Source: an uncultured Erythrobacter sp. (GTDB lineage: Bacteria > Pseudomonadota > Alphaproteobacteria > Sphingomonadales > Sphingomonadaceae). Taken from it: DNA of 64,000 nucleotides. The DNA lies in NCBI RefSeq assembly GCF_958304185.1, contig NZ_OY284436.1, positions 17,501-81,500 of the forward strand. Direction: 5' to 3'. Below the pieces are notes generated by a model. The model worked only from the letters and a program-made list of their open reading frames with translations, was not told where the DNA came from and did not search any database. Position numbers and translations under genes: made by a program. This document shows, piece after piece, positions 1 through 64,000 of the stretch; the first letter of the stretch is position 1, and each line of letters begins with the position of its first letter.

Positions 1-507
1 ATAGACATAATGGAGCTGCGAACCCCATTTCTCAAACATCAAATCGTAGCGCTGTCGCGCCAAGGCTGAGTCAGGGCGCGCGCCGGCATATTCGACAGGC
101 CGACCGACAACGATGCGCGGCGGTAGGCTTGATAGCTGGCCGCCGGCGTGATCGCGGAGCTTTTGCAAAAACAACTGCCCGAAATCTTCGAACCGGAATG
201 ACCGTCCGAAAATTTGCGCGCGCTCGAATATCGCACTTGCGGCAACAGTCTTGAACGACTGCACGAAGCGGCTGTCGACCGGCGACTGAAGATACTCGGC
301 AATTGCCCACGGACCGGCCTCGCTGGCAATGCTGTTCGGCCCGCTGCCTTCTTCCCAGAAGCATAGCGCTGACCGAAAAATCTCGCCGGTCGCCTCCTCA
401 CCGTCAAAGGAAATCAGCTGCGACTTGTCCCCGCCGCCGCTGAGCGCCACGACGGTATTGGTTGTACCAAAGTCGAGGCCGAGCGCTGTCGGCGCAATAC
501 CAGTCAC
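1..507 (-). CDS. Hsp70-family (DnaK/YegD-like) protein, 5' part only
   Basis: The reverse strand from base 507 encodes at least 169 residues running off the left edge. Near the N-terminus it reads LGLDFGTTNTVVAL, the phosphate-1 loop of the Hsp70/actin ATPase fold. An IVVGRP segment follows at about residue 140, where Hsp70 relatives have the IVTVPA-type strand. The start is a GTG preceded by AAAGG at nine bases; the nearby ATG codons are out of frame and hit a stop. The sequence after the loop matches the YegD-like Hsp70 relatives better than canonical DnaK, because the segment is divergent and no dnaJ or grpE is adjacent. It is probably a cytoplasmic ATP-dependent chaperone-like protein; the substrate is unknown. 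The substrate-binding domain is outside the window. Confidence 0.8.
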   Translation of the reverse strand, partial: MTGIAPTALGLDFGTTNTVVALSGGGDKSQLISFDGEEATGEIFRSALCFWEEGSGPNSIASEAGPWAIAEYLQSPVDSRFVQSFKTVAASAIFERAQIFGRSFRFEDFGQLFLQKLRDHAGGQLSSLPPRIVVGRPVEYAGARPDSALARQRYDLMFEKWGSQLHYVY

Positions 508-827
508 GGGGCCGAGCCTTTCATATTGAGCATGAATGAGGAGGGCGGCGCCTATTGCACGCGTCGCTGAGACTCACAAGGCCGCCAAGCGGGGCACCTG
601 TGGCCCAACAAGCTGACGCTGGCGGTCAGGCCGTGCTCGACACTACGCCCGCCCCAGCCGGTCATGTCCGGCCAGGCCGCAGCCAAGAAGACCAAATTTC
701 TTGCTGCGCCGTGGCATCACAAGCCGCCAGCGAGATGCTGATCAGGATTGCCGATGTTCCCGACCGCCCTGCGACGCCCGTTCGATCAGCAATGACCGCC
801 GCGGAACAGGTTGCCGTGGCAACGGGA
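508..827. other. Intergenic region without a recognisable gene
   Basis: These 320 bases lie between the stop of the first chemoreceptor and the GTG start of the Hsp70-like gene, both on the minus strand. Short open frames exist on both strands but have no family resemblance. A tight inverted repeat (GTTGCC, two bases, GGCAAC) sits at 810-823 directly after the receptor stop and could aid termination, but it has no T tract. The rest probably holds the promoter of the Hsp70-like gene; no convincing -35/-10 pair was found. Confidence 0.5.
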
Positions 828-2690
828 TCACCCCATCCGCACTGTGCGCAGGAACCCGCGAACCTGTTCGCCCAGATGCGAGGCCTGCGCCTCCAGCTCG
901 TTGGCGCTCAGCAGAACCTGCGAGGCGGCAGCGCCGGTTGAAAGCGACAGATGACGCACGTCCTCGATATGGCCGGAGACCTTCTCGGTCCCGCGTGCGG
1001 CCAGATCAATGCTCTGCGCCAGATCGCGTCCGGCAACAGATTGCTGATCGACCGCGGTGGCGATTGAGACGGCGGTGGATTCCAGATCCTTCACCTGTCC
1101 AGCAATCGCCCGCAGCGCCTTTACGCTGGCGCCGGTGGTGGATTGCATCGCGCGGATCTGATCGGCGACCTTTTCGGTCGCCCGGGTGGTCTGCATGGCG
1201 AGTTCCTTGACCTCGCTCGCCACCACCGCGAACCCGCGTCCAGCCTCACCGCCGCGCGCCGCTTCAATTGAGGCGTTGAGGGCGAGCAGGTTGGTGCGCT
1301 GGGCAATCGTCTGGATCAGTTCGACGATCTGGCCCACTTCATCCGCCGAAGCAGCGAGAGCCGAGATGGTCTCATCCGCCTCGCCGGTCGCAACCGTGGC
1401 GAGCCGTGCGAGTTCGCTCGACGACGCCGCCTGACGGCTGATTTCGCTGATCGAGAGGGCGAATTCATCGCTCGCAGCTGCCGCGGCTGTGGCGCCGGCG
1501 TTGGCTTCTTCCATCGACAGGGAGACCTCGCCGGTGCGGCGGCTGGCTTCCTCGGCGCTGGATGCCATGCGGGTCGCTGTGGTGTGGAGCTGGCTCGATG
1601 CGGCGGCGACCCCATTCACGACTTCGCCGACGGTGCGTTCGAACTGGCGCGCGACTTCATCCAGCAGCGCGGCCTTGCGCGCTTCGCCTTCGAGCCGTTC
1701 GCGCTCGCGTTCCTGTTGCAGCTGCAATTCCTGCTCGGCGCGTTCCGAGCGTTCACGCGCGCGGTCTTCCATCCACTTGTTGGCGCGCTTGAACAGATCG
1801 AGCGCGCGGACCATCTGGCCGATCTCATCCTTGCGCTCGGCGCCTTCGATAGTGAAATGCCGGTCGCCCGCTGCCAACTGGTTCATGCCGCCTGCGATCT
1901 CGACGATCTTGCGCGAGAAATCGCGCGACAGATAGGCAAGTCCGAGCACCAACACCACGCCGCCAACAAGGGCCAGCGCCCCGAGGAGCAGGATCATGTT
2001 GAAGAAGTAGCCGATGCCGGTGGCCTTTTGGGTCTCGCCCAAGGCCGCCAGATCGGCGGAAAGGCGCGCGCTGGCGCCCATCAAGGCGCTGCCTTGGGCA
2101 GATACTTTCGCGGCTGCGGCGTTGGTGTCGGCCCCGCCGCGCACGGCTTCGCTGGCGCTGTCGAAGATGCTTTCGAACTGGCTGAGTTCTTCGCGCAGGG
2201 CCACTACGCGCGGGGCGAGTTCAGGTGCGTCCTTCGCCAGCGCGGCTTCGATCGCGGTCACTTGCGACAATAGGGCGCTTTCGCCTTTACGCTGCTGTTC
2301 GCGAAGATCGGGGCTGCGGTCATACAGCACACGCACCGAGTGATAGCGCAGTTCGCCTGCGGTCGATTGCAGCTGCCCAGCGGCGACAAGCGTTGCTTGC
2401 ACCTGCGCTGAAGCGTTGTAGCGGTTCCAGAGTTCGCCGAGGCCTGCGCCCAGCACCAGCACCATGAGCACGCCGGTGGCAAGGAAGGTGCCGAAGATCG
2501 CGTTGATCTTGCCCGAAAGCGAGAGGTCGCGGAACCAGTCGATCCGCTCCAGCATCGTCGCGCGCGGCGCGGTAGGGTGCGCAGCCCCAGCGCCGTCGTG
2601 ATGGTCGAAGCCTTCTTCCATTCTGATCTGGCGCACGAAGTCGGGAACAGCCTGTTCCTCACGTCGCTCCTGCAAGCTCATCATGTTCAT
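828..2690 (-). CDS. Methyl-accepting chemotaxis protein (transmembrane chemoreceptor)
   Basis: This is a 620-residue receptor that senses a ligand and controls CheA activity at the inner membrane. An N-terminal cytoplasmic tail of about 60 residues precedes the first membrane helix (around 62-83). A helical sensor region of about 145 residues carries no recognised PAS or Cache domain. A second membrane helix (around 228-252), a HAMP linker and a long coiled coil follow. The signalling tip, [20 protein letters not shown], is the conserved hairpin that binds CheA/CheW. The C-terminus ends FLRTVRMG, so there is no CheR/CheB-docking pentapeptide of the NWETF kind. The start ATG follows a GGGGA-type ribosome site. 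The signalling half is nearly identical to that of the neighbouring receptor, which suggests duplication. The ligand cannot be deduced. Confidence 0.93.
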
Positions 2691-2774
2691 TCCGCAAATC
2701 CCCGGGGCCCTGTTTCAAGCAATTGTGAAGGAAAATCCTTTCCAAATGCTTGAGTCGCGTGGATTTACTAGCGG

Positions 2775-4580
2775 TTAGCCCGCGCGGACTCGTGAAAGGA
2801 AGCTCTGAACCTGAGTTCGTAGGGTAGCGGCCTGCGATTCGAGGCTGGTGGCGCTGGAAAGCACCTGGCTTGCCGCAGCCCCAGTTGACAGCGACAGGGC
2901 ACGAACGTTTTCGACGTGGCCGGCAACCTTCTCTGTCCCGCGCGCGGCGAGATCGATGCTGCGGGCCAGATCATGTCCAGCGACCGATTGTTGATCGACC
3001 GCGCTGGCGATGGACACCGCCGTGGTTTCGAGACTTTCGATCTGGGCTGCGATGTCGCGCAGCGCACTGACGCTGGCGCCGGTGGTGGATTGCATCGCGC
3101 GGATCTGGTCGGCAACCTTTTCGGTGGCGCGGCTGGTCTGGTTGGCGAGTTCCTTGACCTCGCTTGCCACCACCGCGAACCCCCGGCCCGCTTCGCCGCC
3201 GCGTGCGGCTTCGATGCTGGCATTGAGGGCGAGCAGATTGGTGCGCTGGGCGATGGTCTGGATCAGTTCGACAATCTGGCCGACTTCCAGCGCGGACGCG
3301 GAAAGCGCGCTGATGGTGCTGTCTGCGCGCCGCGCGGAAATGCTCGCCTCGCGGGCAAGTTCGGCAGACGAGGCGGCCTGACGGCTGATCTCGCCGATCG
3401 ACATGGCGAATTCATCGCTGGCGGCCGCTGCTGCTGTGGCGCCAAGGTTCGCTTCCTGCATGGCGGAGGATGCTTCGCCAGTACGGGCGCTGGCGTCTTC
3501 AGCGGTGGTCGCCATGAGAGTGGCGGTCGATTGCAATTGGCTGGAAGCGGTGACGACCCCGGTGACGACTTCGCCCACAGTGCGTTCGAATTGGTCGGCG
3601 ATGCCTTGCAGCACCCGCTCCCGCTCAAGCCGCGCTTCCTCGCGCAGCACCTGCTGGCGGGCCTGTTCGTCAAGCTCGGCCTTGGCGCGTTCGGCGCGTT
3701 CGCGGCTCAGGCGTTCGAGCCTGATCCCGGCGCGGTGGAACACTTCGGTGGCGCGCGCCATCTCGCCGATTTCGTCCTGCCGGTCTTTTCCGCTGATCGC
3801 GACATCGCGCTCTCCGGCAGCGATGCGGCTCATCTGCTGGGCAATCGCATTCAGCGTCGCGCCCACGGTGCGGTTGAAATAGCGCTGGGCGAACAAAGTG
3901 ATAGCAGTGAGGATGGTGGCGAGCACGATCCACATCACCAATAGGCGCGAAATCAGCGCCGCGCCGTTATCGGCCATGCTGTCGGCTTCTTCGCCGAGCG
4001 TCACGGTCATCGCCCGCGCGGCTTCGAGCACGGTGCTGCTGGTGGCGGCAATCTCGGCGGCTTGGCTCCGGCGGGTGGTGGCATCAGCGGTGTCGGTATT
4101 AAATGCGGCGACCTGGCGTCCCAGATCGGCCACGCCTTCGCGGATCAGAGCGAGCCGTTCCTGCGCGTCGATCCCGCCTGCATCGACCCGTTCGGCCAGC
4201 GCAGCAACGCTCGCGGCGGCCTGTTCAAAGGCTTCGCGTGCGGCGCGGGCGCGGGCGTCGTCGCCATCAGCGACCAGCAATTCGGCATGGCGCTGGCCTT
4301 CGGTCAGCTGGACCAGCAGCCGTTCGGCCTTGAGCGCGGCTTCGTGGGTGGTGCGAATCCGCTCACCGCGCTGGCCGAGTTCAACATAGCCGCCGACGAC
4401 GAACAGTCCGGCCAGCAGCGCGAAGGCGAGGTTGCAGCTGAAGAACAGGGTGATCTTGCTGCCGATCGAAAGCGTGGCGAACCAGTGCTGCGTGCGGCCC
4501 GTCCGGGTCGCAGGCGCGCTGTGCTCGTGCTCGGCCTGTTCGGCATCAAGGTTGAGGGCAATATCCTGGAGCGCGCTCAT
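2775..4580 (-). CDS. Methyl-accepting chemotaxis protein, second copy
   Basis: This 601-residue chemoreceptor has a membrane helix at about 43-65, a roughly 150-residue helical periplasmic sensor region, a second membrane helix near 212-232 and a HAMP domain. A cytoplasmic coiled coil follows with the signalling tip ending in [21 protein letters not shown] start it at the ATG whose ATGA overlaps the stop of the upstream GGDEF-EAL gene; the frame stays open 43 codons further but inside that gene. The overlap implies translational coupling, so receptor and c-di-GMP enzyme are probably made together. The sensor region differs from that of the downstream receptor while the signalling domain is almost the same, so the two probably feed different stimuli into one CheA. 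The C-terminus lacks a tethering pentapeptide. Confidence 0.93.
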
Positions 4581-6118
4581 GCCGCTTGTTCGTCCTTTTT
4601 GTCCGGCCCTGCGACCTTTGTGTCTGCGCGGTTCTGTTCGGCCATCAACCGGTCGATTTCGGCGGCGGGCAGCGCGCGGTAGTAAAGCCAGCCCTGGATC
4701 TGGTCGCACCCGGCAAGGCGCACCAGTTCGGCCTGCTCTTCGGTTTCGACGCCTTCGGCCGTGACGCCCATGTTGAGCGCGCGGGCCAGTGCGATGCTCG
4801 ACAGCATCATCGCGCGGCTGCCTTCATCGACGCCGGCAAGTTCCACAAGGCTGCGGTCAAGCTTCAGCTTTTCGAACCGGAAGCGCCGCAAGAAGCCGAT
4901 CGAGGCGTAGCCGGTGCCGAAATCGTCGAGCGCGATGCGCACGCCAAAGCTGCGAATCACATCCAGCGTGCGTTCGGCGACGACGGGATCGAGCACCAGG
5001 CAGGTTTCGGTCACTTCGAGTTCGAGCCGGTGGGGCGGGAAGCCAGTTTCCTCCAGCACTTCGCCGAGCTTGATCGGGAATTCGGCATTGCGCAGCTGGG
5101 CGGCGGAAATGTTCACCGAAAGAGTGATGTCGCCCCACCGCAGTGCATCGCACACCGCTTGACGCAGCACCCACAGGCCCAGCGGGTTGATCAGGCCCGA
5201 ATCCTCGGCCACCGGCACGAAGACATTGGGGCCGAGCGGGGGACGATTGCCCCGATCCCAGCGCAGCAGCGCCTCGACCGCGACGATCCGCGCATCATCG
5301 GCACTGACCAGCGGCTGATAGGCGAGGTTGAATTCGCCCGTGGCGATACCGCTGCGAATCTCGTCCTCGATCTCGCGCAGGCGTTCGCGGCGGCGGTCGA
5401 AGCTTTCGTTGAACCAGGTGCAGCGCATCTTCCCGCCGCGCTTGGACATATCCATCGCCACATCGGCGCGGCGCAGCATTTCGGACGAGGGCACGCGATT
5501 GTCGGCCGTCGAACGGGTCAGACCAATGCTCGCGCCGACCGCGATCTGGCGATGGCCGAGCGTGACCGGGGTGCCGAGCCGTTCGAGCAGCGTGCGGCAC
5601 ATCCCCTCAAGGATCGTGCCGGACACCTTGCCCGCCATCACGGCAGCAAATTCGTCTCCGCCAAGGCGGTAGCAGCGCGCTTCCTCCCCGCAGACGTCGC
5701 GGATCAGCTGCGCGCACAGCTCGATCAGCTGATCGCCGACGGCGTGGCCATAGTGGTCGTTGACCTGCTTGAAGCTGTCGAGATCGATCATCGCCAGCGC
5801 GACTTCCTCGTTCCCGCTGGAAATTTGCACGATGTCTTCATGCAGCGCGTGCCGGTTGGGCAGGCCGGTCAGGGCGTCGGTGTTGGCGCGCAGTTCCAAT
5901 CCGCGGACGCTTGCCATGCCGCTGCGGCCAAGGAAGAACAGCGTGGCGGTGTAAATAAGGATCGCGGCTATCATCAGGCCGCTACGCGATCCGATGACCC
6001 AGTGATCGCTGAAGCTCACCGCCAGCACCAACGCGCCGGTCATGACGCTGGCCACTCCGATGGGAATGAGCACCAGTCCGACCGAAGTCAGATGCAAGGG
6101 TTGCTTCGCCGTGAACAC
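4577..6118 (-). CDS. Membrane-anchored GGDEF-EAL protein (c-di-GMP turnover)
   Basis: This 513-residue protein starts at GTG. Two hydrophobic segments at about 15-35 and 42-63 anchor it to the membrane. The GGDEF domain (about 75-240) keeps an intact RLGGDEF active-site loop. The EAL domain (about 250-495) keeps EALLRW, the DDFGTGYAS loop, KLDRSLV and AEGVET. Both domains therefore look catalytically competent, making it a candidate bifunctional diguanylate cyclase/phosphodiesterase. There is no separate sensor domain. It lies 105 bases downstream of cheR and overlaps the next chemoreceptor by four bases, which ties c-di-GMP control to the chemotaxis cluster. Which activity dominates cannot be told from sequence. 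Confidence 0.93.
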
Positions 6119-6223
6119 GATCAGGTTTCCCGATAGGCACGCCGTTTGGCGCGCTGTTATTCGATCATGCTAAACAGAAGCGGCTAAGGAAGGGTAAAGC
6201 CCTCGTCCGCGTCGGCCGCAGGC

Positions 6224-7084
6224 TTATGCGATCTTCTGAAGTGCGGCGGGCAGGCCGACGGGCTCGAAAAAGCTCGCGCGCCGGGCGCTGGGAACGAAGC
6301 GGTCAGTCTGGCCAACCACTGTCTCGCCCGCGCCGAGCATCAGGAACCCATCTGGCATCACCGCGCTCGATAGGCGGGCGAAGGCCTGCGTGCGGACCTG
6401 CCGGTCGAAATAGAGCAGGACGTTGCGGCACAGCACCAGATCGAAGGGCATCCTTCCGGGGAAGGGGCCGAGGATATTGTGCTGATGGAAGCGCACCTTG
6501 CAGCGCACATCCTCGCGCACCTGCCACCCGCGCGCGGTCTCGTCGAAGTGGCGCAGCATCTGGGTGACGCCGAGCCCACGCTGCACTTCGAACTGGCTGT
6601 AGCACCCGCTGCGCGCCGCGTTGATCGCACGGTGCGACACATCGGTGCCGAGAATGTCGATCGTCCAGCCCTGCCACCGCTCCGCCTGCTCGTTGAACAG
6701 CATTGCGAGCGAATAGACCTCCTGCCCCGTCGAACAGCCCGCTGACCAGATCGAAAGGCGCCGTATATCCCGGCGACGGTGGGCGATTTCAGGGAGGATT
6801 TCCCCCGGCAGCTGATCGAAGGTCGGCTTGTCGCGGAAGAAATAGGTCTCGTTGTTGAGCAGCGCCTCGACCACTTCCTGCGACAGGTCGGGGGTCTCCG
6901 GCCCACCCGGAGGCGCGGCGAGCAGGCACACGAGCTGATCGACATTGCTGATCCCGTGCGCGCGGAAAATCCCCGCGAGCGCCGAATTGACCCGCCAGCG
7001 GCGGCTTTCGGTCAGGTGCTGGCCGGTACGTGCTTCGAGCAGATCGGCAATGATCTGATGTGAGGCTTCGCTGACTTCTATCAC
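6224..7084 (-). CDS. cheR: CheR chemoreceptor glutamate methyltransferase
   Basis: This 286-residue enzyme uses S-adenosylmethionine to methylate glutamates of chemoreceptors, giving adaptation. The small N-terminal helical domain contains NNETYFFRD. The Rossmann methyltransferase domain has the SAM-binding stretch SAGCSTGQEVYSLAM and the conserved DLVLCRNVLLYFD strand. The length matches the family. The start is GTG, nine bases after the cheB stop, as the last gene of the cheA-W-Y-B-R operon. Since neither neighbouring receptor has a tethering pentapeptide, methylation presumably works without C-terminal docking. Confidence 0.95.
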   Translation of the reverse strand: MIEVSEASHQIIADLLEARTGQHLTESRRWRVNSALAGIFRAHGISNVDQLVCLLAAPPGGPETPDLSQEVVEALLNNETYFFRDKPTFDQLPGEILPEIAHRRRDIRRLSIWSAGCSTGQEVYSLAMLFNEQAERWQGWTIDILGTDVSHRAINAARSGCYSQFEVQRGLGVTQMLRHFDETARGWQVREDVRCKVRFHQHNILGPFPGRMPFDLVLCRNVLLYFDRQVRTQAFARLSSAVMPDGFLMLGAGETVVGQTDRFVPSARRASFFEPVGLPAALQKIA

Positions 7085-7093
7085 GCGCGGGGC

Positions 7094-8251
7094 CTAACGC
7101 AGTGCCGGGGAAGCGGGTGTGGCAGCCTGAGCCATAACCGCATCGCCGAGCCGGTCGGGCGGTGCGATCATGCTGGCCAGCCCCGCGCGCGCGACGGCGC
7201 CCGGCATTCCCCACACCGCGCTCGAATCGGCATCCTGCGCGTAAATCGTCCCCCCGGCATCGACGAGGTCCTTGGCCCCAAGCGCTCCGTCGCGGCCCAT
7301 GCCGGACAGGATCACCCCCAGCGCGCGGCCTTCACAGGCTTCGGCGAGGCTGGTCAGCATCGGATCGACCGAGGGCATACAGCCGCTCGCCGCTGGTTCA
7401 GTGCTGACCTGAATGGTGAGAGCGGAGGCGCCCTTGCGGCGCACCACGATGTGGCCGTGGCCGGGCGCGATCAGGATACGCCCTGGGCTCAGGATCAGGC
7501 CATCGGCGGCAATATCGGCAGGACGCCCGCAGGCGCCCTCGATCTGGCGCGCGAAGACCGGCATGAACGATCCGGGCAGGTGCTGGGTGATCAGGATCGG
7601 CAGATCGAAATCCGGGCCGAGCCGCCGCAGCATCAGGCCCAAGGCGTGAATTCCGCCGGTCGAAGCGCCGATCGCGATTGCCTCGGGCCGCGAGTTGCGC
7701 CGGGCATAGCCGGGGCGTGCAAAGCTGGGTTCGGCAAGGCGGGCGAGTAGCCTGTCACTATCGTCGAGGCGGCTACCCAGCGCGCGGATTTTGCCGAGCA
7801 ATTGCGCGCGGTACTCATCAGTGAACCCGCCGGGTCGCGGTTTGAGCAGCGTGTCGGCCGCGCCCATCTGCAAGGCGGCAAGCGTGTGTTCGGCCCCGTC
7901 CATCGTCAGCGATGATACGACCAGCACCTGCGGGCGGCCTGGCGTGGCGAGGATCGCGGGCAGGGCGTCCAATCCGCCCATGCCGGGCATTTCGAGATCG
8001 AGCAGCACCACATCGGCCGGATCGGCGGCAAGCTGAGCGATGGCGCGTTCGGCGCTGCTGGCAGTGCCGACGATCATCAGCGCGGGATCGCTTTCGACCA
8101 TCCGCTTGAAGATCGTGCGGACTGTCAGCGAATCATCGACGATCATCACCCGGATCACCGCGGCGGCACCGGCGCGGGCGAAGGGGCGGCGATCGCTCCC
8201 GTCCGGTTTACCGGGCGGGGGCATCAGGGGAATGGATGTAGAGCGGTTCAC
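7094..8251 (-). CDS. cheB: CheB chemotaxis response regulator methylesterase/deamidase
   Basis: This 385-residue protein has a receiver domain at about 33-150 with MIVDDS and the phospho-acceptor Asp in VVLLDLEMPG. The methylesterase domain follows, with the catalytic triad visible as AIGASTGG (Ser), ITQHLPG (His) and LSGMGRDGA (Asp). It removes methyl groups from receptors when phosphorylated by CheA. The GTG start overlaps the cheY stop by four bases. That start gives a proline-rich extension of about 32 residues ahead of the receiver. A second GTG at the VIRVMIVDDS segment would give a more typical length, so the exact start is uncertain. Confidence 0.95.
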   Translation of the reverse strand: MNRSTSIPLMPPPGKPDGSDRRPFARAGAAAVIRVMIVDDSLTVRTIFKRMVESDPALMIVGTASSAERAIAQLAADPADVVLLDLEMPGMGGLDALPAILATPGRPQVLVVSSLTMDGAEHTLAALQMGAADTLLKPRPGGFTDEYRAQLLGKIRALGSRLDDSDRLLARLAEPSFARPGYARRNSRPEAIAIGASTGGIHALGLMLRRLGPDFDLPILITQHLPGSFMPVFARQIEGACGRPADIAADGLILSPGRILIAPGHGHIVVRRKGASALTIQVSTEPAASGCMPSVDPMLTSLAEACEGRALGVILSGMGRDGALGAKDLVDAGGTIYAQDADSSAVWGMPGAVARAGLASMIAPPDRLGDAVMAQAATPASPALR

Positions 8252-8613
8252 GCAAACCCGACAAGCTGCAACTTGATCTGGAGCGTCTCGTGATCAAACG
8301 GCTTCATGACATATTCGTCCGCGCCGGCCTGAATCGCCTCGCGGATGTGGGCCACGTCATTTTCCGTGGTGCAGAACACCACCTTGGGCCGCTCGCCGCC
8401 GGGGCGTTGGCGCAGGTGGACGAGGAATTCGATCCCGGTCATCACCGGCATATTCCAATCCAGCAGAACCACATCGGGCATCGACGCTTCGCAGGCGTCC
8501 AATGCCAGCTTACCGTTTTCAGCTTCTTCCACGGCAAAGCCGAGGGTCTCGAGGATATGCCTCGAAACCTTGCGGATGACCCGGGAATCATCGACGATGA
8601 GGCATGTTTTCAT
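8248..8613 (-). CDS. cheY: CheY-like single-domain response regulator
   Basis: This 121-residue stand-alone receiver has LIVDDSRVIRK at the N-terminus, the phosphorylatable Asp in VVLLDWNMPVMTG, CTTEN as the Thr switch and the conserved Lys in YVMKPFD. Phosphorylated by CheA, it carries the signal to the motility output. I start it at the ATG beginning MKTCLIVDD, which gives the standard size; the frame stays open upstream into non-coding sequence. It sits 53 bases after cheW and overlaps cheB by GTGA. The DWNMP form of the phosphorylation site is common in alphaproteobacterial CheY proteins. Confidence 0.94.
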   Translation of the reverse strand: MKTCLIVDDSRVIRKVSRHILETLGFAVEEAENGKLALDACEASMPDVVLLDWNMPVMTGIEFLVHLRQRPGGERPKVVFCTTENDVAHIREAIQAGADEYVMKPFDHETLQIKLQLVGFA

Positions 8614-8666
8614 GGGCGTTCCTGCGGTTTGAACCCTGAACCTAGGCGCACTTGGTAAGCATAGGA

Positions 8667-9134
8667 TTAAGCTGCGGCTTCGATTTCGTGTCTTGCGGTT
8701 TCCGGCCCGGCCAGAAGGGCGGCCAGATCGAGCATCAAGGCGGGCCCCGCCATGGTCTCGACCATGCCTGTGGCAACGCGCGACCATTCCGGCCCGAATC
8801 CGCCTGGCACTTGCCCCGCTTCGTCCGCGGCTGTGGTGATGTCTTCAATCGAATCGACCATCAGCGCATAGGAATGGCCCCCATCCGCCACCACGGCGGC
8901 GCGGTGGTCGGTCGGCCAGTCATTGCCATCAGACCCGCCGCCAAAGCCAATCGCGCGGCGACAATCGATCACGGTGAGCGCCTGACTGCGCAGCGCGGTA
9001 ATGCCCGCAATCCAGACGGGCGCGCGGGGAATCGGGGTGATGGTGCCGATCTCGATCACCGATTTCACGTCGAGCGCGGAGAGCGCGCAGCGGCGACCGG
9101 CGATCTGGGCGATGACGAGCAGGTCTCCGGTCAT
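8667..9134 (-). CDS. cheW: CheW chemotaxis coupling protein
   Basis: This 155-residue protein is a single CheW (SH3-like) domain. The order of elements fits: an opening strand with LLVIAQIAGRRCALSALDV, then VWIAGITALRSQALTVIDCRRAIG, then the AVVADGGHSYALMVDSIEDI strand pair. It bridges receptors to the P5 domain of CheA in the signalling array. The ATG overlaps the cheA stop by four bases, so the two are translationally coupled. It has a C-terminal extension of about 30 residues beyond the minimal domain. Confidence 0.9.
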   Translation of the reverse strand: MTGDLLVIAQIAGRRCALSALDVKSVIEIGTITPIPRAPVWIAGITALRSQALTVIDCRRAIGFGGGSDGNDWPTDHRAAVVADGGHSYALMVDSIEDITTAADEAGQVPGGFGPEWSRVATGMVETMAGPALMLDLAALLAGPETARHEIEAAA

Positions 9135-11569
9135 GCGGCCTCTCCTTCGACGCGGGCCGCGCGGTTGGCTTCGGACAGTGCGGCGAGCAGGCCTTCGCGG
9201 TCATAGCGGTAGATCGTCTCGCAGCCCGGCGGCGCATCGGGCTGATCGCGCAGGCGAATCACGCGCGCTGGCAGCGCGCGGCCCAGCGCTTCGGCGACTT
9301 CGAACACATCGTCGAACACAATCCCGATCGCGGCGGGGTCGGCGGTGCCTTCGGGCAGGATGTCATACCCGGCGCTGGCGACCAGCGGGGCGAGAATGGT
9401 GCGCGCCCATTCGCCATCGGGCAGCAGGCAACGCGGGCGGGCGGCGGCCAGCGGCGGCTCGCCATGCAGCGCGAACAGTGCGTGGGCATCGATCAGCGTG
9501 ACGGGCTGGCCCCCGATCAGCGTCATGGCTTCGGCCAGCGCGTCTTCCGGCACCGGGTGCAGCGCGTCCTTGAGCTCGACCGCATCTTCTACTTCGCGGA
9601 CCGCATACAGCAGTTCGCACGCTCCGTCCGACAGGCGCAGCAGGCGCACGCGCGGCAGGGCCAAGGCTTCTTCGGGCAGGCCGATCAGCGGCAGGATTAA
9701 CCCGTCGATCACCACCCGCGGGCGGGCGGCGGACCGATCGATGGCAGATGCTGGCGCAGTTTCGATCCGCTGCACCAGTTCGAGGCGAACAGCGGAGCGG
9801 CGTCCGGCAAAATCGGTGAACAGCATCGCGCGCGGCGCGTCGGCCGTGACAACCGTCTCGCCCTCCAGCGGCCCGATGGTGCGCACCCGGGTATCGGACA
9901 TCAGGTTGTGCTGGCTGGCGATGTTGGCGACATCGAGCAGCAGCACCGGCTGGCCATCATCGAGCAGAGTCGATCCGGCATAAAGACCCGAGCGCATTAC
10001 CGCAGGCGCAAGCGGCTTGACCACCAGATCACCGTGATTGTGGATGCCCTCGACCGCGAGCGCGAACAGATCGCCGCTGGCGAGCCGCAGCATCACCAGC
10101 GTCGGCTCCCGCGCCGCAATTTCGCAGGTGTTGAGGCCCAGCACCTCGCCCAGCATCAGGCACGGCACCCGGTTGCCGCGGAAGGTGACCAGCGCGGTCT
10201 CGCCCATCCGGGTGAAATCGAGCGCGCGGGCTGATGCCTGGACGATTTCCTCGACATAGCTTTGCGGGATGGCGAAGCGATGCCCGCCGACATCTACCGT
10301 CAGGCCGGCGATGATGCTGAGGGTGAGGGGGATTTGGAGGCTGAACAGCGTGCCCTGGCCCGGAACGCTGGTGACCTTGATGCTGCCGCCGACCTTTTCG
10401 AGGTTCTGGCGCACCACATCGAGTCCCACCCCTCGCCCGGAAACATTGCTGACAGTCTCGGCGGTGGAGAAACCGGGTTCGAAGATGAGGTTGAGGATCT
10501 TGTCCCGGCTCATCGTCTGCCGCTCTGACGCGGTGATGAGGCCGGTGGCGATCGCCTTGGCGGCAATGCGGTCCTCGTCCAGCCCGCGCCCGTCATCCGA
10601 GATTGCGATGCTGATGGTGTTGCCCGATTGGCGCGCGGCGATGGCCAGCAGGCCGATTTCGCGCTTGCCGTGAGCGAGGCGGGCAGACGGCAACTCGATC
10701 CCGTGGTCGACCGCGTTGCGAATGAGGTGGGTGAGCGGATCGCGGATCGTCTCGATCATCTCGCGGTCGAGTTCGACATCGCCGCCGTCGAGATCGACCA
10801 TGACCTGCTTACCGAGTTCGGCGCTGAGATCGCGCACCAGCCGGGGCAGCGCGCCGAACAGCGTCTCGATCCGCTGCATCCGCATCCGGGTGATCGCGTC
10901 GCGCACATCGGAGAGGATGGTGGTGAGGCGCTCGAACGGGCCATCAATCGTTGGCTGGTTGCCCGCCTGCCGCAGCCGGTGGGCCAGATCATTGCGCGCC
11001 AGCACCATGTCGGAAACGCCGCTCATCACCCGGTCAAGCAGTTCGACCGGCAGGCGGATGGTGCGTTGGGCGGCGGCATCGGCGCGGCGATAGGGTGCTG
11101 CTTGCTCCTCGCCAGGGCCGAGTAGCGCGTCAGCCGGTGCGTGCAGAGGTGGGTTGGCCCCCTCCTTGATCCCTGTCAGCCTGTCGCTTGGGGCTGTTTC
11201 ATGGGAAGCATCCACGGCAGCGATCAGGCTTTCATCGCCGCCTTCGGGAAACTCGTCACCCGCTTCGATCGCGTCAATCATCAGGGCGATACGGTCGATG
11301 ATGGCGAGGACAGCGGTGACCAATTGCTGGTCAGGCTCACGCCGTCCGGCGCGGCAATCCGCCAACGCGTCTTCGGCGACATGGCTGAGGCTGGCCAGGC
11401 GCGGGAAGTCGAAGAAGCCGCAATTGCCCTTCACGGTGTGGACGAAGCGGAAGATCGTATCGAGCCGCGCGCGGTCAGCCGGATCCGCCTCCCACGCGAC
11501 GAGTTCGCCGCCGGAAGCCTCCAACATCTCGCGGGTCTCTGCGATAAAATCCGCCAGCAGATCGTCCAT
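9131..11569 (-). CDS. cheA: CheA chemotaxis histidine kinase with degenerate C-terminal receiver-like domain
   Basis: This 812-residue kinase reads the state of the receptor array. The Hpt domain carries the phospho-accepting His44 in FVHTVKGNCGFF. A dimerisation segment follows near 170-230. The ATPase domain shows HLIRNAVDHGIE (N box), SDDGRGLD and GRGVGLDVVRQ. The CheW-like P5 domain begins near LFSLQIPLTLSIIAGLTV. A second CheW-like region follows, and the last roughly 110 residues (PRCLLPDGEWARTILAPL onward) look like a response-regulator receiver without the acidic pocket or phospho-Asp. No separate P2 (CheY-binding) domain is obvious; a low-complexity linker occupies that place. It is the first gene of the operon, 62 bases downstream of a MATE gene on the same strand. 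Confidence 0.94.
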   Translation of the reverse strand: MDDLLADFIAETREMLEASGGELVAWEADPADRARLDTIFRFVHTVKGNCGFFDFPRLASLSHVAEDALADCRAGRREPDQQLVTAVLAIIDRIALMIDAIEAGDEFPEGGDESLIAAVDASHETAPSDRLTGIKEGANPPLHAPADALLGPGEEQAAPYRRADAAAQRTIRLPVELLDRVMSGVSDMVLARNDLAHRLRQAGNQPTIDGPFERLTTILSDVRDAITRMRMQRIETLFGALPRLVRDLSAELGKQVMVDLDGGDVELDREMIETIRDPLTHLIRNAVDHGIELPSARLAHGKREIGLLAIAARQSGNTISIAISDDGRGLDEDRIAAKAIATGLITASERQTMSRDKILNLIFEPGFSTAETVSNVSGRGVGLDVVRQNLEKVGGSIKVTSVPGQGTLFSLQIPLTLSIIAGLTVDVGGHRFAIPQSYVEEIVQASARALDFTRMGETALVTFRGNRVPCLMLGEVLGLNTCEIAAREPTLVMLRLASGDLFALAVEGIHNHGDLVVKPLAPAVMRSGLYAGSTLLDDGQPVLLLDVANIASQHNLMSDTRVRTIGPLEGETVVTADAPRAMLFTDFAGRRSAVRLELVQRIETAPASAIDRSAARPRVVIDGLILPLIGLPEEALALPRVRLLRLSDGACELLYAVREVEDAVELKDALHPVPEDALAEAMTLIGGQPVTLIDAHALFALHGEPPLAAARPRCLLPDGEWARTILAPLVASAGYDILPEGTADPAAIGIVFDDVFEVAEALGRALPARVIRLRDQPDAPPGCETIYRYDREGLLAALSEANRAARVEGEAA

Positions 11570-11585
11570 TAGGTGCGCAACCTCT

Positions 11586-11606
11586 TAGCCCTTATGGGCA
11601 GGGCTA
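11586..11606. terminator. Short hairpin between the MATE gene and cheA
   Basis: TAGCCCT, seven bases and AGGGCTA form a perfect 7-bp stem in the 62-base gap. It could attenuate read-through from the MATE gene into cheA. There is no T tract, so termination activity is only a guess. Confidence 0.3.
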
Positions 11607-11631
11607 TGCGCCACGGTTGGTTAACAAGCGC

Positions 11632-12999
11632 CTAGCGTGGCACCCAAGCTGGCGCGTGTCTGGCAAAGATATGCCGCACCAGCACCACGGCGGACACCGC
11701 GCCGAACAGATTGGCGGCGAGTTCGGCGGTGTAAATCGCCGCGCTTCCCATCGTAGGCTGCAAGACCAGCGCGACCGGCAGCATCACCAGAAACACCCGC
11801 GCGACTGACTGCATCAGCGCAAAGCCCGCCTTGTCGACCGCGTTCATGATCCCGTTGCCAACGATCAGCAGCCCGAAACCGGCGTAGCCCCACGCGGCGA
11901 TCTTCAGGTAGAGCGCGAACTCGGCGATCACGGCGGGATCATCGGTGAAGATCGCGGCGAAGCTTTCACCTGCCGCCATCATCCCCACTGCGACGAGCAG
12001 CCCCCACACGACGCAGAAGCCCGCGGCATAGAGCGCCGCCTCGCGCGCCCGGTCATGGCGGCCCGCGCCCCAATTCTGTCCGACGATTGCGCCAATCGCG
12101 CCCGATAGGCCGAGCAGCGGGACGATCACGAAGCTCTGCAATCGCCCCGCCGCGCCAAAGCCCGCCACCGCCGCTTCGCTTTCCAGCGCCACCAGCGATG
12201 TCAGAATGGCGAGGCCCAGCGGGTTGATCGCATTGGAGAACGCCGCCGGAAGCCCGACGCGGATGATCGCTTTCGCCGGGTCGATCAGGCTACAATCGCG
12301 CAGCAAAGCGAGGTTCAAGGGCAAGGGCGTCCCGCGCAGCAGCACGAGCGCAGTCAGCACGCCAATGCCCCAACCGATCACGGTCGCATAGGCAGAGCCT
12401 GCGATCCCGAACCCCTCAATGCCGAACCCGCCCATGATCAGGATCGGGTTGAGCACCCAGTTGGCCGCAGCATAGGTGATGCTGACCGTGCTCGTCCGCT
12501 TGGCTTCTCCCTGTCCGCGCAGCACGCCGTTGAAGCCCATGATCGCGAGGCTCAGCGGGAAGCCGCAGGCATAGGGCGTCATGTAGGCGCGGATCAGCGG
12601 CATCAGCGCGGGCGGCGCATTCATCGCGGTGAAGATCGGATCGATCAGCAGCCACAGGGTGAGGCCCATCACCAGCCCGCACAGGACAGCGAAGACGATC
12701 CCGAAATTGGCCCGCCGCGCGGCGCGTTCAAAATCGCCTTCGCCCAGTGCGCGGGCGACGACCGAATTGATGCCGACCATCACGCCGACACCCAGCGAGG
12801 TGCTGGCCACGGCCACCGGGAAGATGAAGCTGATCGCGGCCAGCGGGGCGCTGCCCAATTGGCCGATGAAATAGGCATCGACGATCCCGATCGACATGAT
12901 CGCAGCCACGCCGATGACAGCGGGCAAGGTCTGACTGACCAGATGTCCGGGAATGCTGCCGCTGACCAGTTTCGCAGAAGATAGGGCGGGCGCATTCAT
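11632..12999 (-). CDS. MATE-family multidrug/toxin efflux transporter
   Basis: This protein of about 455 residues has twelve predicted membrane segments in two related halves. The first half begins LVSQTLPAVIGVAAIMSIGIVDAYFIGQLG and contains GINSVVARALGEGD; the second half contains GFGAAGRLQSF and IVGQNWGAGRHDRAREA. These are signature positions of the MATE family, which exports cationic compounds using H+ or Na+ gradients. I start at the ATG beginning MNAPALSS; an in-frame TTG three codons upstream is possible. It diverges from the aldolase-family gene with 94 bases between the starts. The substrate is not predictable. Confidence 0.93.
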   Translation of the reverse strand: MNAPALSSAKLVSGSIPGHLVSQTLPAVIGVAAIMSIGIVDAYFIGQLGSAPLAAISFIFPVAVASTSLGVGVMVGINSVVARALGEGDFERAARRANFGIVFAVLCGLVMGLTLWLLIDPIFTAMNAPPALMPLIRAYMTPYACGFPLSLAIMGFNGVLRGQGEAKRTSTVSITYAAANWVLNPILIMGGFGIEGFGIAGSAYATVIGWGIGVLTALVLLRGTPLPLNLALLRDCSLIDPAKAIIRVGLPAAFSNAINPLGLAILTSLVALESEAAVAGFGAAGRLQSFVIVPLLGLSGAIGAIVGQNWGAGRHDRAREAALYAAGFCVVWGLLVAVGMMAAGESFAAIFTDDPAVIAEFALYLKIAAWGYAGFGLLIVGNGIMNAVDKAGFALMQSVARVFLVMLPVALVLQPTMGSAAIYTAELAANLFGAVSAVVLVRHIFARHAPAWVPR

Positions 13000-13093
13000 C
13001 GTCGCCAAGGCCTAGCGGCAGCCCTCGCGGCTTGCAAAGCATTCCCTCAGCGTGCGATAGCTTGTGCCAAGGATAGACGGAGAGGAACGGCCG

Positions 13094-13858
13094 ATGGCAA
13101 CCCAGCTCAAACCCACGATTGAATGCAGCAAGGAAGAGTGGCAGGCGCGGCTTGACCTCGCGGCGTGCTATCGCATCTTCGACCACCTCGGCTGGTCGGA
13201 ATCGATCTACAACCACATCTCGCTGAAGGTGCCGGGAGAGGCTGACACCTTCCTCATCAACCCGTTCGGGCTGCTGTACAGCGAAGTGACCGCGTCGAAC
13301 CTCGTCAAGATCGATGTCGAGGGCAATAATGTCGGCGGTTCGCCCTATATGGTGAACAAGGCGGGCTTCACCCAGCACGGCTATTTCCACAAGCATCTGG
13401 GCGCGCGGGCGGACGCGATCTGCCATGTCCACACGACGGCGACGATGGCCGTGGCGAGCCATAAGGACGGGCTGCTGCCGACCAATTTCTACGCCTGCAA
13501 TTTCCAGGGCCAGATCGGCTACCACGATTTCGAAGGCATCACCGTGCGCGCCGAAGAAGGCGAGCGGCTGGTGCAGAACCTCGGCAATCACTCCATCCTG
13601 ATGCTGCGCAACCACGGCCCGGTGGTGATGGACCGCACGATCCAGGGGATGTTCGTGAAGATGTGGGCGCTCCAGCGCGCCTGCGAGATTCAGGTTGCGA
13701 CGCTCAGCATGGGCAACCCCGTGCTCGTCCCGCAAGAGGTGGTCGATGTCCACCAGCGTGACCTCTCCGTGATGAGCGGGCAGGGCGGCGCGGGTATGTT
13801 CGATTTCGAGGCGTGGAAGCGCCGGGTCGACAAGATCGACGATAGCTGGCGGCATTAA
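13094..13858 (+). CDS. Class II aldolase/adducin-family protein
   Basis: This 254-residue protein folds like fuculose-phosphate aldolase and adducin head domains. Zinc ligands expected for the family are present in AICHVHTTATMAVAS (His-x-His) and in LRNHGPVV (third His). An early YNHISLKVPGE segment matches the phosphate/substrate loop. The ATG is chosen because AGAGGA precedes it; an upstream in-frame GTG adds ten unconserved residues. Bacterial relatives of this exact type are usually annotated only as class II aldolase/adducin domain proteins, so the substrate is unknown. The next gene, an Fe-S protein, starts 20 bases downstream on the same strand and may be co-transcribed, though no shared pathway is evident. 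Confidence 0.88.
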   Translation: MATQLKPTIECSKEEWQARLDLAACYRIFDHLGWSESIYNHISLKVPGEADTFLINPFGLLYSEVTASNLVKIDVEGNNVGGSPYMVNKAGFTQHGYFHKHLGARADAICHVHTTATMAVASHKDGLLPTNFYACNFQGQIGYHDFEGITVRAEEGERLVQNLGNHSILMLRNHGPVVMDRTIQGMFVKMWALQRACEIQVATLSMGNPVLVPQEVVDVHQRDLSVMSGQGGAGMFDFEAWKRRVDKIDDSWRH

Positions 13859-13878
13859 GCCCGCTTTAGGCCCACCCC

Positions 13879-14427
13879 ATGTCCCGCATGACCGTCAACG
13901 AACGGCCGGTCGAGTTCGACCTCGATCCCCGTATGCCGCTGCTCTACGCGCTGCGTGAGGCGATGAACCTCACCGGCACCAAGGCGTGTGGGGGCGGGGC
14001 GGAATGTTCGGGCGCGTGCATGGTGTTGGTCGATGGGGTGGCGCTGCGGTCTTGCGCGATCACGCTGGCCGAGGCTGAGGGGCGTTTGATCACGACGATC
14101 GAGGGGGTGTCGCGCGATCGTTCGCACCCCGTGCAGCAGGCGATGGTGGCGCAGCAGGCGATCCAGTGCGGGTATTGCACCCCCGGCATCGTCATCGCGG
14201 TTGCCGCGCTGCTCCAGCGCAACCCCGTGCCGACCCGCGAGGATATCGACGCGGCGGTCCCCAATATCTGTCGCTGCGGGGTGTATCCGCGGCTGATCAA
14301 GGCGGTCGAGCAGGCGGGCCGCGTGGGGCAGCGGCAGGAGCGGATCAGCGCCGCGCCTGCCCCCGGCATCAGTCCCGAAGACGCCGCCAAGGCCGTCCCG
14401 GCACTGCGAGTGCCCACGCCGGAATAA
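13879..14427 (+). CDS. Orphan [2Fe-2S] protein of the molybdenum hydroxylase small-subunit type, atypical cysteine spacing
   Basis: This 182-residue protein has the two-domain layout of the small subunits of xanthine-dehydrogenase-type enzymes. A plant-ferredoxin-like domain is followed by a helical domain with QCGYCTPG (Cys97, Cys100) and CRCG (Cys131, Cys133), both canonical. The N-terminal cluster motif is unusual. Cysteines fall at 37, 43, 47 and 59, giving C-x5-C-x3-C-x11-C, where the family normally has C-x4-C-x2-C-x11-C. The alanine/proline-rich tail after residue 150 is also extra. No molybdopterin-binding large subunit or FAD subunit lies nearby. It would transfer electrons if it has a partner elsewhere; otherwise its role is unclear. 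It converges on a TonB receptor with four bases between stops. Confidence 0.88.
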   Translation: MSRMTVNERPVEFDLDPRMPLLYALREAMNLTGTKACGGGAECSGACMVLVDGVALRSCAITLAEAEGRLITTIEGVSRDRSHPVQQAMVAQQAIQCGYCTPGIVIAVAALLQRNPVPTREDIDAAVPNICRCGVYPRLIKAVEQAGRVGQRQERISAAPAPGISPEDAAKAVPALRVPTPE

Positions 14428-14431
14428 CCGC

Positions 14432-16600
14432 TCAGAACCGTGCCGACACCGTCAGCCGTGCGTTGATCGGCGGGGCCACGGTCAGCTCGTCAGCCGAATG
14501 GGCAGTGGGGAAATAGAGCTCGTCCAGCAGGTTCTCGACGTTGAGCTGCACCCGCAGGTTCGGGTTCACATCATAGAACACCGCCATATCGACCCGCGCA
14601 TAGGCGGGCAGGGTGGCGGTGTTGCCATTGTCCGCAAAAGTCTCGTCCTGCGCGGTCAGGCCCAGCCCGAAGCCGAGTTGATCGGTCGCCTGCACATTGT
14701 TCCAGATTGAGAACATATGCTCAGGCAATTCGCGCACCCGGCGCCCGGTCGGGCCCGTGCGGCTTTGCTGTTCGCCATCGAGATAGGAATAGCCTGCCGT
14801 CAGGAACCAGCCAGGGGTCACCTGCCCTTGGAACTGCGCTTCGAACCCGCGAATACGGGAATCGATCACGTCGAGCGTGTCAGGATTGCTGTCCGCCACC
14901 TGCGGCGAAGATTGTTCGATCTGGAACACCGCCGCCGTCAGCGACAGGCCCGCGCGGATATCCCACTTCACGCCCGCTTCAAGGTTGGAGAAGGTATCGG
15001 GATCGAGCGCATCGTTGGGCGGATTGATATCGGCAAACTGATCGCCCGAGCGCGGCAGGAAGGTTTCCGAATAGCTGCCGTAGAGCGAGAGGTTATCCTG
15101 CGGCTTGAGGATCACCCCGACCCGCGGGGTGACTTCCTCGTCCTTGCGGGTGCGCACCGCGCCGGTGCGGTTGTCGAGCACGGTGATCTCAAAGCTGTCG
15201 AACCGCGCGCCGAGCACGACCCGCAGCCAATCGGCAATCTTCACCTCGTCCTGAATATAGGCCGAGAAGACGGTCAGATCGGCCTCGGTATCATCATTGA
15301 GCGAAGTGAAGCCCACCCGCGTCGTGCGCCCGCTCGCCAGCGTGCCGACCCCGCCGCGCAGAGGGAAGGGCCGGACCGCCGAAAAGAACTCGACATCGGC
15401 ACGGCGGCCATCGGCGACCGCCGTGTCGAACACCGCGTTGAAGCGGTCGTTGTTGTTGCTGGTATCAATATACTCGCCGCCCACGATCAGCGTGTGCCCG
15501 ATCCCGCCCGTGGCAAACTCGCCGATCAGATTGCCCGACAGGACAAGGTTCTGGCGCTGGTTGGTGTCGATATAGCCGTCCATCGCGACGATGTTGGTCG
15601 CGGGCGTGTAGCCAATGGGGAAGAAGTTGGCGTAAACCTTGGAATAGTCACCCCACGAGGCGGTGAAGTTGCCCTTGAGATTGTCCGAGAAGCTGTGCTG
15701 CACCGCGCCGCGCAGGACGTGCGCTTTGAAGGTCGCGTAGTTGTTGTCGGGATCGCCGAAGGTGATGCGCTTCAGCGCGCGGACCGGATCGCCATTGTCG
15801 TCCGACGGGATGCCGCGATCGATGAAGCGTTCGTGATCAAGATATTCGTAGCTGAGATCGATCGTCGTCGCGCTGCCGAGTTCGGCGCGGAAGGTCGGAT
15901 TGATGCTGATCTGCTCGCCATCATAAAGATCGCGGTGATTGTCGAGATGCTCGTAGGCGGCGTTGATCCGCAGCGCCGAGGTGTCGCTGGTCGCCAAGTT
16001 AAGGTCGGCCCAGATGTCATAGGCGCCGAAGGTATCGACCGAGGCCCGCACGCCGCCGAAGGTCTCCCCCACGACGCCCTTCTTGGTCACGCGGTTGAGA
16101 ATGCCGCCTGTCCCGCCGCGACCGAACAGCAGCGCGTTGGGGCCGCGCAGGATTTCGACCTGCTCGAGATTGTAGAGCCCGCGGTAGTATTCGACATCAT
16201 CGCGCACCCCGTCAACGAAGAAGTCGGCGGTGGAGCGGACGCCGCGGAACACCACGGAATCGCGGTGGCCTTCGCCCTGCGAATTGGTGACTCCGGGGGT
16301 GTAGTTGACGATGTCGCTGATGCTGTCGAAGCCCTGCCGCACGATTTGGTCGGCGGTGGTGATCGAAAGCGATTGCGGTACGTCGATGATTGGCGTGGGC
16401 GTGCGCAGCGCGTTGATCTGGTCGGCATAGAGCACGTTGCCGGTGACGATGATGTTGGGGCCGCGCTCTCCTGTGTCGTCGGCCTCCGCGCTGTCCGCCG
16501 CAGCAGCTTCGCTGGCGTCCGGAGCGGTATCGGCGAGCGCCGGGAAGGCGATGCTGGCGCAGCCGAGGAACAGGGCACAGCGCGCGGCGCGGAGAATCAT
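14432..16600 (-). CDS. TonB-dependent siderophore receptor (catecholate type)
   Basis: This 722-residue outer-membrane receptor has a signal peptide ending near FPALA (residue 23). The TonB box/plug region reads IIVTGN and DVPQSLSITTADQI. The plug core shows RGVRSTADFFVDGVRD and VEILRGPNALLFGRGGTGGILNRVTK, typical of Fiu/FhuE-like siderophore receptors. The beta barrel ends in an aromatic residue (VSARF), as required for outer-membrane insertion. It should import ferric siderophores using TonB-ExbBD energy. AAGGT precedes the ATG, and a Fur-like palindrome lies in the divergent region shared with arsC. The substrate is not determined by sequence; catecholate is my reading of plug similarity. 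Confidence 0.92.
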   Translation of the reverse strand: MILRAARCALFLGCASIAFPALADTAPDASEAAAADSAEADDTGERGPNIIVTGNVLYADQINALRTPTPIIDVPQSLSITTADQIVRQGFDSISDIVNYTPGVTNSQGEGHRDSVVFRGVRSTADFFVDGVRDDVEYYRGLYNLEQVEILRGPNALLFGRGGTGGILNRVTKKGVVGETFGGVRASVDTFGAYDIWADLNLATSDTSALRINAAYEHLDNHRDLYDGEQISINPTFRAELGSATTIDLSYEYLDHERFIDRGIPSDDNGDPVRALKRITFGDPDNNYATFKAHVLRGAVQHSFSDNLKGNFTASWGDYSKVYANFFPIGYTPATNIVAMDGYIDTNQRQNLVLSGNLIGEFATGGIGHTLIVGGEYIDTSNNNDRFNAVFDTAVADGRRADVEFFSAVRPFPLRGGVGTLASGRTTRVGFTSLNDDTEADLTVFSAYIQDEVKIADWLRVVLGARFDSFEITVLDNRTGAVRTRKDEEVTPRVGVILKPQDNLSLYGSYSETFLPRSGDQFADINPPNDALDPDTFSNLEAGVKWDIRAGLSLTAAVFQIEQSSPQVADSNPDTLDVIDSRIRGFEAQFQGQVTPGWFLTAGYSYLDGEQQSRTGPTGRRVRELPEHMFSIWNNVQATDQLGFGLGLTAQDETFADNGNTATLPAYARVDMAVFYDVNPNLRVQLNVENLLDELYFPTAHSADELTVAPPINARLTVSARF

Positions 16601-16668
16601 GGGTTACCTTTCAGACGATCTGGAAGGCCAGCTATTGCAACTTACTCGCATCTGCAAGGGCCCACAGT

Positions 16669-16687
16669 TTGCGAGAGTGATAATCAA
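16669..16687. promoter_or_regulatory. Putative Fur box upstream of the siderophore receptor
   Basis: The 19-mer TTGCGAGAGTGATAATCAA lies 69 bases upstream of the receptor start. Its ends (TTGcgA and TcAA) and the central GATAATC resemble Fur operators. A related sequence, read on the other strand as TTGCGAATGAGAGTCAA, precedes the heme-type receptor at 48.7 kb. Assignment rests on this similarity and on the gene it controls. Confidence 0.45.
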
Positions 16688-16754
16688 CACGCTGTGGCAT
16701 TCGTGTCGCGGCTCGCTTAGGAATACGGGCGGCTCAATCGCAGGGATAGCGGCA

Positions 16755-17099
16755 ATGAAGGCGACGATCTGGCACAATCCGGCTTGCGGCACGTCGAGGA
16801 AGACCTTGGCGATCCTCGAAAACCTCAGCCGGATCGAGGTGACGGTGGTGGAATATCTGAAGACCCCGCCCTCGGCCGAAAAGCTCGCGCAGCTTTATCG
16901 CGACGCCGGGATCACACCCCAGCAAGGCCTGCGTCTGCGCGGCACCGACGCAGCGGAGCGCGGGTTGCCGGATGCCGATGACACTGCGGTGTTGGCGGCG
17001 ATGGTTGCCGACCCGATCCTGATCGAGCGGCCCTTGGTCGAGACCGACAGGGGCGTGCGCTTGTGTCGCCCTCAGGACGTTGTCCTAGAAATTCTCTAG
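16755..17099 (+). CDS. arsC: Glutaredoxin-dependent arsenate reductase, ArsC type
   Basis: This 114-residue protein begins with a short strand followed by WHNPACGTSRKTL, the catalytic-cysteine loop of the plasmid R773/E. coli ArsC class. The conserved downstream block RPLVETDRGVRLCRP is also present, including the arginines that bind the oxyanion. It would reduce arsenate to arsenite using glutathione and glutaredoxin. It is shorter than E. coli ArsC (about 140) because the C-terminal extension is missing, as in many chromosomal homologues. No arsR or arsenite exporter is adjacent, so a housekeeping thiol-oxidoreductase role is also possible. It overlaps the converging MFS gene by four bases. 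Confidence 0.88.
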   Translation: MKATIWHNPACGTSRKTLAILENLSRIEVTVVEYLKTPPSAEKLAQLYRDAGITPQQGLRLRGTDAAERGLPDADDTAVLAAMVADPILIERPLVETDRGVRLCRPQDVVLEIL

Positions 17100-18442
17100 C
17101 TGCGTTCCTTGGTCAATTCCCGGTCCGCCTGAAGCGCGAACCATCCGTGCACCAGCACGATGGCGCACAGCGCCACGATCAAGCCGAAGCCCAGCCAGTC
17201 GGAATGGCCATAGAGCCACACGCCAAGCGCCGGGGCATAGATGTAGCTCGCCCCCGCCAGTGACGCGACGATCCCGCTCGCCTGACCCTGCTCAGCGCGG
17301 GTGACGGCGAGCGAGGTGCCTGCCGTGGTGCCAGGGCGGAACAGGCCGAAGCCCAGCGAGGCGATGGCATAGCCCAGCGCGATCAGGTGCAGGTCGCCCG
17401 CAATCGCCAGAATGACCGTGCCCAAGGCCGCCGTCGCGATCCCCCACAAGGTCGCCGCGCGCGGGCCGAGGTCGAAGCGTGGGATCAGGCCCCACTGCGC
17501 CAGCAGCGTGGCAATCGCTCCGCTCATCAACACCAGCCCGACCGGCCCCGCACCCTCGGCTGGCGTATCGCGCAGGCCTAACCGGTCGAGCACCAGAAAG
17601 CCCGAAATCCCCAACACCATCGCCTGCGCGTGCCCGCCGAACAGCCCCGCGAACACCCACGGCCGCAGGCGTGGATCGCGCCAGCTAAGGCGCGGCGGCT
17701 CTGCTGCGGCATCTTCCTGCTCGGTTGTCTCCTGCGGATCGACCGGCGCGCCCGATCCGCTCGAATAGGCGACCGCCTGCCCGCGCGCGGCATATTGCGG
17801 CTCGTCATTGGGCAGGCGCAGCCGCAGCAGCACCAGCGCAACCACGCCAATCGCGGCAAAGGCGAGGAACGGCCCGGTCAACCCGAGGCCAAGGAACGGC
17901 ACCACCATCAGCGGTGCCAGCGCCGGGCCGATCACGGTGCCAAGGCCAAAGCTCGATGCGATCAGGGACAACGCCTGCGTCCGTTCCGCGCGCGGGGTGC
18001 GGGAGGCGACATAGGCCTGCACTGCGGGCGGCGCGGCGCTGCCGAACCCGCCATACAGGCTCCGCGCCGCAGCAAAGGCGATCAGAGTCCAGACCGCCGA
18101 CAACACGCCCGAAAGCCCAGCCCACAAGGCCGCGCCGCACAGCACGAAGGACACGATAAAGCCGGTCAGCCCCAGCGCCATCATCGCCTTGCGCCCGCGC
18201 TGGTCCGACCGCCGCGCCCAGAACGGCGCGCACACCACCCACAGCAGCGCCGACCAGCTATAGGCGAGGCTGATCCACACATCGTCGACCTGCAACGCCG
18301 TGCCGATTGAGGGCATCACCGATTGCATCGCGGTGTTGCCGGCGGCTGTCACCAGCATGACCATGAACAGCAACGCCATGCGCGAAGGCGGGATCGCGCC
18401 GGTGGCGGGGGTGGAGGCTAGCTTTGCGTCAGTGTCGGCCAT
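17096..18442 (-). CDS. Major facilitator superfamily transporter
   Basis: This 448-residue protein has twelve predicted membrane helices in two halves. A long charged central loop (about 205-240) contains glutamate-rich sequence. The helix 2-3 loop has APFWARRSDQRGRKAMM, the MFS signature corresponding to G-x-x-x-D-R-x-G-R-R. It is therefore probably a drug/proton antiporter or sugar exporter of the TCR/Tet type; the substrate is unknown. It follows an unrelated membrane-protein gene with 18 bases between, so both are likely on one transcript. Confidence 0.9.
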   Translation of the reverse strand: MADTDAKLASTPATGAIPPSRMALLFMVMLVTAAGNTAMQSVMPSIGTALQVDDVWISLAYSWSALLWVVCAPFWARRSDQRGRKAMMALGLTGFIVSFVLCGAALWAGLSGVLSAVWTLIAFAAARSLYGGFGSAAPPAVQAYVASRTPRAERTQALSLIASSFGLGTVIGPALAPLMVVPFLGLGLTGPFLAFAAIGVVALVLLRLRLPNDEPQYAARGQAVAYSSGSGAPVDPQETTEQEDAAAEPPRLSWRDPRLRPWVFAGLFGGHAQAMVLGISGFLVLDRLGLRDTPAEGAGPVGLVLMSGAIATLLAQWGLIPRFDLGPRAATLWGIATAALGTVILAIAGDLHLIALGYAIASLGFGLFRPGTTAGTSLAVTRAEQGQASGIVASLAGASYIYAPALGVWLYGHSDWLGFGLIVALCAIVLVHGWFALQADRELTKERS

Positions 18443-18460
18443 CGGCTTGGCAGAGCGCCG

Positions 18461-19318
18461 CTATTCGAAGACATCGGCGGCGCGTTGGGGCAAATCGTCG
18501 CTCAGCTGGCGGTAGATCGCCACAGTCACCACCACGAACAGCGCGGTCAGCAGCGCATTGACCAGCGCGTTGACCGCAGCCCCGCCGACGGTCGCGACCC
18601 CGCCACCCAGCGCCGACAGGATCAGCGTGATGATCCCGGAGACCAGCGCTGAAATGATCCCGATCACCACCACCAGCAGCGCAATGAAGACGGCAATCCG
18701 CACGCTGTTGCCCTTGGTCAGCTGCCACGACCGCACCAGCGCGGTGAAGGGATTGCGCTGGCCCTCTATCGCGATCACCGGAGCCGCCAGCGAGACCTTC
18801 ACCATGATGTAGATGATCGCCACCAGCGCGACGAACACCGCGAGCACCGCCACCGCCTCACCGCCCAGCGCCGACACCAGGCCGAGCGGGAGGCCGATAG
18901 CCAGCGACGCGCCGATCACCGTGATCAATTGCGCCGCGATATAGCTTGGCAGGCCCTTGATCCCGGTCGCCAGCGCTTCGCCCACGGTCGGATTGCCGCG
19001 GTCGGTCAGCAGGGCAAACAGGCTCATCGATCCAATGAACTGCATGGCAAATACGGCCAGCAGGATCGGCCAGTTATCGGCGTAGAGCGCCGTCATCTGA
19101 TCGACGGCGGCCTGCATCACCACAGCCGGGTCTTCGCTTCCGCTCGATCCTGCCGGAGGAGCGGTCGTGAGCGCGGTGACAGGGATGAACAGCGCGCTGG
19201 CCATCGAGGGCAGGAAGAAGAACGGCCCCGCAATCGCGCCGATCGTGTCACGGTTGAGGCCCATCAGCGCCGTCGCCTGCGTCCAGGCCATCCCCATGTC
19301 GAGCTTGCCGTGTGCCAT
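18461..19318 (-). CDS. Polytopic membrane protein, function unknown
   Basis: This protein of about 285 residues has roughly five to six hydrophobic segments. A first segment is near 20-45, a segment reads [22 protein letters not shown], and paired glycine/valine-rich helices cluster in the C-terminal half. The pattern, with a [31 protein letters not shown] stretch between helices (shown here in part), recalls YciC/GDPD-membrane-domain proteins, but I cannot name the family firmly. I start at the ATG of MAHGKLDMG because it leaves room for a promoter shared with divergent lipB; the frame is open further upstream into lipB. It is the first gene before the MFS exporter. Confidence 0.65.
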
Positions 19319-19407
19319 CTGTGCTGTTCCGATTCCAAGAAGTGCCAAGGCCTGCGCAAGCGCAATCGCCTCTTGATCTCGCCGCTCAATGCCCCCACCG
19401 ATGCGCC

Positions 19408-20097
19408 ATGGCAAGCACTGCTCCTGTCCCCGGCGTTGCATATCCCATTGAATGGCGGCGTGAGAGTGCGCCGGTGGCGTATTCGGCTGCGCTTGCGGCG
19501 ATGGAGGCGCGCAATGCGGCTGTGTTCGCGGGTGAGAAGGCGGAGCTGGTGTGGCTGCTCGAACATCCTCCGGTCTACACCGCTGGCACCAGCGCCGATC
19601 CGGCCGAGCTGGTCGATCCGCGGTTCGAAGTGGTCGAGGCCGGGCGGGGCGGGCGCTATACCTACCACGGGCCGGGTCAACGGGTGGGTTATCTCGTGCT
19701 GGACCTCGCCAAGCGCGGCAAGGACGTGCGCTGCTTCGTCCACGCCATCGAAGGCTGGGTGATCGCCACCTTGGCAGGCTTCGGCGTGGAAAGCTGGCGC
19801 GCCGAAGGCCGGGTCGGCATCTGGACCAAGGACATCGACGGGCGCGAGGCCAAGATCGGCGCGATTGGCGTGCGGGTGCGGCGCTGGGTGACGATGCACG
19901 GGTTCTCGGTCAATCTCGACCCCGATCTGTCGCACTTCGGCGGGATCGTGCCTTGCGGGATTGCCGAATATGGCGTGACCAGTCTGGCGCGGTTAGGCCT
20001 CACCGTCTCGCCCGAGCAATGGGACGCCGCCCTGATCGCCAGCAGCGATGATTTCCTTGACGCATTGGACGCCGCGGCGAAAAGAGCGTGCCAATGA
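19408..20097 (+). CDS. lipB: Octanoyl-[acyl-carrier-protein]:protein N-octanoyltransferase LipB
   Basis: This 229-residue enzyme transfers octanoyl groups from acyl carrier protein to lipoyl domains of 2-oxoacid dehydrogenases and GcvH, the first step of lipoate synthesis. The family block [18 protein letters not shown] is present. The catalytic pair is visible as Lys149 in [13 protein letters not shown] and Cys183 in VPCGI. The ATG beginning MASTAPV is preferred because it gives the normal length. The stop overlaps the start of a small lipoprotein gene by four bases. No lipA is adjacent. Confidence 0.95.
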
Positions 20098-20402
20098 CCC
20101 GCGCCGCGATCCTTGTCCTTGCTCTTATCGCTTCGGCCTGCTCCGAGGATGCGGCCACGCCTGCCCAGCAGCGCGGAGAGGCTTCGGGCGAGGTGCTCGC
20201 CGGATCAATCAGCGATGCGATGATCCCGTTGGAACAGCTCGAATCGCAGGCCCCCCTCGCGCCGCAACAGGCCATCCCGACTGGCGATATCGACGCTGAA
20301 CAGCCCGACGTGACCCCGGTGCCGGGGATCGACGGTGCTCCGCCAAGCGAAGGAGCCGAAGCAGCCCCTGCTGCGCCCGCGCCGGATCAGCCGCAACGCT
20401 AA
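20094..20402 (+). CDS. Small putative lipoprotein
   Basis: The predicted 102-residue product begins [16 protein letters not shown], a signal peptide with a lipobox whose Cys16 would be lipidated. The remainder is low-complexity and rich in Ala, Pro, Glu and Gln, with no recognisable domain. The ATG overlaps the lipB stop (ATGA), so translation is coupled. A role cannot be deduced; a connection with lipoate metabolism is not implied by the sequence itself. Confidence 0.7.
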
Positions 20403-20404
20403 TT

Positions 20405-20521
20405 CTCCCCCTCCCCTTGCGGGAGGGGGTCGGGGGGAGGGGGCTTCCACGCCAGCGGCAACGTGGCGAGGCCTGCGACCTCGCCCCCCTCCCCCGGCCC
20501 CTCCCGCAAGGGGAGGGGGGG
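20405..20521. repeat. Long intergenic inverted repeat (family D) between converging genes
   Basis: Arms at 20405-20444 and 20483-20521 are near-perfect reverse complements, about 39 bases each, with a spacer of about 38 bases. Each arm also folds on itself through CCCTCCC-CTTGC-GGGAGGG. It sits exactly between the ends of the lipoprotein gene and the converging reductase gene and probably works as a bidirectional terminator. It resembles the repeat at 27.6 kb in composition and layout. Confidence 0.8.
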
Positions 20522-20549
20522 AAGAAGGGGTGTTCCGCCAGTGTTGTTT

Positions 20550-21662
20550 TTACTCCGCCGCTTCGGCCTGTTCCTCGGCCAGCGTCGGGTAATCGACGTA
20601 GCCTTCGGGAATCGGGAAGTACCAGCTCTTGGGCACGTCCTTGTTCGGGTTCCAATGCGCGCCGACCGCGATCCGCTTTTCGAGATCGGGGTTGGAGATG
20701 TACGGGCGGCCAAAGCTGACCGCATCGCACTTGCCACTGGTGACGTCAGCGACGGCTTCCTCGGCAGTGTAGTCGCTGTTGAGGATCAGCGTCCCGGTGT
20801 AGATCTGGCGGATCAGCGGGCTTTGCTTGGGCACGTCGGTCTGGCCAAAGGTGCCGTCCGGGCCGGGCTCGCGCAGTTCGACGAAGGCGAGGCCGAGTTC
20901 GTCGCACACCTTGGCCGCCGCGCCGAAGGTCGCTGCCGGGTTGCTGTCATCGGTGCCCTGCGAATCGCCATTGGGCGAGAGGCGGATGCCGACGCGGTCC
21001 GCGCCCCACACGTCGATCAGCGCTTCCAGCACTTCGCGCATGAAGCGAGTGCGGTTTTCCGGCGAGCCGCCATATTCGTCGGTGCGCAGGTTGGTGCCAT
21101 CGCGCAGGAACTGGTCGACGAGGTAGCCATTGGCGCTGTGCAGCTGCACGCCGTCGAAGCCCGCCTTCTTGGCGTTTTCGGCGGCGCGGCGGTAATCGGC
21201 GATGGTGCGCTTGATGTCCTCGTGCGTCATTTCGCGCGCCTGCGCATAGGGCTGCTTGCCTTGCGGCGTGTGCGCATCGCCGGGCGCGGTGGTGGCGCTG
21301 GCGGAGAAGGGCGGCTGGCCATCGAGGAACACAGGGTGGACGATCCGCCCCATGTGCCACAGCTGCATGACGATCAGGCCGCCTTCTTCGTGCACCGCCT
21401 TGGTGGTGGCCTTCCATGCTTCGGTCTGCTCGTCGCTCCAGATGCCGGGCGCCGAGGGCCAGCCGAGGCCTTCGCGGCTGATGCCGGTCGCTTCGGTGAG
21501 GATCATGCCTGCGCCTGCACGCTGGCGGTAATAGGTCGCCATCAGCGCGTTGGGCGTGAACATCGGCTCGGCCGCGCGCCCACGGGTGAGCGGGGCCATG
21601 TGAATGCGGTTCTTGGCATGGAGCGCGCCCATCTGGAGCGGCTGGAACAGTGCGTCGTGCAT
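20550..21662 (-). CDS. Old Yellow Enzyme-family flavin reductase (NemA/alkene reductase)
   Basis: This enzyme of about 370 residues is an FMN-dependent TIM barrel. The N-terminus reads LFQPLQMGALHAKNRIHMAP. The FMN/substrate positions follow: ILTEATGIS, MQLWHMGRIVHP, LHSANGYLVDQFL with the His-x-x-Asn pair that binds the electrophile carbonyl or nitro group, and the phosphate-binding end VSFGRPYISNPDL. It reduces activated alkenes, maleimides or nitro compounds with NAD(P)H. I start at the ATG of MHDALFQP, which gives the family length and has AAGGA upstream; another in-frame start lies 14 codons earlier. No regulator of the NemR type is adjacent. Confidence 0.93.
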   Translation of the reverse strand: MHDALFQPLQMGALHAKNRIHMAPLTRGRAAEPMFTPNALMATYYRQRAGAGMILTEATGISREGLGWPSAPGIWSDEQTEAWKATTKAVHEEGGLIVMQLWHMGRIVHPVFLDGQPPFSASATTAPGDAHTPQGKQPYAQAREMTHEDIKRTIADYRRAAENAKKAGFDGVQLHSANGYLVDQFLRDGTNLRTDEYGGSPENRTRFMREVLEALIDVWGADRVGIRLSPNGDSQGTDDSNPAATFGAAAKVCDELGLAFVELREPGPDGTFGQTDVPKQSPLIRQIYTGTLILNSDYTAEEAVADVTSGKCDAVSFGRPYISNPDLEKRIAVGAHWNPNKDVPKSWYFPIPEGYVDYPTLAEEQAEAAE

Positions 21663-21732
21663 ATGTGGGTAATCCTTGTGAGCCAGTTTTGATTGGCTAT
21701 CCAATTGGGGGGCGCAGGGCTAGGGCGCAAGC

Positions 21733-22635
21733 ATGGAAAATGAGGAGCGCCCCCAAGTAGAACTTGTCGGTGAACCGCCGCGCCCGGCAGCGTGGCTGCT
21801 GCTTTTCGCGCTGTTCGGCGGGAACGTGGCGCTGGCGATTGGGCCGTGGTTCGTGCGCTTGGCGGATACAGGGCCAGTGGCCGCAGGGTTCTGGCGGCTG
21901 TTTCTGGCATTGCCGTTTCTGGTGCTGCTGGCGCGGGCGAATGGCCAGCGGCTGACGGGGATGCCTGCGACCACGCTGGCGCTGGTGGCACTGGGGGCGG
22001 TGACTTTCGCGCTCGATCTCGCCAGCTGGCACATCGGGATCGGCATGACGCGGCTGGGCAATGCGACGCTGTTCGGCAATGCCGGGTCGATTGTGCTGCT
22101 GTTCTGGGGCTTCCTCGTCGCGCGCACGCTGCCGGGGAAGCTGGAATGGCTGGCGATTGTCTTTGCCTTGGCGGGCGCGGCGATCCTGATGGGCCGCAGC
22201 CTCGAGATTTCGAACGAAACCCTGATCGGCGACCTGTTCAGCGTCGCCGCCGGGCTGCTTTACGCGGTGTACCTGCTGACCTTGCAAGGCGCGCGCGGGC
22301 AGTTCGGATCGTGGAGCCTGCTGGTATGGGTGAGCCTGTTCGGCTGCCCGGTGCTTTTGGCGATTGCCTTGGCGCTGGGTGAGCCGGTGTGGCCGCAGGC
22401 GTGGGGGCCGATTGTGGGGCTGTTCGTTCTCAGCCAGCTAGTGGGGCAGGGGTTGATGGTGTTCGCGCTGAAATACTTCCCGCCGCTGGTGGTGGGCTTG
22501 GCGCTACTGACCCAGCCTGCGGTGGCCTCGATCTACGGCTGGCTGGCATTCGGCGAGGTGCTGTCGCCGCTGGATATTGTGGGGATGGTGCTGGTGGGGG
22601 CTGCGCTGGCGGTGAGTAGGGCGAGGGCATCCTGA
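21733..22635 (+). CDS. EamA/DMT-superfamily transporter
   Basis: This 300-residue membrane protein has about ten hydrophobic helices arranged as two EamA repeats (about 18-145 and 160-295). Features of the family include AAGFWRLFLALP in helix 2, ASWHIGIGMTRLGNATLFGNAGSI around helices 3-4 and, in the second repeat, LLTQPAVASIYGWLAFGEVLSPLDIVG. Such proteins export metabolites or drugs; the substrate cannot be named. It diverges from the reductase gene and converges on the GIY-YIG gene, with a palindromic repeat filling the gap. Confidence 0.9.
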   Translation: MENEERPQVELVGEPPRPAAWLLLFALFGGNVALAIGPWFVRLADTGPVAAGFWRLFLALPFLVLLARANGQRLTGMPATTLALVALGAVTFALDLASWHIGIGMTRLGNATLFGNAGSIVLLFWGFLVARTLPGKLEWLAIVFALAGAAILMGRSLEISNETLIGDLFSVAAGLLYAVYLLTLQGARGQFGSWSLLVWVSLFGCPVLLAIALALGEPVWPQAWGPIVGLFVLSQLVGQGLMVFALKYFPPLVVGLALLTQPAVASIYGWLAFGEVLSPLDIVGMVLVGAALAVSRARAS

Positions 22636-22643
22636 CCAAACGC

Positions 22644-22673
22644 GTCACCCCAGCGAAAGCTGGGGCCTAGGGC
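22644..22673 (+). repeat. Palindromic repeat A, single copy
   Basis: This 30-base copy contains CCCCAGCGAAAGCTGGGG, a perfect 7-bp stem closed by a GAAA tetraloop, followed by CCTAGG. It ends two bases beyond the stop of the GIY-YIG gene. Two further copies lie on the other side of that gene at 22992-23021 (inverted) and 23035-23064. Confidence 0.88.
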
Positions 22674-22675
22674 AA

Positions 22676-22969
22676 TTATGCGTTGAGCGTGAGGAAGAGG
22701 TCATCCCAAGACGGGTTCTGCCTCTCGATCGCTTCGATCTTCCAAATCCGCTTCCAAGCCTTGAGCGCCTTTTCGCGGGCGATGGCGTCTTCGATGGTCG
22801 AGTGATGCTCGACATAGACCAGACATCTGCATTTGTAGCGCGATGTGAACGCGCCGCCCTTGCCTTCGCGGTGTTGCGTGATGCGGGCGGGTAGGTCGCT
22901 GGTTACGCCGGTGTAGAGCACGCCATAGCGCCTGTTCGTCATGATATAGATGTAGCCACCGCGTTCCAT
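22676..22969 (-). CDS. Small GIY-YIG nuclease-superfamily protein
   Basis: This 97-residue protein is a stand-alone GIY-YIG domain of the YhbQ/UPF0213 group. YIYIM near the N-terminus and LYTGVTSDL are the two halves of the motif. They are followed by the conserved Arg and His in RITQH, and then the metal-binding Glu in AIAREKALKAWKR. The family is expected to cut or nick DNA, but single-domain members have no firmly established role. The gene is enclosed by three copies of the same hairpin repeat, one two bases past its stop and an inverted pair starting about 20 bases before its start. By hand count its G+C is about 58 percent over 289 bases, lower than the surrounding genes look, so horizontal or mobile origin is plausible. 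Confidence 0.9.
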   Translation of the reverse strand: MERGGYIYIMTNRRYGVLYTGVTSDLPARITQHREGKGGAFTSRYKCRCLVYVEHHSTIEDAIAREKALKAWKRIWKIEAIERQNPSWDDLFLTLNA

Positions 22970-22988
22970 TTCAGAGGCTTAGCACATG

Positions 22989-23067
22989 GCCGCCCTAGGC
23001 CCCAGCTTTCGCTGGGGTGACGTGTTCTAACTTCGTCACCCCAGCGAAAGCTGGGGCCTAGGGCGGC
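22989..23067. repeat. Inverted doublet of palindromic repeat A (REPIN-like)
   Basis: Two copies of repeat A face each other (22992-23021 and 23035-23064) with 13 bases between, and the outer ends extend the match (GCC/GGC). Each has the CCCCAGC-GAAA-GCTGGGG hairpin. Together they can form one long cruciform. The doublet lies between the nadA stop and the GIY-YIG start, so it may also terminate nadA transcription. Confidence 0.88.
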
Positions 23068-23075
23068 ACGGAGTC

Positions 23076-24077
23076 TCAATCCCCGCTGAAATGCACCTTG
23101 CCCAAATCGCCCATCCCCACAGTCCCGCTCGCCATGTCCAGCATCCGGTCGAGGCTGCGCTTCGCTTTCAGCCTGATGCCTTCCTCGATCACGATCTGCG
23201 GTGAGAGGTCGCGCAGGGCGACGTAGAGCTTCTCCATCGTGTTCAGCGCCATGTAGGGGCAAATGTTGCACGAACAGTTCCCGTCCGCACCCGGCGCGCC
23301 GATGAAAGTCTTGTTCGGCAGCGCCTTTTCCATCTGGTGGATGATGTGCGGCTCGGTCGCGACGATCAGGGTGTCGCCTTCGAAGTCCTTGGCGAAGGCG
23401 AGGATGCCGCTGGTCGATCCCACATAGTCCGCGTGGTCGATGATCGTCGGCGGGCATTCCGGGTGCGCGGCGATGGGCGCGCCGGGGTATTGCTCTTTCA
23501 GCTTGAGCAGTTCGGTCTCCGAAAACGCCTCGTGCACGATGCACACGCCGGGCCACAGCAGCATCTCGCGGTTGAACTTGCGCGACAGGTATCCGCCCAA
23601 GTGCCGGTCGGGGCCGAAGATGATCTTCTGTTCGGGCGGAATCTGGGCGAGGATCGTCTCGGCGCTCGAAGAGGTGACGATCACGTCCGACAGCGCCTTC
23701 ACCTCGGTCGAGCAGTTGATGTAGGTCAGCGCGATGTGATCGGGGTGGGCTTCGCGAAACGCGCGGAATTTCTCCGGCGGGCAGCTGTCTTCAAGGCTGC
23801 ACCCGGCGTCCATATCGGGCAGGATCACGGTCTTTTGCGGTGAGAGGATCTTGGCGGTGTCGGCCATGAACTTGACCCCGCAGAAGGCGATCACATCCGC
23901 GTCCGTGGCTGCCGCCTTGCGCGAAAGCTCCAGCGAATCCCCCACGAAGTCGGCAATGTCCTGAATATCGGGCGTCTGGTAATAATGCGCGAGGATCACC
24001 GCGTTCTTCTCCTTGCGGAGGCGGTCGATCTCGGCCAGCAGATCGGTGCCGGTGGGGTTGCGGGTCAGCAGGCTCAT
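23076..24077 (-). CDS. nadA: Quinolinate synthase A
   Basis: This 333-residue [4Fe-4S] enzyme condenses iminoaspartate with dihydroxyacetone phosphate to quinolinate in NAD synthesis. Signature segments include ILAHYYQTPDIQDIADFVGDS, FCGVKFMADTAKI, the Cys in TYINCSTEVKA and the C-terminal GNCSCNICPYMALNTMEKL. The three cluster cysteines typical of the family can be placed in these segments. It is shorter than E. coli NadA (347) but normal for alphaproteobacteria. A GTG lies directly before the chosen ATG. nadB and nadC are not adjacent. Confidence 0.96.
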   Translation of the reverse strand: MSLLTRNPTGTDLLAEIDRLRKEKNAVILAHYYQTPDIQDIADFVGDSLELSRKAAATDADVIAFCGVKFMADTAKILSPQKTVILPDMDAGCSLEDSCPPEKFRAFREAHPDHIALTYINCSTEVKALSDVIVTSSSAETILAQIPPEQKIIFGPDRHLGGYLSRKFNREMLLWPGVCIVHEAFSETELLKLKEQYPGAPIAAHPECPPTIIDHADYVGSTSGILAFAKDFEGDTLIVATEPHIIHQMEKALPNKTFIGAPGADGNCSCNICPYMALNTMEKLYVALRDLSPQIVIEEGIRLKAKRSLDRMLDMASGTVGMGDLGKVHFSGD

Positions 24078-24158
24078 CACTCGTATCCCCGTTGTCTCAG
24101 GAACCGCCGATATAGGGGGCGCCGCGCGATTTTCGAGCGAAAAGCTTGGGCACCGGCC

Positions 24159-24932
24159 CTACATCGTGAAGCCCGGCGGCAGAAACGGCCCCATCGGCCG
24201 CTCGGCCCCCGGCGTGCCGGCAATCACCGCTTCGGTGATGGCATAGCCGATGGGCGAATAGGCGAGCGCCATCGAGGCGAGGAAGCCGCCGACATTGATC
24301 CCCATGCCCCACCAATAGGCGGGATGCACCCGGCCATTGCTCCGCCAATCGACCAGCATCGCGACCGCGCCGAACACAAAGCTCGCCGCCACCGCGATCG
24401 TCCACGCGTTGGGGATCAGCAGCGGCATCGGCAGCAGCCGCCCAAGCCCCGGCCCGGTCAGCGCGCTCATCGCAACCAGCATCAACCGCCGGTGCCAGCC
24501 GGTGTAACGCCGCACCCGCAGCGCCCACACCGTCAGCCCGCCGAACACGAGCAGCCCGGCGATATTGCTGACCAGAAATTCGTTCTGCGCAAAGAAGAAC
24601 GGCCCGCCCGTCCCGCGCAAGGATGTGAGGATGATCATCACCCCCGCCGCCACCATCGCCGGGATCCAGACATAGGCGAGCTTCCCGAGCCGGATATGCA
24701 GCGCGATATTACCCGTCGCGATCGAGCCGACCTGCGCAAGATAGAGACCCAGCCAGCCCATGAAGATCATGCCGTGGACATGATAGGGCCACGGCGACGC
24801 AAAGCTGGACCGGCCCATCGCCAGATTGAGCGAAAATCCGGCGATGATGATGAATGCCATCACCAGAGCCATGATCAGAAAGAAGCGCGTGCCTTCAACC
24901 GGCGTGCGCTGCGGAGCTGCTACTGTTGCCAT
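24159..24932 (-). CDS. Seven-helix membrane protein, function unknown
   Basis: This 257-residue protein has about seven hydrophobic segments. It begins with a short cytoplasmic stretch before helix 1 (about 17-38). A conserved-looking YHVHGMIFMGWLGLYLAQ opens helix 2, and LHIRLGKLAY and WHRRLMLV are positively charged loops. Histidines at helix ends resemble heme- or quinone-binding membrane proteins and DUF2306 relatives, but I cannot assign the family. It lies upstream of nadA on the same strand with 78 bases between. Confidence 0.7.
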   Translation of the reverse strand: MATVAAPQRTPVEGTRFFLIMALVMAFIIIAGFSLNLAMGRSSFASPWPYHVHGMIFMGWLGLYLAQVGSIATGNIALHIRLGKLAYVWIPAMVAAGVMIILTSLRGTGGPFFFAQNEFLVSNIAGLLVFGGLTVWALRVRRYTGWHRRLMLVAMSALTGPGLGRLLPMPLLIPNAWTIAVAASFVFGAVAMLVDWRSNGRVHPAYWWGMGINVGGFLASMALAYSPIGYAITEAVIAGTPGAERPMGPFLPPGFTM

Positions 24933-25015
24933 CCCGACTTCCCCCCGAAAGTGTCCCCTCCGCGGCTTTGATCATGGATTGCCGGAGCCTGCAAGCGGAC
25001 GTGCAAAAAACGCCG

Positions 25016-25903
25016 TCAGACCACCCGCCAAACCTCGCCATCGCGCGCCGCCATCCCGCGCTTTTCGAGGTCGATCAGATGCGCGGTCACGCTCATCTCG
25101 GCGGCTCCGATCAGGCGGGGGTCGAGGCCCTTGTACATGTCGGGGATGAAGCCGCTGACGGGCCGCGCTGTCTCGGCCAGCAGGCGCAGGATCTGGTTTT
25201 CGCGCTGACGCCGGTGGCCGATCATGCCGCGCACCAGCTGCTTGGGCTTCTCAATCGCGGCACCGTGGGCCGAGTGGTAGCGCACGTCATCGCGCGCCAT
25301 CAGCTTTTCGAGGCTCGCCATATAATCGCCCATGTCGCCATCGGGCGGAATGACCACGCTGGTCGACCAGCCCATCACGTGATCGCCGGTGAACAGCGCG
25401 CCGCTTTCCTCGAGCGCGAAGCACAGGTGGTTCGAGGTGTGCCCCGGCGTCGCCACGGCGGTAAGCGTCCAGCCGGTGCCGCGCATCCCTTCGCCGTCCA
25501 CCAGCACGCGGTCGGGCGCATAGGTCGGATCGAAGGCTTCGTCCGAGCGCGGGCCGTCCACTTGGAGCACCAGCGGCGCGCAGCCGACGATCGGCGCGCC
25601 GGTCAGTTCCGCCAGCGGCGCGGCGGCGGGCGAGTGGTCGCGGTGCGTGTGGGTGCACATGATCGCGAGGATTGTGCGCTCCGCCGCAGCGGCGATAATC
25701 GCGGCGATATGTTCAGGCTCGTTCGGGCCGGGATCGATCACTGCGCAATCCGGCCCTCGCGGGTCGCCGACGACATAGGTCTGCGTGCCGGTGAAGGTGT
25801 AGGGCGAGGGATTGGGCGCCAGCACGCGCAGCACCAGCGGCTCGACCGCTTCGGCGAGACCGGTGGGCCAGGGTTTTTCGGGGATAGTGACCATAGCTCC
25901 CAT
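25016..25903 (-). CDS. Metallo-beta-lactamase-fold hydrolase with C-terminal winged helix (LACTB2-like)
   Basis: This 295-residue protein shows the dinuclear zinc motif CTHTHRDHSPAA, followed by the later ligands in TPGHTSNH and LFTGDHVMG and a final HSAHG. The C-terminal 70 residues (HRRQRENQILRLL onward) form the winged-helix extension seen in LACTB2-type hydrolases and nucleases. It probably cleaves a thioester, ester or phosphodiester bond; the substrate is unknown. Two ATGs three codons apart can serve as start. It diverges from glpK across a region containing repeat C. Confidence 0.9.
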   Translation of the reverse strand: MGAMVTIPEKPWPTGLAEAVEPLVLRVLAPNPSPYTFTGTQTYVVGDPRGPDCAVIDPGPNEPEHIAAIIAAAAERTILAIMCTHTHRDHSPAAAPLAELTGAPIVGCAPLVLQVDGPRSDEAFDPTYAPDRVLVDGEGMRGTGWTLTAVATPGHTSNHLCFALEESGALFTGDHVMGWSTSVVIPPDGDMGDYMASLEKLMARDDVRYHSAHGAAIEKPKQLVRGMIGHRRQRENQILRLLAETARPVSGFIPDMYKGLDPRLIGAAEMSVTAHLIDLEKRGMAARDGEVWRVV

Positions 25904-25942
25904 TTGGGCTTGGTCGAGCGTAGTCGCAAGCGAAGAAGCCTC

Positions 25943-26040
25943 CTCCCCCCGTCCCGGGCTTGGCCCGGGACCCCGCTATCTTGCTCACTTCTCGGTAACC
26001 GGGAAGGAAGCGGGGCCCCGGGTCAGGCCCGGGGAGGGGA
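25943..26040. repeat. Inverted repeat C, copy 1, in the divergent region upstream of glpK
   Basis: Arms at 25943-25976 and 26009-26040 pair through GGGCTTGGCCCGGGACCCCG-like and CGGGGCCCCGGGTCAGGCCC sequences; each arm is itself palindromic around CCCGGG. A homologous element in the opposite orientation lies at 34682-34765, including the T/C-rich spacer. Unlike the other repeats in the window, this one lies between divergent gene starts, so it is in promoter territory. Confidence 0.8.
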
Positions 26041-26104
26041 GAGGTATCTCGACTTGGCGCAATCCCCCCGGCTAGGGGTACGAAAAATACGGGAGAGCAT
26101 CAGC

Positions 26105-27577
26105 ATGGCAGATTACATCCTCGTCCTCGACGAAGGCACCACCTCCACCCGCGCGATTTTGTTTGCGAGTGACGGTGTGCTGGTTGCCTCGGCGCAGGCG
26201 CCGCTGGAGCAGCATTACCCGCAGAGCGGCTGGGTCGAGCATGATCCGCGCGAGATCTGGGACAAGACGCTGGCTTGCGCGCTGGAAGTGATCCCCAAGG
26301 CGGGCGGCGCGGCGAGCATTGCCGCTATCGGCATCACCAACCAGCGCGAGACCGTGGTGGCGTGGGACCGCAGCACCGGCGAGCCGCTCACCAACGCGAT
26401 TGTCTGGCAGGACCGCCGCACCGAACCCTTCTGCGCAGAGCTGCGCGAGGCAGGCCACGAAGCTGGGGTGCAGGAGCGCACCGGCCTGCTGCTCGACCCC
26501 TATTTCTCCGGCACCAAGATGCGCTGGATGCTCGATAACGTGCCGGACGTGCGCGCGGCGGCGGACGCTGGCACGCTGGCGTTCGGCACGGTCGAAAGCT
26601 GGCTGACCTATAAGCTGACCGGCGGGGCGGCGCATATCACCGATGCCAGTAACGCCAGCCGCACGCTGCTGATGGGGCTGGAGGACGGTCAGTTCGACGA
26701 AGGGCTGTGCGATCTGTTCGGCGTGCCGCTGGCCGCGCTGCCGGGCGTGGTCGATATGGCCGGGCCGCTCGCCATGACCGATCCCCGGTTGCTGGGCCGG
26801 GCGATCCCGATCACGGGCCTCGCGGGCGATCAGCAGGCGGCGACCATCGGGCAGGCCTGCCTTGCACCCGGCCAGACCAAGGCGACCTATGGCACCGGCG
26901 CGTTTGTGCTGACCTGTCAGGGGCGCCGCATCCCGCGCTCGACCAACCGCTTGCTCGGCACGGTGCTGACCCAGCTGGAAGGCCAGCGCACCTATGCCAT
27001 CGAAGGCTCGGTGTTCGTGGCCGGTAGCCTGGTGCAATGGCTGCGGGATTCGCTCGGCATCGTGCAGGTGGCCGAGGAGACCGAGGCGCTCGCCCGATCG
27101 ATCCCCGATAGCGGCGGGGTGGTGATCGTGCCCGCGCTGTCGGGCCTTGGCGCGCCGCATTGGCAGGCTGACGCGCGCGGGGTGATTGCGGGCCTCAGTT
27201 TCTCCAGCGGCAAGGCCGAGCTGGCGCGCGCCGCGCTGGAGGCAATGGCGCATCAGACGCATGATCTGTGCGCCGCCTTTACCAAGGATGGCGCACCGTG
27301 GCACACGCTCAGGATCGACGGCGGCATGGCGGCGAATGACTGGATGGCGCAGGATTTGGCCGACATGCTCGGCATCACGGTCGAGCGGCCCGGCTTTGTC
27401 GAGACGACCGCCTTGGGGGCGGCGATGCTGGCGGCGTGCGGGGTGGGGATGTACCCCGATCTGGGCGCAGCGGCACAGGCGATGCGCGGGCGGTTGGTGA
27501 CGTTCGAGCCGCAGATGGACGCCGAAGTGCGCGATGCGCGGCTGGGGCGGTGGCGGAAGGCGCTGGCGGCGGCGTAA
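26105..27577 (+). CDS. glpK: Glycerol kinase
   Basis: This 490-residue FGGY-family kinase phosphorylates glycerol to glycerol 3-phosphate. The N-terminal phosphate loop reads LDEGTTSTRAILF. The glycerol-site regions include NQRETVVAWDR and IVWQDRRTEPFC. The C-terminal ATPase domain has the ATYGTGAF loop and DGGMAANDWMAQ. The first motif has Glu where E. coli GlpK has Gln. The true start is the ATG at MADYILVLDE; the frame stays open far upstream, but only across sequence antisense to the hydrolase gene. glpF and glpD are not adjacent, so it stands alone. Confidence 0.96.
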   Translation: MADYILVLDEGTTSTRAILFASDGVLVASAQAPLEQHYPQSGWVEHDPREIWDKTLACALEVIPKAGGAASIAAIGITNQRETVVAWDRSTGEPLTNAIVWQDRRTEPFCAELREAGHEAGVQERTGLLLDPYFSGTKMRWMLDNVPDVRAAADAGTLAFGTVESWLTYKLTGGAAHITDASNASRTLLMGLEDGQFDEGLCDLFGVPLAALPGVVDMAGPLAMTDPRLLGRAIPITGLAGDQQAATIGQACLAPGQTKATYGTGAFVLTCQGRRIPRSTNRLLGTVLTQLEGQRTYAIEGSVFVAGSLVQWLRDSLGIVQVAEETEALARSIPDSGGVVIVPALSGLGAPHWQADARGVIAGLSFSSGKAELARAALEAMAHQTHDLCAAFTKDGAPWHTLRIDGGMAANDWMAQDLADMLGITVERPGFVETTALGAAMLAACGVGMYPDLGAAAQAMRGRLVTFEPQMDAEVRDARLGRWRKALAAA

Positions 27578-27585
27578 TCGAAAGT

Positions 27586-27722
27586 CCCTCCCCGTCCTGC
27601 AAGGATGGGGAGGTGGCAGACGCCGCAGGCGGCTGACGGAGGGGTAAGGCGGTGTCAGGAGAAATAACCCCTCCGTCACCGCGTCGCGGTGCCACCTCCC
27701 CATTCCTGCGGAACAGGGAGGA
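27586..27722. repeat. Inverted repeat E between glpK and rcdA ends
   Basis: Arms at 27586-27645 and 27667-27722 are reverse complements over most of about 55 bases (for example GGGGAGGTGGCA paired with TGCCACCTCCCC, and TGACGGAGGGGT with ACCCCTCCGTCA), with about 20 bases between. It fills the gap between the converging ends of glpK and rcdA and probably folds into a large bidirectional terminator hairpin. Confidence 0.82.
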
Positions 27723-27727
27723 ACCCT

Positions 27728-28189
27728 CTAGCCGAAGCGCCCGAGTTCCCGTCCGATCCGGTCCTGAAAGGCCCGCACCGGCGAGGCCATTTCGAAATGC
27801 TGGCGCCACGCTTCGTCGAGCCGCGCGATGCGCTGGTGCAGTTTTTCAGTGTCGGCGATCAGCTCGCGGGTTTCCGGTTCAAGCAGCGCCAACTGCTTTT
27901 CGTCCGAGCCGCGATCCGGCGGCAAACCACCGTGGAGGCGCACCTGATTTTCGCTGAGTTCCCCCTGAAACAGCGCGCGCTGGTTGAGCAGCCACGCCAG
28001 CACGTGCATCATCCGGGTGGTGGTCTTCAGTCCCTCGGTCGAGAGCGCGAGGCGCACGAAGGCGTCCTCGCCCGCCAGCGGCTCGCGCGTGCCAGCGGCA
28101 AACACCGCCCGCACATCATCCGCCAGAACCAGCGCTTCGGTGTAGAGCGCCTCGACGATCGGGCGCGAAAGATTGGTGGTACGGGCCAT
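27728..28189 (-). CDS. rcdA: RcdA-like protein (DUF1465), regulator of CtrA degradation
   Basis: This 153-residue helical protein belongs to the DUF1465/RcdA family restricted to alphaproteobacteria. Recognisable positions include the first helix with YTEALVLADDVRA, then RLALSTEGLKTTTRMMHVLAWLLNQRA and LHERIARLDEAW-like sequence near the end. In Caulobacter, RcdA is an adaptor with CpdR and PopA that helps ClpXP degrade CtrA and other cell-cycle proteins. I choose the ATG at MARTTNLSR; a TTG four codons upstream is possible. It converges on glpK. Confidence 0.85.
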   Translation of the reverse strand: MARTTNLSRPIVEALYTEALVLADDVRAVFAAGTREPLAGEDAFVRLALSTEGLKTTTRMMHVLAWLLNQRALFQGELSENQVRLHGGLPPDRGSDEKQLALLEPETRELIADTEKLHQRIARLDEAWRQHFEMASPVRAFQDRIGRELGRFG

Positions 28190-28317
28190 ATTGCGCCGCA
28201 AGCTACGTCGCCGCGCGCTTCACCGCCATATGACTATGGTTACTTTCCAAGCAATTTTTGATTTCGTCCCGCGAGGGCACAGAATTGCTGGCCCATTAAC
28301 CATGATCGGGGCCGAAG

Positions 28318-28352
28318 AGTCCCTCCCCAGTCGTTCCGAACGGGGAGGGACT
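28318..28352. terminator. Strong hairpin downstream of the first DUF465 gene
   Basis: AGTCCCTCCCC pairs perfectly with GGGGAGGGACT around a 13-base loop, ten bases past the stop of the minus-strand DUF465 gene. No clear T run follows on either strand. The stem sequence is of the same CCCTCCCC/GGGGAGGG type as repeats D and E. Confidence 0.6.
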
Positions 28353-28362
28353 TGCTGTCACA

Positions 28363-28572
28363 TCACGCAATAATATCCGGCAGCAGCGTGTCTTCGATAA
28401 TCGCGATCTGGTCCCTCAGCCGCAGCTTGCGCTTCTTGAGGCGGGCGATTTGGAGCATGTCGGCTGATGCACTGACCCGTGCCGCCTCGGTCAAGGCGGC
28501 AATCGCGGCGTCGAGGTCGCGATGCTCGGTCTTGAGCAACTCAAGATTTTTCCTGAGCTCCTGCTCGGTCAT
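28363..28572 (-). CDS. YdcH/DUF465-family small helical protein
   Basis: This 69-residue protein starts MTEQELRKNLELLKTEHRDLD. It has the family pattern of two helices, the second with the basic block LQIARLKKRKLRLRDQI. The length and pattern match DUF465 (YdcH) proteins, small coiled-coil hairpins whose function is unknown. The ATG is preferred over an upstream extension of unrelated sequence. A second, divergent member lies about 300 bases away. Confidence 0.85.
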   Translation of the reverse strand: MTEQELRKNLELLKTEHRDLDAAIAALTEAARVSASADMLQIARLKKRKLRLRDQIAIIEDTLLPDIIA

Positions 28573-28878
28573 ATTCGCCCCTGATCCTTCCACTTTGCCG
28601 CTGGCCCGTTGGCCTGCGCCCAATGCACGGCGTGCGCTACGCGTTCCTGCGGCGATTTGGTAGATGGCAGGTGCAGATTTCACCCCGCTTTGGCGTGATC
28701 GTCTGCGCGGTTCATGTGTGCGGTTCGTCGCGCGCACGGGCAGGTGCGCCGATTTACGTTGTGTGAGGGCTTTGCAAGCTAGGCTGCCTGTGGTTTCAAT
28801 GAAACCCGCGGCTCGGCCGCTTCGTTTGCCGAGTCGCCTTTCCGGGGGCATCCCCCCGCTTGGATAGGAGAACGCATA
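28573..28878. other. Divergent intergenic region between two DUF465 genes
   Basis: These 306 bases separate the starts of the two DUF465 genes and must hold both promoters. A perfect palindrome, GGTTTC-AAT-GAAACC, lies at 28792-28806. It looks superficially like half of a parS site but is one base too short and lacks the central CACGTG. A purine-rich ribosome site, TAGGAG, occurs just before the second gene. No convincing open frame is present. Confidence 0.5.
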
Positions 28879-29046
28879 ATGGCATCGACCGCAGTGTTGT
28901 CACACCTCCACGCCCTTCAGAGCAAGCATGCCGGCCTTGAAGCCCGGTTGCGCGATGAAATGGCCCGGCCCGTGCCCGACACCGCGATGATCCAGGCCCT
29001 CAAGAAGCAGAAATTGCGATTGAAGGAAGAAATTGCCGCCTGCTGA
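28879..29046 (+). CDS. Second YdcH/DUF465-family small protein
   Basis: This 55-residue protein, MASTAVLSHLHALQSKHAGL at the start, has the same two-helix plan and ends with ALKKQKLRLKEEIAAC. The KKQKLRLKEEI block aligns with KKRKLRLRDQI of the gene on the other side of the divergent region. AGGAG lies nine bases before the ATG. It is 95 bases upstream of ptsP on the same strand. Function is unknown; pairing of two such genes head to head suggests an old duplication. Confidence 0.85.
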   Translation: MASTAVLSHLHALQSKHAGLEARLRDEMARPVPDTAMIQALKKQKLRLKEEIAAC

Positions 29047-29141
29047 GCGGCACGGATTGTCCATCTGACGCCCCTGACGGGCGGTGTGCTGCAATCTGGA
29101 CTTTTGCATTTGTCGTGCGGAATGAATAGACCTGCACGGTG

Positions 29142-31412
29142 ATGACCGCCGCAGCCGCCGCTCGCCAGATCCTGACCCGCCTGACCGAGGTGATGGCTTC
29201 GCGCCTGCACGCGCAGGCCAAGCTTGATCAGGTGGTCGAGATCATCGGCGAATGCCTGTCGAGCGAGGTCTGCTCGATCTACCTTTTGCGCGAAGGCATG
29301 TTGGAGCTGTTCGCGACCCGCGGCCTCAATCAGAGCGCGGTGCACGTCACCCGCATGGCGATTGGCGAAGGGCTGACCGGCGCGATTGCGCAGAAGGTCG
29401 AGACGCTGAACCTGGCCGAGGCCAAGGCCCATCCCGACTTCCAGTACCGCCCCGAAACGGGCGAGGAAAAGTTCCACTCCTTTGCCGGCGTCCCCATCGT
29501 TTACCGCGCCCGCGCAGTGGGCGTTCTGTGCGTTCAGCACGTCGAACCGCGCCGCTACGAAGAGGTCGAGATCGAAGCGCTCCAGACCACCGCAATGGTG
29601 CTGAGCGAGCTGATCGCCAACGCCGAACTGGTCGATGAGGAAGAAGCGCGCGGGCTCACGCAGGAGCAGACCGGGCCGCAGACCTTGACCGGCCTGACGC
29701 TGGTGAAAGGGCTGGGCGCTGGCCACGCGGTTTACCACCAGCCGCGCGTAGAAATCACGCAGGTCATGGCCGAGGATACCGAGGCCGAGCGCCAGCGGGT
29801 GTACCGTGCCTTCGACAAGATGCGCGAGCAGATCGACACGCTCGCCAGCCAAGCCGAATTCGGCGCGGGCGGCGAGCATGAGGAGGTGCTCGAAACCTAC
29901 AAGATGTTCGCCTACGACGAAGGCTGGTCGCGGCGGATCAACGAGGCGATTGATAGCGGCCTCACCGCCGAAGCCGCGATTGAGCGTGTGCAGCAGCACA
30001 CCCGGATGCGAATGCGCGAGATCGACGATGCGCTGCTCGCCGACCGGATGCACGATCTGGAGGATCTGGCGAACCGCCTGCTGCGGATCGTCGCCGGGCA
30101 GGTCGGCACCGCAGCGTCTCAGGGTCTGCGCCGCGACACGATCCTGATCGCGCGCAATCTCGGCCCGGCCGAACTGCTCGAATATGACAAGCGGCGGCTG
30201 AAGGGTGTGATCCTTGAGGAAGGCTCGCTCACCGCGCACGTGGTGATCGTGGCGCGGGCGATGAATGTGCCGGTGATCGGACGGGCCAAGGGCGTGCGCA
30301 CCACGATCCGTGAAGGCGACGAAATCCTGCTCGATGCCACGGTCGGCAATGCCATCATCCGCCCGCTGCCGCAGGTCGCCGATGCGTTTCAGGCGCGGTT
30401 CGCCAAGAGCCGCGAAAAGCAGGCGGCCTATGCTTCGCTGAGGGATGTCGAGCCCTTCACCCGCTGCGGCACCCGCATTCAGGTGATGATGAACGCCGGT
30501 CTGCGCGATGATATGAGCGCGCTGGCGATGACCGGCGCGGACGGCGTCGGCCTGTTCCGCACCGAATTCCAGTTCCTCGTCTCCGCCACGCTGCCACAGC
30601 GTGAGCGCCAGTTGCGGCTGTACCGCGATGTGCTGGATGCGGCGGGTGACAAGCCGGTGATCTTCCGCACGGTCGATATCGGCGGTGACAAGTCGGTGCC
30701 CTATCTCGCATCCGAGATTGCCGCGCAGGATGAAAACCCCGCGATGGGCTGGCGCGCGCTGCGCCTTGCGCTGGAACGCGAAGGCCTGATGAAGATCCAA
30801 GCGCGCGCGCTTCTCGAGGCGGCGGGCGGACGCTCGCTCTATGTGATGTTCCCGATGGTCAGCGAACCGTGGGAGTTTGATGCAGCCAAGGCGGTGTTCG
30901 ATGAACAGTTGATCTACCTGCGCGCGCAAAAGAAGCTGCTGCCCGAGCGGATCCTGTTTGGCGCGATGCTCGAAGTGCCCGCGCTGGCCGAAGTGCTCGA
31001 TCTGCTGCTGCCCAAGCTCAGTTTCCTGTCGATCGGTACCAACGATCTCACCCAGTTCCTGTTCGCCGCCGACCGCGCCAACCCCAAGCTGGCCGAGCGG
31101 TATGACTGGCTCAGCACCTCGATCCTCAGGTTCCTGCGGCGGGTGATGCAGAACGCTGTCGGCAGCGGGGTCGATATCGGCGTGTGCGGTGAAATGGGCG
31201 GGCGCCGGCTGGAAGCGCTCGCTTTGATGGGAATCGGCTATCGCCGCCTGTCGATCACCCCTGCCGCCGTCGGCCCGATCAAGGAATTGGTGCGCAAGGT
31301 CGATCTCGCTGAACTGACCGCAGCGATGACCGGCTGGCTGGCCGATCCGTCGCTGAACTTGCGCGAAGAACTGTCGGCCTGGGCCGATGCGCGCGATATC
31401 GAGTACGATTGA
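29142..31412 (+). CDS. ptsP: Phosphoenolpyruvate-protein phosphotransferase PtsP (enzyme I of the nitrogen PTS)
   Basis: This protein of about 756 residues has an N-terminal GAF domain (about 18-160, with VCSIYLLREG and FHSFAGVPIVYR), followed by the enzyme I modules. The phospho-accepting His lies near residue 366 in EGSLTAHVVIVARAMNVPVIG. The PEP-binding barrel shows GADGVGLFRTEFQFL, FRTVDIGGDK and IGTNDLTQF, and the C-terminal catalytic Cys is in GVCGEMGGR. It takes phosphate from PEP and passes it to NPr and EIIA-Ntr, signalling nitrogen and carbon status. A GTG directly precedes the ATG. ptsO and ptsN are not nearby. Confidence 0.95.
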   Translation: MTAAAAARQILTRLTEVMASRLHAQAKLDQVVEIIGECLSSEVCSIYLLREGMLELFATRGLNQSAVHVTRMAIGEGLTGAIAQKVETLNLAEAKAHPDFQYRPETGEEKFHSFAGVPIVYRARAVGVLCVQHVEPRRYEEVEIEALQTTAMVLSELIANAELVDEEEARGLTQEQTGPQTLTGLTLVKGLGAGHAVYHQPRVEITQVMAEDTEAERQRVYRAFDKMREQIDTLASQAEFGAGGEHEEVLETYKMFAYDEGWSRRINEAIDSGLTAEAAIERVQQHTRMRMREIDDALLADRMHDLEDLANRLLRIVAGQVGTAASQGLRRDTILIARNLGPAELLEYDKRRLKGVILEEGSLTAHVVIVARAMNVPVIGRAKGVRTTIREGDEILLDATVGNAIIRPLPQVADAFQARFAKSREKQAAYASLRDVEPFTRCGTRIQVMMNAGLRDDMSALAMTGADGVGLFRTEFQFLVSATLPQRERQLRLYRDVLDAAGDKPVIFRTVDIGGDKSVPYLASEIAAQDENPAMGWRALRLALEREGLMKIQARALLEAAGGRSLYVMFPMVSEPWEFDAAKAVFDEQLIYLRAQKKLLPERILFGAMLEVPALAEVLDLLLPKLSFLSIGTNDLTQFLFAADRANPKLAERYDWLSTSILRFLRRVMQNAVGSGVDIGVCGEMGGRRLEALALMGIGYRRLSITPAAVGPIKELVRKVDLAELTAAMTGWLADPSLNLREELSAWADARDIEYD

Positions 31413-31562
31413 CACCCGTCTTGCGGAGAAGCGTGCGCCATGCGCGTTGGCGCGTTATGGCGCTGCTTGACAGAACACCCCTGAGCGGGTGAGTCCCGTT
31501 CAAGGACAATTCACCCTCACTCTTACACTCAACGCCTCGAGAAGAAGGCGCGGACCCGGGTC

Positions 31563-32549
31563 ATGGACAGCGAAAATCACACCAGCGCCAGTAATGCGCC
31601 GGAATTGCCCCTTCTCGGGCCGGGCGCGACCTTGCGCGCGGCGCGGGAGGGCTTGCGGCTCGACCTGTCGCAGGTTGCTGCCGAAACCCGCATCCCGCTG
31701 CGCCACCTCGAAGCGATCGAGGATGACAATTTCGAAGCCCTGCCCAGCCGCGCCTATGCGATTGGCTTTTCGCGCACTTTCGCCAAGGCTGTCGGCCTAG
31801 ACCCCGCGGTCATCACCGATGCCGTGCGGGCAGAACTTGCCGATGGATCAATGCGGCGCTCGGTGCCTTCGTCCGACATGGAGCCGGGCGATCCGGCGCG
31901 CTTGCCCTCGTCAGGGCTCGCTTGGGCTGCGGCGGCCGCAGTGCTGGTGCTGGCCATTGGCGCCTTCGCGTTCTTCAACACCTATTTCGCCGCCGGAACT
32001 GAGCCGGGCTCGCTGCTGTCCCCTGAACCTGCGGCCAGCGCCGCGGCGGTTGCGGCCCAGCCTGCCGCATCCCCAACCCCCGCGACGAGCGGCCCGGTGG
32101 TGCTGACCGCGCTGGAGGACGGCGTCTGGGTGCGGCTGTATGAAGAGGGCGGGGAGCGGCTGCTCGAACGCACGCTCAAGCAGGGCGAAGCGGTCACTGT
32201 TCCGGCGGCTGCGACCGATCCCCGGATCAACACCGGACGACCCGATGCGCTGTCGGTGACAGTCGGCGGGCAGGCCGTCGCCAAGATTTCCGACCGGCCC
32301 GAAACGATCTCGGGCGTGCCAGTTTCGGCCGCAGCGCTGCTGGCGCGCGTGGCAGCTCCGGCGGATCAGGCCGCTGCCGTGCCGCAAGCGCGCTCGCCCG
32401 CTCCGTCCCGGGCCACCACCACGCAACGCACCGTGACAGCGAGTCCATCAGCGGCGACGGCAGAAGTCGCGGCAGTGCGGCAAACCGTTCCCGCCGGGGC
32501 CAGCAACCCCGCACAAGCGGGCGAAACGGCGCCTTCACCGCGCGGTTAA
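31563..32549 (+). CDS. RodZ-like helix-turn-helix membrane protein
   Basis: This 328-residue protein has an N-terminal HTH_25 domain (about 20-90) containing LRAAREGLRLDLSQVAAETRIP and AYAIGFSRTFAKAVGLD, the RodZ hallmark. One membrane helix lies near 120-142. A periplasmic beta domain (DUF4115, about 178-262) begins VVLTALEDGVWVRLYEEGG. The tail is rich in Ala, Pro and Thr. RodZ proteins link MreB filaments to the cell-wall elongation machinery. The product precedes a CpoB-like gene on the same strand, in line with an envelope role. Confidence 0.87.
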   Translation: MDSENHTSASNAPELPLLGPGATLRAAREGLRLDLSQVAAETRIPLRHLEAIEDDNFEALPSRAYAIGFSRTFAKAVGLDPAVITDAVRAELADGSMRRSVPSSDMEPGDPARLPSSGLAWAAAAAVLVLAIGAFAFFNTYFAAGTEPGSLLSPEPAASAAAVAAQPAASPTPATSGPVVLTALEDGVWVRLYEEGGERLLERTLKQGEAVTVPAAATDPRINTGRPDALSVTVGGQAVAKISDRPETISGVPVSAAALLARVAAPADQAAAVPQARSPAPSRATTTQRTVTASPSAATAEVAAVRQTVPAGASNPAQAGETAPSPRG

Positions 32550-32675
32550 CCCTTTTCCCGTTGATTAGACCCTGTGCCGCTCTCGACTTGAGGGCCCGCA
32601 CAAGGCAGGGATTCGGAACACGTTCATGTGCGCCGCGTCACGATGCGCGGCCATAGACAGGGAGCCTGACGCGCC

Positions 32676-33680
32676 ATGACCCCCCTCCTGCGAACCCCCG
32701 CTCTGCGCCTTGCCGGTGCGATGCTGCTGGCCGCTGGCACCGCCACGGTGGTGACCGCGCCCGCGCCCGCCTTCGCGCAAGACAACGCGGCGGACACCCG
32801 CATCCGCAAGATCGAGGCCGAAGTGCGCGCGTTGCAGCGCAAGGTCTTCCCCGGCGGCGATGGTCGTTTCTTTGAACCGCAGATCGGCCCCGGTGGCGAT
32901 CCTGCTGCGCCGACGACGACGTCTTCCCCCGCTGCCCCGTCCAGCACGGCCGTGACCGATATCCTCGTGCGGCTCGACACGCTGGAGACGCAGCTGCGCG
33001 GGCTGACCGCCCGTTCTGAGGAGCAGGCCAACGCGCTCTCGCAGATGGAACTGCGGCTCGCCGCGCTGGAGACGGCGGCCAATATGCCGATCACCACCAC
33101 GCCGCCGCCTGCCGCCACCCTGCCGGCGTTTCAGCCTGCCCCAACCAGCGCGCCTGCCACCACTCTCCCCGCCGCGCGCCCGCCGGTGCAGACCGCGGCT
33201 GCGCCGACGCCTGCGCCCGCAGCCAGCATCGCCGCGCCTAGCGCCACGCGCCTTGCCGCCGTGCAGGCGATCACCAAGCCGCAAACGGCGGATGCCGGGG
33301 ATGACGAATATTCCTACGGGTTCCGCCTGTGGAGCGCCGGGTTCTTCCCCGAAGCGCGCCAGCAGCTCACCAAGTTTGTCGAACAATATCCCAGCCATCC
33401 GCGCATCAGCTTTGGCCGCAACTTGCTGGGCCGCGCGTTTCTCGACGACAATCTGCCGGATGAAGCCGCGCGCTGGTTCCTCAAGAACTATCAGGCCAAC
33501 AAGGCCGGTGACCGCGCACCGGACAGCCTGCTCTATCTCGGCAAGGCGATGATCGCGAAGAATGACACCCGCAAGGCCTGCATCGCGCTCGCCGAATTCG
33601 GTGAGACCTATCCGCTGGTCGCGACCGGTCGCTTGGCTGACGAATACAGGAACAGCCTCGCCAAGGTGAAGTGCAGCTAA
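32676..33680 (+). CDS. cpoB: CpoB/YbgF-like periplasmic Tol-Pal-associated protein
   Basis: This 334-residue exported protein has a signal peptide ending near APAFA (residue 31). A short coiled-coil segment, TRIRKIEAEVRALQRKV, is followed by a second one near 90-120 (ETQLRGLTARSEEQANALSQ). A Pro/Ala/Thr linker leads to C-terminal TPR repeats starting YSYGFRLWSAGFFPEA and containing AARWFLKNYQAN. This matches CpoB/YbgF, which coordinates peptidoglycan synthesis with outer-membrane constriction through Tol-Pal. tolB and pal are not adjacent here. It overlaps tilS by ten bases. Confidence 0.85.
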   Translation: MTPLLRTPALRLAGAMLLAAGTATVVTAPAPAFAQDNAADTRIRKIEAEVRALQRKVFPGGDGRFFEPQIGPGGDPAAPTTTSSPAAPSSTAVTDILVRLDTLETQLRGLTARSEEQANALSQMELRLAALETAANMPITTTPPPAATLPAFQPAPTSAPATTLPAARPPVQTAAAPTPAPAASIAAPSATRLAAVQAITKPQTADAGDDEYSYGFRLWSAGFFPEARQQLTKFVEQYPSHPRISFGRNLLGRAFLDDNLPDEAARWFLKNYQANKAGDRAPDSLLYLGKAMIAKNDTRKACIALAEFGETYPLVATGRLADEYRNSLAKVKCS

Positions 33681-34675
33681 GCGCCACAGCGCCTCGGCGC
33701 TTCGCGGCCGATCTGGCGGCGCTGTGGCCCGAGGATGAGCGGAACGGCCCGTTGGGCCTCGCGGTTTCGGGCGGGCCGGATAGTCTGGCACTGCTGCTGC
33801 TCGCGCACGCAGCCCTGCCGGGTGAAATCGCGGTGTGCAGCATTGATCACGGCTTGCGGGCCGAGGCTGCGGGCGAGGTCGCGCTGGTCGAACGGATCGC
33901 GGGGGAGCGCGGCATTCCCTTTACGCAGCTTGCCGTCACGCTCGCCCCCGGTAATCTTCAGGCGCAGGCCCGCGCGGCGCGCTATGCGGCCTTGGCCAAG
34001 TGGGCTGAGGACAATGGGTTGGGCGCGGTCGCCACGGCGCATCACGCAGATGATCAGGCGGAAACCCTGCTGATGCGCCTCAACCGGGGCAGCGGGCTGG
34101 CAGGGCTGGCAGGGGTGCGTGCCCGGTCAACCATCGCGGAGAGCGAGATCGCGTTGCTGCGCCCGCTGCTAAGCTGGCGCAAGGCGGAGCTGGCTGCGGT
34201 GGTTGCCGCCGGCGGGATCACGCCTGCCGCTGACCCCTCCAACACCAATCCCGCCTTCGACCGTGCCCGGCTGCGCGCGCAGCTGGCCGAGGCGGACTGG
34301 CTTGATCCGATCGCGCTCGCGACCAGCGCCGCGCATCTGGCCGAAGGCTGGCAGGCGCTTGAATGGTATGCGGAACTCGACTGGCACGAAATGGTGATGC
34401 GCGATGACGCCGCGCCGGGGGGGCTGGGCTACACCTATTGCGCCAATGTCCCGCGCGTCATCGCGATCGAGACGATCTGCAAGATCATCGCCGCGCTGGG
34501 CGGCCATGCCACCCGCGCCGAGGCGGCGCGGGCATGGGATCGGCTTTGGGCAGGCGAGAACGCGTCGCTTGGCGGAGTGCTGGCGCAGGCCGGGGTGGAG
34601 CGAGTGGAGAAAGTCGGCGTGATGATGCGCGTCTGGCGCTTCCGGCCGGAGCCTGCGCGGGGCAGTGTGAATTGA
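33671..34675 (+). CDS. tilS: tRNA(Ile)-lysidine synthetase
   Basis: This 334-residue enzyme changes C34 of tRNA-Ile(CAU) to lysidine, which is essential for reading AUA. The ATP-pyrophosphatase loop AVSGGPDSLALLLL is present, followed by VCSIDHGLRAEA and ATAHHADDQAETLLMRL. The protein is shorter than E. coli TilS, having lost most of the C-terminal domain, as is usual in alphaproteobacteria. The GTG start lies inside the end of cpoB. In many alphaproteobacteria ftsH follows tilS; here the transcription unit ends at repeat C instead. Confidence 0.93.
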   Translation: MQLSATAPRRFAADLAALWPEDERNGPLGLAVSGGPDSLALLLLAHAALPGEIAVCSIDHGLRAEAAGEVALVERIAGERGIPFTQLAVTLAPGNLQAQARAARYAALAKWAEDNGLGAVATAHHADDQAETLLMRLNRGSGLAGLAGVRARSTIAESEIALLRPLLSWRKAELAAVVAAGGITPAADPSNTNPAFDRARLRAQLAEADWLDPIALATSAAHLAEGWQALEWYAELDWHEMVMRDDAAPGGLGYTYCANVPRVIAIETICKIIAALGGHATRAEAARAWDRLWAGENASLGGVLAQAGVERVEKVGVMMRVWRFRPEPARGSVN

Positions 34676-34681
34676 CGTAAT

Positions 34682-34765
34682 CCCCGCCCCGGGCCTGACC
34701 CGGGGCCCAGCTACCTTCCTTCCGAATACGAGAAAGCGGGGCCCCGGGTCAGGCCCGGGGCGGGG
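34682..34765. repeat. Inverted repeat C, copy 2, between tilS and the L,D-transpeptidase
   Basis: Arms at 34682-34708 and 34737-34765 are reverse complements (CCCCGGGCCTGACCCGGGGC paired with its complement). The spacer CTACCTTCCTTCCGAATACG resembles the reverse complement of the spacer of the copy near 26 kb. It lies between converging gene ends and likely terminates both. Confidence 0.85.
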
Positions 34766-34785
34766 AAAGGGGCTTAGGCCGATAT

Positions 34786-35619
34786 TTACATTACCTTGTC
34801 GCCAATCCCGATCATCTTGCCGCGGGTAATGATCACCTTGTCCCCGCGCTTGGCGGCGGCGAACAGCTTGGCGGCGAATTCATCCGGCACGCCGATGCAG
34901 CCGTGGCTGGCATAGCCGTTCATCACCGGCGAGCCGTGGATCGCGATCCCATCCCACGTCAGGCGCAGCGTGTGCGGCATCGGGGCGTTGTTATACTTCT
35001 CCGAGACATTGTCCTTCTCCTTGGTCAGGATCGGGAAACTGCCGAGCGGGGTGGGGTGATCCTGCGTGCCGACCAGCACCACGGCGGTGCCGATTTCGTG
35101 CCCGTCACGAAAGGCGCTGATGACGCGCGCTTCGAGATCGACGGTGATGACCAGCTTGCCGGTGCGCGGCGCGGCGCTTTCGTCCCAGAACCAGTCGCCA
35201 TAGCGGATGCTGCCTTCGATCGGCAGGATCGACTTGATCACGAAAGGATCGTTGCGGGTGAGAGCCGCCGGGATGAGCGCAGGCGCGGGAGTGGGCGCGG
35301 GCGCTGCTGCGGGGAGTGGCTGTGTGACCTCATTGGCGATCATCCGCACGGCCGGACCGCGCGGCGGCTCGGGCTTGAGTGCGGGCGCGGCCACCATCTC
35401 TGGTGCCTCGTCAGCCGTCAGGGGCGGAAGGCCAGCATAGGCCGCCGCCGCATCGTCAGCTGAAGGCAAGTCGCTATCGGGATCGATCTGCTCGAAGGTG
35501 CCAGCCGCCTTGGCCGCAACCGCCTCGGCGGCATCGCCGGTCTGACCGGGAGTGGTTTGCGCTGCCACCACACAGGGGAATGCGACAAGAACGAGCGAGG
35601 CTGCGAGGATCCGGATCAT
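34786..35619 (-). CDS. L,D-transpeptidase (YkuD-family) exported protein
   Basis: This 277-residue protein has a signal peptide ending near VVAA (residue 20), then a long Pro/Ala-rich linker of about 110 residues, then a YkuD catalytic domain. The catalytic motif is His228 and Ser-His-Gly-Cys241 in YASHGCIGVPDEF. The usual residue after SHGC-I is Arg; here it is Gly. It should form 3-3 cross-links in peptidoglycan or anchor proteins to it. The Arg-to-Gly change is in a residue of the conserved loop, and may alter substrate recognition. It converges on tilS. Confidence 0.88.
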   Translation of the reverse strand: MIRILAASLVLVAFPCVVAAQTTPGQTGDAAEAVAAKAAGTFEQIDPDSDLPSADDAAAAYAGLPPLTADEAPEMVAAPALKPEPPRGPAVRMIANEVTQPLPAAAPAPTPAPALIPAALTRNDPFVIKSILPIEGSIRYGDWFWDESAAPRTGKLVITVDLEARVISAFRDGHEIGTAVVLVGTQDHPTPLGSFPILTKEKDNVSEKYNNAPMPHTLRLTWDGIAIHGSPVMNGYASHGCIGVPDEFAAKLFAAAKRGDKVIITRGKMIGIGDKVM

Positions 35620-35795
35620 GGGTGAGGTTATGCCCTGTCAGCCGTTAGCTTGCCAGAGCCTAACAGCTTTGCGTCCCTTGCGGGGACGGCGCGGGGGGAG
35701 GGGTTAACGGCCGAATTTGGACTTACACCATATTCTCGCTTTGCTTTGCCGATAACTGGCGGGAAAAGGCAAAGTGAACAGGGGGATCGCTTGCC

Positions 35796-37349
35796 ATGAC
35801 ACCAGTCGCCCGAATCCTGATTGGCGTTGCCGCGATGGTGGCGACCCCGCTCGCCGCGCAGGACACGCCCGAGCCGTCCAAGCCGCCGGTCGATTTCTCG
35901 GCGCTGAGCGACAAGGAACTCTCCGCCTTGCTGGTCGATGGCGAAGGTCGGCTGATGAGCGAACCGTGCACCTTCGGCCTCCCGTTGTTCACGGCCTTTG
36001 ACACAAGAAGGCCGGGCATTGTGGAAATCCAGCGCGGACGACTGCTTGCCGAAGCGCTGTGCGCCGATACGGAACAGCGCTACGCCGAAGGGGCTCGTGC
36101 GGCGCAGAAACTGGCGGAGTTGACCCCGGATGATCCTCCCACGTGGTTCTTGCTCTACTTCGCCGAACGGCTAGAAGATGCGGATGGCGCATTGGCGGTC
36201 CTGCGCAGCCTTGACGGGCAAGGTCTCAGCAATCTCGACAAGGACCAATACTATACCATCGGCCGGATGCTGACCAAGCAGGGGCGGAATGTCGAGAATG
36301 ATGAGGTCGCGCTCGCATGGGCGGAGGGCGACAAGTTCGACTTAATCGATCCCGATTTGCATTCGGCCATCGCCATGCGCGCGCTGCGCGCCTCGGCGCG
36401 CGGGCGGCGGAGCGATCTGGTCGACCAGCTGCTGCTTTCGATCACCAGCCCGACGGCCTATATCCCGATGCTCACCCAGCGCGACTATGAACCCTTCTGG
36501 CCGCAGATCGAGGCACGGGCTGGCACCAATCTCGCGCTGATCGGGGCCGAGGATGTGAGGGTTGCGCGCGACCGGTTGGAAAGCGCACCGGATGATCGGG
36601 ATCGCTTCGCCGAAACGGCCAATGCGCTGCATTACAACGGCCAGTTCGAAGAAGCCGTCGCCCTTGCTGAACGCTGGCGCGAGCGCGCAAAGCGCGGTGC
36701 GGCGATCGAGGAAGGTGACGCCTGGGCGCTCAACATTCAGGCCTATGCCTATGATTCGCTCGGCCAGCCCGAGAAAGCCGATGCGGTGTTCGAGGAGCTG
36801 GCAAAGCTCGATCCGGACGAGCACAACTGGGTGGTCAATTTCGTCATCAACCGTGCCGCGCGCCTGACGGGGCAGGGGCGGTGGGAACAGGGCCTCGCCG
36901 CGACCAAGCTGGCGCGCACAGTCGCCGAGCAATATGGCTCAACCTTTGCCAAGTTGATCATCGCCAGCAACCGCGCCTGCGCTTTCGAACGCTTGGGCCG
37001 CGGCGGTGAGGCGTCGGAGGAACTCGCCTTTCTCCGCGAGAACTGGAAAGAGGGGCCCGCGTTGGCCGCGCAAGGGCTGATGTGTCACGGGCTTAAAGAC
37101 GAGGCGGCGGTGCTGCTGCTCAACGGATTGCGCGATGACAACTTCCGCGAAACCGTGCTTGGCGCGTTCCAGACGGACGAACTTGACCTGTTCTACACCG
37201 CGACGATCCTACCGCAGGCCACCGATTTGCCGCCCACCTATCCGGAGCTCGCTGCCGAGCTCGCCAAACACGTTCGCAAAATGCCGGAAGCCTTCATCCC
37301 GCAGGCGGCGTTGAAGCGCGTGGCGCTCAAGGAGGGGCCGCCGCGCTGA
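35796..37349 (+). CDS. Exported TPR-like repeat protein, function unknown
   Basis: This 517-residue protein begins with a signal peptide (MTPVARILIGVAAMVATPLAA). The rest is helical. Segments such as AQKLAELTPDDPPTWFLLYFAERLEDADGAL and AYAYDSLGQPEKADAVFEELAKLDPDEHNW (quoted in part) read as degenerate TPR units, in two clusters around 100-150 and 270-380. No enzymatic motif is visible. It is probably a periplasmic scaffold. It stands alone between the L,D-transpeptidase gene (divergent) and rimO (convergent), with no operon context. Confidence 0.75.
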   Translation: MTPVARILIGVAAMVATPLAAQDTPEPSKPPVDFSALSDKELSALLVDGEGRLMSEPCTFGLPLFTAFDTRRPGIVEIQRGRLLAEALCADTEQRYAEGARAAQKLAELTPDDPPTWFLLYFAERLEDADGALAVLRSLDGQGLSNLDKDQYYTIGRMLTKQGRNVENDEVALAWAEGDKFDLIDPDLHSAIAMRALRASARGRRSDLVDQLLLSITSPTAYIPMLTQRDYEPFWPQIEARAGTNLALIGAEDVRVARDRLESAPDDRDRFAETANALHYNGQFEEAVALAERWRERAKRGAAIEEGDAWALNIQAYAYDSLGQPEKADAVFEELAKLDPDEHNWVVNFVINRAARLTGQGRWEQGLAATKLARTVAEQYGSTFAKLIIASNRACAFERLGRGGEASEELAFLRENWKEGPALAAQGLMCHGLKDEAAVLLLNGLRDDNFRETVLGAFQTDELDLFYTATILPQATDLPPTYPELAAELAKHVRKMPEAFIPQAALKRVALKEGPPR

Positions 37350-37516
37350 TGCGGCGTTTTCCTACCTTGCCCGGATGTGCCAAGCCCTTGATCGTGCTCT
37401 TTGAAACAGTCGAATGACCCCGTCAGCGCGCCCTTTTCGCGGCACAGGTTTTTACGCTTCTGGACAGTGTCTCATGTGTCTCCAACACGCGACTTGAGTG
37501 CGGGCGACTCACAGTC

Positions 37517-38902
37517 TCAGGCGATCACTCCGAACAGGTCGTGCGCGTCGGCGTCCTCGATGGTGGCTTCGACAATGTCGCCCGGTGCCAGCGTCTCCGG
37601 CACGTTGCGCAGGTAAACCGCCCCGTCGATCTCGGGCGCATCGGCCTGGGAGCGGCCGGTCGCGCCGATGTCGCCGTCTTCGTCGGGCTCGCCGATCTCG
37701 TCGATGATGACAGGGAGCGTGCGGCCGATCTTGGCGGTGAGCTTGGCGGCGCTGATGCGCTCGGTCACTTCCATGATCCGGGCGTAGCGTTCCTCCTTGA
37801 TCGCCTCGGGCACCTGGTCGGGCAAGGCATTGGCCGCCGCGCCTTCGACCGGCTCGAACCGGAAGGCGCCGACCCGGTCGAGCTGGGCTTCCTCCAGCCA
37901 GTCGAGCAGGTACTGGAAGTCCGCCTCGGTCTCACCGGGGAAGCCGACCACGAAGCTGGAGCGGATGGCGATGTCGGGGCAGATGGCGCGCCACGACTTC
38001 AGCCGTTCGAGCACCTTGGCCTCGTTGGCGGGGCGGCGCATCAGCTTCAGCACCTTGGGGCTGGCGTGCTGGAACGGGATGTCGAGATAGGGCGTCAGCA
38101 GCCCCTCGGCCATCAGCGGGATGACGTGATCGACGTGCGGGTAGGGGTAGACGTAATGGAGCCGCACCCACGGCGCGTGGCCTTCGGGGGTGCGCAGGCC
38201 GCCCAGCTCGCGCGCCAGATCGGTCATGTGCGCGCGGACCTCGCGGCCCTTCCACTGGCGGGTCTCGTGGCGGATATCGACCCCGTAGGCACTGGTGTCC
38301 TGCGAGATGATGAGGAGCTCCCTGGTCCCCGCCGCGACCAGCTTCTCCGCCTCGCGCAGGCACGCATCGATCCGGCGGCTCGCTAGCTTCCCGCGAAGAT
38401 CGGGGATGATGCAGAAGGCGCAGGAGTGATTGCAGCCCTCGGAGATCTTGAGGTAGCTGTAATGGCGCGGGGTGAGCTTGATGTCCGGCTGCGGGATGAG
38501 GTCGATGAACGGCCCTTGGCTCGGCGGCGCGTGGGTGTGGACGGCTTCGACGACCTGTTCGTATTGATGCGCTCCGGTGATCGCGAGCACCTGCGGGTGC
38601 GCGGCGCGGATCGCGTCGGCTTCCTCGCCCATGCAGCCGGTCACGATCACGCGGCCATTCTCCGCGATGGCCTCACCGATCGCCGCGAGGCTCTCCTCCT
38701 TTGCGGAATCGAGAAAGCCGCAGGTGTTGACCAGCACCACGTCTGCGCCGGCATAATCCTCGGCAAAGGCATAGCCATCGGCGCGCAGGCGCGTGAGGAT
38801 CCGCTCGGAATCGACCAGCGCCTTGGGACAGCCGAGGCTTACCATGCCGATTTTCTTCTGCTCGGCCAGAACGGTGGGGGCTATTGTCGTGGACGTGTTC
38901 AT
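37517..38902 (-). CDS. rimO: Ribosomal protein S12 methylthiotransferase RimO
   Basis: This 461-residue radical SAM enzyme adds a methylthio group to Asp89 of ribosomal protein S12. The N-terminal UPF0004 domain carries the second-cluster cysteines in [26 protein letters not shown] and VTGCMGEE. The radical SAM motif is [15 protein letters not shown]-terminal TRAM domain includes [30 protein letters not shown] separates RimO from the tRNA enzyme MiaB. It stands alone. Confidence 0.96.
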
Positions 38903-38980
38903 TGCGGCGCGCCCCTACACTGTGTGGGGGCCCAGCGCTAGGGTTGACGGAGGTAGGCTCAGCGGGGCATCTGGGGGGTC

Positions 38981-39220
38981 ATGATCGTCAAGCTCTTCAC
39001 CGACCATCCGCGCGCCATTGGCGAAACCTATGGCCAGCACGCCCGCACGGCGCTCAGCTTCGGCTGGCGGATGGTGGTCGGCGGACTGGCTTGCATGGTT
39101 CACGCCATCGTCCCCGGCCTGTTCGTCAAGACCGCCAGCCGCACCGTGGTGCAACTCGACGCCGAGATGCGCGGCCGCAAGCCGACGCCCGAGGCCGAGG
39201 AATTCGCTTACGTGATCTAG
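38981..39220 (+). CDS. DUF6356-family small membrane protein
   Basis: This 79-residue protein has the pattern FTDHPRAIGETYGQHARTALSFG, a hydrophobic helix with GLACMVHAIVPGLFVKTA, and a polar tail. That arrangement matches DUF6356 proteins seen mostly in Sphingomonadales. Function is unknown. It diverges from rimO with 78 bases between starts and is followed by two other small genes on the same strand. Confidence 0.75.
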   Translation: MIVKLFTDHPRAIGETYGQHARTALSFGWRMVVGGLACMVHAIVPGLFVKTASRTVVQLDAEMRGRKPTPEAEEFAYVI

Positions 39221-39269
39221 CGCGCGAGCGCCCTACACGCGGGGCGTGAACTAGGTTACAGGCCCCCCC

Positions 39270-39791
39270 ATGCGTATCGCGATCACCAAAGGGACGTCGC
39301 AGGATCATGTCGCAGTGACGCGGGCCGACGGTTCGCGCACCCGCTTCGCCTTCGCCAAGAAGGGCCCCTATCCGCACGACGCCTTCCATTTCTTCATTGA
39401 GCGCGGCCTTGGGATGCAGGCTGGCTTCTGGGGTCTGGTGGCGCGCGGGATGGAGCCGGAAGCGGTGCAGGCAATGGCGCTTGCAGGCGGTCATGCCAGC
39501 GCCAAGCGCGCAGCTGATCCCGATCCGGGAATTGTCGAACTCCTCCAAGCGGAGCGGCTGGTCGAGTGTTTCGAGGCCGCCAGTTGGAGCGGCGGGGCGG
39601 ATGACACGGCAATTATGGCGATGGCGGAGCCGGCTTGGGCGACCTCGCTCGTGCCGCCCCCAGCCTGTGTACCTGACAAGCTCGGCGACATCCGCGCTGC
39701 CCTTGATGCCTTTCTGGGCGAATGGCGGGACGCTGCCGTCAATGCCACGCTCGAACTCGAATGGCCTGAGGGCGAAGGAGATCAAGGATGA
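39270..39791 (+). CDS. Hypothetical protein
   Basis: This predicted 173-residue soluble protein starts MRIAITKGTSQDHVAVTRAD and has no signal peptide or membrane segment. I see no known motif. A stretch around residues 35-70 (FHFFIERGLGMQAGFWGLVA) is hydrophobic and Gly-rich. Its stop overlaps the ATG of the next gene (ATGA), which supports it as a real, coupled gene. Confidence 0.7.
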   Translation: MRIAITKGTSQDHVAVTRADGSRTRFAFAKKGPYPHDAFHFFIERGLGMQAGFWGLVARGMEPEAVQAMALAGGHASAKRAADPDPGIVELLQAERLVECFEAASWSGGADDTAIMAMAEPAWATSLVPPPACVPDKLGDIRAALDAFLGEWRDAAVNATLELEWPEGEGDQG

Positions 39792-40189
39792 GTGACTTTG
39801 CCCTGTGGCCGGTGCTGGCCGGATCGGCGGCGTTTTTTGCCGTGGGCGCGCTGTGGTACGGCGTGATCTTCGCCAAGCCGTGGCAGCGCGCGGCGGGGCT
39901 TTCCAACACGCAGCTGCGCAGCGGCGATATGCGCGTGATCTTCGCGCTGACCTTCGCTTTCGAGATGCTGATCGCGATGGTGCTGTGGCACCTGCTGGTC
40001 CGCACCGATCCGCCTGCCTTTGTGGTGATGATGATGGCGGTCGGCTTTGCGGTCGGGGTAATGATCCCGGCGATTGGGATCAATTACTTGCACCAGCGCA
40101 AGCCGCTGGCGCTGTTCCTGATTGATGCTGGGCATTTCCTCACCGGCATGGCGGCGATGGGCGGCGTCTTCGTGTGGTTCAGGGGATGA
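39788..40189 (+). CDS. DUF1761-family membrane protein
   Basis: This 133-residue protein has four hydrophobic helices. The first contains AAFFAVGALWYGVIFAKPWQRAAG, typical of DUF1761, and the last contains LIDAGHFLTGMAAMGGVF. Function of the family is unknown. The gene overlaps the hypothetical protein upstream by four bases. Confidence 0.8.
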   Translation: MSDFALWPVLAGSAAFFAVGALWYGVIFAKPWQRAAGLSNTQLRSGDMRVIFALTFAFEMLIAMVLWHLLVRTDPPAFVVMMMAVGFAVGVMIPAIGINYLHQRKPLALFLIDAGHFLTGMAAMGGVFVWFRG

Positions 40190-40404
40190 GGTGATTGAGG
40201 CGGTGGATGGCCGCTTTTGGCGAATGCCGCGGCGGAGGCGAACGTCCGAAACTGGGTGGACGTTGGAACGGCCGTTCTGGCGAGCCGACCGAGAAGAGTT
40301 GGAGCAGTGCCGGTTGGCATTCAGGCGCGTGCGACGCAATCGCTTGCTAATGCATAGCTAGCCGCGCACACCTTGCTCCGGCCGCGCTCCGGGGGGAAGC
40401 AACC

Positions 40405-41748
40405 ATGAACTCTCGAACTGATCACTTGGTGCGCGTACTCGGGCTCGCGTTCGGGCTTGCCGCGGTCGTGGGCAGCGTCGTCGGGCAGGGCATTCTGCGC
40501 TCGCCCGGGGTCGTCGCGCAGTCCAGTGGGTCTCCGCCAGTTTTGATCGGGCTTTGGGTAGTAGGTGCCGCGCTCGCGATGCTGGCGGCGCTCCCCTATG
40601 CTGAACTCGGCGCGGCGATCCCGAAGGCGGGCGGGCCAATCGCCTTTGCCGAACGCGCGTTCGGCCGACGCATGGTGGTTGTGACCGCTTTCACGCTCGT
40701 CCTGATGAACCTGTCTTCTGTCGCGCTTCTCGCCTACGTCACCGCGGAGTTTCTCGCGCGCTTGGGAGTGGGCGGCGAACTTGGCGCCGGACTCGTCGCC
40801 ACCATTCTGATGGTGCTGTTCTTTGTCTCTAACGCCATCGGCACCCGCGTCAGCGGTGCAATTCAGGTGGCGCTGAGCAGCCTTAAAGGGCTGGTGTTGA
40901 TCGCTCTCGTCATTGCGCTGTTCGCGCAGCCCGGAGCCCCCCCATCCGACACCGTGCTGCCCGCCGTCAGCGCCGGATGGTACGGCTTTGGCGCAGCGCT
41001 GCTGGTCATCTTCTCTGCGTACTCGGGGTGGGGCGACGTCGTGAATTACGGCGAGGATATCGCCGATCCAGGACGGGCCATCCCGCGCGCACTGTTCGGC
41101 GGCATCCTCGGAATTGCCGCGCTTTACTTGGCGGTCAATCTCGCGTTGCTGTATGCGCTCTCGCCGGCAGAGCTCGCGCGCTCGGACTTCGCCGCAGCCG
41201 ATGCGGCTCGCGGCTTGCTGGGCTCGAACGGAGACATGGTGTTCACGCTCTTCGGGGTATTCTCGGTCGGGGCCATTACCAACCTCGGACTGATGACCTC
41301 AAGCCGCGTGGTCTTCGCAACCGCCCGCGAGGGAATATTGCCGCAGTGGTTTGCGCATGTATCCGAGCGAGGCACGCCGCTGCGAGCACTGGGCCTCGCA
41401 ACCGTCGCTTCCATGACGTTCCTGTGGTCGGACGCCTATATCGCGCTCATTGCGACGTCGGTCGCTCTGGCGCAGGGCGTGTTCGTGCTAGTGGCATTGG
41501 CCGCGATCAAGCTGCGCAGGTCCGAGCCCGATATGCCGCGTCCCTTTGTGATGCCGTTCTTTCCGCTTACCGGATATCTGGTGTTGGGGTTCGATCTGCT
41601 CCTGCTCGCAGTGTTCGTGGCGCAGGATCCGTTTTATTCGCTGCTCGGGCTGGTGCTGGTGGCAGGCCTTTCGGCAGGCTATCTGCTGCTCGCGCGCATT
41701 CGCGAAAACGCGCCTGCGGCCATCACTGAAGTTCCACCTGGGGGCTGA
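40405..41748 (+). CDS. APC-superfamily amino-acid permease
   Basis: This 447-residue protein has about twelve membrane helices. The first helix region, GLAAVVGSVVGQGILRSPG, contains the unwound GxG substrate-binding stretch of the family. Helix 2-3 has ALPYAELGAAIPKAGGP, and a later block, YSGWGDVVNYGEDIADPGRAIPRAL, matches APC transporters. It would import or exchange an amino acid or polyamine. It is preceded by a 215-base gap in which I see no gene. No regulator or catabolic gene is adjacent to indicate the substrate. Confidence 0.88.
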   Translation: MNSRTDHLVRVLGLAFGLAAVVGSVVGQGILRSPGVVAQSSGSPPVLIGLWVVGAALAMLAALPYAELGAAIPKAGGPIAFAERAFGRRMVVVTAFTLVLMNLSSVALLAYVTAEFLARLGVGGELGAGLVATILMVLFFVSNAIGTRVSGAIQVALSSLKGLVLIALVIALFAQPGAPPSDTVLPAVSAGWYGFGAALLVIFSAYSGWGDVVNYGEDIADPGRAIPRALFGGILGIAALYLAVNLALLYALSPAELARSDFAAADAARGLLGSNGDMVFTLFGVFSVGAITNLGLMTSSRVVFATAREGILPQWFAHVSERGTPLRALGLATVASMTFLWSDAYIALIATSVALAQGVFVLVALAAIKLRRSEPDMPRPFVMPFFPLTGYLVLGFDLLLLAVFVAQDPFYSLLGLVLVAGLSAGYLLLARIRENAPAAITEVPPGG

Positions 41749-41850
41749 CCATACTCGGGGCGTACTGGCCCTCACTGATGTCCGATTAGGAGTCGTCAGG
41801 AGAACGGCAGCGTTTCTCTCAACCACGGGCAAAGCTGCCCCATCAGGAAA

Positions 41851-42921
41851 TCAACGGCCCTCGCTCGGTGCGGTCGGGACGATTTCCACCACCACGTCGC
41901 CGGGCTGGAGCATCTGGCATTCGTCTTCCCAGAAGCCGATCGCGCGGCCGTTGCGGTAGACGCGCAGGCCCGTGCCGCCGCTCTCCAGCTCTTTGATCGA
42001 CTTGCCGCATTCCGCCTCGGTCACTTCGCGTTCGACCAGCTGCACCCGCCCGCCGACGCTGGCGAGATCGGCGAGGTAATCGGCGATATGCGCGCCCTTG
42101 ACGCTTCCAGCCAGCAGCAGGCCGGTGAAGCGCACCGGATTGATGACATTGTTCGCGCCCGCCTGCCGCGCGAGCAATTCATTGTCCTCGGCGCGCACCA
42201 CCACGCTGATCGGCACTTTGGGGGCGAGGTGGCGTACGGTCAGCACCATCAGGATCGAGGTATCGTCACGTCCGGCGCTGACCAGCACGCTTTGCGCTTC
42301 GGCAATGCGGACGGACTTCAGCGTCTCGTCACGGGTGGCATCGGCGGCCATGACGTTGACGCCGAGTTTCTCCGCCTCGGTCAGGCGTTCTTCGGACGGG
42401 TCGATCACCACGATGCACCGCGGATCGACCCCGCGCTCAATCAGCTCGCCGACGCTCTGCGAGCCGGAGACGCCGAAGCCCAGCACCACCACGTGATCGG
42501 TGAGCTGTTCCTGGATGCGGGCCATGCGAAACTTCTCCCAGCTGCGCTTGATGACGAAATCGTAGGCGGCGCCCACGAAGATGAACAGGACCGCGATGCG
42601 GACGGGGGTGACAATCACCGCTTCGATCAGCCGCGCGCGGTCGGAAATCGGGGCGATGTCGCCGAAGCCCGTGGTGGTGATGCTGATCATGGTGAAATAG
42701 ACGACGTCGAGGAAGCTGATGACGTTGTCGTGATTGTCCTTGAGCCCGTCGCGGTCAAACCAGTGGATCGCCACCACCAGCGCAATCAGCCCGAAGGCCA
42801 GTCCGGTGCGGATGCCGAGATCGCCCCACACCGGGATCCGCACCTGACGGCGGAGCGGCCGGAACTGGTCGGCCAGCAGCGCCTTGCGCTTGAACGGATT
42901 GCGGCTGGGCGCCTCAGCCAT
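41851..42921 (-). CDS. Potassium channel subunit with RCK/TrkA-type NAD-binding domain
   Basis: This 356-residue protein has two membrane helices (about 36-55 and 98-120) flanking a pore loop with the filter sequence TTTGFGD, a conservative form of TVGYGD. The cytoplasmic RCK domain follows with HVVVLGFGVSGSQSV (Rossmann loop) and IVVIDPSEERL. A small RCK-C domain closes the protein near 265-345. It should form a ligand-gated K+ channel. The start shares one base with the surE stop (TGATG), so it is translated with surE. Confidence 0.88.
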   Translation of the reverse strand: MAEAPSRNPFKRKALLADQFRPLRRQVRIPVWGDLGIRTGLAFGLIALVVAIHWFDRDGLKDNHDNVISFLDVVYFTMISITTTGFGDIAPISDRARLIEAVIVTPVRIAVLFIFVGAAYDFVIKRSWEKFRMARIQEQLTDHVVVLGFGVSGSQSVGELIERGVDPRCIVVIDPSEERLTEAEKLGVNVMAADATRDETLKSVRIAEAQSVLVSAGRDDTSILMVLTVRHLAPKVPISVVVRAEDNELLARQAGANNVINPVRFTGLLLAGSVKGAHIADYLADLASVGGRVQLVEREVTEAECGKSIKELESGGTGLRVYRNGRAIGFWEDECQMLQPGDVVVEIVPTAPSEGR

Positions 42922-43685
42922 CAGCCGCCGAACCGTTCGGCCAGAATGCCGATGGTCGAATAGTGGGTCAGGTCGAGCTGCAAGGGCGTCACCGCAATGT
43001 AGCCGTCCTCGATCGCTTCAAGGTCGGTGCCGTGATCCAATGTGTGCTCGATCTGGTCGAGCCCGAACCAGAAATAGCGATAGCCGCGCGGATCGCGCCC
43101 TTCGACGATGGTGCCGCGGGCGTAATCGTGGAAGCCCTGGCGCACGACGCGGATGCCCTTGACGTCCTCGGGCGCGCGGGCCGGGAAGTTGACGTTGATG
43201 AGCGTGCGGTCGGCCATCGGCGCGTCGATCAGGGGCTTGAGCACCTTAGCGCCCCATTCGCGCGCGGCGCCGAAGGGCACGTCATCGCCCATGCCCTCGC
43301 GGGCATAGACCTGGCTGAAGGCAATCGAGCGGATGCCTGCTAGCGCGCCCTCGATCGCGGCGGAGACGGTGCCGGAATAGGTGATGTCGTCGGCCAGATT
43401 GGCGCCGCGGTTGACGCCGGACAGGATGATATCGGGCGCATCGGGCATGACGGTGCGCAGGGCCATCATCACAGAGTCGGTCGGCGTGCCGGTCACCGAA
43501 AAGCGCCGCTCGTCCAGTTTGTTCAGCCGCACGGGCCGGGTCAGCGTCAGCGAATGCCCCGCGCCGGACTGTTCTTCGGACGGGGCGCATATCCAGATAT
43601 CGTCGGAGAACTGGCGCGCGATCTCTTCCAGCACCTTGAGGCCGGGGGCGTGGATGCCGTCGTCATTGGTGAGGAGGATTCTCAT
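42921..43685 (-). CDS. surE: 5'/3'-nucleotidase SurE
   Basis: This 254-residue enzyme starts MRILLTNDDGIHAPGL, the metal-binding Asp-Asp motif of SurE. It also has CAPSEEQSGAGHSLTLTRP and ILSGVNRGANLADDITYSGTV. It dephosphorylates nucleoside monophosphates. It follows serS on the same strand, the usual alphaproteobacterial neighbour, but repeat B separates the two. pcm, the common next gene, is replaced by the channel gene. Confidence 0.96.
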   Translation of the reverse strand: MRILLTNDDGIHAPGLKVLEEIARQFSDDIWICAPSEEQSGAGHSLTLTRPVRLNKLDERRFSVTGTPTDSVMMALRTVMPDAPDIILSGVNRGANLADDITYSGTVSAAIEGALAGIRSIAFSQVYAREGMGDDVPFGAAREWGAKVLKPLIDAPMADRTLINVNFPARAPEDVKGIRVVRQGFHDYARGTIVEGRDPRGYRYFWFGLDQIEHTLDHGTDLEAIEDGYIAVTPLQLDLTHYSTIGILAERFGG

Positions 43686-43701
43686 GCCTCACCTCCAACG
43701 T

Positions 43702-43794
43702 CGTCATGCTGAACTTGTTTCAGCATCCATTTGTCCTTTCAATGCTGAGCTGCGCTTGGGGCACTATGGATCCTGAAACAAGTTCAGGATGACG
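43702..43794. repeat. Inverted repeat B between serS and surE
   Basis: Arms at 43702-43729 (CGTCATGCTGAACTTGTTTC onward) and 43767-43794 (ending GAAACAAGTTCAGGATGACG) are nearly perfect reverse complements of 28 bases, with 37 bases between. It sits 16 bases upstream of the surE start and 7 bases after the serS stop, so it separates genes that would otherwise be tightly linked. Confidence 0.85.
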
Positions 43795-43801
43795 AGGGAG
43801 G

Positions 43802-45079
43802 TCAATTGGGCGTGATGACCTCAAGCCCGCCCATGTAGGGCAGCAAGGCCTCCGGCACCGTCACGCTCCCATCGGCGTTCTGATAATTCTCGATCACCGC
43901 CACCAGCGTGCGCCCGACGGCGAGGCCGGAGCCGTTGAGGGTGTGGACGAACTCGGTCCGTTTCTCGCCCGCGACGCGGTAGCGGGTGTTCATGCGGCGG
44001 GCCTGGAAGTCGCCGGTGTTGGAACACGAACTGATCTCGCGGAAGGCGCCCTGTCCGGGGAGCCATACTTCGAGGTCGTAGGTCTTGCGCGCGCCGAAGC
44101 CCATGTCGCCGGTGCACAGCAGCAGCTTGCGATAGGGCAGGTTTAGGCGTTCGAGGATGGTCTCGGCGGCGCGGACCATGCGCTGATGTTCGGCCTCGGA
44201 GTCCTCCGGGCGCACAATGCTGACCAGCTCGCACTTTTCGAACTGGTGCTGGCGGATGAACCCGCGCGTATCGCGCCCCGCCGCGCCCGCTTCGGAGCGG
44301 AAACATAGGGTGAGCGCGGTGAGGCGCATGGGGAGGGCGGCCTCGTCGAGCAATTCGCCCATGACGCTGGCGGTCAGGCTGACTTCGCTGGTGGGGATGA
44401 GCCAGCGGCCATTGGTGGTGTTGAAACTATCCTCGGCAAACTTCGGCAGCTTGTCGGTGCCATACATCGCTTCGTCGCCAACCAGCACCGGCGGGTTGCA
44501 TTCGGTAAAGCCGTGCTCGCCGGACTGCACATCCAGCATGAACTGGCCGAGCGCGCGGTGCAGGCGCGCCATTCCGCTGCGCAGGAAGGTGAAGCGCGCG
44601 CCCGAAAGCCGCGTGCCGGTTTCGAAATCCATGCCGAGCGCAGGGGCAATGTCGGCGTGTTCGCGCGGGGTGAAGGCGAACGCGCGAGCATCGCCCCAGC
44701 ACGAGACTTCGACATTATCTTCTTCGCCCGCGCCATGAGGCACATCTGCGCCGGGGAGGTTGGGGATGATCTCCAGCGCCTCTTTCAGCTTCGTCGCCAA
44801 TTCGTCGGCGCGGGCTTCCAAGGCGGGCATCTGATCCTTGAGCGCCGCAACCTCGGCCTTGATGGCCTCGGCGGCGTCCTTGTCCCCCTTCGCCATCGCC
44901 GCTCCAATCAGCTTCGACGCCTCGTTGCGGCGCGATTGCGCGACTTGCACTGACGTGGTCGCCGCGCGGCGCTCTTCGTCGAGCGCAATCAGGTGCGCGG
45001 CCAGCGGGGCCAGCCCGCGCCGGGCGAGGCCTGCGTCAAAAGCTTCGGGATTGTCTCGGATAGAGCGAATATCGTGCAT
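43802..45079 (-). CDS. serS: Seryl-tRNA synthetase
   Basis: This 425-residue class II aminoacyl-tRNA synthetase has an N-terminal coiled-coil arm (about 25-105) that contacts tRNA-Ser. Class II motif 2 reads [29 protein letters not shown] (quoted in part: [17 protein letters not shown]). Motif 3 ends [17 protein letters not shown]. The family pattern of a zinc-free bacterial SerRS is met and the length is normal. Confidence 0.97.
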
Positions 45080-45178
45080 GGGCCGCGCTATGCCCGCTCA
45101 CGCTGGGCAAGAAAAGCCGCAATCGGCATGGAACATCCCGGTGTGTCGGAGGGTTGATTGCGCAGGAGGTATCGCAAA

Positions 45179-45418
45179 ATGATCCGTAAATTGATTGGCG
45201 CCGCGATCGGCGCGCGTGTTGCAAAGCAGCATCCAGCCGTGGGCGGGGCAACTGGCGTCGTGCTGGCGACCGCCGTTCCCTTCATCATCTCGCGCGTCAG
45301 CCTGCCCGCGATGGTGGCGCTGGGTGTCGGCGGCTATGTCGCCAAGCGCTTCATGGACAAGAATACGGCGGAGCAGGCCACCAAGCCCACCCCGCCGCCT
45401 GCTCCCGTCCAGCAGTAA
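45179..45418 (+). CDS. Small hypothetical protein with hydrophobic core
   Basis: This predicted 79-residue protein starts MIRKLIGAAIGARVAKQ. A strong AGGAGGT ribosome site lies eight bases before the ATG, which fixes the start. A Gly/Val-rich segment of about 45 residues could cross the membrane twice, followed by a Pro-rich tail. No family is recognised. It diverges from serS. Confidence 0.72.
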   Translation: MIRKLIGAAIGARVAKQHPAVGGATGVVLATAVPFIISRVSLPAMVALGVGGYVAKRFMDKNTAEQATKPTPPPAPVQQ

Positions 45419-45434
45419 CCCTGTTATGGAGACA

Positions 45435-45468
45435 GGGGCGGCGGTGGCAATTCAGAGGCCGCCGCCCC
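45435..45468. terminator. GC-rich hairpin between converging genes
   Basis: GGGGCGGCGG and CCGCCGCCCC form a perfect 10-bp stem with a 14-base loop, between the ends of the small hypothetical gene and the TonB receptor. On the plus strand it is followed by TTGGGG, not a T run. Confidence 0.65.
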
Positions 45469-45483
45469 TTGGGGAAAGAGCCT

Positions 45484-47814
45484 TTAGAAGTTGACCTGCG
45501 CCGTGACAAACACGCGGCGCGGATCGCCGTAGAAGCCGGTCAGCGTGCCTTCGCGGCCGAGCGTGGGCACGAACGGCGCACCGCCAACCCCGCCAGCGAC
45601 GAAGTTGTAACCGGCGACGATATACTCCTTGTCGAACAGGTTCTTGCCGTGGACCCCGATTGAATAGAGCCCGCTGTCCGAGGTGTAGATGATGCTCGCA
45701 TCGACGAGCACGAAACCGTCCTGATCGAGGAACGGGTTGGGCACTTCAAACTGGCTCGCGTCCGACCGGAGTGAGGCGAGGCCGATGAAATCCATCATCC
45801 CGCCTGCCAGCGGCACACCCATGTTGAAGCCCATGTGTGCGGTGATGTCAGGCGTGTTCTGGAACACGCGCTGATCCGCCACGTCGCGGCCGAAGGCGTC
45901 GATGAAGGTGTTGAACTTGGCATCGAGCACGCCGAGCGACCAGTTGACGCTGAAGCGGCTGCCTTCGCCCGCGAAGTCTTCTCCGACCAGCGCGTTGCCT
46001 TCAAACTCGATCCCGTTGACGTCGGCGCTTGCCGCGTTCGAGGTGATGCCGATGAAGCTTTCGTTCACCCCATCATTATTGCCATCGAAGCCGACCGAGC
46101 CGGGGATCTGGACATCCTTGTACTGCGCCAGGAAGCCCGCGAGGCTGATGTTCAGGCGGTTGTCGAGCAGCGAGGCCTTCCAGCCCAGTTCGAAGCTGTC
46201 GACCGTCTCGGGATCGAAGGCGAGGAAATCGAACACCTCGTCCGCGGTGCAGGCTCCGCCGCGTGCGTTGCGGCAGGCCGTGGTCTGGCCACGCGGATCG
46301 AAGCCGCCGCCCTTGAAGCCCTGCGAGTAGGTGAAATAGAGGTTGTGATCAGAATTCGGCTGCCAGCTGATCGACGCGCGCGGGTTGAAGTCCTTGAAGG
46401 TCGCGCTGCCGTTGAAGTTGCTGGTGACCGCAAAGGCCGCGCCGGTGCCGCCGAACAGGTTCGAGAACCCGCCAAGGAAGCTGGTGCGCAGCACGGTGCT
46501 GGTGCGCTTGTCATTGGTGTAACGCCCACCAACCGAAACGCTGATGGTGTCCGAAAGGTCATAGGTGAAGTCACCGAAGACCGACCAGGTCTTGGTGTTC
46601 ACATCGCCGAGCGTCTGCGCGGTCAACCCGTTGAGGGTGGTGAACAGCGCTACGTCGAAAGCGGTGAAGGCGTTGGCATCAAGGTAGTAGACCCCCAGCA
46701 CACCTGACAGATTGTCGCTTTCATAGAGCAGCTGGAATTCCTGGCTCAGCTGATCATTGGTGTAGATCGCCGGCACGTCGAGATCGACGGCAGCAAGGCT
46801 GTCGAAATCGATCGGGGTGGTCGACTTGTCCTCGCGGTAGCCGGTGATCGACTTGAAGGTCAGCGTGTCGCTGAGTTCGATCGCGACATTCAGCGCGCCG
46901 CCATAGGCTTCGACTTCCTGATCGACGATGTTGAGCCCGGCGCGGGTGTCGAACACGTTGTCCAGCACGGGCTGTCTGCTGAGCAGGCTGGGGATGAAGC
47001 GGTGGCCCTGACGCGCTTCGGAGCTGTCCTTCACGTAATCGCCCGACAGGCGGACGAACACCGGCCCATTGTCGAATTCAATCGTGCCGCGTGCGGCCCA
47101 GACGTCCTTGTTGTAGTTCTCGGTCCCGAGCGTCAGGTTGTCGCCAAAGCCGCCGCGCGAAAGCCGCGCGCCGCTGGCGCCGATCTTGAGGTTGCTGGTG
47201 ATCGGGGTCGAAGCGGTGACGATCAGATCGGCCTGATCATAGGAACCATAGGTGCCGCGGATCTTCACGCTGGTTTCGTCGGGCAGTTCCGCCGTCACAT
47301 ACTTGATCGCGCCGCCGATGGTGTTTCGGCCATAAAGCGTGCCCTGCGGCCCGCGCAGCACTTCGATACGCTCGACATCATAGATATCGAGCACGGCGGC
47401 CTGCGGGCGGTTGAGGTAAACGTCATCGACATAAAGCCCGACGCCCGCTTCGAACCCGGCGACCGGATCCTGCTGGCCGACGCCGCGGATGAAGGCGGTG
47501 AGCGTGGTGTTGGTGCCGCGGCTCACTTCGAGCGTGATGTTGGGCACCTGCTGCGCAATCTGCGTGAGATCCTGCACGCCCTGCTTGACCAGATCATCGC
47601 CCGACAGCGCGGTGACGGACAACGGCACGTCGATCAGGCGTTCTTCGCGGCGACGGGCCGTGACGTAGATCGTGTTGTCTTCTTCGGCGCTAGCGGCTTC
47701 GGCTTCGGCGGCAATTTCCGCAGCGCTGTCCTGCGCGGCGAGCGGCGCGGCGAAAGTGGCAAGTCCGGCAGTCCCGGCGAGCAGCAGCGCACGCGTGTAA
47801 AGCTTAATGGTCAT
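45484..47814 (-). CDS. TonB-dependent outer-membrane receptor
   Basis: This 776-residue receptor has a signal peptide ending near LAAQ (residue 28). The plug domain is preceded by IYVTARRREERLIDVPLSVTAL and contains FIRGVGQQDP and VEVLRGPQGTLYGRNTIGGAI-type sequence (here RIEVLRGPQGTLYGRN). The barrel ends in VNF. Its plug style (DVPLSVTAL with GLYVDDVY) is the sphingomonad type often used for plant or organic compounds rather than siderophores. It is divergent from a TetR regulator with 122 bases between, which suggests substrate-responsive control. The substrate is unknown. Confidence 0.92.
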   Translation of the reverse strand: MTIKLYTRALLLAGTAGLATFAAPLAAQDSAAEIAAEAEAASAEEDNTIYVTARRREERLIDVPLSVTALSGDDLVKQGVQDLTQIAQQVPNITLEVSRGTNTTLTAFIRGVGQQDPVAGFEAGVGLYVDDVYLNRPQAAVLDIYDVERIEVLRGPQGTLYGRNTIGGAIKYVTAELPDETSVKIRGTYGSYDQADLIVTASTPITSNLKIGASGARLSRGGFGDNLTLGTENYNKDVWAARGTIEFDNGPVFVRLSGDYVKDSSEARQGHRFIPSLLSRQPVLDNVFDTRAGLNIVDQEVEAYGGALNVAIELSDTLTFKSITGYREDKSTTPIDFDSLAAVDLDVPAIYTNDQLSQEFQLLYESDNLSGVLGVYYLDANAFTAFDVALFTTLNGLTAQTLGDVNTKTWSVFGDFTYDLSDTISVSVGGRYTNDKRTSTVLRTSFLGGFSNLFGGTGAAFAVTSNFNGSATFKDFNPRASISWQPNSDHNLYFTYSQGFKGGGFDPRGQTTACRNARGGACTADEVFDFLAFDPETVDSFELGWKASLLDNRLNISLAGFLAQYKDVQIPGSVGFDGNNDGVNESFIGITSNAASADVNGIEFEGNALVGEDFAGEGSRFSVNWSLGVLDAKFNTFIDAFGRDVADQRVFQNTPDITAHMGFNMGVPLAGGMMDFIGLASLRSDASQFEVPNPFLDQDGFVLVDASIIYTSDSGLYSIGVHGKNLFDKEYIVAGYNFVAGGVGGAPFVPTLGREGTLTGFYGDPRRVFVTAQVNF

Positions 47815-47856
47815 GGGGTTTTTCCTCTCCTGGCCCTCTTGTGACTACAACCAATA

Positions 47857-47879
47857 TTGAAAGTTGAACCACCTTTCAA
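47857..47879. promoter_or_regulatory. Palindromic operator candidate for the TetR regulator
   Basis: TTGAAAG and CTTTCAA form a perfect 7-base inverted repeat with a 9-base spacer in the divergent region between the TonB receptor and the tetR-like gene. Its position and symmetry fit a TetR-family operator. A second small repeat, GACT-TGTGCACG-AGTC, lies about ten bases further on. Confidence 0.5.
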
Positions 47880-47936
47880 GTTTAGACTTGTGCACGAGTC
47901 TTGTGCCGCCTACCGAAAGCGTGGAGGGAGTAGCTG

Positions 47937-48590
47937 ATGAGCAACACTCAGAGCAGCGCGACCAAAGTCGCATCAGGGGTGGCTGATGCCGCATGCGGTG
48001 ACGCCAAGACGCCGCGCACCGAGCGCGGGCGGCGGACCTTGCGCAAGCTGCTGGATGCGGCGGCGGAGGAGTTTGGCGAGAAGGGCTTCCACGAAGCCTC
48101 GGTCAGCTCGATCACGCGGCGGGCGGGTGTGGCGCTGGGGAGCTTTTACACCTACTTCGACAGCAAGGACGCCTTGTTCCGCGCGCTGGTTGCAGACATG
48201 AGCGAGCAGGTCAAAAGCAGCGCACGCTCGGCGATCAGCGAGGGCATGGGCGCGCTCGAGATTGAACGGGCGGGGCTGCTTGCCTTTCTGAACTTCGCGG
48301 CCGAGCACAAGGAAGTTTACCGGATCATCGACGAGGCCGAATTCGTCGATCCGGCCAGCTACCGCGAACATTACGAAACGATCGCCGCGCGCTTTGTCGA
48401 ACGCCTACAGGCAGGGGCAGCACGGGGCGAATTCCGCGAAGGGTTGGGCGAGATTGAGGCCTGGGCGATGATGGGGATGAACGTCTTTGCGGGCCTGCGC
48501 TTTGCCGTGTGGGGCCTCGCCGATAAGTCGCCTGAGGAGGTCGCGGCGGGCGTCAACCGGCTGCTCGCTGAAGGGCTGTTGAGGCGGTAA
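47937..48590 (+). CDS. TetR/AcrR-family transcriptional regulator
   Basis: This 217-residue protein has a TetR DNA-binding domain at about 28-85. It contains RRTLRKLLDAAAEEFGEKGF, the recognition helices SVSSITRRAGVALGSFYTYF and SKDALFRALV. The C-terminal ligand domain is all-helical. GGAGGGAG lies ahead of the ATG. It presumably represses the divergent TonB receptor gene until a ligand binds; the ligand is unknown. Confidence 0.92.
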   Translation: MSNTQSSATKVASGVADAACGDAKTPRTERGRRTLRKLLDAAAEEFGEKGFHEASVSSITRRAGVALGSFYTYFDSKDALFRALVADMSEQVKSSARSAISEGMGALEIERAGLLAFLNFAAEHKEVYRIIDEAEFVDPASYREHYETIAARFVERLQAGAARGEFREGLGEIEAWAMMGMNVFAGLRFAVWGLADKSPEEVAAGVNRLLAEGLLRR

Positions 48591-48636
48591 AGCCGGGCGA
48601 TCCGGTGGCGGCAGAGTCTTGCATATATTTTGCAAA

Positions 48637-48675
48637 CGATTCTTAATCGCATTCCGTATTGACTCTCATTCGCAA
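48637..48675. promoter_or_regulatory. Tandem Fur-like palindromes upstream of the heme-type receptor
   Basis: Two adjacent elements lie 50-90 bases upstream of the receptor start. CGATT-CTT-AATCG is at 48637-48649. TTGACTCTCATTCGCAA is at 48659-48675; its reverse complement, TTGCGAATGAGAGTCAA, resembles the element before the siderophore receptor at 16.7 kb. Fur control is inferred from this and from the iron-linked genes downstream. Confidence 0.5.
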
Positions 48676-48726
48676 TAAGAACATCAGGCTGGGGTTCGTT
48701 CATTCCCCCAGCAGGATGCCCTTCGC

Positions 48727-50979
48727 GTGTACTTCATCAACAAACTTGCCCTCTCCGCCGCCCCTCTCACCCTACTCGCCGTCCCCGCTACTGCCGAGGA
48801 TCTCGCATCCGAAGCCGACGCTGAAGCGCAGCAGCAGACCGGGCGGATCACGGTCACCGCGACCCGCACGCCGGTGTTGCAGGAGGAGGCGCCCGCCACC
48901 GTCACGATCATCACTGATCAGGAAATCGCCGACCAGCTTGCGACTGACATCAAGGACTTGATCCGGTTCGAACCCGGCGTCTCCGTCCGTCGCGCGCCCG
49001 CTCGCTTCGGTGCGGCGATTGGGGCGACGGGCCGCGCGCGCAACGAGGGCTTTACCGTGCGCGGGATCGGCGGCAACCGGGTGCTGGTTCAGGTCGATGG
49101 CATCCGCGCGCCGCAGGGCTTCAGCTTCGGCCCACAGGATGCCGGACGCGGCGGATCTGCCGATGTCAGTCTCGTCAAACAAGTCGAAATCCTGCGCGGC
49201 CCGGCCTCTGCGCTTTACGGTTCAGACGGGCTGGCGGGCGCGATCAGCTTTGTCACCTCTGACCCGGTCGATATCATCGCAGGCGCCAGCATCGGCGGCT
49301 TCGTCACCTCGCAATACTCCAGCGACGACAATGAATTCGCCCAGACCGCAACGCTGGCCGGGCAGGCCGGCAACTGGTCGGCGATGGTGGCCTATACCCG
49401 CCGCGATTTCAGTGAACTCGACAATCAGGGCACGACCGAGGGCACAGGCCCCGCCCGCACCGCACCCAACCCGCAGGACGGGCGCAGTGATGCGGTGCTC
49501 GCCAAGCTGGTGTGGGACAACGGCCCGCATCGCATCCGCCTGACGGGCGAATATCTGGACAGTGCGGTGGAGACGCAGGTGCTGACAGGCACCGGCCCGG
49601 CTTTCACCTTTGGCCCCAATCCCGTGTGGACCGTAGATGCCCTTAACGCCCGCGACACGACTGAGCGGCTGCGCGCCTCGCTCGACTGGACCTATGATGG
49701 TTCGCCCGAGGACGCGATCGAATATGCCTTCCTCTCGGCCTATTGGCAGGACACCGAAGACCGCCAATTCGCGCTTGAGGAACGCACCACCCTCACTGCC
49801 ACGCCGGCGCCCGATCGTGAGCGGCTGAACACCTTCGAGAACCGCGTCTACGGTGCGGCGGGCGAAGTGCGCTCAGGCTTCGACCTCGGCGGCATGGCGC
49901 ACCGCATTGCGATCGGCGGCGATATCAGCTGGACCCGGCAGGAAGGGCTGCGCAGCGGCACCGTGCCGGGCCGGGGTGAGACGTTCCCGACCCGCGCCTT
50001 CCCGGCGACCGATTTCACGCTGGGCGGTCTGTTCGTCGCCGACGAGATTGACCTGCTGGACGGGGCGCTGACGCTGTTCCCGGCGCTGCGGTTCGACTTC
50101 TATGATCTGAACCCGACCGACGATCCGCTGCTGCCGACCTTCACCGCCTCGGGCCAGAGCGACAGCCGCCTCTCCCCCAAGCTGGGCGTCACCGTAAAGC
50201 TCGCGCCAGAGGTGATCCTGTTCGGCAATTACGCGCAAGGCTTCCTCGCGCCGACACCAAGCCAGGTGAACAACTTCTTCGAGTTCATCGCGGGCGGTTA
50301 CACCTCGATCCCCAACCCCGATCTGCGGCCCGAGACCAGCGAAAGCTGGGAGGTCGGCGCGCGTTATGTGGGCGAGGTGTTCTCGCTCCAGCTGACCGCC
50401 TTCAAGGGTGATTACGACAACTTCATCAGCCAGCAGGTGGTGAGCGGCAGCTTCACCCCACAGGATCCGGCGATTTACCAATTCGTCAATTTCGACGCGG
50501 TGGAAATCGAAGGGCTGGAAGCGCGCGGCGAGGTGAAGCTGGACAGCGGCTGGAACGCGCGGATCGCGCTGGCCTATGCCAATGGCGATGTGATTGCGCC
50601 GGGTGGCAGCCGCACACCGCTCGACACGATTGAACCGTTCAACATGGTTGCAGGGGTAGGCTATCGCGCGCCTTCGGGCAGGTTCGGCGGGGAGCTGATC
50701 CTGACGCATAACGCCCGCAAGGGCGCCAACGAGCTGGAGCGCGCGGCCAGTGGTGACGATCTTCTCGTGCGGCCCGATGCGTCCACCATCCTCGATCTCA
50801 CCGCCTTCTACGCCGTGACCGAGCGGCTGAAGCTGCGCGCTGGCCTCTTCAACCTGACCGACGAGACTTACACCCTGTGGTCCGATGTGCGCGGCCTCAG
50901 CGTCGCGGACGCCCGCATTGCTGATGCCTTCACCCGGCCGGGCCGCAACCTTAGCCTTTCGGCCAGCTACCGCTTCTGA
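48727..50979 (+). CDS. TonB-dependent receptor of the heme/hemoglobin-receptor type
   Basis: This 750-residue receptor starts at GTG with AGGA ten bases before. The signal peptide ends near VPATA. The plug has ITVTATRTP (TonB box region), NRVLVQVDGIRAPQG and VEILRGPASALYGSDGLAGAI. In the barrel it has NPDLRPETSESWEVG, and GFLAPTPSQVNNFF where heme receptors have the FRAP box, here reading FLAP. The barrel ends SYRF. Family placement with HmuR/PhuR-like receptors is my reading. It is the first gene of a unit with a DUF6607 protein and PiuC, and Fur-like sites precede it. Confidence 0.9.
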   Translation: MYFINKLALSAAPLTLLAVPATAEDLASEADAEAQQQTGRITVTATRTPVLQEEAPATVTIITDQEIADQLATDIKDLIRFEPGVSVRRAPARFGAAIGATGRARNEGFTVRGIGGNRVLVQVDGIRAPQGFSFGPQDAGRGGSADVSLVKQVEILRGPASALYGSDGLAGAISFVTSDPVDIIAGASIGGFVTSQYSSDDNEFAQTATLAGQAGNWSAMVAYTRRDFSELDNQGTTEGTGPARTAPNPQDGRSDAVLAKLVWDNGPHRIRLTGEYLDSAVETQVLTGTGPAFTFGPNPVWTVDALNARDTTERLRASLDWTYDGSPEDAIEYAFLSAYWQDTEDRQFALEERTTLTATPAPDRERLNTFENRVYGAAGEVRSGFDLGGMAHRIAIGGDISWTRQEGLRSGTVPGRGETFPTRAFPATDFTLGGLFVADEIDLLDGALTLFPALRFDFYDLNPTDDPLLPTFTASGQSDSRLSPKLGVTVKLAPEVILFGNYAQGFLAPTPSQVNNFFEFIAGGYTSIPNPDLRPETSESWEVGARYVGEVFSLQLTAFKGDYDNFISQQVVSGSFTPQDPAIYQFVNFDAVEIEGLEARGEVKLDSGWNARIALAYANGDVIAPGGSRTPLDTIEPFNMVAGVGYRAPSGRFGGELILTHNARKGANELERAASGDDLLVRPDASTILDLTAFYAVTERLKLRAGLFNLTDETYTLWSDVRGLSVADARIADAFTRPGRNLSLSASYRF

Positions 50980-50997
50980 ACCTGAATGGAGGACCCT

Positions 50998-51999
50998 ATG
51001 AACCGACTGACCAAAACCTTGTTCGCATCCGGGCTCGCCGCGCTCGCGCTGGCTGCTGTCCCCGCCCCGGCGCTCGCCGATGGCCCGATTGTCCAGACCG
51101 CCGAGGCCGCCAAAGCCGCCTTCGAGGAAGATCGCCAGACCATCCTTGCGATGGCAGGGGACTTCAAAGTTACCTTCGACATGCAGGAATCGACCCCGTG
51201 GTTGGAGGGCTACACGCCGCTGGAGCGCAAGATTTCCGGCGGCTACGAAAGCGTCCGCGTGATTGAGGACACGGGCACCCGCATCGTGCTCCAGCACCTG
51301 TTGGTGACGGGGGACGACGCCAATCCCTATGTCGTCAAGCATTGGCGGCAGGACTGGGAATATCAGCCCGCAAAAATCCTCGCCTTCACCGGCGGTGACA
51401 CCTGGGAGCTGACCCCCGTGCCGGAAAAGATGCGCGCCGGGCGCTGGTCGCAGACGGTCTATCAGGTCGATGACAGTCCGCGCTATGCCGGGTGGGGCGA
51501 GTGGGAGACGACGCAGGGCATCCGCCGCTGGCGTTCCAACTGGACGGCTCGCCCGCTCGCCCGGCGCGATGCGATCCGCAATCCGGTCTACGACCATTAC
51601 ATGGGCATCAACCGCCACCAGCTGACCCCGACCGGGTGGATCCACTGGCAGGACAACACCAAGATGGTGACGCCCAAGGACGGCGGCGAGGCCGTGCCGG
51701 TGGTGCAGGAATATGTCCTCAACACCTATGAGCGCTTCAATGGCTACAACGTCGCCGCTGCCGAGACCTATTGGGCCAATACCAAGGGATATTGGGAGGC
51801 CGTGAGGGAGAAGTGGGATGCGGTGGCCGAGGCCAATGGCGGCATTCGCATCGCACAGGAAGCCAGTGCTGGCACCACGATCGCCAATGAACTGATGCTG
51901 CTCGCCGACGCGATCAAGGATGGCAAGCAGACCCCTGAAGCCGCGAGCGCCAAGGCGCTGGCGCTGATCGAGGAAGGCACGTCCCGTAAGGGCGGCTAA
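50998..51999 (+). CDS. DUF6607-family exported protein
   Basis: This 333-residue protein has a signal peptide (about 1-28, ending PAPALA). The mature part contains VTFDMQESTPWLEGYTPLERKISGGYE and WRQDWEYQPAKILAFTGGDTWEL (quoted in part). Multiple conserved Trp and Tyr residues suggest a beta-rich periplasmic or outer-membrane-associated fold. The family is defined but has no known function. The ATG at MNRLTK is chosen because GGAGG lies five bases before it. The gene lies 18 bases after the TonB receptor, so a role in using the imported iron compound is likely. Confidence 0.82.
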   Translation: MNRLTKTLFASGLAALALAAVPAPALADGPIVQTAEAAKAAFEEDRQTILAMAGDFKVTFDMQESTPWLEGYTPLERKISGGYESVRVIEDTGTRIVLQHLLVTGDDANPYVVKHWRQDWEYQPAKILAFTGGDTWELTPVPEKMRAGRWSQTVYQVDDSPRYAGWGEWETTQGIRRWRSNWTARPLARRDAIRNPVYDHYMGINRHQLTPTGWIHWQDNTKMVTPKDGGEAVPVVQEYVLNTYERFNGYNVAAAETYWANTKGYWEAVREKWDAVAEANGGIRIAQEASAGTTIANELMLLADAIKDGKQTPEAASAKALALIEEGTSRKGG

Positions 52000-52024
52000 G
52001 CATCCCCAAATCCTCGGTGCCCCT

Positions 52025-52059
52025 GCCAGCGGGAAGCTGTGTCCTCGCTTCCCGCTGGC
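52025..52059 (+). terminator. Rho-independent-type terminator after the DUF6607 gene
   Basis: GCCAGCGGGAAGC and GCTTCCCGCTGGC form a perfect 13-bp stem with a nine-base loop, followed by CTTCTT. It lies 25 bases after the DUF6607 stop and 40 bases before piuC, so it could give partial termination within the unit. Confidence 0.75.
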
Positions 52060-52099
52060 CTTCTTGCTGGGTGACGGCCCAAGCGTTAGAGGGTGACCC

Positions 52100-52777
52100 A
52101 TGATCCTTGTCATCAACGCGCTCGAAGATGCCGACCACCGCGCCGCCATTGCCGAGCGGATCGCGATGCTGGAATGGCGCGACGGGCGCGAGACCGCTGG
52201 ATCCGTGGCGCGGCAGGTGAAGCGTAATGAGCAGGCGGCGATGAACTCGCCAGCAGGCCGCGCCTTGCAGGACGAGCTGTCCCAAGTGGTTTCGGACAAT
52301 GTGGTCGTGAAAGCCGCCGCGCAGCCGCGCCGGTTCTCGCCAGTGATCATCAGCCGCACCGGTGTGGGCGGCAAGTATGGCGCCCATGTCGACAATGCGT
52401 TGATGGGCCGCGGCGCGCAGCGGCTGCGCACCGATCTTTCCTTCACGCTGTTCCTGACTCCGCCCAGCGAATACGAGGGCGGCGAGCTGGTGATCCACAC
52501 TGCGGGCATGACGCAGGAATTGAAGGGCGAGGCGGGCAATCTGGTGCTCTACCCCTCGGGCAGCATCCACGAGGTCAAGCCGGTGACGAAGGGCACGCGG
52601 ATCGTTTGCATCGGCTGGATCGAAAGCACGGTCGCCGATCCGGCGCAGCGCGAGATGCTGTTCGATCTTGAAAACCTGCGCACCGCGCTCCGCCAGCAAT
52701 TGCCCGCCCAGTCGGCTGAGCTGCTGACGCTGGACAAGACCATCGCCAACCTACTGCGGATGTGGGCGCGGTCCTGA
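52100..52777 (+). CDS. piuC: PiuC/YbiX-type Fe(II)/2-oxoglutarate-dependent hydroxylase (PKHD type)
   Basis: This 225-residue double-stranded beta-helix enzyme has the Fe(II) facial triad: His96 and Asp98 in YGAHVDNALM, and His157 in GSIHEVKPV. The 2-oxoglutarate Arg167 is in KGTRIV. The motif YEGGELVI is also conserved. PiuC proteins accompany iron-siderophore receptors, and their substrate is not established. Position directly behind a TonB receptor and DUF6607 gene fits that pattern. It overlaps the converging membrane-protein gene by 27 bases. Confidence 0.93.
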   Translation: MILVINALEDADHRAAIAERIAMLEWRDGRETAGSVARQVKRNEQAAMNSPAGRALQDELSQVVSDNVVVKAAAQPRRFSPVIISRTGVGGKYGAHVDNALMGRGAQRLRTDLSFTLFLTPPSEYEGGELVIHTAGMTQELKGEAGNLVLYPSGSIHEVKPVTKGTRIVCIGWIESTVADPAQREMLFDLENLRTALRQQLPAQSAELLTLDKTIANLLRMWARS

Positions 52778-53485
52778 GCTCTTGCCGGTAGCGGTGCGTT
52801 TGCCCTTCACGGTGAAGTAGAGGATCAGGCTCACCCCGATGATGCTTGGCCCCGCCCAGATCAGCGGGTTGAACACGTGTTCGGGGATCAGCCGGATCAG
52901 TCCGACCGAAAGGAAGGCTGTATAGGCCGAAATGCCCATGCCGATCAGCGCGCGGAAATGCTCGCCGATATATGTCGTGCGGGGAGGTTCGGCGGGGCGC
53001 CAGATGTAGCGCTGCTGGATCAGCATCGCGACAAGGCCGATGAAAGCGACCAGCACCATCAGCGGGTGCTCGACCCTGTAGCCATAAATCCCGCACCACG
53101 CGCCAGAGATCACCACGGCGGCGATCATCGCCTGATACCGCGCCGAACGAAGCGCGCGCCGGTCGCGGCTGTGGCGCACCACAGCGAGGCCATAGTCGAC
53201 AAAGCCGATGGTGAGCACGCCCAGATAGAGCATCATCCAGCCGAACAGGCCTTCATACAGCGCGCGGTCAGTGACTTCGGGGTGGCGATGGTCGGGCCCG
53301 TAGAGCGATAGCAGCGCCATCGCGATGGCGAGCGCGCCCGCGCCCAGAAACCCGTAGCACGTCGCGCGGCCCCACTTTCGGTGTTGGGCGGCACCCTTGC
53401 GCGTGACGATCGGCCCCCAGAACGCCGTCAGCCCCACTGCTCCGGCGGCGACATGAAGGACAACAAGGGCTTCAAACAACGCCAT
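52751..53485 (-). CDS. DUF2306-like membrane protein
   Basis: This 244-residue protein has about seven membrane segments. It starts LFEALVVLHVAAGAVGLTAFWGPIVTRKG, with the loop AAQHRKWGRATCYGF, a pattern like DUF2306 proteins. A second histidine-containing helix reads IYGYRVEHPLMVLVAFIGLVAML. Function is unknown; a heme or redox role is only a guess from histidines near helix ends. It converges with piuC and overlaps its last 27 bases. Confidence 0.72.
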   Translation of the reverse strand: MALFEALVVLHVAAGAVGLTAFWGPIVTRKGAAQHRKWGRATCYGFLGAGALAIAMALLSLYGPDHRHPEVTDRALYEGLFGWMMLYLGVLTIGFVDYGLAVVRHSRDRRALRSARYQAMIAAVVISGAWCGIYGYRVEHPLMVLVAFIGLVAMLIQQRYIWRPAEPPRTTYIGEHFRALIGMGISAYTAFLSVGLIRLIPEHVFNPLIWAGPSIIGVSLILYFTVKGKRTATGKSSGPRPHPQ

Positions 53486-53528
53486 CCCGGTCAGGATGAC
53501 ACAATCGCTGTGCCGCGCCTAGAGCCTG

Positions 53529-56153
53529 TCACCGCACCCGTGACGGCGCCACCATTACCGCATTGGCGATCATCAGGTCGAGCCCTTCGAGATAGGCGCG
53601 GGCCGACGGATCATGGGCAAAGCCGATCACCAGCCCGCGTCCCTGCGGCTGCGCCATCAGGTAGGGTTTATAGGCCAGCTGCCGCCGGTTTTCGTCCCAC
53701 ACATAGCCGCTTGCGATCAGATTGCCCGCTGCCGCGAAGCGCAGGACGTTGATCCCATTGGCCCGGTCGAGCGGGGTGAAGATCTGCGTGCCCGTTGCCA
53801 GCACAACCGCGCCATTGTCGTATCCGGCGGAGAGGAAGTGATCGGGCTCACCCACCACATTCAGCAGCGCGCCCGGCAACGTGTCGGGGAGCGCCTGCTG
53901 GTCCTTGATCGCTTCGCGGTATTCCGCGTCGTTGCCGATCGCGACTGCTTCAGCCAGAGCGGCCTTGTCGTCATTGCTGTCGGCAGGCTCACGCCCCAGC
54001 GCCGCTTCGCGCTTGACCGCCAGCAGGGGATTTTCGCCGCTGCTGAAGGTTTCCAAGCTCTCGCCGATTGCGACCAACACGCCGCCGCGTTGCACAAAGC
54101 TGCGGATTGCCCGCAGGCCCCCATCGCCGAGCACGCTTGACGGATCGCCCTCGGGCACCAGCACCACATCGTAATCCGACAGGTCGGCGCGGCCCAAGCG
54201 GCTGGTGCGGATCGGCGTTACCGGCAGGCCGAGCCGCTGTTCAAGCACATAGCGCAGGGCGCCTGCGCTCAATTGCGAGACACCGTCGTCCCACGCCACG
54301 GCGACGCGCGGCATGGTTAGCCGCACGAAATGCTCGCTGCCGAGGTTTGGCCCATCGTCGACCCAGCCATTTTCAAGCGCCACCGTATGGGCGCCGACAT
54401 CGCGGGCGAGTTCGGCGAGGCGGGCCATCTTGTCCGGGCTATTGGACCCGGCCGGAAACACCACTGTCCCGCGCGGAAACTCGCGCCCCGCCGTGGTGAA
54501 GGCGCGGTCGGTCACGCGCCCGTCGATGCCTTCGCGCAGCGCCAGTGCGACCAGCCGCGCCTGCCCGCTGTCGGTCCACGGCACGGCAATGCCAAAGCTG
54601 CCAGCGCCTTCCGCCTTGGCTGCAATCGGCGCAGCGGCGCTCATCGCATCGCCGCTGACGGCCGCATTGCACAGCGCTACATCCACGCCCGCCATCGGCC
54701 CGACCGACCATGCGGTCACGTCATACAGCTCGTGCGGCAGATCGACCGAACGGCGGCGCTCCTGTTCGGCGAGGAAATCGGGCGGCAAGGGGGTGTCGCG
54801 GTCGAGCAGGCTCTTGACCAGCCGGGCGGCCGGCTGGGCTTGCGGAACAGCGAGGTAGCCTGCGGGATAGGACTTGCCGCAAACACTCGCGCCGCCCTCG
54901 CGTCGCAGCACGGTGATGCCCTGTTCGGCCAACCGTCGCCCCAGCCGTTCAGCATTCCAGCGCCGCTTCGACAGGTCGATCACATAGGTGCCGCGTCCTG
55001 CCGAGCCACTGGCATTGCCGCTGCGATAGGCGGCAAAATCGCTCAGGAACCGAGACGGATTGTCGGCCACAGCGGCAGCGGTGGCGAGGCTGGCGGTGAA
55101 GTGGTTGGTGATGCCGTCAGCGTAGGTCAGTTCCGTCCCGTCGCGCCGTGCAAACACCAAGCCCCGCGCAGAACCCTGTTCGTAGGTGCTCCCGATCGCG
55201 CCCTGATGTGCGTTCCAGGTGTCGCCATAGCCGGGATAGAACAGGTCATAGACCTCACGGGTGAAATAGGGCTCGCCCCGCGCGTCGAAGGCGGCGGCAT
55301 TGTAACGCCCGATCAGGTCGTAACTGCGGATTTGCGCGGCCGAGAGATTGGGGTTGAAGGGCTGTGCGGCGGGGGAGAAGAAGTAGGTCTCGTCCCCGCC
55401 CATTTCATGGAGGTCAACCACCACCACCGGGTTCCACTGGCGGATCGCGGCAACCTTGCCCCGGGTCTCGGGTTGGCTGAGCGTGAACCAGTCGCGGTTG
55501 AGATCGAACATATAGTGATTGACCCGGCCCGAGGGCCACGGCTCGTCATGCTCGGCCGCTTGCCGGTCGGCGGCTGGGATGATGCCCGTCGTAGCAAGGA
55601 AATTGTTCACGAACCGCGCGCGCCCATCGGGGTTCTGCATCGGATCGACCACGACGATGGTGTTCGCCATGATCTTGGCCGCACGCGCGTCATCTGTGGC
55701 CGCGAGCAGGTGATAGGCGGTCATCAGCGCCGCGTCGGTCGAGGAAATCTCGTTGCCGTGGACGCCGTATGCGAGCCAAGTGACGGGCAAGGCCGAGCCA
55801 TTGCCGGGGCGCCCTGCGGCGATGCTGGCCATATCGGCGCGGATCGTCTCAAGTTTCGCCATGTTGGCGGGCGCAGACAGCACGAGATAATAGAGCGGCC
55901 GCCCCTCCCAGCTCACCGCATATTGCACCAGCCGTGCCCGATCCGGCGCAGCTTCGGCGAGTGCCTTCAGATAGGCATAGGTCTGGTCGGGCGAGGTGAT
56001 GCGGGCGCCCGGTGCATGGCCAACCGTGGCGGTCAGTGTGGGGACCGCAGGATCAAAACTGCCTTCGATGAAGGACTGCGCCGCGGCAGGCTGGCCTGCA
56101 CCCATCAGTGCCGCCATTACGACAAGGCACTGGCCCCAGAATCTATTGCGCAT
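53529..56153 (-). CDS. M14-family zinc carboxypeptidase-like exported protein
   Basis: This 874-residue protein has a signal peptide (about 1-26, ending QPAAA). The M14 catalytic domain (about 35-380) carries the zinc ligands in YGVHGNEISS (His-x-x-Glu), with the third in VVVDLHEMGGDETYFF. The C-terminal half includes a class I glutamine-amidotransferase-like segment, DYDVVLVPEGDPSSVLGDGG and GGVLVAIGESLE, seen in other long bacterial M14 proteins. It probably trims peptides in the periplasm or outside the cell. The ATG is chosen because GAGG lies six bases upstream; two earlier in-frame starts exist. Confidence 0.9.
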   Translation of the reverse strand: MRNRFWGQCLVVMAALMGAGQPAAAQSFIEGSFDPAVPTLTATVGHAPGARITSPDQTYAYLKALAEAAPDRARLVQYAVSWEGRPLYYLVLSAPANMAKLETIRADMASIAAGRPGNGSALPVTWLAYGVHGNEISSTDAALMTAYHLLAATDDARAAKIMANTIVVVDPMQNPDGRARFVNNFLATTGIIPAADRQAAEHDEPWPSGRVNHYMFDLNRDWFTLSQPETRGKVAAIRQWNPVVVVDLHEMGGDETYFFSPAAQPFNPNLSAAQIRSYDLIGRYNAAAFDARGEPYFTREVYDLFYPGYGDTWNAHQGAIGSTYEQGSARGLVFARRDGTELTYADGITNHFTASLATAAAVADNPSRFLSDFAAYRSGNASGSAGRGTYVIDLSKRRWNAERLGRRLAEQGITVLRREGGASVCGKSYPAGYLAVPQAQPAARLVKSLLDRDTPLPPDFLAEQERRRSVDLPHELYDVTAWSVGPMAGVDVALCNAAVSGDAMSAAAPIAAKAEGAGSFGIAVPWTDSGQARLVALALREGIDGRVTDRAFTTAGREFPRGTVVFPAGSNSPDKMARLAELARDVGAHTVALENGWVDDGPNLGSEHFVRLTMPRVAVAWDDGVSQLSAGALRYVLEQRLGLPVTPIRTSRLGRADLSDYDVVLVPEGDPSSVLGDGGLRAIRSFVQRGGVLVAIGESLETFSSGENPLLAVKREAALGREPADSNDDKAALAEAVAIGNDAEYREAIKDQQALPDTLPGALLNVVGEPDHFLSAGYDNGAVVLATGTQIFTPLDRANGINVLRFAAAGNLIASGYVWDENRRQLAYKPYLMAQPQGRGLVIGFAHDPSARAYLEGLDLMIANAVMVAPSRVR

Positions 56154-56285
56154 GAAGAACCTCGCATGATCGCCCATCGGCGTGAGCGACAAGCCTTGCC
56201 GCGAACACGGCGGCCCGGTCAAGGCAGGAGGGGCGAATGACGCAAGTGCGAGGGGCGGCTAAGCCACAGTGGGCCACAGCCATGC

Positions 56286-56317
56286 CATTTCCGCTCTGCC
56301 GCAAAGAGGCGGAAATG
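56286..56317. terminator. Hairpin at the 3' end of tRNA-Val
   Basis: CATTTCCGC and GCGGAAATG form a perfect 9-bp stem with a 14-base loop, immediately past the CCA of the minus-strand tRNA and sharing two bases with it. On that strand it can act as a terminator or processing signal. Confidence 0.5.
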
Positions 56318-56390
56318 GTGGGCGCGACAGGGATTGAACCTGTGACCCCACCCGTGTGAAGGGTGTGCTCTACCGCTGAGCTACGCGCCC
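56316..56390 (-). tRNA. tRNA-Val (anticodon CAC)
   Basis: The reverse strand folds as a cloverleaf. Acceptor GGGCGCG pairs with CGCGCCC. The D arm is GCTC-AGCGGTA-GAGC. The anticodon stem is CACCC/GGGTG, with loop TTCACAC giving anticodon CAC, which reads GUG. The T arm is ACAGG-TTCAATC-CCTGT. CCA is encoded. It is 75 nucleotides long and lies between the M14 gene and sppA, both on the same strand. Confidence 0.95.
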
Positions 56391-56490
56391 GTCCGTGGGG
56401 CCATACGACCCGGACAGGGGGGCGCCTTTAATCCGGCCTTGCGCGCTTGGCAAGCGCTCGCGGCCAGGTGGCGTGCGATTTCGCGGACGC

Positions 56491-58383
56491 TTAGCCGCCC
56501 GTCAGCCACGCCAGCAGCGCCAGCATCCCCTCGGGCCGCTTGGCCGGGGAGGGCGGGGGCGCAGAGCTTGGCGGACACTCGGCACAAAATGCCTGAACAC
56601 CGCGGGTTCCCAGCAGGCGCTCGGCATCGCGGGCGAGCCGTGCACCGAGGTTCTCGCTGCGCGCCGCAGCTATAGCGAACAGATCGCCATTGTTTACGGC
56701 CGGCGCGCGCGCGGTCTGGCTGGAGACCAGCTGTCGGATCAGCGAATCGTAATTCTCGCTCTGCTCACCAAGATAGACCGCGTGCCATCCGCCGTCTTTC
56801 AAGCCAGCCTTGGCCGCTGCCCAGCCGAGCGCGGCATCCATGCCGCCGAATTCGTCTACAAGGCCCTTTTGGCGCGCGGTTCCGCCGTCCCACACCTGAC
56901 CTTGTGCGACGCTATCGACCCGGTCGACCGGCATCCGCCGCGCCTTGGAGACGAGGGTGATGAAGTCCTTGTACGTGCCGCTGATCGAGGTCTGGAACAG
57001 CGTGTCCATTTCCGGGCTGAAGCCGCCGATGAAGTCGGGCTGGCCCGAAAGCGGCGTGGTGCGATAGCCATCGGCGTTGACCCCAAGCCGGGCGGCGGCC
57101 TGTTCAAAGGTTGGCACCACGGCGAAGACGCCGATCGAGCCGGTGATCGTATCGGGCTCGGCGAAGATCCGGTCGCTCGAGGTGGCGACCCAGTAGCCGC
57201 CGCTTGCCGCAACATTGCCGAAGGACACGGCGACCGGGATCTTGCGGTCGCGGTGGCGCTGGATCGCGCGGCGGATTTCCTCCGCTGCGGTGGCTGATCC
57301 GCCCGGCGAATCGACCCGCACCACCAGCGCGGCGAAATCATCGTCGAGCGCCTCGTCGAGCAGGTCGGCGATCCGCCTGCCCCCGGCGATCCCCGGCCCG
57401 GCATCGCCATCAACAATCTCACCCGCGATGGTGATCACGCCGATGGCCTTGCCCGGACGGTCTTTTCGGGCATCGGCGAGGAAGGCGCCAAGCTCGCTCG
57501 AGGCGTAGGTGCCGGGCAGGTTGCTCCACGGGTCCTTACCCGCCAATTCCGCCACCCGAGCGCCAAACTGGACGCGGTCGCCTAGCTTGTCGACCAGCCC
57601 TGCGGAAAAGGCCGCCTGCGCCAGATCGCCGCCCGAACTCTGGAGCCAGGTGAGCGGATCGCCCGTCACGCGCGCCAGTGCGAGCTTGGGGCGGGCCTTG
57701 GTGACATTCGCCTGCCACTCCTCCCACATCGCGCCGTACAGGCCGCCAAGGTTCTGGCGCGCCTCGTCCGACATCGAACTGCGCGAATATGGCTCCACCG
57801 CCGATTTGAACGCGCCCACGCGGTACACCCGCGCGTTGACGCTGAGCTTTTCGAGCAGGCCCGCATAATAGAGCCGGTTGCCGCCCGGCCCGGAGATGAC
57901 GGCCAGGCCCTGCGGATCGAGCCACACTTCGCTCGCATGGGCGGCCAGCAGCATGTGATCATCGGCATAGCCAACCGCATAGGTCAGCACCGGCTTCTTT
58001 GCCTTGCGCACCCGGTCCATCGCTTCGCCGATGTCCTTGAGGTGCACCTGCCCACCGCCGAGGAAGGTGGTGAGATCGAACACCACGGCCTTGATGCGGT
58101 CATCGCTCGCAGCGGCGTCCAGCGCCCGGACGATATCGCGGGCGCGGTATTCGCCGACCGGGGCGGTGCCCGACAGCAGCGTCTCAATCGGATCGAGCAC
58201 CGATTTCTCTTCGACCACGATGCCGTCCAGATCGATCAGCAGCGCCCCTTCGCGCACCTGACCGGGGTTGGGGCGGGCCGAAAGGATGGCAAACAGCGCC
58301 ACAAAGAACAGCAGCATGAACAGGAGCACCAGCCCGTCCTTGATCCCAACGAGGATCTTCCAGACCTTGCCGACAAAATTCAT
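56491..58383 (-). CDS. sppA: Signal peptide peptidase SppA, 67-kDa type
   Basis: This 630-residue membrane-anchored serine protease degrades cleaved signal peptides. One hydrophobic anchor lies at about 15-38. Two Clp-like domains follow. The catalytic Lys193 is in GAFKSAVEPY in the first, and Ser394 is in GNVAASGGYW in the second. This is the tandem arrangement of the E. coli-type enzyme (Lys209, Ser409). The conserved VRVDSPGGSATAAEEI lies in the second domain. A Pro/Ser-rich tail ends LLAWLTGG. It diverges from pyrB with 107 bases between. Confidence 0.94.
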   Translation of the reverse strand: MNFVGKVWKILVGIKDGLVLLFMLLFFVALFAILSARPNPGQVREGALLIDLDGIVVEEKSVLDPIETLLSGTAPVGEYRARDIVRALDAAASDDRIKAVVFDLTTFLGGGQVHLKDIGEAMDRVRKAKKPVLTYAVGYADDHMLLAAHASEVWLDPQGLAVISGPGGNRLYYAGLLEKLSVNARVYRVGAFKSAVEPYSRSSMSDEARQNLGGLYGAMWEEWQANVTKARPKLALARVTGDPLTWLQSSGGDLAQAAFSAGLVDKLGDRVQFGARVAELAGKDPWSNLPGTYASSELGAFLADARKDRPGKAIGVITIAGEIVDGDAGPGIAGGRRIADLLDEALDDDFAALVVRVDSPGGSATAAEEIRRAIQRHRDRKIPVAVSFGNVAASGGYWVATSSDRIFAEPDTITGSIGVFAVVPTFEQAAARLGVNADGYRTTPLSGQPDFIGGFSPEMDTLFQTSISGTYKDFITLVSKARRMPVDRVDSVAQGQVWDGGTARQKGLVDEFGGMDAALGWAAAKAGLKDGGWHAVYLGEQSENYDSLIRQLVSSQTARAPAVNNGDLFAIAAARSENLGARLARDAERLLGTRGVQAFCAECPPSSAPPPSPAKRPEGMLALLAWLTGG

Positions 58384-58490
58384 GCATTCGTTCCTTCAGC
58401 TTGCCCCGCCGATCTAGGGACTTTGCACGGTAACTGCTATCGGAAACCTTACGCGATGGGTTGAGCAGCGGATGAGGCTCGACTAGGGGC

Positions 58491-59519
58491 ATGGACTTGA
58501 TGGATGCATGCGAGACTTCACCGGCACAGGGCCGCTTTCCGGCCGGGCGGTTGGCGTTTCCGCATCGCGACCTCACCGGCATCGGCCAGTTGCAGCGGCA
58601 TGAGATTCTCTACCTGCTCGATCAGGCCGAACAATGGGTCGCGCTCAACCGCCAGCGGACCAAGCATACGGACCTGCTGGCGGGCCTGACGATCATCAAC
58701 GCCTTCTTCGAAAACTCCACCCGTACGCTGCTCAGCTTCGAGATCGCAGGCAAGCGGCTGGGGGCGGATGTCGTCAACATGCACGCCGCGCAAAGTTCAG
58801 TGAAGAAGGGCGAGACGCTGATCGACACCGCGATCACGTTGAACGCGATGCGCGCCGATGCGATTGTGATCCGGCATGGATCGTCCGGCGCGACCGGGCT
58901 GATTGCGGACAAGGTCGATTGTCCGGTGCTCAACGCGGGCGACGGCAGCCATGAACACCCGACCCAAGGCCTGCTCGACGCGCTCACCCTGCGCCATGCG
59001 CTGGCTGATCGGGGCGAGGGGGCCGAGGATTTCACCGGGCTCAATATCGTGATCTGCGGTGACATCCTGCACAGCCGCGTCGCGCGCTCGAATATCCTGT
59101 GCCTCACCGCAATGGGCGCGAATGTTCGCGTCTGTGCGCCGCCTGCTTTGATGCCAACCGGGATCGAAGCGATGGGTGTGGAGGTGTTCCATCGGTTCGA
59201 CGATGCGCTGCACGGCGCGGAAGTCGTGATGATGCTGCGGCTCCAATCCGAGCGGATGAGCGGCCAGTTCATCCCTAGCCCGCGCGAATATCGCCACCTC
59301 TACGGGCTGACCGCCAAGCGGCTGGCACTCGCCGCGCCGGGCGCGCTGGTGATGCACCCCGGCCCAATGAACCGCGGGGTCGAGATCGACAGCGAGGTCG
59401 CCGATCTGGAGGGTCGCTCGCTGATCACCCGGCAGGTCGAGATGGGCGTTGCGATCCGCATGGCGTGCCTCGATATCCTGACGCGCGAGGCGCGCGGCGT
59501 GGCAGGGTGGGCGGCATGA
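58491..59519 (+). CDS. pyrB: Aspartate carbamoyltransferase catalytic subunit
   Basis: This 342-residue enzyme makes N-carbamoyl-L-aspartate, the committed step of pyrimidine synthesis. The carbamoyl-phosphate loop [15 protein letters not shown] is present, followed by the second active-site loop with [12 protein letters not shown] and IIRHGSSGA-type sequence (here [12 protein letters not shown]). The C-terminal end of the active site is [16 protein letters not shown]. Two ATG starts three codons apart are possible. No pyrI regulatory subunit is adjacent; instead the stop overlaps an inactive-looking dihydroorotase homologue, as in the class A PyrB-PyrC' arrangement known from Pseudomonas. 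Confidence 0.97.
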
Positions 59520-60751
59520 AGCAGGTGCGCCCGCTCACCATCACCAATGCGCAATTGGTGACCCCCGGCGGCGTTACTGCGGGCGCGCTGCGCTGCGTGG
59601 ACGGGTTGATCGCCGCGCTCGGCCCCGATGTCGCGGCCGAGGACGGTGACGAAGTCATCAACGCGCGCGGCAAGCTGCTTGCGCCTGGCATCATCGACTT
59701 GGGCGTGTTCGCGGTCGACAAGCCTGCGTTCCATTTCGGCGGGATCACCCGGGCGGCGCTGATGCCCGACCAATCTCCGCCCCTCGATCTGCCGAGCCGG
59801 GTCAACTTCATCGCCAAAAGCGGCAAGCCCGATCTGTGGGTTCACCCGCTCGCCGCTGCCACGCGCGGGCTTGAGGGGCGGGAGCTCGCCGAAATCGCAC
59901 TGATGCAGGACGCTGGCGCGCGCGGGATTGCGACTGGGCGGCGCTGGATCGCTGACAGCGGCGTGATGCTGCGGCTGCTGCAATATGCTGCGATGCTGGA
60001 TCTGGTGGTCGTCACCCATGCCGAGGATGGTGGGCTGACCGGAGAGGCTGCGGCGACCGCGGGCGAGATCGCCACCCGGTTGGGCCTGCCTGCCGCGCCT
60101 GCCGAGGCTGAAACGCTCGCCATTGCCCGCGATATTGCGCTGGCCGAACTGGCCGGGGCGCGGATCCACATCCGGCAGGTCACCACGGCACGCGGGTTCG
60201 ATCTGGTGCGCGAGGCCAAGGCGCGGGGCCTACCCGTCACCTGCGGGATCACGCCTGCGCATTTCATGCTGTCGGACCTTGCGACTGCCGATTTCCGCAC
60301 CTTCACCCGCATCTCGCCCCCCTTGCGTGCCGAGGCAGACCGGCAGGCGGCGCTGTCAGCGATTGGCGACGGCACGGTGGACGTGATCGCCAGCGGTCAT
60401 GATCCGCGCGGGCCCGAAGACAAGCGCCTGCCCTTCGCCGATGCCGCGCCGGGCATGGCCGGGGCCGAGACGCTGCTCGCGATGGTGCTGGGGCTGGTGC
60501 GTGACGAGGTGATTGATACGACCCGCGCCTTCGATTGCCTCGCCCGCAATCCTGCGCAGTTGCTCGGCGTTCCAGCGGGCGCGCTCACGACAGGGCTGGA
60601 GGCCGATCTTGCCCTGATCGATCCGGACGCGCCGTGGATCATCGACCGCCGCAAGATGGAGGCGACCGCCGACAACACGCCGTTCGACCGGCAAGGCGCG
60701 CAAGGACGGGTGCTCGGTCTGTGGAAGGGCGCGGTCAGCCTGTCTGCATAA
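59516..60751 (+). CDS. Dihydroorotase-like protein lacking zinc ligands (PyrC'-type pseudoenzyme)
   Basis: This 411-residue amidohydrolase-fold protein aligns with class I dihydroorotases ([33 protein letters not shown]), but the metal site is broken. The N-terminal His-x-His after IID is Gly63 and Phe65. The second His of the HICHVST motif is Gln221 in IHIRQVTT. The catalytic Asp of TDHAP is Gly in ASGHDP. Only His168 of THAED remains. In Pseudomonas, pyrC' with the same 4-base overlap encodes an inactive homologue needed to assemble aspartate carbamoyltransferase; this gene fits that role. The ATG overlaps the pyrB stop (ATGA). A functional dihydroorotase must lie elsewhere. Confidence 0.92.
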
Positions 60752-60756
60752 GAAAA

Positions 60757-60786
60757 CTCCCGGACAGCGCGAACGCCATCCGGGAG
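60757..60786. terminator. Hairpin between pyrC'-like and SPOR-protein genes
   Basis: CTCCCGGA and TCCGGGAG pair around a 14-base loop, six bases after the pyrC'-like stop, between converging genes. A second small stem (TTCCTGCC/GGCAGGGAA) follows at about 60800-60819. No T run is seen. Confidence 0.6.
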
Positions 60787-60820
60787 CGAGGCTTGCTCAT
60801 TCCTGCCGAGGCAGGGAATT

Positions 60821-62194
60821 TCAGCGGCTGCGCGAGGCCATCTGCACGTCGCGCTTCACGGCACCGGCGGGGGGCGTCGAAGCGGCATAGGCAAAGCAGC
60901 CGCGACCGGACGATTTGACCGTGCCGCACATCGACTGCGCGCTCTTAGGGCCGAAGCCAGCGGCGGCAATGCGCCAGAAGTTGCGGCCGTTGACCACCGC
61001 TTCGGTGATGACCGGCTTGTGATCCTTGAGCTGCGGGAACTTCGCTTTCAGCACGTTCCAGCCGCGCTCGGCTTCGAGCTTGCTGCTATACGATCCGAGT
61101 TGGACGAGGTGCGTGGCCGCGGCCTTGTCGCTGGCGATGGGTGCCGGTGCGGCCGCCGGGGCCATACGGCGCTGCGGCGAAGCTGCGGCGACACGCGATG
61201 CGGCAGGTGCTGCGCGCATCGGCAGTTCCTGCACCACCGGGTTCGACACGTAGCGGATGCCCGAGCCCGAGGGTTCGGATGCGGCAAAGGCCTGCGCGAA
61301 GCTGGCGCTGGGTGCGGACTGCGCGACAGGGGTCGCCGCCGGTGCGACGTAGGCAATTGTCATCGGCGCAGGTTCACCCATCGCAAGGTCTGTCGCGGCG
61401 TCCTCTGCCGAAGCGGCGGCCAGCATTTCCTGGCCGGGGACGTTGGCGAGTGCCAATTGCTGCGGCTGGCCACTGTCAGCGCGCGGGGTCACATCGAGCA
61501 GGGCAGCGATGCGCTGCTGGAACATCTCGGGCGCGGACATCGATGCCCATTGCGACAGGCGCGCTTCGAGCTGATCGCCCGGCACGTCTTCGGCCGCCAT
61601 CACCCGTGCCGCCCGCCAATTGCCCGCCAGCGCATAGGTGTAAGCGAGGTTCTGGCGGAGCTTGGGCGTGGTCTGCTCAGCCGAGCGCACCGCGTTCACC
61701 AGCACATGCATCCCGCGTTCCGGCTGTCCGGCCAGTGCGAGCGCAAGGCCGAGGTCGGTCGGATCGATCGCCCGCGCATATTCGTCGAGCACGCTGACGG
61801 CCGCGCCCGAATCGCCCAGCGCGATCTTGGCGAGCGCGAAGCTCAGAACCGTGCGCGGGTTCTCGTCACCAAGGTCGAGCGCGTCGCCGAAGCTGGTCGC
61901 AGCCGACTGAAACCGGCCGGCTTCAAGATAGGCAGCGCCGAGCAGCGCACGGTACCCGGGATTGCGCGGATCGGCACTGACCGCAGCTTCGGCGTAGGTG
62001 ATCGCCTTGTCGACCTGGCCCTTGCTCAGCGCGGTTTGCGCCTTGCTGAAGGAAACCTGCGCGCCCGGTGCGGCATTGGCGGCCATGCCGGCCAGCGTCA
62101 GGCCTGCGATAGCGGTGGTGATGGCAAGCGCGAGGCGCGGCGCCCGATGCGGCTTGGAGCGGCTGCCGGTCTTGAAGCTGCGGTCCATTGTCAT
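60821..62194 (-). CDS. TPR and SPOR-domain exported protein
   Basis: This 457-residue protein has a signal-anchor near 20-42 (LALAITTAIAGLTLAGMAANA). TPR units follow (about 47-220, with AQTALSKGQVDKAITYAEAAVSADPRNPGYRALLGAAYLEAGRF in part). A long Ala/Pro-rich linker runs to about 365, and a C-terminal SPOR domain starts ATHLVQLGSYSSKLEAERGW. SPOR domains bind denuded peptidoglycan at division sites. The gene lies 47 bases after the RHH protein gene and is the last of the ParA-like set, which ties it to positioning or division. Confidence 0.87.
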   Translation of the reverse strand: MTMDRSFKTGSRSKPHRAPRLALAITTAIAGLTLAGMAANAAPGAQVSFSKAQTALSKGQVDKAITYAEAAVSADPRNPGYRALLGAAYLEAGRFQSAATSFGDALDLGDENPRTVLSFALAKIALGDSGAAVSVLDEYARAIDPTDLGLALALAGQPERGMHVLVNAVRSAEQTTPKLRQNLAYTYALAGNWRAARVMAAEDVPGDQLEARLSQWASMSAPEMFQQRIAALLDVTPRADSGQPQQLALANVPGQEMLAAASAEDAATDLAMGEPAPMTIAYVAPAATPVAQSAPSASFAQAFAASEPSGSGIRYVSNPVVQELPMRAAPAASRVAAASPQRRMAPAAAPAPIASDKAAATHLVQLGSYSSKLEAERGWNVLKAKFPQLKDHKPVITEAVVNGRNFWRIAAAGFGPKSAQSMCGTVKSSGRGCFAYAASTPPAGAVKRDVQMASRSR

Positions 62195-62241
62195 TTCCCC
62201 CGTAAATCCGGTTGGTTCAGGTCAAGTTGATAAGTTGACGA

Positions 62242-62946
62242 TCAGTGGCGTTTCATATGGTTGGCGATGACGTCGAGCTCGTCATATTCGGCCAGCAGCC
62301 GGTCGAGCGCTTCGGTCACGAGCGCCTGTGCGCTCACGCCCTGCATGGTCGCGGCAAGGCGCAGCTTGAGGTGACGATCAGCATCGAGCCGAAGCGTGAA
62401 GGCAGCACGGCGGCCTGCCTGCGCGGCCGGCACGCGGGCACTGCGCACAGCGCGCGGCGCGCGGACCGGCGCAACAATGACGGGCTCAGGCTGCGGGGCG
62501 GGGACGAGGGCTGCGTAATCGGCGCCTTCGTCTTCGTCCGCGTAATCTTCCTCGTCGTCGAAGGCCTCACCGTAAACCGGCTCGTCTTCTTCGTCATATT
62601 CGGGATCGGCATCTTCAGGGCCCGTCATCACCGCATCGGCGAGCACGCGCTCTTCGAGGCGGCGCTGCTGGCGGCGCACGATCGGGCCCCCATCCGAAAA
62701 GGCGCCAGATACAAAATCATCGGCAGAAACATCGGCGTTGATCGGCACGATGTCCGCGCCAATGCCTTGGCCTTCCGAATCGCCCATGTCGTTCCAGCCC
62801 AAGTCTTCAAGCTGGTCTTCGGCGAGCGTGGCAATTGCCGTCTCGTCAGCCACCAGCGGCGCGACCTGCGGACGCATCGCGGGCTTCGCGCCGCCCTTGC
62901 GGGCCAGCAGCGACGGGCCAAGCGAGGCAAAACCGGGTTCGGACAT
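62242..62946 (-). CDS. Acidic protein with C-terminal ribbon-helix-helix-like domain
   Basis: The predicted 234-residue protein is low-complexity for most of its length. An acidic stretch of Asp and Glu lies at about 105-145. The last 50 residues (RAAFTLRLDADRHLKLRLAA, then QALVTEALDRLLAEYDEL) look like a CopG/MetJ-type ribbon-helix-helix. It starts 21 bases after the ParA-like gene stops. ParA-type ATPases often work with a small DNA- or surface-binding partner; this is the best candidate here. DNA binding is inferred only. Confidence 0.72.
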   Translation of the reverse strand: MSEPGFASLGPSLLARKGGAKPAMRPQVAPLVADETAIATLAEDQLEDLGWNDMGDSEGQGIGADIVPINADVSADDFVSGAFSDGGPIVRRQQRRLEERVLADAVMTGPEDADPEYDEEDEPVYGEAFDDEEDYADEDEGADYAALVPAPQPEPVIVAPVRAPRAVRSARVPAAQAGRRAAFTLRLDADRHLKLRLAATMQGVSAQALVTEALDRLLAEYDELDVIANHMKRH

Positions 62947-62967
62947 GGCCTGGTGCCTCCGTTGCGC

Positions 62968-63690
62968 TTACTGTGCGACCCGGCGACCGAAGCCGCCAGA
63001 GGGACGCGGCAGGCCGCCGAGTTGCTGCGCCTGGCCATTGGGGGCCGGGGCAAACACGGTGCGGCGGAAGTTCTTTTCGAGCCGGTCGGCGATGTAGCGC
63101 CACAGCGCGGCGATCTCCGCAGCCGAGCGGCTTTCGGGATCGACTTCCATCACGGTGCGGCCATCGATCATCGAAGCGGCAAAGTCCGTGCGGTGATGGA
63201 GCGTGATCGGCGCAACCGTGCCGTGCTGCGACAGCGCGACGGCGGCTTCCGAGGTGATCTTGGCCTTCGGGGTCGCCCCGTTGACGACAAACACCAGCGG
63301 CTTGCCCGCACGCTCGCACAGATCGACCGTTGCGCCCACAGCGCGCAGATCATGCGGGCTGGGCCGGGTCGGCACGACGATCAGTTCGGCGACCGAAATC
63401 ACCGACTGGATCGCCATGGTGATGGCGGGCGGCGTATCGATCACCGCGAGCTTGAAGCCCTGCTGGCGCAAGACCGCAAGGTCATTGGCAAGCCGCGCCA
63501 CGGTGGTCTGGGCGAAAGCGGGATATTCCGCCTCACGCTCGTTCCACCAGTCGGCCAGCGAACCCTGCGGGTCGATGTCGATCAGTACGACCGGGCCAGC
63601 GCCAGCGCGCTGAGCCTGGACGGCAAGATGTCCGGACAGGGTGGTCTTGCCCGATCCACCTTTCTGCGATGCCAAAGCGAGTACACGCAC
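62968..63690 (-). CDS. ParA/MinD-family ATPase
   Basis: This 240-residue protein starts at GTG. The deviant Walker A is SQKGGSGKTTLSGHLA, with the signature Lys before GG. Switch I is IDIDPQGSLADWWNER and Walker B is LAVIDTPP. It belongs to the ParA/MinD group of positioning ATPases. The compact length, without an N-terminal DNA-binding domain, and the lack of a parB gene or parS site suggest an orphan positioning ATPase like those that place chemotaxis arrays, pili or division proteins. Its gene neighbours are the RHH and SPOR proteins. Confidence 0.93.
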   Translation of the reverse strand: MRVLALASQKGGSGKTTLSGHLAVQAQRAGAGPVVLIDIDPQGSLADWWNEREAEYPAFAQTTVARLANDLAVLRQQGFKLAVIDTPPAITMAIQSVISVAELIVVPTRPSPHDLRAVGATVDLCERAGKPLVFVVNGATPKAKITSEAAVALSQHGTVAPITLHHRTDFAASMIDGRTVMEVDPESRSAAEIAALWRYIADRLEKNFRRTVFAPAPNGQAQQLGGLPRPSGGFGRRVAQ

Positions 63691-63848
63691 GCCTGGGTCC
63701 CCCTGGATTGAACCGTCCAGGCGCGCCCTATTGCGACACCTGATAACGGCTGGATGAACACGGGATCGCAGGATACCCCTAATTTAGGGTTAACACCGTC
63801 GACCTTCCTGAAAGCCGGCAATCGGTTTGGCGCAAGGACTTGCACCCC

Positions 63849-63867
63849 GCCGCAGTTCGGCTGCGGC
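63849..63867. other. Hairpin with TTCGG loop
   Basis: GCCGCAG-TTCGG-CTGCGGC is a perfect 7-bp stem with a loop related to the stable UUCG class. It sits within the divergent 258-base region between the ParA-like gene and the gene at the right edge. It may be part of a leader RNA for either gene. Nothing else is recognisable in that region. Confidence 0.4.
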
Positions 63868-63948
63868 TCGGGCAACTATTTGCTAACCTTGTTTTGGCTA
63901 TGTTGTGCGGGACGGAATTTTTCTCATACCCGACGAGGCGTGACAGCA

Positions 63949-64000
63949 ATGGTAAGGATGAAGGCAGCAGAGTTTTCGCGCAAGGCGGCGACCGGGCTGA
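63949..64000 (+). CDS. Start of a new gene at the right edge
   Basis: An ATG at 63949 opens a frame of 17 codons to the window end, MVRMKAAEFSRKAATGL. GAGG lies about eleven bases before, and a second in-frame ATG (63958) has AAGG ahead of it. The basic start is too short to identify. It diverges from the ParA-like gene. Confidence 0.5.
   Translation, partial: MVRMKAAEFSRKAATGL

Follow-up and report, generated by a model that had tools for sequence, protein, structure and literature searches.

The GIY-YIG nuclease gene studied here and the two outward-facing, CGTC-tagged REPs enclosing it probably form a minimal autonomous mobile element, whose nuclease would mobilize the element itself and gene-less REP dimers (REPINs). 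The association of the gene with the palindromes is real beyond reasonable doubt, and it is well supported that the gene and its flanking REPs travel as one unit. From sequence comparisons, we infer that the nuclease moves this unit and, in trans, the gene-less REPINs.

We analyzed a 64,000-nucleotide stretch of DNA from an uncultured Erythrobacter sp., hereafter the window. The features of the proposed element and its surroundings are summarized in Table 1. An earlier note on this DNA had described a 97-residue GIY-YIG gene with three copies of one palindrome, and we found both the open reading frame and three exact copies of the 18-base palindrome CCCCAGCGAAAGCTGGGG, at 22648 (+), 23000 (-), and 23039 (+). 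Tag included, each REP begins with CGTC-A-CCCCAGC-GAAA-GCTGGGG-CCTAGGGC; the REP at the 3' end of the gene has a 7-bp stem and a GAAA loop. When up to three mismatches were allowed, the window contained four matches against 0.07 expected, and four were reached in none of 100 shuffles. The fourth, weaker relative (50334-50351, 3 mismatches, GACCAGCGAAAGCTGGGA) is distant from the GIY-YIG gene.

Table 1 Features of the proposed element and its surroundings in the window.
Feature	Position	Strand	Remarks
Left neighbor, presumably an EamA-type transporter-like gene	21733..22635	+	adjoins the insertion site
REP at the 3' end of the gene	22643..22673	+	CGTC tag 22643-22646, stem-loop 22648-22665, tail CCTAGGGC; tag outward
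GIY-YIG nuclease gene, 97 aa	22676..22969	-	C-terminal WK..IE..NP.W.DL extension
REP at the 5' end of the gene	22989..23022	-	inverted copy, same sequence; CGTC tag 23019-23022 outward
Proposed element REP-gene-REP	22643..23022	-	380 bp, tag to tag
Spacer between element and third REP	23023..23033	.	11 bp
Third REP, single copy outside the element	23034..23067	+	tag faces the element
Right neighbor, presumably a quinolinate synthase-like gene (nadA)	23076..24080	-	

The downstream repeat, including its tail, ends two bases past the stop codon of the GIY-YIG gene, exactly as described before, and the nearest upstream repeat starts 19 bases before the ATG, close to the 20 bases first estimated. 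The 13 bases originally placed between the two upstream copies were reduced to 11 when the CGTC tags were counted into the repeats. The gene was also said to be less GC-rich than its neighbors, at about 58%; we measured 57.5%, compared with 66.3% and 62.4% for the two neighboring genes and 65.4% for the window. Folding predictions for single-stranded DNA gave the expected hairpins at all three window REPs (z of -2.9, -2.0, and -1.8), and a genomic dimer was predicted to fold into one long hairpin (-37.7 kcal/mol, z -10.2).

We counted the repeat in the genome from which the window was taken (3.29 Mb, 5 contigs). It occurred 61 times at two or fewer mismatches, and a reversed control pattern did not occur at all. 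Among the 23 pairs of neighboring copies less than 400 bp apart, 22 had outward CGTC tags, the pair enclosing the gene included. The single exception was the close upstream pair in the window, whose tags face each other. This pair had been considered a REPIN in the earlier note; the assignment was ruled out by its tag orientation, unlike that of the 22 other pairs, and it is the gene-enclosing pair that has the REPIN layout. The first interpretation was therefore right in part: that the nuclease belongs to the hairpin family is strongly supported, but the layout was misread, the unit being the outward pair that encloses the gene.

All 21 gene-less dimers in this genome were outward, and 20 of them had starts 53-54 bp apart (69 bp in the remaining one). 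Their subterminal sequence is of the CCTAGGGC type, as in the gene-bearing unit. Against the mobile-element reading, the dimers are mostly heterodimers, with CGTCACCCC and CGTCATCCC as their two arms, whereas the ends of the element are identical. The genome encodes four GIY-YIG genes, one of them belonging to the clade of the window gene. A search with PF01797 found no Y1 (RAYT-type) transposase in this genome. As the genome contains REPINs but lacks a Y1 transposase, the nuclease would be the simplest explanation for their movement.

To see the arrangement in other genomes, we used 147 genomes of the order. A homologue was found at E <= 1e-8 in 69 of these, with one to seven copies each. We examined 111 loci and later 39 more, and the resulting 150 are meant to be all homologue matches. 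A strict detector was used, which accepted CGTC or TGTC, an 8-bp stem with at most one mismatch, and a loop of 3-8 bases. In the 111 loci, an outward tagged hairpin was detected within 200 bp upstream in 80 and downstream in 74, and in only 0-7 of 105-110 in bins farther out. Within 250 bp, hairpins were present on both sides in 69 loci, on one side in 19, and on neither in 23; most of these 23 have, by eye, palindromes missed by the detector, either a longer form (CGTCATTGCGAG...GCAATCC) or a similarly built one whose tag is different. Over the 150 loci, the strict counts were 92 (both sides), 26 (one), and 32 (none), changing to 98, 28, and 24 when the longer form was added. The median distance was 28 bases from the upstream palindrome to the start codon (81 loci) and 11.5 bases from the stop codon to the downstream palindrome (76 loci).

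Controls differed sharply from these counts. Tagged hairpins had a density of 0.973 per 200 bp next to the gene, which fell to 0.031 at distances over 400 bp. Distant 500-bp windows contained a tagged palindrome, in either orientation, in 15 of 289 cases. With nadA as the control gene (28 of 30 loci used), we found one palindrome on the left, one on the right, and no locus with both. The adjacency of repeat and gene, which the earlier note had suggested scoring in related genomes, is thus far beyond chance.

Among the 140 of 150 loci with the C-terminal N..W.D motif, 96 had tagged palindromes on both sides, 26 on one, and 18 on neither, while the ten loci without the motif as searched gave 2, 2, and 6. 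Four loci of the same order (L376, L378, L379, and L380) encode another GIY-YIG subfamily that has no C-terminal extension; they lacked tagged palindromes and serve as a small but telling negative control. On the opposing side are the 18 motif-bearing members without tagged palindromes, 12 of which show, by eye, like-built palindromes with another tag, and two loci (L373 and L374) that are close to family members yet have neither the motif as searched nor palindromes.

The loci with another tag are L085, L090, L091, L093, L095, L097, L112, L122, L123, L128, L131, and L139. By eye, palindromes with a GCGAA-type loop bracket the family genes there, and the tag resembles GTGTTCC or GTGCTCC. Several of these copies seem to have neighboring genes in common, as if fixed in place. 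These palindromes possibly represent a further tag class.

We compared the two ends of each unit. The loop class was the same on the left and on the right in all 66 loci with both ends classed (35 GCGAAGC and 31 CTTG); three more loci had one unclassed end. For a detector-free test, the 200 bp upstream of the gene was aligned to the reverse complement of the 200 bp downstream. A score of at least 15 was obtained in 94 of 111 loci, compared with 1/110, 0/109, and 0/108 when the windows were displaced by 300, 600, and 900 bp, and with 13/111 between different loci.

The type of palindrome also corresponds to the protein. A tree was built from 109 proteins, two of the 111 being omitted for an internal stop; 85 of the 109 had a classed palindrome. 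The tree used 101 columns, and 46 of its 106 inner branches were unresolved. On it, the palindrome class changed nine times, compared with 28.8 times on average and never fewer than 21 in 300 shuffles. Protein identity and palindrome identity were correlated (Spearman 0.258; 3,606 pairs from different genomes), a value reached in none of 999 permutations, whose maximum was 0.091. In 52 loci, a paralogue was less similar to the protein than its best foreign homologue was; here the REP was nearer to that of the foreign homologue in 45, nearer to those of the genome's own paralogues in 6, and tied in 1. Linkage alone could produce such concordance near the gene, and the genome-wide counts therefore weigh more.

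REP type B (GTCGCCCCGTGCTTGACACGGGGCTTGG, two or fewer mismatches) was present in all six genomes with its gene clade, which belong to five genera, and in 1 of 141 others (Fisher p 5.5e-10, without correction for phylogeny). The one exception is the window's own genome, where that clade is absent and 2 exact and 7 mutated copies were found. The window REP type at one or fewer mismatches was present in all three genomes with its gene clade and in none of the 144 others; two mismatches added three further genomes, with 1-3 copies. The three clade-bearing genomes are of one genus, and three gene-less members of that genus lacked the repeat. None of the 39 later loci belongs to the type B gene clade or to the window's clade. 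CGTGCTTGACACG belongs to a REP type other than the window's own.

We extended the count to 61 genomes of the genus, a sample separate from that of the order, with the clade defined by at least 76% identity. The seven genomes with the clade contained 45, 22, 16, 5, 4, 1, and 0 copies of the window REP; 37 of the 54 genomes without it had no REP and 17 had 1-11 copies (Mann-Whitney p 0.0002 for copy numbers with and without the clade). The expected dependence of the repeat on the gene was supported in that genome-wide repeats follow the gene clade, but it is incomplete, with orphan REPs occurring, in lower number, in those 17 gene-less genomes. Two clade-bearing genomes also count against it: G171 has a single REP copy, and in G189 the exact type is absent, the REPs that flank its gene deviating by two and three letters.

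In relatives, near-identical copies occur at dispersed places, each with flanks of its own. One genome of the same genus, G198, carries seven dispersed full elements, each 371 bp from tag to tag and 94.9-98.1% identical; three of them have an in-frame stop, which is the same in two. Contig ends truncate five more ends of the element (three left, two right; L316, L323, L328, L329, and L332), so that at least three more copies must exist. The G198 assembly is broken by the element, whose real copy number exceeds seven. Of the 21 REP hits of that type in G198, 19 are in full elements (14) or contig-cut elements (5), and we found no pool of gene-less dimers for this type in that genome. Another relative, G110, has three dispersed copies. 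Against a simple tag-to-tag element, homology in G198 runs about 45 nt past the left tag and partly past the right tag, so the ends of the element may not coincide with the tags.

Filled and empty orthologous sites were both observed, with divergence preventing base-exact junctions. Of 30 nadA loci of the genus that were read, six, the window's included, have the gene (L145, L149, L152, L154, L163, and L167). Junctions lacking both gene and repeats, which the first description of this DNA had proposed to look for, exist in four relatives as a short EamA-like/nadA junction (L153, L156, L169, and L172). At the same junction, L164 has a single decayed REP, possibly the relic of a lost element. 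The rest of the loci have other sequence, or the EamA-like match is absent from the stretch. The REP loci of the window's genome were also compared with 40 stretches from three relatives, and alignments were inspected at nine loci (L005, L006, L013, L014, L015, L016, L020, L023, and L030). Absence of the REPIN in a relative was clear at L006, L030, L013, and L005. No target-site duplication was readable at the nine loci, where divergence blurs the junctions.

At two orthologous intergenic sites (L023/L212 and L015/L218), related species carry different REP types, suggesting repeated insertion into the same gaps. We also considered GCGGAC[AG]TT as a general insertion target. It appeared convincing in G198 at first and was then rejected on the counts: 4 of 111 loci (2.1 expected), 0 of 27 REP loci of the window's genome (0.9 expected), and 3 of 19 genus loci (0.3 expected, not counting L185).

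The window protein matched PF01541 at 59.4 bits, its sole Pfam match. Four family members match this model, and no NCBIfam model matched the four that were tried. The GIY/YIG motifs, the conserved Arg and Glu, and the fold place the protein in the GIY-YIG superfamily. Residues invariant in 30 diverse members include G16, Y19, G21, R29, H33, E66, N85, W88, and D90, some of them presumably catalytic. The C-terminal WK..IE..NP.W.DL stretch is conserved in the same members. In a structure model with a pLDDT of 94.7, the closest solved folds were UPF0213 BH0048 (E 1.1e-3), followed by Slx1-Slx4 (E 0.05 and weaker), none being below 0.001; UPF0213 is also the best sequence match. The small UPF0213 and Slx1-like GIY-YIG proteins thus share the fold, but the conserved C-terminal extension distinguishes the window family. 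The modeled fold would fit an enzyme that cuts branched or hairpin DNA. The window gene is under purifying selection (median dN/dS 0.15; 36 pairs from nine orthologues). In Sphingobium TomMM7A (L343), a family gene is annotated from a late start as 'excinuclease ABC subunit C', a misleading name.

A scan of named genomes detected at least 578 family loci. We checked the best 80 of these for palindromes; many are from metagenome-assembled genomes, a few duplicate genomes of the order sample, and L235 is the record of the query protein itself. Judged by record title, these 80 span several proteobacterial classes, Nitrospira, Chloroflexi, Omnitrophota, Zixibacteria, Atribacteria, Acetothermia, Myxococcota, and several candidate-phyla bacteria. 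The strict detector found tagged palindromes at both ends in 40 of the best 80, at one end in 32, and at neither in 8; at least one end was marked in 72/80. In the first 200 bp, hairpins were found in 56/80 upstream and 49/76 downstream, compared with 0-6 of 63-79 farther out.

In a plasmid collection, 33 records contained a homologue, and ten were read by eye. The enclosing REP layout was seen in records of Novosphingobium, Sphingobium, Sinorhizobium (with an imperfect right tag), and Rhizobium. In Azospirillum lipoferum AZO_p3 (L338), the gene has a full REP dimer on each side and is located between sufB and sufC of an iron-sulfur operon. Planktothrix and Spirosoma have TGTC-tagged palindromes near the gene. 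Three records read by eye were contrary: Aeromonas has one palindrome upstream and no enclosing pair, Photobacterium has no enclosing pair, and Neisseria gonorrhoeae has dRS3-type repeats whose nearest copies have tags facing the gene. The 'plasmid' records H15, H16, and H18, of 2.2 and 4.9 Mb (Neisseria gonorrhoeae and Aeromonas caviae), look like chromosomes. In Planktothrix agardhii plasmid p1 (L341), the gene has a type IIL restriction-modification gene on one side and drmA, which encodes the DISARM helicase, on the other.

We compared the window repeat with the CGTC-tagged REPs, one of two large REP superfamilies. Di Nocera et al. (2013; PMC3733652) describe these REPs as mainly alphaproteobacterial, mainly head-to-head dimers with an 8-9 bp stem, a 4-5 base loop, and a short tail; they include Neisseria dRS3 and rickettsial RPE-6/RPE-4. 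The paper leaves the mover open: the repeats are apparently without a dedicated transposase, no tyrosine transposase was found flanked by them, and the associations seen with other transposase classes were only few and fortuitous. The window copies agree in having CGTC, seven paired bases plus one mismatched position, and a GAAA loop, and in being a high-copy repeat, mostly as inverted dimers with outward tags. They differ in that the first stem position is A-C, that the tail is CCTAGGGC and not CCA, and that they bracket a GIY-YIG family. According to that source, the first stem pair is A-T 'almost invariably' and a CCA-type tail is present in 'most', so neither is an absolute criterion. Many REPs of the relatives have both the A-T first pair and the CCA-type tail.

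REP/REPIN-RAYT systems resemble the window element. In both, a single nuclease gene is flanked by inverted dimers of small palindromes, each of which has a 4-base tag on one side (PMC8049555 and PMC3733652), and in both the gene is retained vertically over long times beside a population of dimers that lack it (PMC8049555). The protein here, however, is a GIY-YIG nuclease (PF01541 only) and not a Y1 HuH transposase, and the window tag is CGTC, not GTAG. RAYTs are described in PMC8049555 as single-copy and not self-copying, whereas full GIY-YIG elements are sometimes multicopy. GIY-YIG homing endonucleases and Penelope-like retroelements likewise place a GIY-YIG catalytic domain in a selfish element (PMC1564403). 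Unlike these, the window element has no intron, reverse transcriptase, or further domain, and consists of a single small protein (97 aa) between two hairpins. Our searches of the open-licence PMC literature found no published link between GIY-YIG proteins and REPs. To our knowledge, no REP-mobilizing or transposon system uses a GIY-YIG nuclease alone, so the system would be of a new kind.

We propose the following model. The element would consist of two outward CGTC-tagged REPs and one GIY-YIG nuclease gene between them, with gene-less dimers of the same REP as its non-autonomous relatives. Where DNA becomes single-stranded, for example at a replication fork, each REP would fold back into a hairpin flanked by its tag. 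The nuclease may bind its own hairpin type and then cut near the CGTC tag, and the freed or copied strand may reach a new site with the help of host polymerase and ligase. Host enzymes are included in the model because GIY-YIG enzymes hydrolyze DNA and keep no covalent link.

Other explanations account for parts of these data. The gene might be a homing endonuclease seated in a REPIN, with REPINs spreading by other means and the gene cutting gene-less REPINs and entering them through homologous repair. The GIY-YIG domain is classically associated with homing (PMC1564403), gene-less REPs occur in many genomes, and the homology past the REPs in G198 is as expected for homing into a larger repeat. 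We regard this as unlikely, since it leaves REPIN spread unexplained in a genome lacking a Y1 transposase, the genome-wide REP type depends on the gene clade, and G198, with 19 of its 21 REP hits inside elements, showed no pool of gene-less dimers to home into. It is quite improbable that the protein is a domesticated enzyme that trims or resolves REP hairpins, as DNA or RNA, for the host, with selection holding it next to REPs that it does not move. Purifying selection on the gene, its place beside nadA in six of the 30 relatives' loci read, the window's included, and the presence of the structure-specific nuclease Slx1 among the nearest folds are consistent with such a role. Its patchy presence (69/147 genomes) and the seven dispersed, near-identical G198 copies, three with in-frame stops, argue against it, and matched ends that travel with the gene fit a mobile element better.

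A RAYT or other ordinary transposase could also move the REPs in trans, with the GIY-YIG gene as a passenger. Our transposase search covered the Y1 class, whose genes are present in 32 of the 147 genomes of the order, but their presence was unrelated to the family (16/69 genomes with it and 16/78 without it). The window's genome has no Y1 match, and Di Nocera et al. (2013; PMC3733652) report no tyrosine transposase flanked by CGTC repeats. We rejected RAYT as the mover on its absence from this genome and the lack of association in the order, and we give a transposase acting in trans very little chance overall. REPs are intergenic and common in these genomes, and repeat-rich regions might enclose a small gene by coincidence. 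This is hardly credible given the steep fall in hairpin density away from the gene, the near-zero values for displaced windows and nadA, and the recurrence of the pattern across phyla. A minimal element mobilized by its own nuclease remains the reading we prefer.

Judged from sequence comparison, the nuclease is a strong candidate for the missing mobilizer of a common class of bacterial repeats. We lean toward the broader view that this GIY-YIG family comprises dedicated mobilizers of the CGTC/TGTC-tagged REP superfamily across bacterial phyla, acting as minimal autonomous transposons. On that view, held with moderate confidence, GIY-YIG would be used where described REP systems use Y1 HuH, and the gene-less derivatives would be widespread bacterial repeats. 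The elements are about 370-380 bp in the two cases measured, with hairpin ends and one protein of about 95-105 aa. We know of no case in which GIY-YIG chemistry drives REP transposition. If the mobility were due to homing, the novelty would be less than that of a new kind of system. The family provides a concrete candidate enzyme for the CGTC-tagged REPs, in the same arrangement across many phyla. If our reading is true, it would add a nuclease chemistry to REP transposition and describe one of the smallest autonomous mobile elements, and it would give a function to genes annotated as 'GIY-YIG nuclease family protein', 'hypothetical protein', or, misleadingly, 'excinuclease ABC subunit C'.
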